This document shows, one piece after another, positions 1-64,000 of a DNA stretch of 64,000 nt; the stretch's first letter is position 1, and the number at the start of each line of letters is the position of its first letter. The DNA comes from Golubevia sp. BC0850 (lineage: Eukaryota > Basidiomycota > Exobasidiomycetes > Golubeviales > Golubeviaceae), in assembly GCA_012976225.1 (NCBI GenBank), contig JAAVVG010000012.1, positions 186,001 through 250,000 of the forward strand, read 5' to 3'. The position numbers were made by a program, and so were the translations under genes. The notes beneath the pieces are model-generated. The model saw only the letters and a program-made list of their open reading frames with translations. It did no database searches and had not been told where the DNA came from.

Positions 1-1611
1 TACGTTTCGCACCAACAGAGAAGGTGATGGTCAAGACGGCGACCAAAGACTCTGGAATGACACCAATTCCTAAAGCGATGGCATACAAGACGACCTCGTT
101 CGTGATGTCGAACTCGGCCACCCCGAAAACTATGATAGCCTGGAAGAGAAGAAGATCAGAGAGAGAGAGAGCGTCGGTATATACGGAATGAACTGAACCT
201 ATCCATCAGATGAGCAACTGGTGTACTCACACAAACAACAGCTAAACTAAGTAAGAGATAAGCCAACTTGTTAAGTTTGATCTGAAGAGGAGTTCCCTCT
301 CTCAATCCCAACCACTTAGCACTAGCTTCCCACCATTTCTTGTAGAAAGGAATTGATTTATCTTGTTTCTGTTTTTGAGCCATAGCAGCAGCGATTAAAC
401 CGATTTGAGTTTGCATCGCAGTAGCGATAACGATACCTCTGCCTCTACCTTTAGTAACGACAGTACCAGCGAAAGAGTTGTTAGTTCTATCAGCTGCGCC
501 TAAAGTTGAAAGAGGATCTGGAATGACATCCAAAGTTTTTTGCGATGGAAGAGATTCTCCAGTAAGAGCTGCTTCATCAACCTCGAGATTCGTAGATTCG
601 ATTAGACGAACGTCTGCAGGTAGAACGTCTCCAGTTCGGAAAAGGACGATGTCTCCTAGGACTAGCTCTGAAGATTGAATGGTGACGATGTTGGAAGAGC
701 GGACGACTATGGCGGTTGGTGAAGATAAGGAACGTAGAGAAGCCATCATACGTTCGGCTTTGTATTCTTGGCTGTAAAAAGGGGAAGAGCGAGTCAACGA
801 CGGTCAGAAAGCTCAGAAGAGAGACGTGGTGAAGGGCAGTCTCTACTCACATGAAACCAATTCCCACATTAGTAACGATGACAGCAGTTACAACACCACC
901 TTCGACCCAATCTTTGACACCGAAAGAGCTGTGGAGAGAGAAGAGGAGAGGTCAGCGAACGGTCAGGGATGGACGATCTCAACGCCTCGCAGCGACTACT
1001 CACAGAGCCATGGCGGCTACAAGGACCAGAGTCAAGGCGTTGGCACATTGTCTGTTGAGAAGAAGAAGAGAAAAGAGAGACGGTCGAAAATCAGCCGAAT
1101 GCGGAGACGTTATCCGAATGCGTAACCTCCTCCCCACTCACCTCAAGAAGATAGTCCAAGCACTAGCACCTTTGTTCTCTTTCAGTTGGTTAGGACCAAA
1201 AGTAGAGAGACGGCTTTCAGCTTCTTTAGAAGATAAACCATGATTGATGTTAGAAGATAATAATTCGACGGTCTGATTGATTGTTAATGTATGCGGTTGG
1301 AGCAAAGCGGATGGGATGGAGGATAAGGTAGATCCTGTGCTTGGAAGCTGAGATTGAGGGTTCCCACCAGCTTCACTGATTGGTGAAGGTTTGTCTGAAT
1401 CAGAGATTGAAGAATTGGTTGAACGATTTGAAGAAGTGATGGAAAGAGTTGGAGGTGGACGTTGGATTGAGATTGATACGTGGGGCGTACCACTATTTGG
1501 TGGTTCTCCTTCTTCACTGACGATTTGGTCAGCGCAAGTGGAGTTTGGAGCATTGGAATTGGAATCGTTTGAAGAGGTCGCATTGTTGGAATTGTTGGAA
1601 GGGTGAACCAT
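1..1611 (-). CDS. ENA1: ENA-type P-type Na+/K+ ATPase, N-terminal half (runs off the left edge)
   Basis: A P-type ATPase that by family would export Na+ or K+ at the plasma membrane. Five exons are visible: 1142-1611, 1004-1051, 851-928, 231-771 and 1-139. The first exon holds a Ser/Asn-rich cytosolic tail and a cation-ATPase N-terminal domain (HGLSSKEAESRLSTFGPNQL). The second and third exons encode the first membrane pair, ending GIGFIQEYKAE. The fourth holds the actuator domain with the dephosphorylation motif TGES near residue 267. The last visible segment, IPESLVAVLTIT, is the M4 ion-binding helix and is typical of the fungal ENA (IID) class rather than Ca2+ pumps. The phosphorylation and nucleotide domains lie outside the window. 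All exon phases agree. The start is the first ATG in frame. A PMR1-like Ca2+ pump is the alternative, less likely from the M2 and M4 motifs. Confidence 0.87.
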
Positions 1612-2043
1612 TCGATTGAGTTAGGAGTTACTTGAAAGTTAAAAGTGGCTCTCGGTCAGGAAGAGTCAAAGGAGAGAAAAGGAGGTTTATTTTGTTCAGA
1701 CCTTCGTTTAGACCTCTTTATACAGCAGGCCCAGGCAAGAGGACGATCGGGAAGAGGACGTTCGCACAGCCACCGCCAAGTCCTCGAGCCAGCCCAATCG
1801 GTCATTAAATCCTCTGGTCAGGTGGCAACAACTTGGCAAGACCCTTTTTCATCGATTCTTATCTTTTGTTGACATCATTAGAAATCACCTTCAAGTGGAA
1901 TATTGGCATGGGAACTGCTCGACTTTTGTGGAGAGCAACTTTTGAAGAGAGGGGTCGTACGCTGCATGTTACCCAACACGACACGAGAATTGAGAGGACC
2001 AAAGCACTTCAAGCCCAACCATCACTTTCCATCTACAGCAAAG
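1612..2043. other. Intergenic region between two divergent genes
   Basis: This stretch holds the putative promoters and 5' leaders of the ENA-type pump (left) and the conserved unknown protein (right). I see no convincing ORF, RNA gene or long repeat. Confidence 0.5.
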
Positions 2044-3818
2044 ATGAAGGAACTCACAGCATTCGAACTTCAAAGATTAGAGAACATTCGCAAGAATCAA
2101 GAGTTAATGATCAGTCTTGGAATCGGAGAGGTAAGTTCCCCACTCCACTCTTCATTCCTCCATCCCGTTCCATCCCACTTACTCACTACCTCATCTCCAT
2201 CTCATAGGAGGATGCACGGATTGGATCGCCTCCACCAACTCCACCACCTTCAAAACCAGGTAAACCCAGAGCGAAAAGAAGAAGAGATTCCTCATTTCCC
2301 GAACCACAAGCACCAACTCGTAAATCCTCGCGTTCCTCAAATCCAAACACGTCCTACAGAGAAATTGGACAAGACGGAAATCCAATCTTTCACAGATCTC
2401 AGAATTGGGGAGTCAAAAAGGAGAAGGTCATCCGGCCACCAAGAGAGGGAAGTAGAAGAAGTAAAAGAGGGGCTTCAAATAGTGATGATGACATCTTCGA
2501 GGGGAATGGAGAAAGGAGGGTCAGTAATAGATCCAATAACGAAACTTCTTCTTCTAAGTATCAAGATTGGGATACAGAAGACGAAGATGATGTTCAATTT
2601 GATGAGAACGGGTACAAGATCTTAGGAACACCCAAATCGAAACCTGGATTGAAAAGATTAAAGAACCCATCTCCTTTAGCAAATAAAAGAACCAAATATC
2701 AGGATTCTCCAGCAACTACGGTTTCCACTCAGGACAATAGTGAGAGTGAAGAAGAGGGGGAATTGGGAAAGGGTTCTGCTAAGGTTTCATCTATCAAGGC
2801 TCCTTTGCCTGGAAGGGATGAGGCGAGTAAAGCATTACTGTTTGAGGAAGGTTATGAACATTTCAAACCGAATTTGACTCCTAAGGAAATGATCAGAGGA
2901 GGCATGCAAGGTGGAACAGCCTTCAAGTGAGTAACTGTGGGGTTCGCTTGGAGAAGGAGTTGAAAGGAGGAGGGGGTGGTGGAGCTGTTAGGGAGCAACT
3001 ACTTCAAAACTGACTGTATGCCCACCCAAATCATCTTTCATCACCTCAGAGCTCATGAATCTTCTGTTACAAGAAAGATTCTCGATCCAGAGGACATGGC
3101 CGAATTCCCTTCCGAGTGGTTCGAAGATCTCGATTTGGATTCCAAAGTCACTTCTGACACCTATGATCCAAAGCAGAATCGATTCAAAGTGAAAGCTGGA
3201 CAGACTTTGAAAGATTGGGAGGAAGCTGGTTGGATCAATTCATCGGATCCTAGAGGTTGGTGGTAAGTCTCATGAACTGCAGAGCGAGATGCAACAACAA
3301 GACCTTGTCTCACATCTTTCTGTTTTCTTTTTCCTCAGGCAATGGTACTTTAAATTCTATCAAGGTAGAAGATCCAGCGACGACGATCGCCAGATCAGTA
3401 GATGTGAGTTGTATCCAAGAGCTTTCGTTGATCTGTCCCTTCCTCTCTCAAAGCCTAAGCTTCGAATCTCTGACACCCCTGTCCTTCGAATCTATCTTTG
3501 CTCTTTTCAAAAGGGCTCAAGGCTTGTGGTCCTGCCGGTCGTTTCAAAAGGTCGCTAGTCCAAGAACTTCATCGACTGGACAAAAGGTGGGATGACGAGA
3601 CTATCAAACCAGTAGTCAGGCAAACGCTTTGGCATTGGGGGTATGAGTTGACTGAACCTGACTGGATGGTGAGTGTTGAAAGAACAAAAAAAGAAGGGAA
3701 GGTTCGCGTTCGTCTTCGTTTGTTTTCTTCTGATTTTTGTTTCCGATCTCTTTGGTCCATCTTTTCGCTCCTCCATCTCACTTCGTCTTTTCCCTCAAAA
3801 CAGGCCTACCAACCCTAA
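2044..3818 (+). CDS. Conserved eukaryotic protein of unknown function
   Basis: Function unknown. Six exons fit: 2044-2130, 2208-2926, 3050-3262, 3339-3401, 3514-3668 and 3804-3818. The first 230 or so residues are charged and low in complexity, with basic runs (KPRAKRRR) that could act in nuclear targeting. The second half is compact and looks conserved: HFKPNLTPKEMIRGG, then AEFPSEWFEDLDLD, DWEEAGWINSSDPRGWWQWY, DDDRQIS, GPAGRFKRSLV and VVRQTLWHWGYELTEPDW. I recall this Trp-rich block from uncharacterised fungal and algal proteins but cannot name the family. The last exon is only 15 nt and encodes AYQP then the stop. The start was chosen at the ATG that opens MKELTAFELQRLENIRKNQ, which reads as a helical N-terminus; ATGs further upstream are in frame but read into sequence that does not look coding. 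Confidence 0.75.
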
Positions 3819-4212
3819 CGTTTTCTTTTCTCTTTTCCGTTTTCTTGTTTGGACTTCTACGAGCGATTCTCTTACTACATTCATTCTGTTGTCTTTTACT
3901 TTAGCTTAATATCCTTCGCAAATTATCTTCTTACGCGTCACCATTTTCAAATCCTCTCAACTCTTTCGCGGACTGAAATCCAAAGCGGTGCAAAAGATCG
4001 GTTTCTCGAACGAAGAGCCAGAGATTCGCACCTCCCTTCATCTATTGGGAGACAAGTCTACGAGTCTCGGCCCCTTTAGATTCTGAATCTAGATTCTCGA
4101 CTTTTCATCGATCTCATCTCGCACAACTTGCCAGAGCAAATACAAGGACGCTACGTCTATTCCCAACATTTGGGTTCGTCAAATTTACAATCGCTAAAAA
4201 GAAATGGACAGA
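3819..4212. other. Intergenic region between convergent genes
   Basis: Pyrimidine-rich 3' flanks of the conserved unknown gene and of the multicopper oxidase gene. Nothing else recognised. Confidence 0.5.
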
Positions 4213-6891
4213 TTACATTGGGTACATCGCAGTGCAATTCCCCTTTCGGACCATCTCACACTGATCTCTAGAAGCTTGGGGAATTGGAAGCTGAGCTGCT
4301 TTCGAAGGCTGAGAAGAGATCTGCATCATGAGACCGGCTTCCACTAAACAAGAGAGAAGGAGAAATCGGGGCAACCCCGTCAGCTTGAGTTCCATGAGAT
4401 CTGGAAAAAAAAAATGTTCGGCAGCTAAACCTCCTGAGCATGGTATCGACAATTACTCACTATGAGAGACGAGATGACAGTGAAGAGCCCAAAGTCCTGG
4501 CTGTTCGGAGGAAGAAGGATGAAAGGCGAAACAAATTAGCTTCGGCGACCAAGAACAAATCCGAGATCCACTAACATTATCCGTGACGAATCTAATCACA
4601 GCCCAAGAATAGGTAGGAATGGTGAAGACATCTCTACGCATCGGGTTCTTGAACTCTTGATTCAAATCTAGAGAAGATGGCAAGAAGTTTCCAGGGCCTG
4701 AACCCAAATAGTAGGGTGTGTGACCGTGAAGATGGAAGGGGTGCTGAGAGAAGAGAAGGGAAAAAAGAAGTAGAGTGAGAGAAGAGTCAACGAGGATAGT
4801 CAGTGGCGACAATTGACTACTTTGCTACTCACAGTTCCGTCGTCTTGATTATTAAAGATCAGATCAACTACTTGAACCTCATCGTAAGTCAGGACAAGCT
4901 GAGAGTCCTGATCGTAGACATCGGTCGTGGTTCCTTGCTTCTGTGCGTCGACGGTTTGGAAGAGGGTTGCGTTTCCAATCTCAGCATCCCAAGAAGTTGA
5001 GTTGAAGAAAGCTCTGAAGTTGTTGTAGACAGTTCTACCAAAAGTGATGACTACTTTGTCTTGTTTGGTTGAATGAGGTGGATTGATAGCTTGCAGAGGC
5101 ACCAACGAAGAAAAATCCAAGTTAGAAGAGACGCTGGAAGGAAGAGATGGAACCGTTTCACTAGGCATGGCTGTCATGTTCGATCCCTCATATCTCATAA
5201 TTGCTTTTTGTTCGGTGACAAGACCGGGGTTGTCATAAGCAAGCATGCTGGAAAGACGGAGTTTGAAGAAGAGAGGCAGGTAGATTAGAAAAAGTATTTT
5301 CTTCAGAGACTCGAGCCTTGAGTTCTACTCACTCTGTCAAGACTTCTCCTCGAACGTAGAAGGCTCCTGGATTGGCGCTGGTCTCAATGATGACGGAATA
5401 ACGTTGAGCTACGGAGACTGAGAGACTTTGCACGACCTGAGGCTCGATGGGAGTTCCATCGGCCTCGATCACAGTCATCGGGTGACCATCGACCTAATAG
5501 AAAGAGACAGAGTTTGGGTAGATTTTAGGTAGAAGTCACAAACTTTTGCCTCCTTGACACCCGATAGTTAGCTGACAACTTACTGAGAATCCGATGTTAG
5601 CCAGAGATCCAACGTTGATGACTCTAATCCTATAACGCTTGTTAGGCTGGACTGTGAAGTTATAGAATTCTCCCCCATCACAAGCCTGGCCAGTATGAAC
5701 AGCATTGCAATTCAGTTTTCCATAACCGTTCACGAGCCCTCCGTCAGGGGTAGGTTCACTACCTTCACAAGAGCCGTCAGGTCCACAGCCATCGAGATAA
5801 AGAGCGATGACCTCTGAAGAGAACGCGTTGTACAGATCTGAAACCATGAAGATCAAATCTTCGTGGTAAGTTGTGTTACTGGAGGCGACAGTTGCTACGT
5901 CTGTTGAAGTGGAGTTGTTGGAAGAAGAGGAGCTCGAGTCGGACGTGAACTTGAGAGGATCATCAGGTGAACGAAGAATCAGAGGTCCATAGATACCATC
6001 AGAATACGCTGGACCAGAGTGAGCATGCCACCAGTAAGTTCCGACGTTCTGGATTGTGAAGTTGTAAGTGAAAGTACTTCCTGGAGAAATCCCACACTCG
6101 GTGATTCCTGTTTCGAAGAAGAAGGAAAAAAACCAACAAACTGTTAGCATCCTTTCAAATTTGAAAGTACCTATGAGCTACTTACCTAAAGTGCCATCCA
6201 TGAAGTTAGTACCTATAGGTGCAGGAGTGGAAGAAGAGGCGAGTCGAAGGTCAGCGTCTCTCTGAGAATCCTGATTCCTGGGTTCTGTTCCAGAACTCTG
6301 ATTCACTCGCCATTTTGAATCTGGCCATGCCTGTTTAGTAGTGGAGATCCAGTGACGTATTGTCAGAGACTAATCAGGGGGAATTGAGGGAAAGACCGAA
6401 ATGGAAAGGGGCAAGACCTGAGCTTATACTCGCCAATGAATGGAACTGATAACGTCGAGGGAGTTCTTGACGTGAACGACCAACTGATCGCCTAGGTTGG
6501 CTTCAATCAGTGGGCCCGGTGAAATTCCATTGACTACTAGCATAGGTTTAGTAACCCCACCCGGATTAGCCATAATACGACTGATCTCCCAGTCATACTC
6601 TCTGGTCGCTGGCGAAGCGTTCACATCCCAATTTCGGGAGAGAGCCATCTGCGAAGGATCGACGAGCTTGGACCTTTCAACGAATCGAGCAGAAGCAGAA
6701 GCTGACTTCACATCCTTGCCGTTGTGTTTGAGACCCAATCCTAGACCAAGTCCGAGAGCTAAAGCCAGTACGACAATCAGAGCGAGTGCCCCTACCCAGA
6801 TCCATTTCCGCCTGGGTTTCGAGGTGGCGACTTTGTTGCTATCAGCACCTTTGAGCTCTGCTTCAGAATGAGAAGGTGAGTTTGAGGACAT
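4213..6891 (-). CDS. Laccase-like multicopper oxidase with N-terminal membrane anchor
   Basis: Copper oxidase of the laccase/ferroxidase superfamily, 672 residues. Exons: 6434-6891, 6311-6330, 6186-6212, 5584-6107, 5333-5493, 4833-5247, 4461-4743 and 4213-4343 (sum 2019 nt). A basic stretch (KPRRK) precedes one hydrophobic helix near residues 30-52, so the enzyme is probably a type II membrane protein facing outward. All four copper sites are present: HWH at 152-154, WWHAH near 193, HPFHLHGH at 536-543 and HCHLVSH at 623-629. The residue axial to type 1 copper is Leu634, as in many laccases. The HWH motif appears only if a 20-nt exon is spliced between two introns with GC donors; reading through with a GT donor gives HWR and loses a ligand. 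Whether the substrate is a phenol or Fe(II) cannot be decided here. Confidence 0.9.
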
Positions 6892-7304
6892 TTCGAATGA
6901 CTTGAAGGAGTGAATGTGTCGAAGGAAGGAGCAGCGTGGAAGAAAGAAAATGTCAAAAACCTTTTGGGTGGCAAGGCCGGTGAGCTCGGCTAGCGCGATT
7001 TATCACGACACGTTCCAAGCTCGGACCTGTCTCCAACTGGAATTCCTCTTCTCTTTGCTTGTTTGCCTGAATTTCGAATCCTCGTGGTTTCCATTCGCTG
7101 AGAAAGAGTTGAAACGGCGGCAGAGGGCGGCGGGAAGGGAAGAAGTCGGCGGGATGTTCTTCTGTTCATGAAAACGTGCTAAAGTTCCATCAGGTCCGTC
7201 CTCTGTCCCCCAACCACAGGTCTGATGGTTTTTAATCAGACAAAGTTGGATTGGGATTCTCGTCTTCCCCCTTTCTTCACGACCCATCCTATCCTACGAC
7301 GACG
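6892..7304. promoter_or_regulatory. Divergent promoter region of the oxidase and phosphatase genes
   Basis: Shared upstream region of two outward-facing genes. It holds a perfect 7-bp inverted repeat, GTCTGAT at 7220-7226 and ATCAGAC at 7235-7241, about 65 bp upstream of the phosphatase ATG. I see no CACGTG phosphate-response core. The regulatory role is inference. Confidence 0.35.
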
Positions 7305-9730
7305 ATGCCTTCCTCTTCTTCTGTGTTAGTTCTTGCTCTCCCGGCTCTAGTTTTGGCCTCTCCTCTCCAAACCCAGGAGAAGAGAGCTATTGCTCAACAA
7401 TTTCAAGCTCCCTCGACCTCTCCTCTGGCTCAGAGCTCCAACTACACTGGAATGAGTAACTCTACTCTTCCAAAGGCAGACTACAAGGAAGGAAAGGTGA
7501 GTATCTGTAGAGCAAGTTTATCAGGGATGGATAGAGACCCACTCCGATCTTCTCCCTCTCTTGTCAAACTCCCAGGCATTCGACCGTCTGATTCATATCT
7601 GGCTAGAGAACACCGATTATGCCAGTGCTGCATCTACCCCTGCTTTCCAATCTTTGCAAGAAACCGGTCAGACCTTGAGGTGAGAGGAAGACTTGATGTT
7701 CCGGGCGAAGTGGATAGGTCACTGACATCTTTTCCTTGATTGATCTTCAATACCTTCTCAGTAACTTTGTTGCGGTCACTCACCCATCCGAGCCAAACTA
7801 CCTTGCTAGTGTATATGGAGACTTCTTCGGTGAGGGAAAGGGGAAAACGGGGGTCACAGGGAGGGTTAGAAGTCTGCTGAAGATTCCGGGTTTGTCGACT
7901 GATGTAGATTTCTTTTCTTGCTTCTTCACACATCACAGGTTTGGCAGGTGAGCAATAAGGGAGGGAAGGGGTCCAGTGAGGAGAGAGCGAGAGAAGTCTC
8001 CAGTGATTGTCGACTGATCTTCTTTTTTTCTCTCCTCTCTCTCTATATCACCATCAACTGACAAACAGACGATACTTTCAATCATATTCCTGTGAACCAG
8101 ACGTCTCTGTTCGATTTGTTAGACGACGGAGGAGTCAGCTACGCCTGCTACCAAGAGAACATGCCGTACGTAGGATTCACTGGGTTCAACTATACTTCCA
8201 AGAACTACCTCGCTGCAGATGCACCCGACTACGCCTATTACGTCAGGTGAGTCGGTTAAAAATAGTCCGGGAAGGAAGAGGAAAACGTTGAACGCATTCT
8301 GACTCATTTCGGCTTTCTTCTCCTTCCCTCCAACAAAAAGAAAGCACAACCCTTGTGCCATGAGCGAGTGAGTGTAAGATAAAGCTTTGGAAATTTGATA
8401 TGCTCCCATACAAAAATATGCATTAATAATTCAAAGAGTCGATAATTTGTCTCTTTCTCGAACCCAGCTACGTCTCTGGCGACAAGACTCGTGCAGTCAG
8501 AAATAGAAACTTCAACAATCTAGCAGCGGATATCGAAGCTGATGCTCTTCCTCAGTGGATGTTTATTACCCCGTGAGTAGCAAAGGGTCGAAGAAATCGC
8601 GGAGAAGAGATGAAACAAGAAATCGCAGCCCTTGCAAGACTGCCCATTCCTTTCCTCGCCCTCGTCTTATTGATTCAAAATTCTTTACGCTCAATCTCTT
8701 CTGTCTTCTACCCTCATGATAGAAAGTGAGTCGACTCCCGAAGATGTCTCAGTTCTCTGTGCTTCGACCTCTGACACCTTGTCCCCGATTTCCCGCTCTT
8801 CTCTCCCTCTAAACAGCATGGTAAACGATGGACATGATACCTCCCCAAAGTTCTTCAGCAACTGGGTTGAGTACTTCCTCCCACCTTTACTCGAAGATTC
8901 CAAGTTCAACTCCACCAAAACTCTCATCGTTTTGAGTTTCGATGAAAACGAAGATTACGGCTCGGAAAACAAAATTATGACCATTGCAATGGGTGGAGCT
9001 CTCCCAGTTGACAAGAGGAATACCACCGAGGACATGTTAGTAAACTGACCTGTCTTCACATTGGCTTCTGAAGCTTGTTCTGAATATTCCCCCCTTTCTA
9101 TATTTTTCTTTCCATTCGCTCAGGTTTATGTCTCACTACTCTATGATCTCAACTGTCGAAGCTAACTGGGGATTAAAGAATTTGGGAAGAGGAGATGTCA
9201 ACAAAACTATGGCCAACGTTCTTCCATGGGTCGCAGAGATGGCTAACTTAGATGGATGGACTACTCAAGTAGCTCACGAAAATCAACCTCAAACCAACCT
9301 TACTGGACTCTTCGCTGGACCTCTCAACCCAGCCATGTACATTCCATTCTACGCCCCTTCAGATCTCGAAGTCGTTGGAGCTGGAGGTCAAAAGGTTCTT
9401 CTCAAAGATGGAGCTGACAAGTCTTTGACTTTAGAGACTGCTCCACCTTCAGTCAATTTGACCAAGATGGGTCAGCTTGGTGAGTGAAGGCACGCTAGAG
9501 GTATTGGACGAACGTTGACCGAGGTTTGATGTTGACTTACACTTTCTTCTTCTTCCTCTCCTGTACTCTCAGATCCATACAATACCGATCCAGGATTCAA
9601 TAACGTTGATGTTTCAGCTGCTTCTGGATCCGGTTCTGGAGAGAAGGACAGCGCTATCTCCTTCGCTGTCACCAAATCGACCCTTGTTGGAGCTGGAATC
9701 TTGGCTTTATGGTTCTCTCTTCTCGCATAA
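7305..9730 (+). CDS. Secreted, probably GPI-anchored phosphoesterase-family acid phosphatase
   Basis: Predicted extracellular phosphatase of the phosphoesterase superfamily (Aspergillus PhoA-like), 471 residues. Ten exons: 7305-7496, 7576-7679, 7762-7829, 7939-7947, 8069-8246, 8341-8367, 8468-8572, 8817-9035, 9124-9479 and 9573-9730. The N-terminus is a signal peptide (VLVLALPALVLASP). Family motifs follow in order: HIWLENTDYA, EPNYLASVYGD, NDGHDTSPKFFSNW and LSFDENEDYG, which carry the expected acidic and His metal ligands. The C-terminus has a Ser/Gly-rich stretch, then a hydrophobic tail ending WFSLLA, as expected for GPI attachment. There are many N-glycosylation sequons. The fourth exon is only 9 nt (codes Leu-Ala plus partial codons), yet it restores the expected FFGLADDTF. 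All phases agree. Confidence 0.88.
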
Positions 9731-10390
9731 ACGTACTTCGTTCTTTCTGGTTTGCCTCTAGTTTCTCACCTCTCACCCCTTTAAGGAGCCAAACAATGTT
9801 CTCGAGGGTCTCAAAGACTCCTGATGTTTCTTTCTTTACTTGCTTGGAATAGACCACTTTCGATGTACTTGGACTACATGTCTTTGACTCATACCTTCTC
9901 CCCCAAAGTTGGGGTCAAAGTTCACAGACTTTACAACTCATCGAAAAGGATACCGCTCTTGAGAAGAGTTCCCATGCTCGATTTGGTCGTGAACTCTTTG
10001 AATATTTGCCACCTCTGATACAGCCCCAAAATCCAGCTGACAGCCCAGCACCTTGGATGTTGGGCTTCTCAGATCTACTGGGATGATTCAATAATCGGTG
10101 AAAATCGAAAGAATGAAAAGAAGGGAGAAAAGACGAAATTATGAAAAGGATCTCCAATTTTGTCCACAATTAGAATCGCAGTGACATCATATCGCCACGA
10201 GCAGCAGATTCTCCGTCTCCCCTCGATCTGGACTTTACTTCCATCTCCTCGACTCCCGTTCAAGTCAATCCTTTAACTTCAAAGCTGATCATTATCATTC
10301 TATAGCTACAATTCAAGCAGACGCTCAAGTAGATTCAATTTAGCTCATCCCATCCTTGGCTCACCGAACTCCTCTATCTCGCTCCTATTC
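9731..10390. other. Intergenic region upstream of the histidine kinase gene
   Basis: 3' flank of the phosphatase gene and the presumed promoter and leader of the histidine kinase. No ORF or repeat of note. Confidence 0.45.
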
Positions 10391-13300
10391 ATGGTGCAAC
10401 CGCCATCCAAAGGGAAAGAGGCTAGTCATGCTGTGACATTCAATAGAGATCCTATTCTTTCAAGTTCAACTTCAAAATCAAGCTCTAATTCAGCCTCAAC
10501 GATCTCTCCATCCCCCTCTCCCTCATCTTCTTCAACTCCTTCAGGCTACCACTCACCTAACATTGAATCATCCTCAAACTTCAAGGTGAACGTTTCCTCT
10601 CCCCGATCTTCTATCTCCTCAGCTTCAACTGCAACTCAAGCTACTGCGAACGCTTCAAGCGCAAGGAGAGGTGCTTGGAGAGGTGGTTCAATAGGTGCAG
10701 GTGGTTCTAGCAGCAGTAGTTCTAACAATCCTTCACCAAGTGCAAGTCTATCCTCAACTACCTCGCCTAACAACCAGATATCAGCAGATTCAGACTCTGG
10801 AACGAGCCAATCAAGTAGTGAAAAATTGAGTGGGAGCCTCGCTCTAGAGACAACTACCTCTTCCTCCTCTGTCGGCTCAACCTCAACCTCAATTGGCTCT
10901 GCTGAGTCTTCAAGTCAAACATCTCAATCTCAATCAGATCAAAGTAGAATGGATCTCGAAAAGATAGGACCATCTCATATTCAAGTTGGAAGTTCAAGTT
11001 CAAGTAACAGCAAGAATGTTCCGCCGCATCATCCTTCCTCTTCCCCTCTCTCCTCGGAGCAACCAACTCATTCAAATTCCCATACCACTCTCACTCAAGA
11101 GCAATTATCTCTAAGTTGGGATCGAGTCAGTGGTCCTAGTTATCAACAGAGCCCTCCTGGAACGATCTCTCAGATCCCTCCCTTTGGATCTCCAACTTCC
11201 CTCGCTCCAATTCTGGTCAGTGAGGGAGGAACCAGTGGACCAGTTTTGAGAAGAGGCCAGTCGCAGGTGATGGCAGTTGGAGGAGGTGGGGGTGGTAGAA
11301 CTGGAACTTTTGAAAATTGGAATCTGGGATCGGCGGATAGGAGGAATCAAGAGGATTCACCAAGTGAAAGAGGGTGGAAAGGTGCTACTTCCTCAAGTGC
11401 AAGACCTGGTTCAGCCCACTCTTCCTCTCCTTTCAATTCTTCAAATCAGGATCTGTCAAGTCAAAAGAGTCCCCTTTCAAGGTCGCAGCCTCTTGAAGCC
11501 CAGCTTCCGCCTCAAGCTCCAACTTCCTCCCAATCTCCGCTGTCTCAATCCACCTCTTCAAGACTGAATACTACTACTTCTACTTCAAGTGATCCAAAGA
11601 TGGAAGGGGATGGATATGACTGGGCCAACTTCGTCTTCGCTTACTCTAGAGGAAGGTGGGATCCTAACAGGTTGCCTCGACCTCCAGGAAGGAGCACAGC
11701 TCACCCAGGAAACCTAACTAGGATTGAGCCAAACGGAGGAGTCACTCTGACAACAGCTGGATCAATAGTAGGGACTTCAAGTGGACTATCAGGTGAACCC
11801 AGTGTTCAGGAGTTGGTGGACAGCTGCGGAAAGAAAGGAGCCCTGGCGCAAGCTGGAGAGAATGGAGGATCGGAACCAGAAGTGGAAGCGATGAGAAGAC
11901 CAAGTCTAACTTACGTTCAGGCTGACGGAACTCTGGTCCCAGACTCAGCTTTTCTACCAGCTTCTTCCAAAAGCTCTCCACCCGATCCAAGTCAAGTGGT
12001 TGATTCTAGCGAGAATGGGGGAATCGCTTCCTTATCTCCGCAAAGTTCGAGCAGTCATCCAACTCTAAGGAAATTCTCTTCTTTGCCTCAAGATACGGAT
12101 GCTACCTCCTCTCAGCAGCTCCATCCACAGCCAGACGCCTTGGTGGACGTGTACCAACACGACTTGGCTCACGCTAGATCTAGCCACTCCTCACCAAACG
12201 CTTTAGCAACAACTCACGCTGCAATCTTAGCTCAAGAAGCGCGGGAGAATCTTCTTTCAGGAAATCGGACCCACGAAGGAACCTCTGGAAATGGCAATGG
12301 AATTGGAACCGGCGCTGGAAACGGAGCTAGAGGGTCCAAATCATCTCCAGATGGTCTACCCACCTTTGGAACTACGAGGCAGCCGCTCACTACAAGAACA
12401 TCAGATCCCTCTCATCTGGTCGAAGGCTCTATCTGGCACACTCCAAGAGAATCCTCTGCTTCTCAAGATCGAAGCGAAGAGCAAGGCGCGAAAGAAGGTT
12501 CCTCTCCTCTCTCCAGACCTCATCTCTCAGCCTCTAGTTCTAGCTCAGCCTTCCATCCTCTAGCTGGTTCTTCTAGGGGCCCCTCCAATACGCTCTCCGC
12601 TCCCGCTTCATCGCAGTCTCAAGCTACCACAACCGAGCTTCGACCTGCTCTTTTGACTCAATTCAGTGCTCTGAGTCTTGGTTCTAATGGATCTGGAAGT
12701 GATCACACCAACGTTACGATCCATGCCAGCGACAGTTCGCCTCCCTCTCGACCAGGTCCAACTCCAGTTCAAGACCCAACGTCGGAGTCTTCTTCAGAGG
12801 CGCTGGCGATGATGTCTCCAGTCTCTACCAGATCTGCTCCAGAAGTGCCTCTCTCAGGTATGGCGGCGATTTTGAGGAGAACTTCCGACGCAGAGGACAG
12901 AGAAAGAGTGGCGAACGATGATCCTAGGAACTCTGCTCTTTCAGTCGCAGCTCTCCGACGAGCCGCAGCTAGGAGAACCAGCGTCACCAAGGAACTCTCT
13001 TCAAGACGCGAGAGCTCCGAAAAAGGAAAAGGAAAGCAAGTCTTGCATTCATCTAGTTTCCCTGGATCCGTGCCATCTTCTGTCAGCGGAGAAGCCAGCT
13101 CAGACGCTTCCACTTCAAACGACTTTCTCTTCCAATCATCTTCTCCAGCCAGTAGCGCCCAGGTTTCTTCTTACCGAGACGCAGATCAGCAGAAGACCGA
13201 AGCAGCCGCCTCTCAGTCAATTCGTCGCTCTGGATCCAACTCTACAGAACTAGCCGATTCGAACGGCGGAGCCAAAGGTGCAGCAGGCCCATCCAACGAG

Positions 13301-16300
13301 AGCAGAAGAAAGGCCCTTGAAGCTATCAGAGCTCCCTCTTCGCCAATCTCTAGTAGGCCGAGAACAACATCGGAGCTCCAAAGGCAGCCTTCGGGTGGAG
13401 GGGCTGGAGTGGAGGGTAGAAATGGAAACGGAAACTCGATATCTGCAAGTCCAACTTCGCCTGCTATCAAGAGCTATATGGCAGCTGGACAGAGAACGGA
13501 GAACTTCTATAAGGAGTTCGGATACCTGCCCTCCATTCTACCTCCCAATGAGCTGGAGAGAAGGCAAGCTCTCAGGCGATATGGCCCGCCCAAGGTCGCT
13601 GCGAACGTCAACTTCGATAGGATCGCTCATCTGGTCAAGCTAGTCTTCAACACGAAGTTGGTTCTCATATCACTGGTCGGAGAAAATGAGCAGATCTTCC
13701 AGACAGAAATGGGCGGAGGAGGAAACATGAGCTTGCCTTCTCTGCAGAAATCAGCTGGAGCAAGAGACTGCTCGTTCTGCGCTCATTCAATTCTGCAAGA
13801 TGGCGACGAACCCATTCTGGTCTTGGATACTTGGCGGGATTGGAGATTCGCTGGCAATCCTTTGGTGTTGGGTAGCCCCCACATCAGATTCTATTGTGGA
13901 GCGCCTCTAAGAACCGCCGATGGTTTCAATCTTGGTAGTCTTTGCATCATCGATGACAAGCCTTGGACGGAATTCAATCCTCGACAGCGGCACACTCTGA
14001 AAGAATTTGCTAGGGTGGTAATGAGAGAAATGGAATTGATGAGGGATCAGGTGAGTTCGAATGGTTCTTCTAAAGAATCTCCCTTCGCCTTTCTCACCCT
14101 CTTACACGTTCCCCCTCCCTTCTCCTGAACAGATTCAACTCGGTATGAGAGATAGGATGCAGAATTCTATCGAACTCTTTACTCGAGAATGCTTAGAGGT
14201 GGAATCGGAGGACGTTCAAGATTCGGCTTTAAGTGCCCACGGAGGAGAATCGACGACTGGTTCGACTGGTGCCAATCCGGTTGGTCTGCACCGAGTCTAC
14301 GATCTAGCAGCAAAAAGCATGCAAGTAGCCCTTCAAGCTTCGGGAGCTATCTTGTTCGACTTGTCTCACTTTGAGCTGGTCGATTCTTCCGCTCACGAAG
14401 GAGGCAGTGGAGGCAAGATCTTCTTTCCCTCGCCCTACTCCGACCCAGACGCCGGTCCCGTCGCCAGCTTCGATGAACCTTCAAACGTGGAAGCTTCTGT
14501 TACTGGAGAGGGAGCCAAGCCAACCGAATCAGCTTCAAAGAGGGCAGAGAATCTCAAAGGAAAAACTGTTCCTCCCATGCTCATCCTTGGAGCTTCGGAA
14601 GACACTGAATTCCCTCCAGAAAGAGAGACTCCGGTACCTCTTTCTCATCACATCAAGGTAGCCGAGTTCCTCAGATCTCATCGAACAGGTCATTACTTTC
14701 CCTTCTGCCCTTCTCCGTTCTCCCAACTGCTGCCGAGTGGGGTCACAAATCTCATGCTGGTTCCAATCTTTGGTTTGAACAAACAGCCTTTCGCTCTTCT
14801 CTGCGCCTACTCTCAAGGAACTGAATCAGGAACCACCTTGGAGGAGCTAAAGGATTCTGGTCTTCAGTACCTGCGAGCTCTCGGAATGATCATTCTCAGT
14901 GCTGTTCTCAAGAAGGACATCATGCTCGCTGACAAAGCAAAGAGTCATTTCATTTCCAAGTAAGTTCCATTGCCATATGACCTCTGAATTTTCAGACTTG
15001 ACAGCTGACGTGTTTTCCTCTCCTTCTCCCTCTCTCAGCATCTCTCATGAACTTCGAACACCTCTTCATGGAATTCTAGCAGCTGCTGAGCTTCTTTCTG
15101 AGACGAAACTAGATGCCACTCAAGATTCTTACCTCGAGACTGTAGAGGCTTGTGGAAAGTCTCTTCTTGAACTGGTGAACCACGTTCTGGACTTCACGAA
15201 ACTGAGTGGGGGAGCCAGCGTTGATCGTCAACACTCGAGGACGAAGTGCGATCTGGTCAAGCTCGTCCAAGAAGTCTGCGAGAGCAGTTGGATCGGTCAG
15301 ATGGCGAAGACTCTGGAGAGTCAATCTGGAATCGGATCAGTCTACGCTCCGCCCTCTTCGGGAGCAACTCCTGCTAGAGGCAGTCTCGGTGATGGCAGCT
15401 CAGCTAAGAAACTCCGAGCTCTTCCAGTGGAGACAGTCATCGATGTGTCGATGCGAAAGAGCGGCTGGCTTGTCAATTGTGACACTGGAGGGATTCGAAG
15501 AGTTCTGATGAATTTGATTGGGTGAGTGTTGCTGATCTCTGTTACTCTCTAGCTTGTCTCGTCGTGTTGACCTCGGAGGGCTAATGTTTCATCTCCTTCC
15601 TCTTCCTATCCTTTTCTGCAGTAACTCTCTCAAGTTCACCAGCAAAGGCTTCGTCCACGTAGCTGTTCGGGAAGTTCAAAGCTCTGATACTCATGTTATC
15701 GTCGAACTTGGTGTCACCGACACTGGTCGAGGAATCTCTAGAGCCTTCTTGGAAGAACAGCTGTTCCATCCTTTCACTCAGGAGAACACCCTAGGAACTG
15801 GAACTGGTCTAGGTCTCTCCATCGTCAACAGCATTGTTCAATCTCCATCTATCAACGGAAAGATTGACGTCTGGTCGACGGTTGGTCAAGGAACGGAGAT
15901 CCGCGTTACCTGTGAATTAGAACTCTGCTCTGCCGACGAGGCCGAAGGAGCTATCTATCAACCCGCTCTCGATGTTCAAAAGGAACGCACCGTAGGTTTC
16001 TTGGGCTTCGATGGCTCCAGAGGTCACGAGAATCTAAGGGAGGTTCTCTGTGGCTACTTCGAAGATTGGTGGAACTTCTCTCAGGTCCAACTAGAGGGGA
16101 ACCAACTAGAGCTTCTAGCCAGCCAAGAAGCAGAACTCGGTGATCTAGTCCTGATCAATGAGAGCGTGGCACTCCTCGAAGCTCTCGGAAAGAGGAATTC
16201 GCCTCTTCCTCCAGCCATCATTCTGACCAGTGTCAGAGGAGATCCAGAGGTTGCTGCTGCTTGTGACGCTTATCATCGAGAGGGAGGAGTAGCGAGGATG

Positions 16301-17649
16301 CTGTTCAAACCTGCTGGCCCCGCCAAAATCGAGGCTGTGGTCGATTTCTGCCTGCAATGCCTCGATAGGATTCAAAGGGGAGATCCTCCGGCAAGTGAAC
16401 ACACAGCTCCATCCTCAAGACTACCTTCTCCTCTACCTTCTCCAGCAGCGGCCGAATTTCAAGCTGGTGGCTACTTCCATCCAAAGGAAAGCACTCTTGC
16501 TTCAGATGAGCAGGAAGGAGACACTCCTAGAGAACCTTCTCTCAAGACGCCAGTTCCGGATCTCACGACTCCAAGGCTCTCAAGACCCAACAACGAGACC
16601 GTCGCCAAGCTACGAGAGTCCAGTCATCACATGTCTCCGGAAGCACCTCCGGATTTATCAAGCACGCTGATCAGAAGGCATTCGACGGAGGACAGAGTCA
16701 TGCAGGTTCGAAGCGGGGGAATTGTCATGGAGTCTCAGAACTCGACCGACCCAACCTCCCACTCCTATTCAAGGCTATCCAGACCCATGCTACCTGCCAG
16801 AAGTATCACCTACCATGAACCTCGACTGAACAAACATGTTCTCGTCTCACCTCATGGAAGCAATCCTTTGAGCAGCGGCGGCAGCAGTTCGAGTCGGAAG
16901 AGAAGCGGAGGCAGTGGATTGGAAGAAGAACAGGACTACTTCAGTCGAACGGTCGGCGAGCAGAGCAATCCTGGCTCTCCTGGATCTCAAATCTCTCTTG
17001 ATGGAGGTGATGGAGCAGTTCTCAAATCTGCTCTGTCTCCCACCAGAAATGCGCCGTCTAGCTCCAACGCTCCCCAGAAACGAATGCAGATTCTTTCAGT
17101 CGAGGACAATGCCATCAACCGCAGAGTTATTGCTGCCTTCTTATCCAAAATGGAGGTGGATTTCGTCGAAGCTTCAAACGGAGAGGAAGGAGTCAAGATC
17201 TTCGAGTCTCATCCTGCTAATCACTTCGATGTCATCTTGATGGATCTTTCTATGCCAATCTTGGATGGAATCGGTGCTACTGCTGCTATTCGCAAGATCG
17301 AGTCTGAAAGGTTCGAAGCCTCTACATCAGCCGACCGTCGAACTTCTGGAAGGAAAGGCTCAGCCTCTAGTTTCGCCAGCTCGATCTCCTCAAGGTCAGC
17401 TACTCAATCTCAAAAACCAAGAGCCAAGATTTTTGCTCTTACTGGTCGCTCTTCAGAGGAAGACAAGAGGAAAGCTCTCGCAACAGGCGCTGATGGCTAC
17501 ATGGTCAAACCCGTGAGTGTTGCGGCTCGAGGAGGCAACAAGTTCCACATCGTTTCTGCTCCAATCACTGACCGTTTTTTTCTGCTACTCCTTTCTTCCA
17601 GTTGGGCTTCAAGGTGCTCTCGAGTTTGCTGAAGATGCTTGCACACTAA
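10391..17649 (+). CDS. Hybrid histidine kinase with two GAF-like domains and a receiver
   Basis: A sensor kinase of the fungal phosphorelay, 2302 residues, that would pass phosphate via a Ypd1-type protein to response regulators. Exons: 10391-14050, 14133-14959, 15039-15521, 15622-17512 and 17602-17649. Roughly the first 1050 residues are Ser/Pro/Gly-rich and probably disordered. A GAF domain follows at about 1076-1220 (CSFCAHSIL, GAPLRTADGFNLGSLCIID). A second, divergent GAF-like region spans about 1221-1490. The H-box ISHELRTPLHG places the phospho-His at about 1499. The kinase domain has the N-box (GNSLKFTS), DTGRGIS and GTGLGLSIV. The receiver has VEDNAINRR, phospho-Asp near 2198 in ILMDLSMPILDG, and a conserved Lys in MVKP. 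No transmembrane helix is evident, so the protein should be cytosolic. I could not assign a numbered fungal kinase class. Confidence 0.92.
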
Positions 17650-18090
17650 TAGACCGTCTCTACCCTTTCTTCTTTTAATTCCCTACCCTCCCGCACCTTC
17701 CCAACATTTAAACCTCTCACCCTAATCGTGCCATATCTCCCACTCGCTTTCTTTAATCCCCACCCCACTACTATTATCTTCTCGGAAGTGCTCATTTCTC
17801 CTCCTTGTTTGGTTCTTGTCCTTCGGTTGTACTTTTTTCCTGCATCAGCCCCTACATTCTCATCTCGCTTTGTCTTCTACAATCCTCAAAATGCTATCTT
17901 CTCTCCACGCTTTCATTCTCTCATTTTCCTCCTTGTTGTGCAATGCAGCAAGGTGTCGACTTGTGCTTTCTTCGGACTAAGGGGTCACACCGGTCACAGG
18001 ACTGAGTCTGAAAAGTCTATTAGTCCATCGTAATATCATATACAACAACTTCAAGTGCAAGCAAATCGGAGCAAGTTTCTTCCCCAAAGA
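17650..18090. other. Intergenic region between convergent genes
   Basis: Strongly pyrimidine-rich on the plus strand. It holds the 3' flanks of the histidine kinase and of the alpha/beta hydrolase. No gene recognised. Confidence 0.45.
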
Positions 18091-20198
18091 TCAATTGAAC
18101 TGAGACATCAAAGCGATGACATCTATAGCCCCTTCTCCTACTTCGTTATGACCTCCATTTTCGGTGCGAACCAAAGTAACAGTGGCCACCTCTCCAACAT
18201 TTCCATCGAATTTCTTCCCACTCTCCCCACTTCCGACTTCGAACGTCGAGACTTTGCCAAACTTTTCTATCTCCACCTCTTGAACGATCTGCTTCCATCC
18301 AGCATCTCTTAACTTTGTCCATTCTCTCATAACTTCGAATTCTTTCTCTCCCGCTGGTCCTCTCTTCTCCACTGAGTAGTTCGCAGGGGAAGCAGGAGTT
18401 CCATCTCCAAAGGGACGTTTTCCAACCTTTTCGAAAAGCTCTCGATTGACAAGAGCTTCGAAGAGTAGTTCCGAGTTTGAGAAAGGTATGACGTTGTCAT
18501 CTGTTGCGTGGGTCATGATGATTGAGGGAGTCGAAGGAGCAGTCTTATTGGCGTAGCTTGATGAGAATAGTCGATCGAAGACTGAGGCAGTTGAAAATTG
18601 GGTCTTGAGAACGTAGTCGAATAAGCGATTGATACCCGGGAAGCTTGAAATAGGACCGAGGACTGGAAAGATCCCGACTATCTTGAAGGTGGAAAGTTGG
18701 CTGCGCAGAGAGGCATAAGGTGCGATCATCGCAAGGACTGAAGGAGGGTTTCCTGGAGGAAGGGATGAGAGTAGGCGAGAGTCAGAAGAGTCGTCAACGG
18801 CTTCCAAAGCACTGGTTGACTCACCTTCCAGCATCAATTCCTCTGTCAACTGTGCGGCAACTCCAGTGCCTAAGCTCTGGCCCATAATCATCACTTTCTG
18901 ATCAGCAGATCTTTCCTTGACCCAATTCCATGCCGTTCTAGCATCAGTCACCAGTCCTTCTTCGTCTGGCACGCCGTCAGAGTCCCCAAAACCCCGATAG
19001 TCGATAGCAACAACGTTGGCTGATAGTCGGGAGGTGATTTGATGATAAGCGGAGATTCGGAAAGGAGCTGCTCGATTGGCAGCGTTTCCGTGAAGATCTG
19101 GCAAGAGTGAAGGAGAGAGGAGTTAGCAGTTGCGATAAGAAGTGCATGACGACGAAGGGGCTCACAGATTACCGTTGGGTGAGTCTTCACAGCTAGATCG
19201 AAGACGTCTTCAGAAAGGCGCTCAGAAAAGACGGTAGGCATTTTCTCTTTGTGGTAGACGTCACTGGGGAGGAGGCGTTCAAGGGGTCAGATCTTTTTCT
19301 TTTTTCTTGTTTCGTTTTCTCCATCCAGTGGAAGAATTCCAGACTTACGGAAGAATGTGCCAAGCTCCTTTCAGATTGGAAAAGAAAGAGTGGATGGAGA
19401 GCAATGTAAGTTGCGACACCTCAGAGTCAGATGACGCTGGGAATCGAGCTACTTACCTATTTTGACATCGTCCGAAGTAGTTAAACGAAGATTTCTCCCC
19501 TTGGAAGCTGAAATAGAGCACGGAGGAAGGGAGAAGTGTGGCGAGAGGCAAGATCAGCCACAAGAGAGGTGTAAAGGGAAAGAAGAAGAAGAAGACAGAG
19601 GTCCTAGAGAATGCTGGCTCATCAACGCGAGAGACATGAAAATGTTGAGAGATACCTACGTGAGATCCCATAATTTTCAGGAGAGTCAAAATCTGCAAAG
19701 AAGCTGGGAGGGGAGAGAGGATTCGAACGAGCGCACGTTCTTCAGTCTGCGGCCCGCCGCGCTGTTTCCAGAAAGGAGATCGAATCATGAAATATCACTG
19801 ACGGAAAGTTGATCTTATGGAGAAAGATCATGCTGTGGAAAAATTGACGGAGTGAAGAGAAAAGAGATGAGTAATAGACTCTGCGAGATAAGGGAATTGC
19901 GACTTGCTCGTCCACATAGAAAGACTCACTGCCTTTGAATTTGAGGAACAGTGAGGCTCAGAACGAAGGACATGTATACCACAGCAAAGACGATGGGCTG
20001 AGAGAAGCGAAGAAGGGGATCGGGGAAGGAAAGAAGGAAAAGCTTCAGTTTTGCCAGCTCACGATGAGGTATGAGTTCGCTCACTTGTTTGCATCTACAA
20101 CTGTGCTCCTGGGATGTGAAGAGGAAGCAAACAATCTTTTTTACTACTATACTCACCAAGCGATGGGCCTTCGTCATGAAGGCAAGTGAAGAACTCAT
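18091..20198 (-). CDS. ABHD12-like membrane alpha/beta hydrolase (lysophospholipase/monoacylglycerol lipase type)
   Basis: Serine hydrolase resembling ABHD12, which cleaves lysophospholipids and monoacylglycerols at membranes. Resolved exons: 20157-20198, 19930-19997, about 19803-19832, 19660-19692, 19457-19507, 19349-19367, 19166-19263 and 18091-19097. The N-terminus carries one membrane helix (IVFAVVYMSFVLSLTV). The linker FDSPENYGISPSKGRNLRL leads into the hydrolase fold: LHGNAANRA (oxyanion region), DYRGFGDSDG, nucleophile elbow GQSLG, acid in THATDDNVIP, and His in GGHNEVG. The 19-nt exon encodes the core of IGAWHILP and is needed for frame. Between 19693 and 19802 I could not fix the splicing. 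One more very short exon is required to keep frame between the INFP and FDSPE segments. Confidence 0.82.
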
Positions 20199-20474
20199 CT
20201 GATTCGAACGAAGGACGGAGGTAAAGTTGTGAAGAGAATTTGCGACGAAGCGAGCGAAGCTAGATTCTTTATCAACGCTTGCTTTAATGGTTTTCTTGAC
20301 TCAAAGTCTCGTAGCCTGAGAGTTTCGTGATGCTTGTTAGAGAAAGAGAGGGAGAGAGAGAGCGCGATCATCTGCTTAATACTTCCTCTCCTCCACCGAG
20401 AAAGGCCAAATCAAAGAAAGGTTGAAGGAACTCAGAAAAAATTTCTCAAAAGAAAAGATATCAAGTCTACAAAA

Positions 20475-22257
20475 TCACAATCTAGGTTTCACCTCGGATC
20501 GAATCCCAAAGTCTCTTCTTCCACCCAACCCCCTCAATCTCTCGTCTCCTTGTTCAGGTAAGATTCCCTTCTGAAGGAAATCTCTAAGCACTTCCCAGAC
20601 TTCCCTAGATTTGGATCCTTCCATCCCAACTACTGGTCTATAAGCATCAACGTGACCGATTTGTCTAGGTCTTTTATCCTCCTCCCCCTCTTTCAAATCT
20701 GTAGAACCTTTGACCCAGCCATTCAATTGAGGATCCAAAAGCATACTCGCGTTTAACCAACCATTCCTATCAATCTTCTGCTGTTGTGATTGATGCATCA
20801 GAGAGTCAGGAGGCAAACCATTTTCCATAGATCCAGCTTTGCCTGATGTCCAAAATTGAACTTCTTCTTCTGATTCAATACTATCTGCACATCCTAGAAT
20901 TCTGCTGAAGCCATCTATCTTCCTTCTGACGCCATTAACAAATCCATCATCGGAAAATGACAATCCCAGAGTATCAGTTCGATAATTGTTAAAAGCTTCT
21001 CTTGCGAAAGGTAGTGAACCGATGTAGTTTGGTTGAAGAGAGGAGTTCATCCAGTCCTTTCCAGCTTGCTTGGGGATGTTGTTCCCTAACGACCATTTCA
21101 TACAATCCATAAATCCGTCTTCCTCTAAGCCTTCTAACATTAAGTGTGTGAATACTCTGGTTGCCTCTCGATTTGGATTCATAGCAAAGTATGGGTTGAT
21201 GCTCGCCTGCATTAAGACTCTGTCGACTTTGAAAGAAGGATCCTTTTGAATGCAGGTATGTATCGCAATCGGTGCCAAATGTCCACCCAAAGAGTTGCCA
21301 AGAACAGTCAAACCTCGACCCTTGCAGAGCTCGGAAAAAGCGTAGAGACAAACGGAGCTGTAATCTCTTTGAGCCCAGTATGAGAAGCCAACTTCAGGAT
21401 GAGCTTTGAGAGCAGATATTCGATCCTCTTCGGATAGAGATGAACCTTTGGTGGGAGTTGAGGAAGAAGTAGTGGGAGGGAAAGAGTTTCCGCAGAGCCG
21501 AAAGTCGAAGCAGAGAGTAGGAGAGCCTTCAGAGGCTAGATAACTTGCGAGGGAGGAAAGAGGAAAGAGGAAAGAGAGATGAAATGTCATCAGCAAAGAA
21601 CCTTGGCGTGGAAGACAGACGTAGAGGAACGGAACTGAAGGTAGAGTCAGGTTGCTCGGATAGGCTCAAAGATCGCAGCCTCTCCCTATCTACCTCTTTC
21701 CACCCAGATGCACACGATGAGCGGAATCATGACTCCTGTGACGAGGAATCCAGGTGCATTAGGGTAGGGCTGAGGAGAATCGAAGCTCGCTGCCAGTACC
21801 ACCACTGTCTGGTCCTTCTTCTGATCCATTCATCTCGGCCACCCATTCACAGCTCCTCCATTTCATTTGCTCAATTTCTTACTCACGCTGCAAAGGACTC
21901 ATAAAAGCTTGCTGGTACTCCGGTAGCTGTCGAAATTAGCACCACATTCTCTTTCCTTCGGCAAGCCTCCTTTCCCTCAAACAAGGTAGCTGATAGAGGC
22001 CATTCATCTTCCAAAGCCTTGATCACTAGATCTTTTCTTGAGACACCTTTTGGAAGTGGTGGTGCTAGACTGGACCTGGACTTTGATGGAGAGCTGCCGC
22101 TCCTAGTCCTCGGAGGTGGTGGATCGTTTAAAATTGTGCGAACTGAAGGTACTCTAGATTGAAAGACCAAAGATTGAGCCTTTCTTCTAGAAAATGAAAT
22201 TGGAGAATGAGTTTGGTTATAGAGAAGTCGAGGTGGAAAAGTTTGAAACCTATTCAT
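20475..22257 (-). CDS. Predicted alpha/beta hydrolase, COG4757-like
   Basis: Serine-hydrolase fold protein of 479 residues with unknown substrate. Two exons fit exactly, 21887-22257 and 20475-21543, separated by a 343-nt intron that is long for this locus. Seen in order: a basic, Ser/Pro-rich N-terminus that could be a mitochondrial presequence (MNRFQTFPPRLLYNQ); the oxyanion segment STATGVPASFYESFA; strand CFDFRLCG; YWAQRDYSSV; and the nucleophile elbow LGNSLGGHLAP. The pattern ATGVP..FY..FA..L and WAQRD..SV matches bacterial and fungal proteins grouped as COG4757-type predicted hydrolases. A catalytic His may be the one in IGHVDAYRPVVG. It shares no gene-specific similarity with the neighbouring ABHD12-like hydrolase beyond the fold. 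Confidence 0.78.
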
Positions 22258-22488
22258 AGAGTGGTTGGAGCAAAGGTCAAGATTCTCTTATCTTCTGCAG
22301 ATTAGCCGGATAGCCGTGATCCTTAGAGGGGTGGCGAAAGACGATGAAAACCAAACATTTTGTACAAGGGGAAAGTGATTAAAGCCTACAGAGAAGGAAA
22401 AGTGGGAATGCCGAGAAAGTGTTGATGGGAGGGGATCTGAAGCAAAGGGATCGAAAACACAGGGATCTGAAGCAAGTGAGAGCTTCTT

Positions 22489-25293
22489 CTATAGATAAAA
22501 GTTTCTTCTCGAAACACCCATCCTTGGCTGTTGAGATTTATGCAGAATTGAGAACAAGGTTTGGAAGAGCAGAGAAAGTGGAAAAGAGGGTGAGAAATAT
22601 GCAACACGGGAGACTCTTCTTTCGACTCGTCGACCTTTTTCACTCTTATCCAAGTCTATCCTATCACTCACCTTCCATTCGAATTCTACTCCAGCTTCTT
22701 CTTCAGTGCCTCTGCCACTTCTCTTTCTCTTCCTATTGGAACCTTCAGCTTCCTCATTCTCTCCATCCCCATCCCCATCCTCACCACTAATAACCTTTCC
22801 ACCGTCAACTTCTTCTCTAGCTTTCCTTTCTTCTTCCTCTTCTTTCTTAGCTTGATCTTTCCCATCGAAATGAACATCTCCATCCCATTCTCCACTCCCT
22901 TTTGGTAAGCCATTATAAAGTTTCCTAAGTTTCAAAGTGAACCTAGGACCAATTTCTTGTAATTTAGCTTTGTTTTCACTTTTGAATTCATATCTATGAC
23001 GTCTAAAGAAAAGAAAATCTCTTTGATTGTGAGCTGTAATGACTTGTCTACCTTCCAATTCTGGAATTTTTGGGAAAAGGCTTTGAAAAATCTTACCAAC
23101 ATTTAAACCTAAAGAAGTTGTGAAATTGTTTAAAATCAATTCAGGAGTATGATTTGTAGATCTAGCATGACCATAGATTTCTTTACCGAAACTTAAAGAA
23201 GTTAATCTAAAGAAAGCAGTGGGACCATCTGGTAAAGAAACTAAAGTTAAAGAAACTGGGATTTTCTTGTCTTCCCCAATGATTAACAAAGCATTGTAAC
23301 CTCTTGTTCTAGCCCAACCTGAAATCTTTCCAATTCCTGCTCCTTTAGCTTTCGATCTGGCTCGATATTCTGCCCCCGGAAAGATTGATAGTAGTTCGGA
23401 AACGAATTCTCTAACTCGGGTCGAAGGATGTGATCGGGCGTTTGCTGATGATAGATGAGGAGAAGTTGAATTTGATGGCATAGAAGTTGTGATTAGAAGA
23501 GCTGGAGGTGCATGAGGATCATCTAATTCATCAGTTCCTATAGCGGCCGATTGAGCTAGGGAATCTTGTTCTTCTTCTTCTAGGATGGAATTGGAAGTTG
23601 AAGGTCCAGGTCCATCGTGAGTATTTGGAGCTGCTACGATAGCGTTGTTGGCAACCCTTGTGTTTTCGATCGTTCTTGGAATGTTGGCTGCTAATCTTGC
23701 CTGAGATTGAAGAGAGGCGAAGGCAAGAGAGAGAGACGTGAGTGGGTCGAAGTGGATTTTTTGGGACTGAGAGGATTAGAAATTCCATGCCGCTACCCAA
23801 CTGAGCGGTTTATTTGAACAGGGTTTCTGGATCTCTAGTCTTGACACTTGAGAAAGATCAAAGAAAACGATCCTCCTTTGCTCAGATATAAGAGCCCCAT
23901 GTTCTGAAACTTGATGCAGAGCTTCTCATTAGTCGGAAACAAGAACCAAACCTTTCCCCAATGGAAGTTTTTCATCCATATTCACTTAGTATCATCAAAG
24001 CGGCATTCCTTTTGGTACCGCTTGAACCCCGATTGTGGCGATCTAACACTTTCCTCTCTTCCTCCAATCATTACTGCTCTCAACTCCCTTTCTTCTTTCC
24101 TCCAAACAGAAAGACTGAAACAAAAGTCTGAATTGACACGTGATCCCTTTGAGACCATCTTTTACTTGATCGCCCAGAAGGAAAGAAGAGGCATCCGAAA
24201 GTCGACTTTATCAAATTCTTCTCAACAATGAAGAACCCGATGCAAATCTCAGATTCTTCGTCCTCAACTTCCCCAATTTTCTTGTCTTCACTTTGATCTC
24301 AGACAATCATCGTGTTGTTTTTCTGCCTTCATAAAGAAGATGTCTCCGATCCTTTTTCTCCTTCCATGCTCTCCCTGACTCTACCACCTTTGTTCCCTCT
24401 TTACTCTTCTCCAGATCAATCTCCCTCCTGTTCAGAGGCTGTTCTCGGTTCTTCTGTTACATTTTCGAGTCTTGAATCAGGAGTTGTGGAGAGAGTGGTC
24501 GAGGAGTCTGGAAAGAATCAGTTGCGTGGGTCCCGCCTGACTGCCAACTCCGTCAAAACGATAGAAGCAGGTAGACGGCTCTACAAAGACGATCTTACAC
24601 CATTCATCCTTGAAGCAAGGATGGAGGAAGAGAGAAAGGACGGAGGAGGAGAGAGCTCAGAGAGCTGAATCTGGCTTGCCTTCAAAAGTCCCCATTTCTC
24701 TCTTCTCCCTCTCTTGATCCTAATACCTTCTCTCTAGAGAGACCCAAAACTCCTTATAGACTACTTCTCTTCTCTAGGTTCACTACCATCTCAGCCTAGG
24801 CTATTCGAAAAGTCCATCCACTAGAAACCCCACTCTTGTAGTCCTCCGTCTCCCATCTTTCTATAGAGAGCCGGTCTCCTGTAATCTCTCTCCTCTGTAT
24901 GGTACAAACTCAGAAGTGAATGTTGATGAAGGATATTGCACAACATTGGCTTCTGCTATCTACCAGTGAGAAGTCTCAAGGAACACCATGTCTTCTCCCA
25001 GGCCCAAGGTAAGTCATCCCTCCCTTTCTCTCTTCCCTAACCGCTGTATTGATCCCCATCTCTAGAAACTCAATCCACTGACTGATCAGTCCATAGTCCA
25101 TAGCAATAGTACTTACCTTTTTCTTCTCCTTTCCACCCTCTGCTTTTTCCTCCTCTGCTCTCTTGATTCTCTTCTCAAGTTTTGCCTTTGCTTTGTCCTT
25201 TGCATGTTTTCTATAAACTTCTTGCCTCTTGATCTTATTCCCAATATGAGTCACTGACCCTGAAGGCGTAGATTCATCGACTCCTTTTGGCAT
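22489..25293 (-). CDS. RPF1: Ribosome production factor 1 (Brix domain)
   Basis: Nucleolar factor needed for 60S subunit maturation, 414 residues. Exons: 25117-25293, 22672-23700 and 22489-22527. The first exon encodes the basic N-terminus (IGNKIKRQEVYRKH, then a Lys-rich helix). The second resumes in phase with ARLAANIPRTIENTR and carries the Brix domain (EFVSELLSIFPGAEYRAR, SLSFGKEIYGHARSTNHTPE, GRQVITAHNQRDFLFFRRHRY, GPRFTLKLRKL) plus an acidic insert. The third gives the conserved tail PRMGVSRRNFYL. The last two exons alone would lack the N-terminus; the frame and family sequence both support joining them to the exon 1.4 kb upstream. The gene is divergent from the transporter, with 157 bp between start codons. 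Confidence 0.9.
23701..25116 (-). other. RPF1: Unusually long first intron of RPF1 (1416 nt)
   Basis: Donor GTAAGT directly follows the Lys-rich end of exon 1. Acceptor CTCAG precedes the codons for ARLAAN, both in phase 0. The content is pyrimidine-rich on the plus strand around 24660-24960. A plus-strand ORF of 118 codons at 24312-24668 looks like low-complexity chance coding. On the RPF1 strand a UGAUGA (23992-23997) and a CUGA (23882-23885) lie about 110 nt apart with only a weak flanking stem, too little to call a C/D snoRNA. Confidence 0.65.
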
Positions 25294-25450
25294 ATTCAAT
25301 GGAATGAGGTGGTTCGGGAGTTGTGTGGAAATTTCAGCGATCAAGGAGAGGGGAAGATCAAAAAGTCAATATCCCAAAATTCCAATTGCTCGTCAGAAAA
25401 TTTCGAATCGCTCTTTGTTAGTTTTGGTTTCCCAGGCCAAGCTTTATAGA
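25294..25450. promoter_or_regulatory. Short bidirectional promoter between RPF1 and the transporter gene
   Basis: Only 157 bp separate the two divergent start codons, so core promoter elements are probably shared. No specific factor site was recognised. Confidence 0.45.
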
Positions 25451-28400
25451 ATGGATCGAGAGAGAGATTCAGATTTGAATCAATTCAGAAGGAGTTTTCA
25501 TCAACAGGAAGGGACAGAAGGGACAGAAGGGGAAAATTTGACTTCAACTTTGTCAGAGCCAATCTCAATCTCAGCATTCTCCTCAACTTCAAATGATGGT
25601 GGACCTTTATGTTTCCCTGAGACGCCAACTCCACCTTCAAGATTAGCTTCAATATCTCAAATCGATCAACAGACGAACGTGAATGTACTCTCATCCTCAA
25701 CTTCACCTTCAACTCCAACCCGACCAAGATCCAACAATAACAATTCAACCAAACCTCAAAACCCAAACCTCTTTCCCTTAGGAATCGGAAATCCTTCAAG
25801 AATTTCAAATGCGAATCGTAATCAAGCCAGTCCTGCAAGGTCTAGAGCTCAACTTTCCGCTTTCAGCAGTCCTTCAAAAGGTTCGTGAAGAACAAAGGGG
25901 GCTTCCTACCCTTGTTGATGCTTGAACATGCCATCTATGTCATCTTACTGATTCCTTTACCTTTTTTTTTGTTAATCTTCTGATTGAAAGGAATGGCCGT
26001 AGACATAGGAGATTTCCATCTAGATTCCATCGATGAACTTCAAAGAGAACCAATAGCTTCAACTTCAAGACTTCCAGATAATAAAACCTCCCTCTCAGAA
26101 GTTTTAGACCAAGACGATGATTCATTTTCCATTCGTCCCCCATCTTTTGCGGAGGTTAGTTGTAGTATTTCAGACTCGATCCTCAGTCTGTTGCATGTCA
26201 GAGGCTAACCTCTCTTCTCCTTTCAACCCACCCAGTCTCAATTCGCAACCATAGTTCGTAGACAAAGAAAACGCCGAATTTTTTCTCCAACAGAAGCATT
26301 AATAGAAGGAGGAGGTATTATACCACCTTCAGAAGGTTTACGTCATAGAGAAAGAGAAGCTTCAGGCTCAGATTCAATTACAGGAACTCCTAGACCTGAA
26401 AACCGAAAACAACTTCAATTGAAAGCAAGTGGTAGATCGACTGCTATTTCAAACCCCAATGGTTTATCAGAAGAGATTTCAGGAGAAAGAGGAGGTGAAG
26501 AACCGAATGATTCAGGACCTTCAACAATGGGTAGACACGCATGGGAATTCGCAGGTTGGGGTGCAATGACGTTAATAGATTTAACCAATTCAGAATTAAC
26601 TGCTGCAAAACAAAAGATAGAAAGTAGACCCAAACCGATTTTGGGTCAATGGAAAGCAGCTGCTATTGCTGGAAATGCAGTTACGGGTTCCATTTTTTAT
26701 CTACTCCCTGCTGTGATAACAGTTTCTTCAATTTATTCTCCAATTTCAATCTTGATAGCATGTCTTTTGTTATATCCTTTCAGACCAGTCTTGATTGAAT
26801 TATCATCAGCTTTAAGTGTTGCGAATGCAGGGAATTACACTTATCTTTTAAACGTAACAGTTTCTAAAAGTTTGGCTTTATTAGCTGCTGCTCTAACACT
26901 TTTGGATGCTATCTGTACTGGAGCTGTAAGTGCTGCAACTGCAGCTTCTTACTTGGCTGCTGAAACTTCAACTTTAAGTTCAACTTTAATCACAATACTT
27001 TTGGTAACAGGTCTTTGTATCATTTGTCTGGTTGGGTTGAAAGATTCTTCAACTTTAGCTTTAGGAATGGTTAGTCTTCATATGTTGACTATGATGATTT
27101 TGGTAATTGGAGGTGCTGTCACTTGGGCTATGAATGGAAATCAAATTATCAAGAGTAATTGGGATTTAGCAAGAGAAGCAACGCTGTTTGCTAGAACTGA
27201 TGGAAATTCTACAACTCCAGAAAATGTTCAAGCGGTTTCATCACTACTTGGAGATAAATCAATAGCAAAACAAATATTTGACGGTACAGCGATTGCTTTC
27301 GTTGGTTTGACTGGGTTTGAAACAACTCCTTCTTATGTCACAAGTGTTAAACATGGGAAATTTCCAGCTGCTTTGAGAAATCTTCATTGGGCTATTTTGG
27401 TGAGTCTCTCAATTTTCCGTTCTTTTTCAGTTTGCCTTTCTTCTATAGCTGACCCCCCTTTTTTCTTCCCAGCTAACTGAAGCTCCAATCATGTTGATGG
27501 TTCTAGCGAATCTACCTCTAGAAACACTTCTCGGAATCGGTGGAACTGGAGCTAGTGCCAATATCTTAGCTCTACTCGGATCCGTAGTTGGAAAAGGTCA
27601 ATGGTTAAAAACCTTGGTGATCGTCGATGCTGCTTTGGTATTGTCGGGAGGAATTATGACTGGGCTGATCGCAGCCTGTTCAGTCATAGACGCTTTGAGG
27701 AGGTAAGGTCCAAAGCTTTCTTTTTCCAATTAATTCGTTTTCTCAACCTTTTATCGCTGAAACTGAATCATCAACCCATTCTTCTTCTCTCTTTCAGCGA
27801 TCTTGTAGTTCCACAATTCCTCTCACGTCAACTTCCAACTGGAGCTCCACATTTCTCAATCCTCTTATTCTTAAGTCTAACTTTAATCCTTTGCGCTTCA
27901 AGTTCTTTTTCTCTTTCAACTTTATCCTCAATTTTTTCCGTGACTTTTTTAATGGTCATGACACTCTTTTCGATTACACTTTTACTCTTGAAATATAGTC
28001 GACCATCTTTACCTCGATCCGTCAATTCTTCTCTTCTAATGGTTATTTCTGCTTTCTCAGTAGGCTCTATCTCATTAGCTGGAAATATATCTTTAAGTCC
28101 AAGTATGCTAACTCAATTTCTCATCTATTGGGGCATTTTGAGTTTGGTTCTTTTGACACTTGACAATAAGATTGTGTTGGCTAGACTTATTATTTGGTTA
28201 GGAGATCAAAGTGGTTGGAATAGTCTGAGATTTAGAACTAGTTGGTTAGGTAGAAAATTCGGTGTTGGAGGATTGAATAAGAGGTTAATTAGATGGATCA
28301 GAAGAGAAAGAAGACCTCCGGTTGTGAGTATAATCTTTCAAGTTCCCTTTCTTCTGGGACTCAGAGATGCTTTTTTCTCGTCTCTTTGACTCTAATCCCT

Positions 28401-28774
28401 TTTTTTCACCCTTCCTTTCTTTCTTTTCTGCTATCCACAGATCTACTTCACTAAAACGGATGAGTTGAGTCACCTCATCAGCGCTTTAATGTACGTGAAA
28501 TCTAACGAAGATACTTCCAGAGTCATCTTGGTTCATTGTTTCACTAGCGTTGATCAAATTCACTCGGAACTAGAAAGTAACATGCAACTCACTGATGAGA
28601 GTTTTCCAACTATCAGTGAGTCGACATTTCTTTTCAAACAGAGGATGAAGGATTACTGATTTTGCCACCCGCTTGCTTTTCTTCTGCTCTAGCTGTCGAT
28701 CTTGTCTTCGGTAAGCTTCTTCTATCTTTCCCAGAATTGATGGAGATTGTTCGAGCTGACTTTCTCCTGTCTCT

Positions 28775-28816
<42 letters not shown>

Positions 28817-28976
28817 CCAAGCTCCTTTCACCCCTCAAGTCGTTGAAGCTCTTTCTACTAAGCTGAAAGTTCCCCTCACTCGTTGTTTCCTCTCTTGCCC
28901 TAGAAAGGGTAGCAAGGTTGCAAATCATGGGCTGGCTAGTTACGGTGGTGTTAGAATCATTCAAGATTCTTTTTGA
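25451..28976 (+). CDS. APC-superfamily amino acid/polyamine-type transporter with cytosolic tails
   Basis: A multi-pass transporter of 955 residues. Exons: 25451-25880, 25991-26154, 26236-27399, 27473-27702, 27798-28323, 28441-28615, 28693-28710 and 28816-28976. About 330 residues of Ser/Asn-rich cytosolic N-terminus precede the membrane core. The core starts at AAAIAGNAVTGSIFYLLPAV, the unwound first-helix region typical of the APC fold. It continues through SVANAGNYTYLLNV and AIAFVGLTGFETTPSY, the sixth-helix region of cationic amino acid transporter relatives. About twelve hydrophobic segments end near the codons at 28200. A soluble C-terminal domain of about 150 residues follows (TDELSHLISALMYVKSNEDT, QVVEALSTKLKVPLTRCFL). 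An 18-nt exon lies within it. The substrate cannot be read from sequence; plasma membrane or vacuole are both possible. Confidence 0.83.
28779..28813 (+). repeat. (CT)n microsatellite inside the last intron of the transporter
   Basis: An uninterrupted CT dinucleotide run of about 17 units directly abuts the AG acceptor and doubles as its polypyrimidine tract. Confidence 0.9.
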
Positions 28977-29882
28977 GTGAAATGCTATTTCGCTCTGTAA
29001 ATTTCCAAGTCTCTTTACACAACTTTAGATACCCTCAATAATGATGTCTTCGATCGCTCACGCTGTTCCGAGGTAGTTGCAATTATCTGAAGACGTAGAT
29101 GACCTGGTTAGAGGTTCATTAAGCTCTTCTATTGATAAGAAGTCATCCCCCAAGTCAGCGTATGAGTAGGTGGGAGTCGATGGGAACCTGGGAGACGTTC
29201 AAAGTATGATCCAATGAGACCCAATTTTCGTTCGAAGGACAAGGTATTGGAATAGTGAAACAGAAGAGAGGAGGCCCTAGAGGGTGTCGGTTCATGCGAA
29301 GAGCTAGTCTCTGATTAATCGCTAAAGTTTTTTCAGCCTAAAGTCCAGAGGTAGAAATGAAGTCAAGTAGTGCGGTATCAGTACGAAGACTTGGATACTT
29401 TGGTCTCTCGGGAGAGCTTCGAGGTGAGGAGGGGCTGTAAAGTCAAGTCAAATCAAAATCCCACCTCGAGCAAGAAAGATCTTTTGAGGTTTCTCCTCGT
29501 CGATTCATCACAGTACCAAAAGGCTCGATCTCAAACAGAGGCTTGGGAATGAACAGCAGTCTCGTGTTTTTCGGAAAGCCCTTATTCTTGTATAAGATCG
29601 AAAATTGAGCTCTTCTCCCTTCTCCTTCCAGTTCCCAAAACGCTTCAGTCAATCCCCACGCCGAAGACTCCTTCTATTTGCAAGTAGGCCTATAAGACAA
29701 AGCCAAACATTGACATCGATCCTGGTTTTGAAGCTTGATCATCGAGGCCAAGAACAGATCCACTCAAAAGTCGACAGGCAGTTTTCTCCTTTCGATTCAT
29801 CTCCAACTGAAAGAGAAAGAGAGGATGATTTGAGGTCAGTTGGAATCCTACTCTCTTCCACTCAAATCTGAGGGTCTCGCGT
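28977..29882. other. Intergenic region of about 0.9 kb
   Basis: Between the transporter and the decayed F-box/LRR-like locus. The ORFs here are short and show no family signal. I see nothing functional. Confidence 0.45.
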
Positions 29883-30978
29883 CTACTCACCTGTTTTTCC
29901 TGCTTCCCAGGTCTTGAGCTTCACCTTGCCACTTTCGATCAGCTCGTTCCCTTCCAAGACTTCCTTTGCCTCTTTCCAAAGTTTGAGCGACCGCGGAGAC
30001 GCTGTCACTAAACCTTGAATGTTGATTGGTCTAGATGAAACTACCATTTCATCGAGATCTAGAAGACGTTTGCTCGAGAGAATATTTGATAACAAAGTCT
30101 CTTCTGTGAAGTCTTGGTCCCGAGGATTGGATTCGTCAAAACAGTGAAGATTTAGATGGAGCACCTCGACGCTTGATAAGGAGGCAACCAGCTCCTCTCT
30201 CTGCATCATTCTCAGTAGAAACCCGTCCAAACTCAAGATCTTCAGTGCCTTGAATTTCGAGAAATGCGAACTCAGGGAGTTTGCGTAAGTGATGTTGACA
30301 AGTCGAAGATGCTCGATTGAGGAATGAGATTCGGCGAGACGTAAGAGGAAGTCCACTGAAACTTGAGATGTTGTCCTTGCTCCAGAGTTGGTAGACACAT
30401 TTCCACCTATGACTTCCAACGAATCGAGAGACCGAGTAACCTGAAAGAAGTGATAAATTGCTGCTGTCTCCAAGTTTTCCCCCACCAAGCTATTCTCTTC
30501 ACCTCTCCATCTTTTCCATCCTCTTGGTTGATGGAACCATCATCCCAGATAATCAGGGGTCTCAGAGCTAGCTGCTTGGCGTTTGATAGACCTCTGGAGG
30601 TTTCCGAGTACTCCAACAGATAAGTGAAGGAACGAGAGTCAGTGCCTGCTCTCATTCGACTTCTATGTACTGATAGAACTTTCAGCAGCCTATTAACTTT
30701 CGATTCATCGACCTGACTCACCTCTTCTTCTTCTTCAAACAATGCCTTTGAGGCGGTTGACGATTGATCAAGTGAAAGGCGAGATTGAATCCGATGTCTT
30801 CCGTTCCTTCAGTCTCGAGTGCTGTTTGCAGAGAGACCTTGCAATGTTGTAAGAGGCTCTTAGATGATCCAAGGTAAATGAAAGATGAGTAAGAGGTTGC
30901 CAGAGGTTGCCAGGAGACCAGGAATAGACAACCTTCGGAATCAGAGCTGGGCCCCGCTCTCTTGCCTCTCAGACTCAC
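29883..30978 (-). pseudogene. F-box/leucine-rich-like gene, frame-disrupted; paralogue of the locus at the right edge
   Basis: Leucine-rich repeat-like protein fragments in two frames. The upstream part has LLEYSETSRGLSNAKQLALR and IIWDDGSIN. The downstream part has GENLETAAIYHFFQVTRSLD, SVDFLLRLAESHSSIEHLRL and SKFKALKILSLDG. Aligned to the copy at 62.6-64 kb, the DNA around 30520 lacks one base (AACAACAGAGG there, AACCAAGAGG here), which moves the reading frame. The rest of the alignment stays co-linear, so this is a real indel or a base error, not an intron. The N-terminal part near 30750-30980 is unclear. The family may be F-box proteins acting in ubiquitin ligases, but this is inference from the leucine-rich pattern. 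If only one error separates the frames, the gene could be intact in the organism. Confidence 0.6.
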
Positions 30979-32364
30979 CTTGAGATCTCAAGACGAGAGT
31001 GACTTTCTGAGGTTACTCTCCTTGAATGTCTCTCGACGAAATTCTACCTTTGAGTAGAGGAATGCTGAAATCGATGTGATGGTTTCTAAAGGAAGGAGCG
31101 GAACATTGACTTATACTCTTGACCATACCACTCACATAACACATTCTTCATCCAATTCTTCATCTTTGATTCCTTAAACCTGCATCAAAGCTCAATCCTG
31201 TTGTAGTCCGCTCTGAGAACCCAGAGGAGAGGGGAAAAGAGGAAGAGACTCTCGCAGGAGGTACAAGTATGTAACTCCCTCAAGATGCTCGAGTAAGACT
31301 TTCCTCTCCCTCTGATCAGCTCAGCCGATAATATATCAGACCCACAAGCCCAATCTCAGAATATGATTCCCTCTCTGAGTCTTGAAGGAGAGCTGGAAAG
31401 ATGGAAGAGGCCTATCACTCAATCAGTCCTCCAACTCGGAAGACAAGGAAGGATGACGCAGGATGCCGATCAACTCGTGGGCTGGGAAAGATGTGGATAG
31501 GGTTACTTGAGGAAGATACAAACAATGGTAGAGTTGGAAAGGGCGTTTGATCGTAGGGGTGGTGAGTTGAGAGTTGTCAGAATTTAGAAGTCGAGGTGCT
31601 AGACGAGGTGAGATGAGAGAGCTGGATTAATGCCTATCAGAGAAGGCTCAGAGGTGTCAGGGATGGTCTCGGAAGGTCTCGGAGGGTTAGCTACAAGAGG
31701 AGAGACTCGAGCCTTCCTTTGGCCAGAAGGCGAGAAGCATGGAGGGGCAGGAAGAGGCAAGAAACACTCTTCTGAAGACCGTGTCAATTTTTATTTCGAG
31801 AAACAGATACAGATTACAGATTGTGAGAAAGGAGGGCTATAGGTAGGGAGGGGAAGAAAAATTGAGGTTAATAATGCAATGGAAAGAAAGACAAAGCGGA
31901 GGAAGGAAATCCGAGGGATAAGAGCGTAGGATCTTTCACGTCAACCCAGGAAGAAGATGAGAGGCTCTCTTGATTTGTTCCTTGAGAATCGGTTCTGAGG
32001 GAAGGGGGCTTGGTGTTGGCTGTGGAGTACAAAATGGAGTCTACAAATACTACTAAACTTGTTTGTTTTTGATTTTTAGATTGTGTTCTTTGGGCTAAGG
32101 GAGGTTTATAAGTGAGAGGACTTGACGAAAGTTGAGAATGGCAAAAAGTGCGGGAGGAAGAAACAAAAGACTAAGTGCATTTGATTGATTTTGAAGAAGA
32201 AAGGATGCAACTTGATGAAATAGGAGAAATGGAAAGTAATTTGGAGAAAGGGAGAGAGACATACTTAGGCATAAAACTTGAATGTGGAATTAAATGTTTT
32301 GATGATTCGACTTTTGCTGTTTTGACGGCTTGTAGCATTTGGTTCTGGTTGACTTGTCGCACCT
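30979..32364. other. Gene-poor stretch of about 1.4 kb
   Basis: Purine-rich on the plus strand, with no coherent ORF, RNA gene or repeat. It probably holds the 5' flank of the decayed F-box-like locus and the 3' flank of CAF40. Confidence 0.45.
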
Positions 32365-34156
32365 TCACGATTCGACACGATCAGATAAGTTGAGGAGGAG
32401 AGTCGCCAGGCAACGTTTTGTGATCTGAAGGAGAGGCAAGAGATGCGAGGGGAAATGTTAGAGAAAGGGAGGCTGGAGTTCGAAAGTAGGTCAACACTCA
32501 CATGGTCGTTTTTGAGCAGTTGAGAGAAAGTGGCGTCCCTGAGAGGACCTGGAAGACAAGCTCTAAGAGCTTCTCTAGCTCTGTTGGGTGGGAAGCCAGG
32601 GAAGGAGAAGATCAGAAACAGGCTCCAAGGCTCGTGACAGCGCGAGTGAGTTGAAAAATACACCAGTACTAACCTTGGATTATCACTCAACCTCAAATAA
32701 CATCTTACAACATGTTTGAGCAATCTGACAGCTTGACTTTCTGTGATCTGAACGACCATGTTGCTGAGAACAGTTCCAACTGCGTAGAACCTTTCATAAG
32801 TTTGACAGATGTAGGCCAATCCCATGTCATCTAGAAGGATCTTCTGGACGATAAAGATAGCTACTGTTTTTGAAAGCTCCGATCCAGTCTCCATAATGCG
32901 AAGACAGAGTGGAATGATCTCCGTAGAGAGTAAGAACGTGATGACATCTGCATTGTCATTCTGTTTGACTAGAGCTCCGATGACTCCTAGAGAGGTCAGA
33001 CGAAGATATTCAAAAGGTCTCGTTTTTGAGGTCGTGTTGAGGAAAGGGTATAGGAATAGAGGTATGTGGGCTACGACAGGGAGACGAAAACGGGGGTCAG
33101 AGCTGGAAAAGTGAATGTATGCCCCTTTCCGTCGCCGGCTTACCTCCTAAGAAGAGACCTCTTGTTTCTCCATGACTAGCAACACATTGAAGTAGAGCTA
33201 AAGCGTTGCATACTCGATTGGAGGCGTGAGCAGTAAGGGTTGGAGGAGACAGGAGCGGATAGACTGAGATGATCTCTTGAAGCAGAGAAGGGATTACGCC
33301 TAAGAGGTGTGGGGGGGGGTCCAAATCACAGAATGGAAGAAAGTAAAATCAGAACTCTGTGATAATTGATAGACTGATCCAGTCCGGAAGAAGAAAGCAA
33401 GAGGTCATGCCAAGGGAGCACTCGACCTTCTTCCTCCTTCTGCTCCCGGACAAGCTCTTCAAGTCTTCTCCCGGTCCCAAAAGATGCTTCGTCGAAGGAT
33501 TGATTGAGTCTTCGCTCTACTTTCTTTTCTTGCTGCCCTGATCAGAGAGACTCACCGAAACTGTGCCATAAGACAAGAGCCAGATCTTCGTATTGTTCCC
33601 TCTTCTTACTGAGTTCCAACAAAGCATGTTCTCTCTGAGCATTACTTCCAGGTAGATTGTTCGCCTGATCTTTCACTTGATTTGCGTCTTCTGGAGTGTT
33701 TGGATCTTTGTTGCCATTGGAAGAGGAGGATGAAGAGGAGTTGGTGTTGGGAGCAGCAGCGTTGGGATCTGGCCTCTGGCAAAGCTGAGTGATCAAGTGA
33801 TAGACGGAGAGAGCAGTCGTTGGAGTACCTCCTGGACCAGTTCCACCTGCGATCTTTGGACCAGGAGCAGGAGCTGGTCCAGCACTTGATAGCAGAGAAC
33901 CAGCTCCATTTCCTCCCAAAGCGTTGGCTCCCATCATGCTTGAATTACTCATTCCATTCCCACTGCTACTGCTGTTGCCACCATTTGCTGCATTTGGAGA
34001 AGATGATCTTTGAGATGGAGATAGAGCAAGGGCTAGATCAATGCCATGAAGAGATGAAGAAGCTGAATTCGAGTTGGGGTGAAGAGAGTGACTGTTTCCA
34101 TTTCCTGAGTGCTGCTGCTGCTGAGGTGGTTGAGGTTGAGATTGATGTTGATTCAT
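32365..34156 (-). CDS. CAF40: CCR4-NOT complex subunit CAF40/CNOT9 (Rcd1-like)
   Basis: Armadillo-type scaffold subunit of the CCR4-NOT deadenylase, 430 residues, acting in mRNA decay and translational repression. Exons: 33556-34156, 33144-33299, 32674-33070, 32502-32580 and 32365-32424. The first 140 or so residues are Gln/Asn/Ser/Gly-rich. The conserved core then begins at [11 protein letters not shown] and runs through [102 protein letters not shown] and REALRACLP, ending [15 protein letters not shown]. This is nearly the full length of the family core, and every exon phase agrees. The low-complexity N-terminus resembles that of yeast Caf40 in kind. Confidence 0.94.
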
Positions 34157-35004
34157 AAAGAGCGTTCTTGAATTGAAATCGAAGAAGAGAGGTAACGTAG
34201 GTTGGAGTGAAAAGGCAGGGTCAAGTCGGCAAGGAGGAGAGGGAAAGAGAAGAGCCCAAAGTCTTCCTCAAGAGCAACACTTCGACCTCCAAAATTCTAC
34301 TTCAACTCCACTCAAAGAGGAAATCAAATCAATGCCACAAATTTCGCTATCTGAGTTGGAGAATGCTGAGATGCCAGCTGGAAATTCGGCGAGAGCCTCC
34401 ATCTCTCTTCAGTCTTATCAGATTCTAGTTCGAGTCAATCGAGTCGGAGCCCGATCCTTTCTTCTCGAGCCAGAGCTGTGAGGAAAGTTTCAGCTCGAAA
34501 GTCTCTGTTTCTTCAGGAGCATAGGTCTATGAGGTGAGTTGAAGGCTCGTTACTCATCTCCGCTCACAATCCTCCCCTTCTGCCGCAAGATCTTTCTCTG
34601 AACGCCTCAGATTCCAATGTTTTGAACATCCAGATCTACTCTGAAGGCAGGAAGAAAACTATTTGCTTAATAGTCAAGGAGACAGCGAGACAGCGCTTGG
34701 CCTAAGGCCTAAGCAGCGTCTCTTCTCCCTCGTCTCTCTTCTCCCTAATTTATCGTCTATCGTCCATCATCCCCTCCCAATTCTTCTGTCTATAAGCTCC
34801 AATTTCCATCTAGTAGAAATTGCTCTTCGTTACTCTTTCTTCCGCTTTCGGTGCCACGTGTCGGTCTATCGGAAGACCGATTCTCACTCTTCGCTCATCT
34901 AGATGGCCGATTCAAATAGGTCCCTCCCTACTTAAATCGAGCTTTGCTTTCAGAAAAAAGATTCGTCCCTTTTACCATCCTCTTTCAACTCTTCATCTCC
35001 CAGC
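34157..35004. other. Intergenic region between CAF40 and the DUF1479 gene
   Basis: Divergent upstream regions of both neighbours. No coding signal is convincing. Confidence 0.45.
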
Positions 35005-36943
35005 ATGCTCAGAAACGCAAGTCAAGTGCGTCGTGCCTTCTCCACCTGCCCAATCAGCCTCAAACCATCTCTTCAATCTTCCACTTCCTCTGTCAACCCC
35101 CAATTCCTGCGAAAGGGAGAAGGGACGATCGCCTCAGTCTTCGCAACTCTATCCGGGGGCTCTCTTGAAGACGCTCTCCCAAGCCGCTTCGCCGACTTGA
35201 AGAGATCGATGATCAGAGACGAAGCTCACGCAACTGCCATCAAATCTGCTTGGACTTCAGTTCTTAAGAGTTTGAACTCAGAGCTTTCTCACATCATCGA
35301 AAACGGAGAGAATTCAATTCCTCAAGTTCAATATCCAGGAGACGAGTTCGCCAAGAAGGGGTTGGAACATTGGATGGACAGCAAGACCTTAGACGAGATC
35401 AAAAAGAGAGGAACAGTGATTGTGAAAGGAGTAGTAGAGGAAGCAAAGGCTTTGAAATGGAAAGAACAAATCAGAGATTACGTGCGAGCGAATCCAAAGG
35501 TGAAAGGTGAGTTTCGAAGTGTCAATTTTTTCTGTGGGAGCTATCCTGATGTCTTCTCTTTCATCTCTTTTCAGGTTTCCCATCTGACTCTCCTCAAGTC
35601 TTCGAGATGTACTGGTCTCCCTCCCAGATTGAGGCGAGAAGTGAGTGCAGTGCATCCATCGAGCAGTGTCGCCACAAATGATTTTCCCGATTCTATTCTA
35701 TTAAACATGTCTGCCTTTCTCTCTATCCACAGGCAATCCCGCTCTCCTTCAAACTTCCCAGGCCTTCTTGAAGCTCTTCCATACACCATCTCAGACCGAA
35801 TCAAGCGCTTTCAAAGACAATCTGGCTCCGAATTCTCTAGCGATTTCCCTCTCCAATCCCCTCAACTACGCAGATCGATTGAGAATCAGACATCCTGGAG
35901 ACTCAAAGTTTGCTCTAGGCTGTCACATTGATGGGGGAGGAGTCGAGAGATGGGAGTGTCCTTCTTTTCAATCCGTTTGGAAGTCAATCTTGAAAGGCGA
36001 CTCGGAATGGAAGAAGCACGATGCTTGGTCATTAGGAGCTTCAGCGGAGAGACTTCGAGCTCAAGGTGACATGTACGACGGACCTGGTCAATGTAGGATC
36101 TTTCGCCCTTTGCAAGGTTGGCTTTCGATGAGCAACACCGGTGCAGGAGAAGGTACTCTGAGAGTTTTACCAAACCTTAAGGAAGCTACAGCCTACATTA
36201 TTTTGAGGCCCTTCTTCAAGCCGAAGAGTAAGATTGGAGCTCCTACTATGGGCCAACCACCTTCGGCAGAGTACTTAGCCTTGGGGAACTGGGAGGTGAG
36301 TCCCAACTCTCGATTTGAATCCAAACTCTTTACATTTTGCTGGCGTCTAACTACTCTCCGTGCGTCTTTCTTTCTTTGCCAACTTCTATCAGTTCGACTG
36401 CTCTTCGGCAAGCTTTCCAGGTTGCTCTCTAGGTCACAACATCGAACTGTCGACTCTCACTCATCCGCACCTTGATTTGGAGCGTTCCATGACCTCGATT
36501 CCTCGAGTTGCCCCTGGAGATATGGCCCTTTGGCACTGTGGTGAGTTTTGACTTAATCAGAATTCTCTCCTAGCATCGCCTGTTGCAATTTGAGAACCTC
36601 TAACTCAAACTTTCATTTCCTGTCGCCACCAGACGTCGTCCATTCGGTGGAATCTCAGCATCGGGGCCAAGGAGATTCTTCGGTGATGTACATTCCAGCG
36701 ATCCCTTTAACGGAGCACAATTTCAACTACGTCCTCTCTCAAAGAGAAAGCTTCAAGAATGGGACTCCTCCATCTGACTTTCCAGGCGGAGAGGGAGAGA
36801 GCGACTTCGTTGGTAGAGCTCGACCAGCAGCAGTGCCTGTAGGCATGGCAAGACGATCGATGGGACTTCAGAAGTTCGAAATCAAAAATGGGATGAGCGA
36901 AGCTGAAAGGAATTTGTTGGAAGCTTGTAACGCTCAAATTTGA
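35005..36943 (+). CDS. DUF1479 family protein, 2OG-Fe(II) oxygenase-like fold, probably mitochondrial
   Basis: Member of the DUF1479 family, 529 residues. Exons: 35005-35506, 35575-35640, 35733-36295, 36393-36540 and 36633-36943. The N-terminus (MLRNASQVRRAFST) is basic and lacks acids, so it is probably a mitochondrial presequence. The core shows RGTVIVKGVV, QVFEMYWSPSQ, IRHPGDSKFALGCHIDGGGV, GQCRIFRPLQGWLSMSN and, after the fourth intron, DVVHSVE followed by MYIPAIPL. The HID pair and the later His fit the H-x-D...H iron triad of the cupin-like dioxygenase fold; that reading is inference. Substrate unknown. All exon phases close. Confidence 0.87.
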
Positions 36944-37560
36944 GCTCTAAGAAGCTGCCCTATTCCATAGCGCTCCACGAATTCGAGAATCTATGTAGAA
37001 TTGAGGAAATGAAGAAGAGACTGGAATCGATCTGAGCTGGATCCGCTGAAGTTTCATTTCAGCAAATTAGGAAGCATTTGCCTGGCGAGAATCTTCAACA
37101 GTCTCACAAGTTCTTCACCTCTACTCTGTGAGCTCGTTCAAGCTTCAAGAAAGAGGCTTTTGCTGAGAGTAGCAAAAAACCTTTCGAAAAAATTAGAGAT
37201 GCTTAAACGAGACTAGACAAGGAAAGAATATGTGAGCTTGCATGCAAAGAGACAGGACATCGTGACTGGAGGCGACAGGAGAAGATAGACAAAAGGAGAT
37301 GTTGAAATGGGTCTCAGAGTTTCTAAGGGCCTAAGTGAATTATCAAGACACCGGAAGAAATTTGACTGTGAGAGGAGAGAAAAGGGAGCAAGTCAAAAGA
37401 GATGAAAAAAAAGTCCATTGGTGGTGAGGAAAGAGTAGCAAGAGGCAGCTGTGAAGGGAGATCCAAGTCATAGTAGTAATTGTCCATTGAGTTGTAGAAT
37501 TTTGAGAAAGTCCCCATTTTGATGTAGATGAGATTTAAGGTTCGAACTTCAAAGAGCTGC
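36944..37560. other. Intergenic region between convergent genes
   Basis: 3' flanks of the DUF1479 gene and the TM198-like gene. A minus-strand ORF at 37323-37601 overlaps the neighbouring 3' end and has no family signal. Confidence 0.4.
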
Positions 37561-40500
37561 TTAATCTCTCCCTCCAGCTCTATTAGCCCAAGCCTCCTCA
37601 ACTACAGAGGTATTGAACCTCAGTAGTGTTCCTGCACTCATTTCTCTCTTGTGTCTGTATGCTCTATCTCCACCTGCAACTCCTTGAGATAAGCGTCTCT
37701 TATCGGTCTCTGAGAGTTCTCTTCGACTTTTACCTCCTGGCGATGGAGGATTCGGAGATACAGGAACTCCAGGAGATGGAGGTTCTACTTCATTGAAATT
37801 TGGAGAAGAAGAGAGACGATTTGAGCTAGTTTGAGGTTTGATAGTCATCTCAGTTGCGTTGCTAGGCATAGAAGGGAAGACAGGTCTTCCGGAATCAGTG
37901 TTAGGAGTTGAAGCTGCTTTGTGGAAGGAGTTGTTTGCAGTACTATTGCGGGTAACTGGAGGTCTACTTTGATCTCCAAACCAGGAATTGCGGTTTGAGC
38001 TTGCTAGATTTGGAGAGGCTTGTTGAGATTGAGGGAAAGGCTGATTAGATCCCTGAGGTCCGAAAGTGGGAGAAGGCAGTGGGGAAGAAGAAGCAGGCAT
38101 TTGATTGTATGATCTACTACGAGCGTGATTTGCGGGTAGAGTTGAAGCGACTTGAGGTTGAGAAGCTCCCAACATTGGACTTGTAGCCGGAGTCAAACTT
38201 TTCCTCCACTCTCTAGCTTTTTCGGTACCTGATTCTCTTTTGTTCTGAATTCCACCGCCAATAGTTCCACTTCTCTGAAAGCCTTGAGGATTGAAATCTG
38301 GATCTAGAGTAGAAGGAGAAGTCAATGAGATCCTTTGACCAGTTCTCTTCTGTTTCAATCTCAATTCTTCTTCCTTTAATTTCAACAACTCCTTTTCACT
38401 TTCCATTCTTCGTTCCTTCTCTTCCCAAACTTTCTTCTCCCATTCCTTTCTCTGCTCCCATTCATCTTTAGCTTTCTTGAGCATTTCCTTCTCTTCCATC
38501 TCTCTAGTCACAGTTCCCTGCATCTTAGCCATCTTCGATTTGTGCTTTTCTCTGAGTTCGGCCATCGTAAGCGCTACTGAATCTGGAGAAGTTGGAGTGA
38601 TTGGAGATGTTCGAAGTTGACTTGAAGACCTCTTAGGATTTCTTCCCAAAGCTTCAGCGTATCTGGCTTCCGCCAATTCTTTGGAATAGACAATCCGTCT
38701 CTCTTGAGTTTGAATTGGACCTGACTTAGGAGCGAGTTGATTCAGAGGTAGGTCCAAGAACGCTGTGCTTTTAGGTCTTTGTCTGTTCGAAGCGATCGGA
38801 GGAGATCTTGGACCTCCGGAGGCTAAGAGGGCGTGAGAATTTCCTCTTGAAAGTGATTGGGATTGAGACTTTGTATGAGAAGGTAGAATCGGACGAGATT
38901 GAGCATGGTAAGGAAGGACTCCAAGACCTATTGGAGCAGCGTCTTGATTTTTGCTGACCAACATGCTGCCGGAAGAATTTCTTCTTTCGTTTCCTCCTCT
39001 TGAATTTGAGCCTGCCGTTGAAGAGTTGAGGTTTGAAGAGACGATGTCTTGAAGTAATTGACTAGAAGTTGGTCCTTCGGTTTCCAGATCTAGCACGGTC
39101 GCAGTCTCGATAGTGTTCCTGCGTTGACGATCCATTCCAGCCTCCGATGAATTAGTTCTCAAATGATTGATGCTTCTCTTGAGTCTATTGATCTCATCTA
39201 GAAGTGTCTCATGCTCTACCGACTTAGCTCTATCTCTACTAGTGAGAGATCCACCCAATTCAGAAGGCAAGATTAAGCTTTCGCCGAGATCTAGAGGAGG
39301 GAGAGTTGCTGTCGAATGACGTCTAGAAAGGTCTTGATCTTGAGATGCAGTTGCGCTTCCAGGAACAGGTCCTTGCTTCAAGTACTCGAAGAGAGAAGCT
39401 CTTCTACTGACACTAGCTGCAGTTCCATTTGAAAGTCTAGTAGATCCAGAGTTAGTCAAAGCAGGAGGAGTAGAAGCTACGGAGCTACGGAAACCTCTTG
39501 GAATTCCAGAGCTCAAATAATCATGACCTTGGGGAGAATCGGTAGCTTGAGGGGAGGTGGCATTTGGAAGAGTTGAATAGGTATAACCAGGGCTTTGTTT
39601 CCAATTTGAGGATAAGGAAGCATTCTTTGCGAATGGACTTCCTCCAATCATAGTAGTTGAAGTTCCTAGAGATGATTGATAATCTTGAATGGGAGAAGAG
39701 CACCTTTGTTCATCTTGACCTTCGATTTCATTCCTTGATTTCCTTCTAGAGTTGGAAGGTCTGATAGCTTTTGGCAAAAGAGACATTAACGATCTACTAG
39801 CTTTTCTGTTGAGAGTTCTACTTTCTTCATCACCTTCTTCCTCTTCCTTTTCCGCCCCACCTTTGACGTACCCATTCCTGACCTCCCAATCCCTTAATTC
39901 TCTCTCGGCATCTTTAGAGATTCTGTTTGCTGCTTTCTCAGCTTTCTTTCTATCTCTTCTACTATCCTTATCGACCACTTTCTGAGAATTCTTGGTTGAG
40001 TTTCTAGTTAGAAGCCACATTCTCGTTTGAACAGCTGATACGATCAAGATTAAACCTCCCAAGACGCTCAATTCTATGATTTGACCAGAAACTAAATGCC
40101 ACTTTCCGTTTGCAAAAGGTTGGATTTCTCTGTCAGTAGGCTGTCCTATCGTAGTTCCGTTGAAGGATTGAGTGTCAGTAACAGAATAAGTTTTGTTCTC
40201 AAGTAGTTGGTCGAAACCTAGATTTCGAATGTAAAATTCTTTCAATCCAACTCTGGTGAAGCAGTCGATACCTAGTATTAACGAGGAGGATCCAATGATA
40301 GAAGTTGAGAGGATAGTCAAGATTGACTTGAAGATTGGATTTGGGATGAAGCGTAAGAGAAAGAAGAGTAGACCGAGAGTTGAGTAGAGAATGAAACGGA
40401 ATCCGATCTTTTCAATGACACCGTCTGAATGAAGAGCTTGGATGAATAAACCTAAAAGGAAACCAGCTAGAGTGACACAAAGAAACAGACCTTCGGCGTC

Positions 40501-41547
40501 GAAGATGAGACTGTTGAGGCAAGGGAGAGAGATGGAGATGATGAGTGTTCGAACGTTCCAAAGATGGCCGCTGCCTCTGTAAGAGTTTTCAAAGCTAGTG
40601 AGTTGCTACTTACCACAGGAATCCAAGCAACAGACCTCCGACAACACTTGCGAGTAGGAAAAGTCCTCGAACTGATTTAGAGGGATCACTGATAGCTTTC
40701 TCCACTCCTAGCTTGAGGATGAGGCAGATGACAACGATGGCACCGACGTAAAAGCTATCAAAGAGAAAAACGAAGTGAATGAGAGGAGATTTGAGAGAGG
40801 ATCAGTTTGTCAATTCAGCTCTCTCTGCGGAGACTCTCCTTGAGAAGTTGAGATCCTTATAACCCTCCCAAACAACACCATCGCATCCGTCTCAATCCAC
40901 CTCTACAACTCTTCGTCAATTCCATCTATCGATTCAACTACATCCAATAGAAAGAACCACACTCCTACTCACCCAGCGATTCCACCAGTAGTCAAACGTA
41001 AAGATCTTCCCCAAAAGAGAGTTGCCAATCCGATCAAGATGAGTAAAGCGCCTAGAATGCCAAAGGCAGGATCAATGTAATTATGAAGAGATGTTGAATC
41101 CGAGTAATCAGGAGCAGTTATTAGCTTGATTTGATCAGATGGAATAGAAGTAGAGGTGATACCAGTTGGAGTTGAAGTGATTGAAGATGTTGTGGATGAT
41201 GGATCCAAAGTCTGAACCACTTGAGTGACTAAGACTGCGCTTGAACTAATGGTGAATCTAGTTCCAGTCAATCCTGAAGAGGATCTTTGACCTGAAGGGA
41301 ATCTACCAGAAGTTAAAGTGGTAGTTAAGAGTGAAGTGGTTAAGATTGGAAGAGAAGATGAAGAGCGGGAGAGAGTGGCAGCAGAGGTGGAGCTGGAGCT
41401 GCTGCTTCTAACCGTTGGACTTGAAAGTTGAGAATTTGAAATTACTTGAGGTTGAGGTAATCCTGAAACTGAATTCAAAGAGATTAATGAGATTGAAAGT
41501 AGAAAATAGAAGCAGAAACTAAAGGAGATGAAGCAGGAGAAACGCAT
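37561..41547 (-). CDS. TM198/TM7SF3-like multi-pass membrane protein with a very long cytosolic tail
   Basis: Membrane protein of 1221 residues with a TM7S3/TM198-like core. Exons: 40973-41547, 40614-40754 and 37561-40510. It begins with a signal peptide (LLSISLISLNSVSGLP) and a Ser/Thr-rich, probably O-glycosylated ectodomain of about 130 residues. About seven hydrophobic helices follow. These include DPAFGILGALLILIGLATLF, GAIVVICLILKLGVEKAI, ASVVGGLLLGFL, VTLAGFLLGLFIQAL and ELSVLGGLILIVSAV. The remaining 800 or so residues are cytosolic, Ser-rich and largely disordered. They contain a strongly charged coiled-coil segment encoded around 38340-38560 (Glu/Lys-rich, EWEKKVWEEKERRMESEK). Fungal relatives with such tails are known to me only as uncharacterised proteins. 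Possible role as a scaffold or sensor at a membrane is inference. Confidence 0.83.
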
Positions 41548-42705
41548 CTTGAGTCTTGAGTGTTGTTGTTATGACTACCCCGAGGTCTTGACTCTGTCGA
41601 TCACTTTCTTCTCTTGACTACCTTTTTAGTTCTTATTTGAGGAATCAGATGAGAGCTAAGAAAACAATTAAAGAGAAAAAGGGAAGGAGTGAGCGTCGTT
41701 ATTTAGTCTCGAAAGTTGTCATGGACTACCGATCAACCTACCGACACTGATTGTCTTGACGATCCTTGAAATGAAGATTGTGTTTTGAGATTTGTTTTTA
41801 AGTTTGAAAAGAATGTGATTGAATAAATTGGCAGATGGAAGAGCAATTGGAAGAGCAAAGGAAAGTGAAGCGGAATAAGAAGCAAGAAGTTTCCAATGTT
41901 TGTTTGAGACTCGATTCTCTTTCCAATTCTGATCTTGACAGCTTTGTTTTCCCAACTCAGACTTTTCTCTTCAGAACCGACCCAATGCTTCAACCCTTTT
42001 CTCTTAGGGAATGTACCTCGTACCTCCCTTGCCTCCCGACCTGTCACCTGTCAAGAAATGTCTCAGGTGAGGCATGCTTACATTACATTCGAAAGCTTAC
42101 ATTACATTCGAAATCCTCGCAGTCAAACTGCAAATTCTCCTTGATTGGAAAGTAGGACCTAGTCTCGCTGATGGAAGAAATGAGAGAGCTGTACTTGCAG
42201 TCCCCTTTGTTTGTGTGCCAAAGCGAACGAGCGTCGTCAGAAACGATGGATCTGCCGCTCATGAGGGGCTGGCACACAGACTAGTCCCCTGTCCCCTTTC
42301 AGTTGACTAGCTACTTTTCAACGGACAATACCTCATCAAGTCGCTGCGCTCATCATCAGCCCCTTGTTGAATGTTTCTCCACTTTACCCCTTCAGGGCTA
42401 CGTGACAGCTCCCGAATATAGACTAAACAGCTGGACTGGCCCACTTTGCCTGATGAAAAATTAAGGCTCGCAAACTTTCAATCCCGTCTACGGAGCCGAA
42501 GAACTGGAACGGGCGAGGTAGAAACTTCCGCTGCGAGAAGCTACCCCTTGATTTTTCCGTCGAAAGCTATAAGAAAGAGTGCTTTCCCAGCCCTGCTTAC
42601 TTCTCTCTTCTCTCATCCAACAACTCTTCTCTTTTTACTCTTTCTCTTGATCCTTCCTTCTTTCCACTCTACCACTCTCTTTTCTTCTCGACCTTCAAGT
42701 CCAAC
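41548..42705. promoter_or_regulatory. Divergent upstream region of the TM198-like and small secreted protein genes
   Basis: The region near the secreted-protein gene is rich in stress-element-like cores. CCCCT occurs at 42202-42206, 42286-42290, 42293-42297, 42360-42364, 42387-42391 and 42544-42548, and AGGGG at 42264-42268. It also holds a perfect 9-bp inverted repeat (TGTGTGCCA at 42212-42220, TGGCACACA at 42270-42278). STRE function is known in yeasts; its use here is inference. Confidence 0.35.
42076..42113. repeat. Perfect 19-bp tandem duplication
   Basis: The unit GCTTACATTACATTCGAAA occurs twice in direct succession, upstream of the small secreted protein gene. Confidence 0.9.
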
Positions 42706-43226
42706 ATGCGTTTTTTGATCATCGCCTCTTTCTTCTTTGCCATGGTCTCCGCCACTCTCGTCAAGACGCGTGGTGCAGTTGCCCAAAACACTAAGGACGG
42801 GAACTTCCCTGGAGGTAGAAAACTCTGGAAAGACATCAAACCCTCCGTTGTGAGTATTATCAAGCTCAATTCTTTCTTTGAGCTGCTCGTCTGACGGCCC
42901 TTTCATACCTCTTTCCCAGAACAGCAAATCAGAGAAGCACCTCTTTGCATATTACTCTTCCAAGAATTTCAAGGGAGTCAGCCTTCCAAAAGGTTGGAAA
43001 TCTGATGATGCTTCCCGCACCAACGATCAAGTGAGTAGGGAAGAACCGCCGTTGCTCGAAGTTCTGATAGAGCTTTCAAGCTTACCTTTTCTCTATCGTC
43101 CTTCCACTGCAGAGAAATGTTGTACCATCAGAGGAGAAATTCGGCAAGGTCTGTCGTCAAATTGTCAAATCTACCGGAGAAAACAAAGAAAAGAAGAGCT
43201 ATGATTATTGCCAGGAAGACGCCTAA
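42706..43226 (+). CDS. Small secreted protein, 122 residues
   Basis: Not recognised as a known family. Exons 42706-42849, 42920-43030 and 43113-43226, all phase 0, joined by standard GTGAGT...AG introns. The N-terminus is a clear signal peptide (MRFLIIASFFFAMVSA). The mature part is small, hydrophilic and Lys-rich with two cysteines (GKVCRQIV and YDYCQED) and ends QEDA. Aromatic motifs include GGRKLWKDIKPSV, LFAYYSSKNFKGVSLPKGW and SYDYC. Size, signal peptide and absence of a known domain are the profile of fungal small secreted proteins, some of which are effectors or surface proteins; that role is not shown here. The upstream region is rich in CCCCT cores. Confidence 0.72.
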
Positions 43227-44139
43227 GTGAGGTTTTATGGGCGGAAATAGATGTGCCGTCTTCGCCCCATCTTATTACATATACCCCTACTTTTCCTTTG
43301 TTAATTTTCAGTACTCGCTTCCGCTCAAGTCTGCACCCTTTTCAGTCTCGCTAAGGAATCTAACCTTTGACTAACCCCATTTTGTGACTCAAGAAAAAGG
43401 ATATAGAGTCTTCTTTGGGTCAGAGTTTACTTTCGAGAAGTCTGAGCCTCTGCCAAACATTTGTGATTACGTCACTATGGATGACCACACCTTCGAAGGC
43501 AGTCGACCTCCCTCGTCCTCGCGCTCTCGCTTGGACTGATATTTGATCTCTTGGGTACTTCTCGCTCGGGTGTGCAAATGCACATCAGAAACTTTGACTC
43601 GACTCGACGATTGACTTGTCGCTTTTTGCTACCCGTTCCTATTTAAGCACTCTCGAGCATACGAGGCGAAAATCTTTTATCGACACCAATCCTCCCTTGC
43701 TTTTTTTCCTCATCTTCTCTTGACGCTCAATTCCTATAACCAGTCTCGAGACCTATAAGATTGCCCGACTTCTTCTATCATCCGGATCGAGACGGAACAC
43801 AGTGTCTGAGGGTAGATCAGTATCCTAAAGTTTTCATTTCTTCCTTTTTAAACCATCAAAAAGCAGCATACCGTACAAGCTCTCATATACAAATCTTCCA
43901 GTGAAACACAACTCGACAATCAAAGTTAAGAACCTGACAATTGAATCATACAGCCGAAGATGTCTTGCCTTTTTTTCCCTCCCGACCTTTTTCATCTTTT
44001 TCTTCGAGTGTCTATCGGACTCCAAAATCTTCTTCTAAGACTGATTCGGCGTTGATTTCTGCAATCCTTTTTCCTTTTCTTTTGGTTAACTTGCATTCTG
44101 CCAACCTTTCCAGCCTTCCCACTCTTCTGACTTCTACCT
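43227..44139. other. Intergenic region of about 0.9 kb
   Basis: Pyrimidine-rich, between convergent genes. No coherent coding or RNA signal. Confidence 0.45.
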
Positions 44140-45878
44140 CTACAACCCTTCATCCATAGGAACCGGACTCTGATCAACCTGACTAGTTCTTCTACCATTA
44201 CTTCCAACGAAACTTGGAGCTTTAAAACTTCCACCGCCAGTAGAACCAATAGTATCAGTACTGCCTCTTCTACCCAAACTTTCTCTATCAACAGCTTTAT
44301 CATTATCACCATAATCCGAAACACCACTTAAAGATTGTGGAGGACTAGAAGTACCAACAGTAGCAGTAGTACTACCAGCTCTAGAAGGTATACCATGAGC
44401 ACCTCTAGAGAAAGCCAAATCTTCTTGTTCTTGTCTTAAAGAAGCAGAAAAAGGATAAGACAATTGACCACCTTTAGAAGATAAGTTTGATAAACCACCA
44501 ACACCTGCTTCACCACCCATTAATTCTCTTTCATGCATTCTTTGTCTTTCAATATAAGCAGATCTTAATTTCACATCTTCATCTTCTTCATCTAATTCAC
44601 GATTGGAAGATGATCTTGAATTTGAAGAACCAACTTCAACTCTTTCATCATCATCTAATTCTACTTCCATTCTATTCTGCTGATGATGATGGTTGAGAAC
44701 TGAACTAGAATTGGAATTTGAAATGGATCTTGAATCAGAAGAAGAAGAACCAGCTTCTGAAGGTGCTAAACTTGGACCGCCGATTTGAGAACCTGAAGAA
44801 GTTGTCAATCCTTGATTTAAAGAAGATCTAGCTAAACCTGAATTCAAGGAATTAATCCCTGGTATAACTCTCGCTGAAAAGGAAGCTGCTTCTGAAGAAG
44901 CGGATAAAGGTGGTGAACTACCTCTGATTGAAGAAGGTCTAGAATTGGATCCACCTGATTGTCTCATTGCTGAAGAGGAAGAGGTTGATTCTCCTAAGGC
45001 TGGTTCTGGACGTGGAGATCCTGGTGCTTGGACTGCTACTGAGAAGACAGAGGCAGCTGAAGGTGAAGGTGGTCTGAACTCGGCTGTGCGAGGGTCTAGC
45101 TGCGGAGGGACGGTGGCTGCAAGGAGAAGACGAGGAATGAATACGTGAGTTGCTGATCTGGAGGAAGGAAGAGGTGACTGTACGTTCCGCTCATAGACAG
45201 AAGGTCAAGAGGGAGAGAGCAGGGAAAACAAGGAGATGTCCTTGCTCATCCCTCCCTGCTCTCTCTCGTCCCAATCTTTCTCCTCTTGAACGAGCTAGCT
45301 CTATCTGTTGAATCTGATATGTTCCCCACCCTTATCGCATGAGAGACCTCATCAACAATCTCCATCTCCTATGCGACTTCCCGGCTTTGCCTTTCCCCCT
45401 TCCCAACCTTGACAACCTCGACCTTCCTCCATTCCTTTTGGCCCTTGGACTAACCTACTTCTTCATCAGCGATCCTCCTGTCCTGACCAATTCCACTATC
45501 AGCATCACGACTATTCATAGTTGGACTACCGTTGGCAACTCCATTCAAGCTCGGGAGGTCTCCTTCACCTGTTAACCTTTCAGCTGGTAATCTGATCCCT
45601 GGAGCTAATTGATCTGCGTCTGGAATCGATTTCAAATTGTGTTTTGTTAATTTATGATCTTTTGGTCTAATCCCATCTTCTTCTTCTTCTTGATCATCTT
45701 GATGCATTCGAGCATCTTGATCTACTTGTCCATTGGACTCTGATGATTGTCCTTGTTCCGCTTCTGCTCCGTCCAAGTTCATTCGTATTGATTGACCATT
45801 TGGTTGATTAGCTTGACGTTGCTTAATTGAATGTTGCTCGTGAGCTGAAGATGCCATTGGATCATTGGTCGAACTCAT
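44140..45878 (-). CDS. Unrecognised Ser-rich, charged protein; model needs a GC-AG intron
   Basis: Function unknown, 498 residues. Exons 45459-45878, 45246-45304 and 44140-45157. The N-terminal part is polar (RPKDHKLTKHNLKSIPDADQ, GIRLPAERLTGEGDLPS). A helical charged stretch (ELARSRGERLGRERAGRDE) and a hydrophobic/Pro motif (HVFIPRLLLAATVPPQLDPR) follow. The rest is Ser/Gly-rich with acidic patches. The second intron, 45158-45245, would start with GCAAGG. That is the only junction I found that keeps the frame and joins two protein-like segments. An acidic, low-complexity make-up suggests a nuclear or regulatory protein, but no domain is recognised. The start at MSSTNDP is uncertain because the frame stays open further upstream. 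Confidence 0.58.
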
Positions 45879-46110
45879 TCTGGTAACTGGAAGCTGGCTC
45901 TTGGCTCGTGGATAGATGGGTTCAATAGCTACTGGAAATCTGAATGATGAATCCTTTTTTGAATATGAATTGAATTTGAATTCGGTTCTGAAGTAAGATG
46001 GAAGCTGGTCGCTGGTCACTGGTCTGAAGATAGCGTCGGAAAACAGGCCGATGGAAATAGAAATCAATCTCTTCTTCTTCTTCTCGACCAAGTCGCAATT
46101 TATCTCAACG

Positions 46111-47719
46111 ATGGATGGAACTGAATTCACTTTCAGAACGGATCATGGCAAAAAGAAAAAGGAGTGCGAGAAAGGAAAGTCGAGTGGGATCAACCTGGAT
46201 AGGATGCCTGAAGACCTAGTCTACCATCTCACCAACTCTATCAGACCATCGGCTCAAGTAGAAGGAACAGATCACTTCGATCAAGTAAGAGAAGCAGCTG
46301 CTAGGTCAGTTCAAAGAAAAAGAGAGTCCATGCTGAAAAAATTCAGACTGACTCTTCGCTCTCCATCCCGTTCGCAGGCTTCGAGAATCGAGATTCGACA
46401 CTTCGAGACGTGGCTTCCCTATGCAAAGCTACCCATCGATGATGGTATCCTTTCCTTTTACAAAATGTGACTTTGAGTTATGTGAACATAGGATACCTCC
46501 ATTCGATCATCTTGAGCGATCCTTCACTTGGTCAAAAGAGTTCTCTCTTTTCGAGCCGCCAAGACTGAAAGAGATTATAGAGTAAGATTCACAACAGCTT
46601 TATCAGAACAGATAGATCCAAGAATCACCTCTTCTGCTTTAAAGAAATATACGACAAACCAAAAGGGAGATATAGTAACGAAAGCCATCATTGATTTTCG
46701 AATTTCCCTTTTTAGAAAAATGCCAATCCTTCGAAGAGTGATTATTGAAGATCCTACTTCTATGTTTCCATTGGTAGATGGATCATTAAATTTCTTAAGT
46801 CATTCATTAAAGAGACTTAGGATCGCATCTCAAACTTATCCAGATAGAGGAATCACAGCTACTAAAGCTTGTTGGCTTTTAACTTTTTGTCCTATGTTAC
46901 TTCAAGCTGTACTTGGATTTACTATCTCAATTGAAGATCATCAGTTCTTGAAAGAACATTCAGAAGCTTTTGAAAGGAAATCAAATGTAAGAGAAATAGC
47001 CTTAGAGCTTGCATTTCATTGGACTAGAGAAGATCAAAGAACCTGGTGGGGTTTCCCTGGTGAAGAATCTAAAACTTGGGAAGGAGGGAACCAAAAATCA
47101 GAAGCAATCAGTTTACTTCTTAAAATTATCAAAGATTTGAGTTCCTGTGAAATCTCTGTACATCACGTAGGGGCTAGACCTGGAGATAGATCTCCAGCTT
47201 TCACAGCTTGTATTTCTTGATTAAATTATTCGGTCAATACCCTCGAACATCTAAGAACGATTGATGTCACTCCAGATCTAGGTTCTCCAGTTCACAACAA
47301 ATATCCAAATTTCAAGTCTTGAAAATCCTTTCTACAGACGTTGTTTCAATGGAAAACTTTCTTCATCGAGCTTTACCTCAACTTCATAAAACTCTGGAGA
47401 AGATCTTTTTAATCTGTTATTTGTTTTATGATCCATTAGATATTTCAGATGAGATTTTTTTCATGATCCATTGGATATTTCAGATGAAGCTAGAGAGGAA
47501 AAGAAACTTTTCAATGGAATGTTAAGAAAGGATGTCTTTGTTGGGTTGAAAGAATTGATCTTACCTTACGCTCCTTATGATTCTCGTGATGTTAAAAGTC
47601 CTCCTCAACAGGATAATATGGATTGGGAGATGAGAAAGAGAGGCATCAAGAAATATCCTTTCTTAAAGGAGAAAGGAGTTGAATTGAGAGTTTTGAAAGC
47701 TGGAGAAACTGGTGAGTGA
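46111..47719 (+). pseudogene. Decayed F-box/leucine-rich-like gene
   Basis: Starts with an F-box-like segment (GINLDRMPEDLVYHLTNSI), then an intron from 46445 to 46491. A long leucine-rich region follows in another frame (MPILRRVIIEDP, LNFLSHSLKRLRIAS, REIALELAFHW). That frame meets TGA at 47218-47220, yet protein-like sequence continues in the same frame past it (VNTLEHLRTIDVTP). The frame then shifts again into FQVLKILSTDVV. A 35-nt tandem duplication at 47428-47487 disrupts the end (DISDEAREEKK...). The C-terminus, GVELRVLKAGETGE, resembles the tail KLKTWEAGKTGE of the locus at 29.9 kb, which suggests distant membership of the same family. With at least three disruptions, this looks like a pseudogene. 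Confidence 0.65.
47428..47487 (+). repeat. 35-nt tandem duplication inside the decayed gene
   Basis: The segment starting ATGATCCATT at 47428 recurs at 47463. The 25 bases after each start match except for one base (A/G). Because 35 is not a multiple of three, the duplication shifts the frame. Confidence 0.85.
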
Positions 47720-48265
47720 GAAAATTGACTGGGTCAAATGTCTTCTTCATCTTTGACTGACTCATTTTATTCCACTCTTTCAACTTTCCTTTCAATCTTA
47801 GCCGGTGATCCCTATAAGGGTTAGAATTGCCTTTCAACTTCAGGTTAAATCTCTACTTTCCAAGCCTGATTTTAGGTCCCTCGATGATTAGAGTCTAGAA
47901 AGTCGTATTGGAAAGGAGTGGGACATTTGATTTATTCTCTGCCTCGCTTGTAACTTCAAGCTGTATCAATAATCACAACTCAAGGGCTCATAGCTAAATT
48001 ATTATTATTTTCTCTAAGCTTTTCTCCTTGCTCGAAGAGTAAACGCAAGCAGAAACTGCTGTTCTTATGCTTCAGATGCAAATCGCTTAGGAGAAAGAAT
48101 AGTTGAAATTAATAGAACGTTTGAATGAGATTGCAAAGGTAAACAAGAATGACAAGAGAGTATAGAAGAAAGACGAAGCAACGGAAGACAGAAGATCGGA
48201 ACCGTAAACAGTATAAGCGTGACGTGAAAAATCATGACACATCCAAGATGAAAAAGTAAAAGGAT
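47720..48265. other. Intergenic region
   Basis: AT-richer stretch between the decayed gene and the small minus-strand gene. Nothing recognised. Confidence 0.45.
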
Positions 48266-48770
48266 TTAAACAGAGAATCTTTTGACCTTGAAGAAGTAAT
48301 CAATAGCACCTTCGGGAGCTTCTCCTTTGCTGAAAAGTTGAACTTGACCATGACCAGAGTTTGAGACGGAGATGAAGTGGTTGTCCTTTGATTCGTCAGA
48401 AGCGGTACGTCCTAAGAAGACGACAGCATCGCTACCTCCAGAATACGAGAAGTAAGACCATAGTTGATGGAAGTCGTCAGAAGTTGGACAGACGCTGTCG
48501 GTGAAAGCTTGAACTGGGGCTGCTCCAGTCAAGGTTCCAGCAGCTGAGGAAAAGAAAAATGAGATAGATCATAGATGTCAGTTTAAGACTTTGACACCTC
48601 ATTGAAATCTTGAACCTTTGTGGCCTGATTCGATAGCAACAGGTACTCACAGGCAGTCATGCAGTGCTTAGTGGATCCTTTAGGTCTCAAGACTCCGTAA
48701 GAGACGGTGTGAGGAATGCTCTGCTCATAGTCCATATAAGAGCTGGCACATCTGGCAAACTCGAAAAGAT
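48266..48770 (-). CDS. Small Cys-containing protein, 5' end unresolved
   Basis: Unrecognised. Two exons join cleanly: 48651-48770 (DLFEFARCASSYMDYEQ, HTVSYGVLRPKGSTKHCMTA) and 48266-48543 (GTLTGAAPVQAFTDSVCPTS, LWSYFSYSGGSDAVVFLG, ending FFKVKRFSV). Phases agree. The 5' exon must supply one base before 48770, and I could not locate it. An ATG at 48876 opens a frame that reads straight into the exon through a hydrophobic stretch (LFFSWCDIIYFAYPC), which is an alternative if no intron lies there. The three Cys and polar make-up would suit a small extracellular protein, but a signal peptide was not found. It may be a truncated gene. Confidence 0.45.
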
Positions 48771-48876
48771 CTGGAATGAAACAAGGATAAGCAAAATATA
48801 TGATATCACACCAGCTGAAGAACAAAGTTCTGGAAATGGATTGACATGAAGCCTTGCGACCCGCGACCCCATGCAT

Positions 48877-49482
48877 GGGTTCGCTGGACGAGGGTTTCGT
48901 AGCTCGATCCGTCAGAGAGGGATGTCTCTCAGATCTCGTGACTAGACTCTTACAGGTCCGAAGAATTCGGACGTGTGAGGCGAGTGTTGAGATTGACGTC
49001 GTCGAAGTTGCTTTGAGCTACGGCGACTTCGTTCGAGCTTAAGACACTTCGTTCGACAGCTCATATAGCTTTTATCCCATGTTTGGAAGTGAGCGGAGCC
49101 TCTGAACAAGTAAATTCGGAAATCCTGGACTCAATCCGACTGTACACGAAGTGGAGGCGTTGGTCTCTGAGTTGGTGGTGGCAAAGATTGAACAACAATT
49201 GGTCGACCACTGATTTTGTGTGGTGTTGATTGGCCACGAAGCTCTAGAGGTCTGCAATCTGACAATCACCATCTAAAGACTAGAGACTTTGAATGGGTAA
49301 GGGGGCATGAGAGGGAAGGGAGGTTGCATAATGCCAGCGCCAGTAAAAAATGCTCGAACCCTCACAAAACGAATTCTTCTTCCCTCTTTTCGTTCTCCCT
49401 CTCATCCTCCAACCTGCTTCTTCCCATCTTCTCTCTCTTAGACTTTCACCTCTCTTAGATCTCATCAAACTCAATTTCCTCA
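48877..49482. other. Intergenic region between divergent genes
   Basis: Upstream flank of the small minus-strand gene and promoter of the secreted hydrolase. No further gene recognised. Confidence 0.4.
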
Positions 49483-51479
49483 ATGCATTTTTCTACCCTC
49501 TTACTCCCACTCGCCACTTTAGCCTGCGCAGCTCCAGCTTCAGAGCTCGTCTCTCGTGCTCCTTCATGCACAACCTTCAAAGTTCCAATCAACGCTAGTG
49601 CTGAAACTCAAGTCTTCAATATTCCAGATTCTTACAACTTTTCTCAGGGACTTCAGCCCATCATCAATGCTGCTATGGGTGATGTCGAGACTGAATTGGG
49701 TGACATCCTGGGACCGATTTCATTAACTTCTGGTACTTACAAAATCAACATGAAGTATTGTGTTCCAGAAGTCACCGTCGATAGTCGTGCTAAGACTGTT
49801 CAGGTGAGTTGAGTCTAGGTTGTGGAATTTGAAAGCAGCCGGTCCGTGCATTCAGCTGCTTTGTTCCCTTTTATCCCTCTCATCTGACTTCCCCGTTTCT
49901 ACTACTCATCTGGAAATTTTAAATCTCTAGTTCCTGGTTCATCCAGGTAAGTACGCTCGACGTCACCATGCCGTCACCTCCAACGTCCCGGTTGTCTTTC
50001 TCTACTCTCAAGCTGACCACTCTCGCCTTAACCTTCTCTCTCTTTCCTTTCAAACCTTATAGCTACTATGACCATGGCTTATTGGGACTTCCCGGTTCGT
50101 CCGGAAACCTACTCTTGGGTCAAGTGAGTCTTCCAACCACGGTCACAGTGCTCCCCTTTTCACATTCTCCTACTCGCTCATTCCTTCTTCTCTCCCTTGC
50201 CTTTCGATAGCTACTTCTCCAAAATTGGTTACCCAACTCTAAGCATCGACCGTCTAGGAGCTGGAGAATCTGATCGTCCAGACCCAATCAACATCGTTCA
50301 AGCGAGTCTTCAAACGAACATCAATCACGTCATCGTTCAAATGCTACGTTCCGGAACTGTTCCAAACACTGGTGATATCAAGTTTGAGAAGGTCATCTTC
50401 GTCGGTGGTTCTTATGGCTCAATTCTTGGGAATGTGCAAGCTTTGCAATACCCAGACGATGTTGACTCTTACATTCTCACTGCTTATACCAGTAATTACA
50501 CACTTCTGGTGGGTATCTTTTCTTTTTCCTACATAATCACCAAGCTTGTCCTTACTGAACTCTCAATTGATTCTTTTCTCTGTTTCTCCGAAAGGTTCCA
50601 ATCTTCTCCTTACAAAGCCTCGCCGCCCCAGCCGCTCTTGTCGACCCTTCGAACTTTGCTGATCTAGCTCTTGGCTGTAAGACTTCTTTATTTCAAGGGA
50701 GTTGACCTAGATGCATGAGAGGAGTTGATAGAAAAGAGCGTGTCACATGCGTAGCGTCAACTTCTTCTGACCCAAATCTTCTCTCTCCGCCCCTTCTCTT
50801 CAGACCTCACCAACACCGATGGCGAAGGACGTAAATACCTCTACTCCGCTCCAGAAGACTACGATCAAGACGTATTCGATCATGACGAGGAGAATCGTGG
50901 AACCATCACGATTGGGGAGGCTTTGACAGCGTGCGTAGGATTGAGAGCTTGAACAAAAAAGGGGAGCTGCTAACCTCGACCCTCCTCAACCTTCCTCTTA
51001 ATCTCACAGAACCGCTGGAAACGTCATTGCGACTAACTTCACAGGATCCGTCAAGATAATCACTGGACAGGAAGACAAGGTCTTTTGTGGAACTGGAGTC
51101 GACAACGTGAGTCCGCTTCCTCTTCGTTCTGTTGAAGGAAAGCTTTTTAGATCTAACTCGCTTACACTTCAATGGTTGGATTTCTTTCCAATCTTCGTCA
51201 GGCTACTGGTATCGTCGGTGCTGGGGACTGTGGCTCTGGCAATTCTTCAATCCCTGCTCAAGCAGCATCTTACTTTCCAAATGCCAACTTCAGCTACTCT
51301 CTAATTCCTGAAACTGGACATGTGAGTCTTCTTAATTTCTGAACTCTTGTCGGTCAAGATCTCGTGATCTGACCACTTCTCCTTCTCTTTCCACGCTCTT
51401 CTAGGTCACTGTTCTTCACAAGAGCGTCCAAAAAACTTTTGAAGCTGCAGCCGAGTTCTTGGAAGATCAAGGATTCTAA
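49483..51479 (+). CDS. Secreted alpha/beta hydrolase
   Basis: Extracellular serine hydrolase of 398 residues, substrate unknown. Exons: 49483-49803, 49931-49946, 50063-50123, 50211-50508, 50595-50676, 50804-50930, 51010-51106, 51202-51321 and 51405-51479 (sum 1197 nt). Signal peptide at the start (LLLPLATLACAAPA). The fold is marked by LVHPATMTMAYWDFP (oxyanion region, where many relatives have HG), STLSIDRLGAGESDRP-type strand-loop (LSIDRLGAGESDRP), nucleophile elbow VGGSYGS, and a likely catalytic His in IPETGHVTVLHKS. Six or so N-glycosylation sequons support secretion. Exon 2 is a 16-nt microexon encoding FLVHP. Similar fungal proteins are annotated generally as hydrolases or esterases. 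Confidence 0.84.
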
Positions 51480-51752
51480 TAGTGAAATTAGTTCTTAACT
51501 TCCAAGATTGTGTATTCAGGTTCCGATAATTCTGCTCCGATAATTCTCTCATTTACGATGTCGTGAAGGTCCCGTCTTACTTCTCCTATTTCTCCTCCTC
51601 CTTACTTGATCTGTTTCTTTGCAATGATGAACTTTTGAGATACAGGTTGCTTGCTCAAAGATTGACGTTCAGGCTCAAGTGAGGTGTGGCTGTGCTACTT
51701 TTGGATCTGTCTTCAAGACAGATTTTCTTCTGACCCCGCCATCCAAGCAAAG

Positions 51753-54700
51753 ATGGGACCTTTCAATAAATCGACTACTCAACTACCCTTTGCCTTAAGA
51801 GAAGAACTAGGTCTACCAGAACCTGAACCCAAACCCTTTCAGAACTCGCATCCATACTCTCAATCAAGACCAGGTCGAGGCCGAGGTGGTAGCAACCTAA
51901 GCAACAGAGGAAGAGGTGCAAGTAATAGCAACACTTCAAGTAGAGGAGGTAAATCGAGCTCGGTAGTTGGAAGAAAGGAAGCTAGAAAGAATGCAAGAAA
52001 GGAAAAGAAGTTAAGTCATAACAAACCTGCTCTCAAAGTCATCGGAAAGGGAATCAGTGCAGCACAGTATGAAAGACAAAAGAAAGATGGTGGAACTGCA
52101 AAGGACTTTGAAAGAAATGGAAAGCGAAGGCAAAGGGAAATAGATTTAGATGAGAATCATGATGATTTAGAGATGGGGGAAAGGACAGAGGAGAGCCCAA
52201 GTAAAAAGAAGAATCAGAAGAGGAACTCTACTGCTGCTGCCTCTACCTCTTCTGTCACAGAGCCTACCTCTGTTTCAGCTTCTAGCTCTAGTACAACCTC
52301 GAAGAAACGTTCAAGAGACCCTAGAGAAGATTCCAGCTCTAAGGATCAGCAGCGAAAGCATGTTACTTCAAGCACTCAGACTCCTTTGGAGAAAATGCTA
52401 GCCAAAGCGGAGAGCAAGTCTTCCTCAAAAGGAACGGCCAAAGAATCGGCCAGGAAGAAGCCAAGATCAAGAATGACCCAGATGGAGAAAGATGAGGAAG
52501 ATGAGATCAGGTGGTTGGAGGCGAAGTTGGCTAGAGAGAAAAGTGGGGAGGACCTTCAGGATGATCTAGATGGTGAGTTTTAACAAGTGGTGGCTAGAAT
52601 CGCTATGTCACCATACTAAAGTGCTCGCCATTGCTCTTTTGATTCTGAACAACAGGTTTCTTGGATGATCTCGATCGTTTCCAACCCGGAATGTTTTCGG
52701 ATGAAGATGAAGATGAAGACGCAAGAGAGGAAGATCAAGAATCTGAAGAAGACAGTGGATTAGAGGACGCTCAATCTTTGGAAGACGAAGATGGCGAAAG
52801 CGAAGATGAAGAAATGGATTGGGAAGCTGCGATGGATGGTAGCGATGCTGAATTGGACGAAGAGGACGAATCTGAGTCGGATGAAGAGGAGGACACAGAA
52901 GATTCGAACCCTCAACCTCAAGAAAGCAACTCTGCCAGTCCTTCAATCCCTTCAACTACTGGAAAGTACATTCCTCCAGCCGCAAGAGCTGCAGCAGCTG
53001 CAGTGGCTACAGCCAAATCTGCCTCTTCTGAAGCTGAGTCTGCCGAAATCCAAAAGTTAAGACGTCAAGCTCAAGGTCAACTGAATCGATTAGGAGAGAA
53101 CAACATTGAATCAATTCTATTCGCTTTGACGAACCTCTATGATTCTAATCGTCGAGCAGATGTCTCTTCTACGTTGACGTCTCTCATCCTAGAGACGATC
53201 TCAGCCAGAGCGGATCTTGGAAACAGATTCGTAGTTCTCTACGCTGCTTTAGTAGGAGGTCTTCATCGAATCGTGGGAGTCGAGTTTGGAGCTGCTATCG
53301 TTCAGAAGGTAGTCGAGAAGCTAGTGGAACAATATGAAGGTGTTAGAAAAGCTCAAGCTAAAGTGATATCGGAGAGTGGTGAAGGAGGATCAGAGCAAGT
53401 TCCGTCCGTAGTTCCGAATGGAAAGGAATGTGTTAATCTTTTGATCCTTTTATCAGAACTTTATAATCTTCAAATCGTGGGTTGTCCATTGATTTATGAT
53501 CTTATTAGGTTATTCTTAGGAGTCGGAGGATCTGACGATTCGCAAAAGGGAATGGTAGACATCGATATAGAACTGCTTTTAAAGATTGTTAGAACCTGTG
53601 GTCAACAACTAAGACACGATGATCCAACTTCTCTAAAATCAATCATCTCTTTGACTCAGGAAAGTGTCTCTCAAACTCCTTCCGAACATTTAGGATCGAG
53701 ACCTAGGTTCATGTTAGAAACCTTGACGGATCTCAAGAACAATCGTCAAAGGAAAGGAACCGGAGCTGACGCCAATGGTAATAGTTCCGAAGAGTTAACT
53801 CAAAAGATGAAGAAATGGTTAAATGGATTGTCAAAGAAGCATACTGTTCGGAATTTCGAAAGTCTTAGAGTTGGATTAAAAGATTTACAACAAGCTGATA
53901 CTAAAGGGAAGTGGTGGCTAGTTGGAGCTGCTTGGACTGGTCATCAAACCCATGAAGATGGTAACGAAGGCGAAGTTTCGACTGGGAATGGTATGACAGT
54001 TGCTAGACCGCTGATCGAGGATAAGGATTCTTCAGATGAGGTCACAGCCCAGCTATTAAAGGAAGCTAGAAAACATGGTATGAACACTGATTCAAAGAGG
54101 AAGATTTTTGTTGCTATCATGAGTGCCGAAGACTATGTTGATGCAGGATCCAAGCTTTTACAACTGAAATTAAATGAAGTTCAGAGAAGAGAAATCATCA
54201 GAGTCTTGTTACATTGTCTAGGTCAAGAGAACGTTTACAACCCTTATTACACTTTAATTGGATCTCAGTTATCACAAGACTCGCCAAATGTTAGAGTCAC
54301 GTTACAATATTCTCTCTGGGATTTCTTACGAGATTTGGGTGAGAAGCGAGTTGGTGGACAATCGAAGATCGCTGGCAATGACGATGACTCGGAAGACGAA
54401 TCTGAAGATGAAGACGAAGGCAAACCCATCAAAGGAGCTGAGTTCCAAAAGATCGTCAACACGGCTAGAGCTTGTAGTTGGTGGGTTGCAAAAGGCTGTT
54501 TGAGCTTGAATGCTTTGAAGGTGAGCATAAAAAGGAAAGAAGGCGCCAGCTTCCAAAGACAACCGACCTCTGATCTTCTTCTTTCCTTCCCCCTCACAGA
54601 CTGTCAATTTCCCCTCCCTCAAATCCAAAGGAAAACTCTTCCTCCAATTCTTCTTCATTCATCTCTTACTTTCAGTTCAAGCCAATTCTCCATCTACGGT

Positions 54701-54974
54701 GTTGACGCCTTCTTCAAGTCAACCATCTTCCTCCGATCTGGCTCTGTTGGAATCTCTTCTCATGAGAGGTACCTCTGGAAACCAAGATCTAGCTAGAGGA
54801 ATTCAGTACTTTCTGGTGAGAGAGTTGGATGAGAAGAAATTAAAGAAACTCTTAGGAAAGGGAATGAAAGTCGAAACTAGAAAGAGATTGGATTGGAGTT
54901 TGAAGAAAAGTTTGGAAATCGTTGGGTCAGGTGGACAAGGATCGTTGAATGCGGGAGATGAGGAGGATGATTAA
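51753..54974 (+). CDS. SGD1: SGD1/NOM1-type nucleolar MIF4G-MA3 protein
   Basis: Nucleolar protein of the NOM1/Sgd1 family, 1019 residues, required for small-subunit ribosome assembly. Exons: 51753-52572, 52656-54520 and 54600-54974. The N-terminal third is basic and low in complexity (RPGRGRGG, GRKEARKNARKEKK). A long acidic tract of Glu/Asp/Ser follows after the first intron. The MIF4G domain starts after KYIPPAARAAA (QGQLNRLGENNIESILFALT, LILLSELYNLQIVGCPLIYD). The MA3 domain follows (DSKRKIFVAIMSAEDYVDA, EIIRVLLHCLGQENVYNPYY, SLWDFLRDLGE). This order and the KYIPPAAR motif are diagnostic. The start is the first ATG giving MGPFNKSTTQLP, and the frame is open a little upstream. Confidence 0.93.
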
Positions 54975-55448
54975 GAAGCTAAAGCATGTAAAATAGTTAC
55001 AGAGGGCGAGGAGGGATCAAGTTTCATTAGGAGAGTGAACATCTGAATTGCCGAGATGTGAATGAGTGTATGATGTGGACAGCGAGAACAGGGAAAGTGC
55101 TGTATTCAGGGAGTCTGCAGATCTTAGAAGAAAACCAAGTATCGACTGGCTGGCGAGGAAGGCTAGAACTTCGATGATGGCGACACAACGAGAAAGACGT
55201 TTGATTAAAGTATTGAATCCTTGACACCTAGATTATCGAATTGAGAGAAGCACATCAAATTTCGTTTCTCAGAACCAATGCTTGGAGGTAGAGATGACCA
55301 GTCAGTCTGAAAGCGAGCAATAAAAGGAGTGAAGAAAATAGGGGTTAGAAGAGAGGCCAGAAGACGTCACCCAAATTGTCTCATTCTTCTATCTCTTCCC
55401 CATTCCTTGGCTTCCCTACCTCCTTTCGCCATCTTGAATACTGCGTTC
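54975..55448. other. Intergenic region
   Basis: Between the 3' ends of the SGD1-like gene and the decayed TPR/LRR gene. Nothing recognised. Confidence 0.45.
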
Positions 55449-57641
55449 TCATTCGGGTTTCACATCCTGCTTGTTATTGTTCAACTCATATAAATCCCAT
55501 CCTGCATCTATCACAAGACCGTTCTTGTCAGTCCAAGACTCGATATAAGAGTCTGGTTTCATGAGAACTTTGACGAGGACTGCCTTAACTTTTGGACACG
55601 ACAAATCAAAGGCCGGTTGTTCACCAGGGGAGGGGGCCTCATCTGATACCTCGAGATTCCCAGAAGCTGAAAGTGACACTTGATTGAAGGATAAACCTCG
55701 ATGAACTGCTTTCCTAGATGCAGCAAAGGATGCTAGATCTTTCACTGTGAATACCTTATCAAAGAAGCAAGCGTCATCATTATAGCTGGTCCCGTAGATG
55801 AAAATCTCTTCTAAGTTGGGGAGAGGTAACCGATCATGCTTTCCTTTGAAAGGGGAGTAAGAAGCTTGATCAAAATTTTACAGAACCCTACGTAGAGATC
55901 TGCGTGATCAGATCCAGAGAGACGGACTTCCAAATTTTTCAACCTTCTCAAAAGATGAATTGATGTGAAGAGAGTGAAAGCCAGTTGTTCATTGATACGG
56001 AGGTTTTCTAAATGCTTCCATCTCTGGAGTTCGTAGTCACCTTCGTCATCCTCATCTTCTCTAAGTTTCTGTATGTTGACGTCTCGAATTTTGAGCTCTA
56101 TGGGAGAGAACCTGGATTGAGGAAGGAGAGATTTTGAAGGCCGACAGATTCATCGAAGGTTTCGAAGTGCAGTTCTTCGAGATTTGGAGCGTTGAGATTC
56201 TTGAAAACGTTGTCTGAATTTGTGGAACTTCTTGATTCTGGTGGAGTATTTAAATGAATACATGTTAGATTTGGGACATCCATGATCGGAATATCTATCT
56301 CGATTCCTTGTTGTGCTCCTGCATCCAAATGAAGTCTTTTGATCTTAGAATCGGAGGATAAAAGTTTCACTATCCAGTCCTGGCGAATATAACTTCTAGC
56401 ACTGATTCTAACCTCTCTTGCCTCTTGAAGTCGATCTAAAAGAGCATCATCCAAATCGATCGCCGCTTGACTGCTCCAGACGAAGGTATCGAATTGTGGT
56501 TTCCAAGCAGAAGGGAAACTAATATGATGGCTGTTACCTAAACCATTTATGTAAAGACGTTTGAGAGATTTGCATTTAAAAGCGATTGGAAGGAAAAGAG
56601 AAGGTCTGTCACCGTCATAAGAGAGACTCCTGATAGTCTGACAACTAGGTTCCAGTGATACTTTGAGCTGTTCGAAATCGTTGTCAAAATTTCTTTCTTC
56701 GTAATTAAACTCATTCCGTTCAAGATCGGAAGTTGATTTGAGGGTAACTCTTCGAATTGAGTTCTTGCTTTTTGAAGCGAATTGCTTGACTCCTTGAACC
56801 GAATGCTTGAGGCATCCTTCCATTTTGAAGTCCTGAGAGATCTCGATGGTATTATTGATCGAGTTGTTCCAGATTTTGGAGGTTCTAGAGGCGATGGCTG
56901 TGGAAGGAGCATCATCACACAACGAGATCATCTTGACGAACAGATCGGTAGGGCATCTTGAGATGGCACTTTGAAACTCTCTCTTCTTTGAGGTGCTGAG
57001 TTGATCGATGAGGGCATCGAAGTCAGGTTCCGGAGACTTGGTGGAACTAGCTCGAGAGAGTTCTTCTTCTTTGGCAAGCCTGAAGTGATGGAGGGCTAGA
57101 TCCAGATAGGCGAAGGCTGCTCTTGAATGGGTCTGGAGGAGTGATAGACGAGGAAAGGCCAGGATTAGATTCATCTTATAAGGATCACAAGCTTCTATCA
57201 CTACCACTTCGTTCAGACTCACCTTCAGGTTCTTCTTTTCCTTCAAAGCTCTCTCTGCGTCCTCGGCTGCTTCGCAGAATTTTCCTAGTCTGCCCAGAGC
57301 GAAACTTCTCAATAACAGATTCTCTAACAGATCAAACGGCTCAGAGTCGACAATCTGCGTAGGAAGAATAAGAAGGCGAGTGAGGGAGTGAGTGAGTGAG
57401 TGCCAAAGCAGAATAACTCTTATTCCTCCTCGGCGTTTTTTCTCGCCTATCGTTTCTAGTCTTGTTCACTCACCTCTGGGTAAAACTGTTCTGCGTTCTT
57501 GAAGTCAAGCCTGTCCGCAGCTTCCTTCGCGGCTCTAGCTTTCCGGATTGAGTCTTGTTCTGGACTCGATTAACTGGCGAAGCGTTTTGAGGCTGGCTGA
57601 TCTGCAGCTGCTTCCGGATGCTGGTTGAGTCTCTTGGTCAT
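55449..57641 (-). pseudogene. Decayed TPR/leucine-rich-repeat gene
   Basis: An N-terminal TPR-like piece (RAAKEAADRLDFKNAEQFYPE, then after an intron RSFALGRLGKFCEAAEDAER) leads into a leucine-rich, F-box-like region (RCPTDLFVKMISLC, SIRRVTLKSTSD, NLEELHFETFDESVGLQNL). Reading breaks occur. An in-frame TAA lies between the ATG near 57641 and the first TPR segment. A frame change near 56105 passes from SFLNP to FSPIELKIRDVNIQKLRED. Another near 55880 passes from DHADLYV to LPLPNLEEIFIYG. The gaps are too short to be introns of the size used elsewhere. The remaining frame runs on through KAVHRGLSFNQVSL to a stop at 55449. The protein type suggests a substrate adaptor of the F-box/LRR kind, but this is inference. 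It is probably a pseudogene. Confidence 0.62.
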
Positions 57642-58027
57642 GGTCAAAAGTTGAAGGTGGCAAAGATCTCTTTTGCTTCTGTCAAAAGGAAGCTAACCTT
57701 CCAGAAGCAGGAGGCGATAAAACAAGGAAGTTGTAGCAGCGCGAGAACAGGAATAGAAAGCAAACGCCCTTTCTTGGCTACCCCCTCTCCAATTCAGCCT
57801 CCACGATCGTTCTTCTTTCCCTGACCCCTTTCTTTTTTTTTTCCTTTTCTATTTAATCCATTCTCTCTTCTCTCAATTCCTTTTCTTTCCCCCAAACATC
57901 TCTCTCCCCTTCCTTCTCTTTCTCTCCTAACGTTCCCTCCCCTCCAAGAAGGAGCTCTCCCTTCAAGACCCCTCCTCCTCCTCCCCCTGAACCCTTCACA
58001 CCCTCAACTCCTTCTCCTTTCTTCAAG
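57642..58027. promoter_or_regulatory. Promoter and leader of the KHA1-like gene
   Basis: The final 200 bases before the ATG are almost pure pyrimidine on the plus strand (C/T runs), as in many fungal promoters and leaders. No specific factor site was recognised. Confidence 0.4.
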
Positions 58028-61000
58028 ATGACCATTTCAACGAACTACATAACCGATTCAATCATTCAACTCGTCTCAAGAGCTGAGGGAGCCAAATCTG
58101 AATCCGTCTTGACTGGAGTTGATCCAACTGAATATGCTCCAGGTAACCCGCTCAGATTGTTCATCATTCAAGCTGCTATCATGTGAGTCACCAAGTCGCG
58201 ATAGTATTCGATCTGGAAGCTGTAGGAATTGGAGATTCTCGAATAGGAGAGGTGTTCAACGGATAGAGAAGCTGGGGAGGAGAGGCAGGTGAAAGGCTGG
58301 ATCCGTGCTTGCCTTGGCTTCCGAGATCTGAGCAGAGGATGATGGCTCTTACTCTTGGATAGTCTCAGATATCTTAAATGGAGAACCAGAGCTGTAAAGA
58401 GCGCGATTCAATAAGGGTGACGCGGAGCCTTCCCTCTGTTGCTAAGGGGGCAGGACGGGACTGGACTGAGCTGCCCTTTGCCCATGGCCTCTCTCATTTC
58501 CTCTAGTCTTCTGAGGCTGAGAATTGTTCCGAGCTCTTAATTCTTCTGGTCGAACATATTCCCCGCTTGACTTCTCTTCATCAGCCTGCTTACCAACTCA
58601 TCCCCTCCCCCTTGCCTCTCCCTTCCCCAGTATCTGCCTCACCAGACTACTAGGAGTTGGTCTCGCTCGTCTCAACCAACCTAGAGTAATTGCCGAAGTA
58701 ATTGGAGGAATTATCTTAGGACCAACAGTAATGGGTCACATTCCAGGTTTCACAGAACACATATTCCCACCAGTCACACCTACCAACTCTTCCTTAACTA
58801 ACCTCAACTTAGTAGCCAACTTAGGTTTAGTCTTGTTCTTGTTCCTAGTAGGTTTAGAAGTAGATTTCAGAATCATCAAGAAGTGTGCTAAAGAAGCAGC
58901 TGCAATTTCTCTAGCCGGAATGATCTTACCTTTCGGTTTAGGAGCTGCAGTTTCAGTTGGAATTTTCAATGAATTCATCAAAGACAATCCAATTCTACCA
59001 AAAGACGTCAACCTAGGTCACTTCATTCTATTCACTGGAGTTGCTATGGCTATTACCGCTTTCCCAGTCTTAGCTAGAATCATGACTGAAAACAAGTTAC
59101 TTCAAACTAATGTTGGTGTTGTAGTCCTAGCTGCTGGAGTTGGAAATGACGTTGTCGGTTGGATTCTGTTGGCTTTGACTATCGCTTTGGTTAATGCTTC
59201 AAGTGGTTTAACTGCTCTTTACGTTTTATTATGTGCTGTTGCTTGGACTTTGGTTCTTTTCTTCCTCGTCAAACCCGTCTTCATGTACCTTTGCAGAAGA
59301 ACTGGTTCATTGGAAAATGGTCCTACTCAACTCATGATGACTATCACCATTCTATTGGTTTTAGTCTCTGCTTGGATGACCGATGTCATTGGAGTCCACG
59401 CTATCTTTGGTGCTTTCTTGGTCGGTTTAATCATTCCTCATGAAGGTGGTTTCGCTGTCGCTATGACTGAAAAGGTGAGTGACCTTTATCTGTTCTTTGG
59501 GATTGCCTCAAGTCAATCACGTATTGACTCTTCCCTCTTTTTTCGCATGCACTCACACTTTTAGATCGAAGATATCGTCTCCGTCCTCTTCCTACCTCTC
59601 TATTTCGCCCTCTCTGGATTGAAGACCAACCTCGGAGCTCTGGACACTGGAATCATCTGGGGATACACTATCGCCATCATCGTCATCGCCTTCGTCTCCA
59701 AGTTCGTCGGATGTGCAGGAGCAGCTCGTCTCTTTGGATTCAACAACAGAGAATCTGCAGCTGTTGGAACTCTGATGTCCTGTAAAGGATTGGTAGAACT
59801 CATCGTCCTCAACATTGGTCTTTCAGCTGGAATCCTGGACACCAGAGTCTTCTCAATGTTCGTGGTCATGGCAGTCGTCTCGACCGTTGCTACCACTCCC
59901 TTGACTCTCTGGGCCTATCCAAAGGAGATCAGAAGATCCGTTCAAGAGTTCTACTCCGATTCAAAGAGTCTTCACTCTATCAAAGCTGGAGAAAAAGCTC
60001 ATGGTCCAGAAGACCAAGAGGATGGAAATGCTGGAGCTTTCCCATCTAAGAAGTTGTTGGTCGTCTTGGATAGATTCGAACATCTACCCGGTCTTATGAC
60101 TCTATTTCAATTGATTCAACCTTCATCTTCAAGAATCAGATCCAACATGATTGAAGAGAATTCGCAATTGAGAAGAAGATCTACCATCAGGAAAGGTCAA
60201 AGTTCAAGTGGAGAGACCTCGGAAGCAGATGCAGATTCAATCAAAGAAGGTTCTACGGAGGATGAAACTTCACCAGCAGCTTTGGCCTACTCTTCAGCTT
60301 TGAACAATCAACAACAACTAATTCTTAAACCTGAACTTTCCATTGACGCTCTACGTCTCATCGAATTGACTGAGCGTACTTCTGCAGTCATGAGAGACGC
60401 TGAATCCGAAGACACTCTGAGAGCCGATCCAATCCTCAACGTATTCAGAACTTTCTCTCATCTCAACAGAATTCCAGTCACTAGCAGCATGTCCATCGTC
60501 AACTTGGAGGAGTACTCTAACACCGTAGTCTCAAGAGCTAGAGATTCCAAAGCCAACCTAGTCATCGTCCCATGGTCTCTTCCAAGAACCAACGTGAACT
60601 CTGGATTGGAATCTACTGGTGGAGTTCTCAACGCTATCGCCTCCCCATTCGGAAACCTCTTCGGAGGTGCCTCCAACAACAACGATGCCGCTTCAACTTC
60701 CAGACCTCAAGCTCATTCACCACACCAAGCTCAATTTGTTCGTAGAGTTTTCCAAAACTCTGATTGCGATGTCGGGCTGTTCTTGGAGAGAAGCTCTGAT
60801 CCTCACAGAAGTGGATCTATCCTTTCAATGGCCAATTCAAATCATCTAATGATGAGTTTCATGGGTGGACCAGATGACAGAGTCGCTCTATCTCTAGCAG
60901 TCAGATTAGCTAAATCTAACGAGAATTTGAAGTTAACTGTCTTAATGTTCAAGAGAATCTCTTCTGATGAAGCTGGTGAAAACGGTTTACCTTCAGTTCC

Positions 61001-61619
61001 TCCTACTATGCATCACAATCAATCCTTGAACCCTCAAAGCAACAACACCATTCAGAATAACCAATTAACCATCGGTGGAACAGCTATTGATACTATGTAT
61101 CCAAAGGGAAACAAACCATCTCCTCTAGAAGCTAGTTTGGAAGATGATCTAGCTTTGAAGGCCGTTCAAGATGAATTCAGAGAATCCGGACTACTACCAG
61201 CTTTAGATTCAAACTCTGAAGAAGGAGGTGAACAATCTCTACTTAAAGGTGACAGAATCTGTTTCAAACAAATCTTAACCTCAAGACCTTTGAAAGAACT
61301 TATTCACGAAGTCGAAGTCAACCAACCTTCACTTTTAATTCTAGGGAGAGGTAGGAGATTACCCACTTTAACTCATCGTGAAGAATTACGTCATTTACTT
61401 TCTTCGACTTCTTCCACTGGTGGTGTAGACCCAAGTGTTGCTTCAACTTCTGCAACTCCAGCAAACCTGGTCTCTGAAAAGGAGAACAGATATCTCAACT
61501 CTGAAACTTGCAAAGTCGTTGGAGAACCAGCTATGGCTTTAACTTTGGCTAAGACTTTCGCTCATACTTTAGTCATCGCAAGTTCTATGAAGGTTAGAAA
61601 CGAGCAAGAAAGAGCTTAG
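58028..61619 (+). CDS. KHA1: KHA1-like K+/H+ antiporter (CPA2 family)
   Basis: Monovalent cation/proton antiporter of 1017 residues, by family located in Golgi or other endomembranes, with a role in K+ and pH balance. Exons: 58028-58182, 58631-59474 and 59565-61619. The first intron is long (448 nt). The membrane part starts at LFIIQAAIIICLTRLLG and shows the CPA2 signatures PRVIAEVIGGIILGPTVMG, LVLFLFLVGLEVDF and AAGVGNDVVGWILLA, where the Asp is the ion-binding candidate. It continues GVHAIFGAFLVGLIIPHEGG, PLYFALSGLKTNLG and SCKGLVELIVLNIGL. From about residue 480 a cytosolic tail follows with a universal-stress-like region (VTSSMSIVNLEEYSNTVVS, LVIVPWSL, DDRVALSLAVRLAKSNENLK). Length and order match fungal Kha1. 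Confidence 0.93.
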
Positions 61620-62561
61620 TCTCTCTCTCTCTCTCAACGGACAAATCAAGCGCTCTTAAAGTTAGCAAAAACGAACTTTACAAATTAATTTAAACTTACA
61701 AACCCAATTCTTCTTAACGAAATCTTCAGCGCATTTACCTCGCAAAACTCCATCTTGACGACTTCTCTACTATTTTCACACTCAGATACAAGGTCAATTT
61801 CTCTTTCTCTTTTCTTTCCAGTGGGTGGGTCTCACCTTACAAAACACGCATAGGGTCTTCAATTCTCTCTCAAGTCAGCAATTCTCACGTCCAACAACCA
61901 GCCGGTCTTCGAATCTTCATCAAATCAAACAAGCCTTCTCCCTCCCCAGCAGCAGAGCTGTTTCTTCTTTGATTGGTTCCCTTTTGTCAATAGTCGTCAC
62001 CTATATTCTTCCTGCCATGATTTGTTTTTTCGTTTCTTCAAATTCAAACTCCTCCATATTGATTGTTTGGGATTTCCTTTTGGGTTTTTGTTCAATTTTC
62101 TTCTCGGTCTTTCCCTGTTGTACTGTCTGATACGCAAAATTAACGAACTTCATCGTAATGTCTCTACGTCCAACTCTAGCTTGCCTACAGATCTTGATTA
62201 CAAGTCCTTCGTCTTTGTGTTTTGATGCCAAGTTTGATTGAGAGATTGTCCACCGCTGAGAGACGAGATTGGACAGAAGCAAGCAACCAGTTTTACTGAA
62301 AGTTGTATAGGCACCATTGGTTCAAGCTGCTGCTTTCTATAGGCTGTAATAAGCGTCAGGTTGAAGCTTCAAAAGGTTGTAGGCATCTTCTATACCTTTC
62401 CGTCTTCAGGAAAGATTTATCTCATCTGCAAGCGAACACTCTGAGTAGAGTAGGTCGCCTTTGTACTTAATGCAATAGAAGGACAAGAGAGTCGTGAGCT
62501 ATATAGAGTTCCTGATTTCACTCCCTTCCCTTCTGTTTCTCCCCCACTCAGCCTTTGCATT
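61620..62561. other. Intergenic region of about 0.9 kb
   Basis: Begins with a short CT run after the KHA1 stop codon. No coherent coding or RNA signal was seen. Confidence 0.45.
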
Positions 62562-62619
62562 ATGGATCAGGAGCTCGCCATCAAAAGAGCGGAAAAGAAA
62601 CGACTAACCCTCAAGTACT

Positions 62620-64000
62620 CTACCTGAGGATCTCTTTCCTCTAGTGGTCGGATTGATTAGGAGTTGGGCAGAGAAAGAGGAGGTCGGGAAGGATCTTCGA
62701 GAGCGAAGAGACAAAGGAAGAAGGTGAGTGACCTTCTTCTCCTTTCATGTCTACTTTCATCCTTCTCCACTGATTTGAGATCTTCTTGAATATTTCAACA
62801 ACAGATTCAGAGACTCTGCTCTTCTCTCTGTTGCCTCGACTTCAAGATCGGCCTACTCCACTTGGTATCCTTCCCTCCTCCAAAACGTTAGTTTCACTGC
62901 GTTCAACATTAATTCAATCAACTCTCTACTCCAAAGAGACCCGGAACACGATCGCCAGATCAACCAGCTGGTGGTACGGCAGGTGAAAGATGTTCCCACT
63001 GAAGAAGAGAGCGCTTCCTTCATCAAGCTGTGGGAAGCTCTTAATTCTGCGGCTGGACTACGGCTTGCTCAAGCTGAAGCTGAATATCAAGCCTTGGGAA
63101 TCATTCTGATCAAGTGTCAAAACCTCCAGACCCTGGTCCTAGCAGGTGGAGTGCGCTCGTTCCCATTGGTGGCTGTTAGCCAAGGAAGGAGCCTCCCACT
63201 TCCATTCCTCACTCACTCTCTGAAGAAGCTGTTCCTTAAGGGATTCGCAAATCTCGGAAAGAACATGCCAGCACACAACACGATCTGGATTTTGGGTGAG
63301 TTGAAAAGGTCCCTTGTTTCTCCGCTTGACCTCAAACCGAACTCCAATCTTTCCCCTGGCTTCTCCAATCTTCCCACACGACGTGAATGGCTCCTAGTTT
63401 TCTGCCCTACCTCAAATCAGGCCTCGATAGTCTTCAATTTAGATTACGTGTCATTCGCTTATCTTTTGGAGTACTCGGAAACCTTCAAAGGTCTCTCAAA
63501 AGTCAAACAGCTAGCTCTCAGACCCAGAATCATCTGGGACGATGGTTCTCTGAACAACAGAGGATGGAAAAGATGGAGAGGTGAAGAGAGTACATTGGTA
63601 GGAGGGAATCTGGAAACAGCAGTAATTGATCACTTTCTTCTGGTTACTAAATCTCTTGATTCTTTGGAGGTCAAAGCTGGAGCTGGATTTACGACCTCTG
63701 GAGCAACTTCAACAGCTCAAGTCTCAGTGGACTTTCTCTCAAATCTCGCTGAATCTTATTCTTCAATCACGCATCCTCGTCTCAGATCGATCGATCGCTC
63801 AAACTCCCTGAGTTCGCATCTCTCGAAATTCAAGACACTGAAGATATTGGGTTTGGACGGGTGTTTACTGAGAATGATGAAGAGGAGTTGGTTGCCTGCT
63901 TTACAAGCGTCGAAGTTCTCCATCTACTATTCTACTGGGTTAAGGAATCCAATCCTCAGAACCAAGACTTCACAGAAAAGACCCTGCTGTCTACTATCTC
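62620..64000 (+). pseudogene. F-box/leucine-rich-like gene, frame-disrupted, running off the right edge
   Basis: Paralogue of the locus at 29.9-31 kb. The first clear coding segment, LPEDLFPLVVGLIRSW at 62620, has an F-box-like pattern. It is joined by an intron (62724-62804) to FRDSALLSVASTSRSAYSTW. The second intron, 63296 to about 63410, leads into VSFAYLLEYSETFKGLSK, then RIIWDDGSLN and GNLETAVIDHFLLVTKSLD. An ATG at 62562 is not in frame, so the true start is unknown. Around 63870 the DNA lacks four bases relative to the other copy; the frame changes, and the expected SVEVLHL continues in another frame. The first frame has no stop before the window ends. A single indel could also be an error, so the gene's state is open. 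Confidence 0.6.

Follow-up and report, generated by a model that had tools for sequence, protein, structure and literature searches.

Two neighbouring GC-AG introns very probably flank a 20-nt exon at the first copper-binding motif of a laccase-like oxidase gene in Golubevia sp. BC0850

Analysis of a 64,000-nt stretch of the Golubevia genome (hereafter the window) indicates that a predicted multicopper oxidase gene on its minus strand very probably contains two GC-AG introns in immediate succession, which enclose an exon of only 20 nt at the copper-binding motif HWHG. A preliminary description of the sequence had proposed this arrangement, and both introns and the microexon are indeed present at the positions given in Table 1, in the parse that ranks first among 8,285. 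By its domains and predicted copper ligands the gene is a laccase-like multicopper oxidase, and we are confident that its first two introns are of the ordinary U2 type, with GC in place of GT as donor, and are most likely removed constitutively.

Table 1. Predicted exons and selected introns of the oxidase gene, in order of transcription; coordinates are positions in the window, and a slash marks the splice point.
Feature	Position	Strand	Remarks
Exon 1	6434..6891	-	ATG at 6891; Cu-oxidase_3 start; His152
Intron 1, GC-AG, 103 nt, phase 2	6331..6433	-	Donor TTG/GCGAGT; CTGAC 32 nt from end
Exon 2, 20-nt microexon	6311..6330	-	Trp153 last base, His154-Gly-Gln-Ile-Gln-Asn, Gly first base
Intron 2, GC-AG, 98 nt, phase 1	6213..6310	-	Donor ATG/GCGAGT; CTGAC 38 nt from end
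Exon 3, 27-nt microexon	6186..6212	-	Flanked by two phase-1 introns
Intron 3, GT-AG, 78 nt	6108..6185	-	
Exon 4	5584..6107	-	WWHAHS copper block, His196 and His198
Exon 5	5333..5493	-	
Exon 6	4833..5247	-	
Exon 7	4576..4743	-	HPFHLHGH copper block, His536/539/541
Exon 8, 40 nt	4461..4500	-	HCHLVSH: His598, Cys599, His600, His604
Last intron, GT-AG, 117 nt	4344..4460	-	Cu-oxidase_2 127.1 bits with this intron removed
Exon 9	4213..4343	-	MEAGLMMQ... through stop codon

The nine exons join into a single open frame of 1,944 nt, or 647 aa. Exon 1 ends in ...ATTCATTG at 6434 and is followed at once by GCGAGT; the same hexamer follows exon 2 (6330-6311), and exon 3 (6212-6186) is followed by GTAAGT. 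Across exons 1 to 3 the joined frame reads IHWHGQIQNGTNFMDGTLG and continues with ITECGIS. At junctions 1 and 2 the splice point can slide by one base and leave the product unchanged, and only the placing adopted here yields GC-AG boundaries. At the other end of the gene, a last intron spanning 4460-4344 makes the gene end read HCHLVSHMEAGL, the acceptor at 4344 restoring HCHLVSHMEAGLMMQ, and CTGAC is located 36 nt upstream of this acceptor. An alternative acceptor at 4401 would bring the total to 2,001 nt and add residues past HCHLVSH, and it lowers the Cu-oxidase_2 match to 112.4 bits, against 127.1 bits with 4344, such that the last intron most likely ends at 4344. An ab initio gene finder restricted to GT donors draws a different 3' end, with the last intron at 4456-4401 and the stop at 4268; acceptor 4344 was chosen over it because homology was followed. 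The total of 2,019 nt given in the preliminary description could be reproduced with neither acceptor.

The spliced protein matches the three copper-oxidase domains of Pfam, namely PF07732 (Cu-oxidase_3, E-value 4.9e-35), PF00394 (Cu-oxidase, 6.5e-34) and PF07731 (Cu-oxidase_2, 5.3e-37), and the Cu-oxidase_3 match runs unbroken across residues 108-216 of the joined protein. Among the best 60 of 167 matches in a sequence search of the PDB, a laccase (3sqr) came top, with ascorbate oxidase (1aoz) and Fet3 (1zpu) lower. Specifically, IHWHGQIQNGTNFMDG aligns without gaps with IHWHGILQRGTPWADG of ascorbate oxidase 1aoz, and the same holds for 9gly and 3sqr. Multicopper oxidases bind copper through ten histidines and one cysteine in four copper blocks, and the four blocks of the predicted protein hold this set: His152/154, His196/198, His536/539/541, His598/600/604 and Cys599. 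HWHG begins at residue 152, and its second histidine is His154; by the family rule, His152 presumably coordinates type 2 copper and His154 type 3 copper. The motif is split between exons, with His152 encoded in exon 1 and His154 in exon 2. The preliminary description had suggested that His154 depends on non-canonical splicing, and this stands; the suggestion is refined in that exon 2 supplies one of the two HWHG ligands, since His152 is already in exon 1.

The three domains, the four copper blocks and HWHG are held in common with laccase and ascorbate oxidase (3sqr, 9gly, 1aoz), whereas the Golubevia protein differs from them in its N-terminus, where a hydrophobic stretch noted by eye at about residues 30-54, in exon 1, suggests a putative membrane anchor. 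The subfamily assignment among laccase, ferroxidase and ascorbate oxidase-like enzymes is left general, as laccase-like. A viral_contigs search using the oxidase returned a single pattern match, and no relative was confirmed.

The exon structure around HWHG was tested by enumerating parses between two fixed anchors, GDQLVV in exon 1 and WWHAHSG in exon 4; acceptors were AG, intron length was limited to 40-330 nt, intron number to three and peptide length to 45-150 residues, each peptide being scored by BLOSUM62 alignment to three solved oxidases. With GT or GC donors allowed, 9,596 parses stay open and yield 8,285 scored peptides, of which the one with donors GC, GC and GT (the GC/GC/GT parse) scores 191 and the runner-up 174. 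Other open parses of the segment thus also exist, and among those listed HWHG is kept only where donor 6433 is combined with acceptor 6331. Adding AT, GA and GG donors, with up to two introns, gave no parse above 162.

The splice signals of the two introns were compared with those of introns called in the window. Both donors share G/GCGAGT (TTG/GCGAGT and ATG/GCGAGT), a likeness already recorded in the preliminary description, and this is the commonest donor context in the window; the tetramer GAGT at +3 to +6 is likewise the commonest, found in 42 of 134 called introns. Scored without the dinucleotide, the donors reach 3.89 and 3.84, compared with a 75% quantile of 3.47 for the 134 called GT introns, and contexts this good occur at only 0.24% and 0.26% of the 5,080 GC sites on both strands. 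Position -2 at the GC donors is not the favoured A. CTGAC lies 32 nt (intron 1) and 38 nt (intron 2) from the intron end, and the corresponding CTRAY distances are 36, 37, 35 and 36 nt in introns 3, 5, 7 and 8, and 74 and 56 nt in introns 4 and 6. Because fewer than half of the called introns (62 of 134) contain CTRAY anywhere, this motif (chance occurrence in a random 25-nt stretch, 7.3%) constitutes support rather than proof. The acceptors of introns 1 and 2 score 1.80 and 1.28, under the median of 2.67 for called introns.

These signals suggest how the transcript might be handled. Consensus bases at positions -1 and +3 to +6 would probably compensate for the single mismatch of a GC donor to U1 snRNA. 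The spliceosome would most likely remove introns 1 and 2 constitutively; that the cell uses these sites is judged from their sequence. Splicing would join the 20-nt and 27-nt exons to their neighbours and thereby complete HWHG, the first copper-binding block. If intron 1 or 2 were kept, or exon 2 skipped, a stop would follow within three codons; the fate of such mis-spliced RNA is one that we infer. Specifically, retention of intron 1 reads WRV-stop, retention of intron 2 reads GE-stop, and skipping of exon 2 reads WY-stop.

The preliminary description had argued that a failure to splice would destroy the enzyme and that the introns might therefore act as a control point. Early stops are not special to GC introns, however, since three of the six GT introns of the gene (introns 3, 5 and 8) likewise run into a stop within two codons when retained; for GT introns 4, 6 and 7, 15, 10 and 81 codons precede the stop. 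A regulated switch, in which inclusion of exons 2 and 3 is conditional, mis-spliced RNA is destroyed and enzyme output is tuned accordingly, would draw on these stops and also on the RNA itself, where intron 2 carries, at 6244-6238 (minus strand), the heptamer ACTCGCC, which exactly complements the GGCGAGT common to both donors. In the minimum-energy fold, donor 1 is paired to this heptamer, and the two elements could couple introns 1 and 2. Regulation through GC donors is, moreover, known in animals from let-2 and ING4, as cited in passages of PMC7242645, and so the idea of a splicing switch is not absurd. Yet the predicted fold of 6460-6186 has no exceptional stability (z = -0.82, with 41 of 200 shuffles at least as good), and the heptamer lies within chance, since shuffling introns 1 and 2 produced it in 423 of 20,000 rounds; a complement of at least 7 nt to the intron's own donor occurs in 3 of 146 called GT introns. 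Skipping of exon 3 keeps the frame, because this exon sits between two phase-1 introns, but it removes nine domain residues and leaves the segment with a Cu-oxidase_3 match of 101.4 bits instead of 125.6. With ordinary fold stability, early stops shared with GT introns, and GC-AG introns forming an ordinary class of 1-2% in fungi, the control point is unsupported, and a regulated switch is very unlikely. A more specific version of it, with GC donors and heptamer acting as a coupled gate that tunes the inclusion of exons 2 and 3 in response to, for example, metal or growth state, is less likely still. Were such a gate true, the fungus would set its level of active oxidase, or a loop variant of it, by splicing; and splicing that proved conditional would be of interest as an example, in a fungus, of GC donors gating a catalytic residue, although nothing found here points there.

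Constitutive removal of two GC introns must also be weighed against a purely canonical reading, in which GT donors such as GTATAA at 6429 are used and a divergent stretch takes the place of HWHG. Each GC site does have a GT site 4 nt further downstream (6429 GTATAA, 6306 GTGAAT), and 2,212 parses with GT donors only stay open (1,962 distinct peptides scored), the best of which scores 159 and reaches 116.8 bits for Cu-oxidase_3. This best parse loses HWHG, however, and the motif is absent from all 12 top GT-only parses, four each with one, two and three introns. With 6429 and 6306 as donors, alone or combined, the product changes to HWR or shifts frame later on, and all three combinations end in a stop; the preliminary description had noted HWR and a divergent insert for splicing with GT donors. 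As donors, the two GT sites score -4.23 (6429, very poor) and 0.73 (6306, middling-low), where the GC sites reach 3.89 and 3.84. The GC/GC/GT parse is ahead in Cu-oxidase_3 by a modest margin (125.6 bits on the segment), since the remaining domain is intact in both; it is preferred because the GT-only parses lose HWHG and the GT donors score weaker, which leaves the canonical reading extremely improbable. That both donors arose by GT-to-GC mutation in a dying gene is hardly credible at all: two neighbouring non-canonical donors might hint at decay, but the nine exons form one open frame, the histidine and cysteine ligands are retained, and the consensus bases around both GC donors are preserved.

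The preferred model, with two GC-AG introns, rests on homology, because ab initio gene finding came out without them. A home-made finder using GT donors called 20 genes and 134 introns in the window (median called intron 89.5 nt, GC content about 45%), and a variant with a branch-site term called 17 genes and 133 introns. Run with GC donors at two penalty settings, the finder called 1 and 5 GC introns, compared with 0-5 and 4-14 for each of 14 other dinucleotides; the branch-term version called 4 and 6, compared with 0-7 and 1-15 for the controls. GC counts fall within the control ranges, and GC is thus not enriched over other dinucleotides. None of the GC introns called by the finder in the window had a GC[AG]AGT donor, and neither version, with GC allowed, selected oxidase introns 1 and 2. 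When called GT donors were switched to GC one at a time, sensitivity at the two settings was 31/47 and 40/47 for [AG]AGT donors and 44/134 and 64/134 for all donors. As such, further good-context GC introns beside long exons are probably few in the window, whereas those beside microexons would escape; the finder says little on microexons, since it missed the oxidase GC introns. The practical consequence is that gene callers limited to GT donors miss the 20-nt exon, as the GT-only run of our own finder did, and deliver either an oxidase without HWHG or a broken gene.

Selected passages of the cited literature place the two introns in a familiar class. Among annotated splice-site pairs of fungi, GC-AG accounts for 1.009% (PMC7072748), and in manually corrected genes of Ganoderma lingzhi for 1,706 sites, or 1.85%; in the latter species, 194 of 1,847 genes with any non-canonical pair have at least two (PMC11590231). 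In Xanthophyllomyces dendrorhous, comparison of 13 P450 genes with cDNA revealed two GC-AG introns, against a total of 165 introns summed from the printed table, as well as exons as small as 4 bp and adjacent exons of 18 and 20 bp in one gene (PMC5516332). The Golubevia introns resemble the fungal U2-type GC-AG introns described in these passages in their GC donor and AG acceptor and in belonging to a gene with at least two non-canonical introns, a situation already known; they differ in that two neighbours flank a 20-nt exon at a catalytic motif, and in being known from sequence alone. The X. dendrorhous genes are alike in having introns mostly below 150 nt, tiny exons and about 1% GC-AG introns, but they belong to a different gene family, and no microexon between two GC-AG introns is reported in the passages of PMC5516332 used here. 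For Phaffia rhodozyma, PMC5103461 gives a GC content of 47.2%, a density of 318-321 genes per Mb, and 7.5 introns per gene, of 111 nt mean length; the GC content and the gene and intron statistics of the window are similar to those of Phaffia rhodozyma / X. dendrorhous, a likeness that, on these passages, is suggestive only. In titles and abstract openings of the literature on laccase and GC-AG introns, no GC-AG-flanked laccase microexon appeared among the matches listed.

GC-AG introns form a well-known and fairly common class, and very small exons in an intron-rich fungus have precedents too; this gene is a new example. At frequencies of 1-1.85%, and with sites taken as independent, two adjacent GC introns in a 20-gene window would be roughly a 1-5% draw. 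This unusual adjacency runs contrary to the GC/GC/GT model, as do the low acceptor scores, the modest Pfam margin and the omission by the finder. Even so, the gene structure with two GC-AG introns is very probably correct.

Of the 68 open frames of at least 120 aa in the window, 30 were compared with Pfam to survey the surroundings of the oxidase gene; searches with Rfam (at gathering thresholds) and ARAGORN found nothing in it. A divergent predicted gene at 7305-9730 (plus strand) begins 414 bp away from the ATG of the oxidase gene, and one open frame within it has a weak phosphoesterase match (17.8 bits, below the Pfam cut-off of 23). A partial P-type ATPase gene lies at the window edge (156-1611, minus strand); the idea that it might be a copper-loading neighbour was rejected, as its frame 156-803 matches calcium ATPases best among the best 60 of 90 PDB matches. 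Further along, a large histidine kinase gene occupies 10289-17632 (plus strand), with GAF, HisKA, HATPase_c and response-regulator matches in successive frames.
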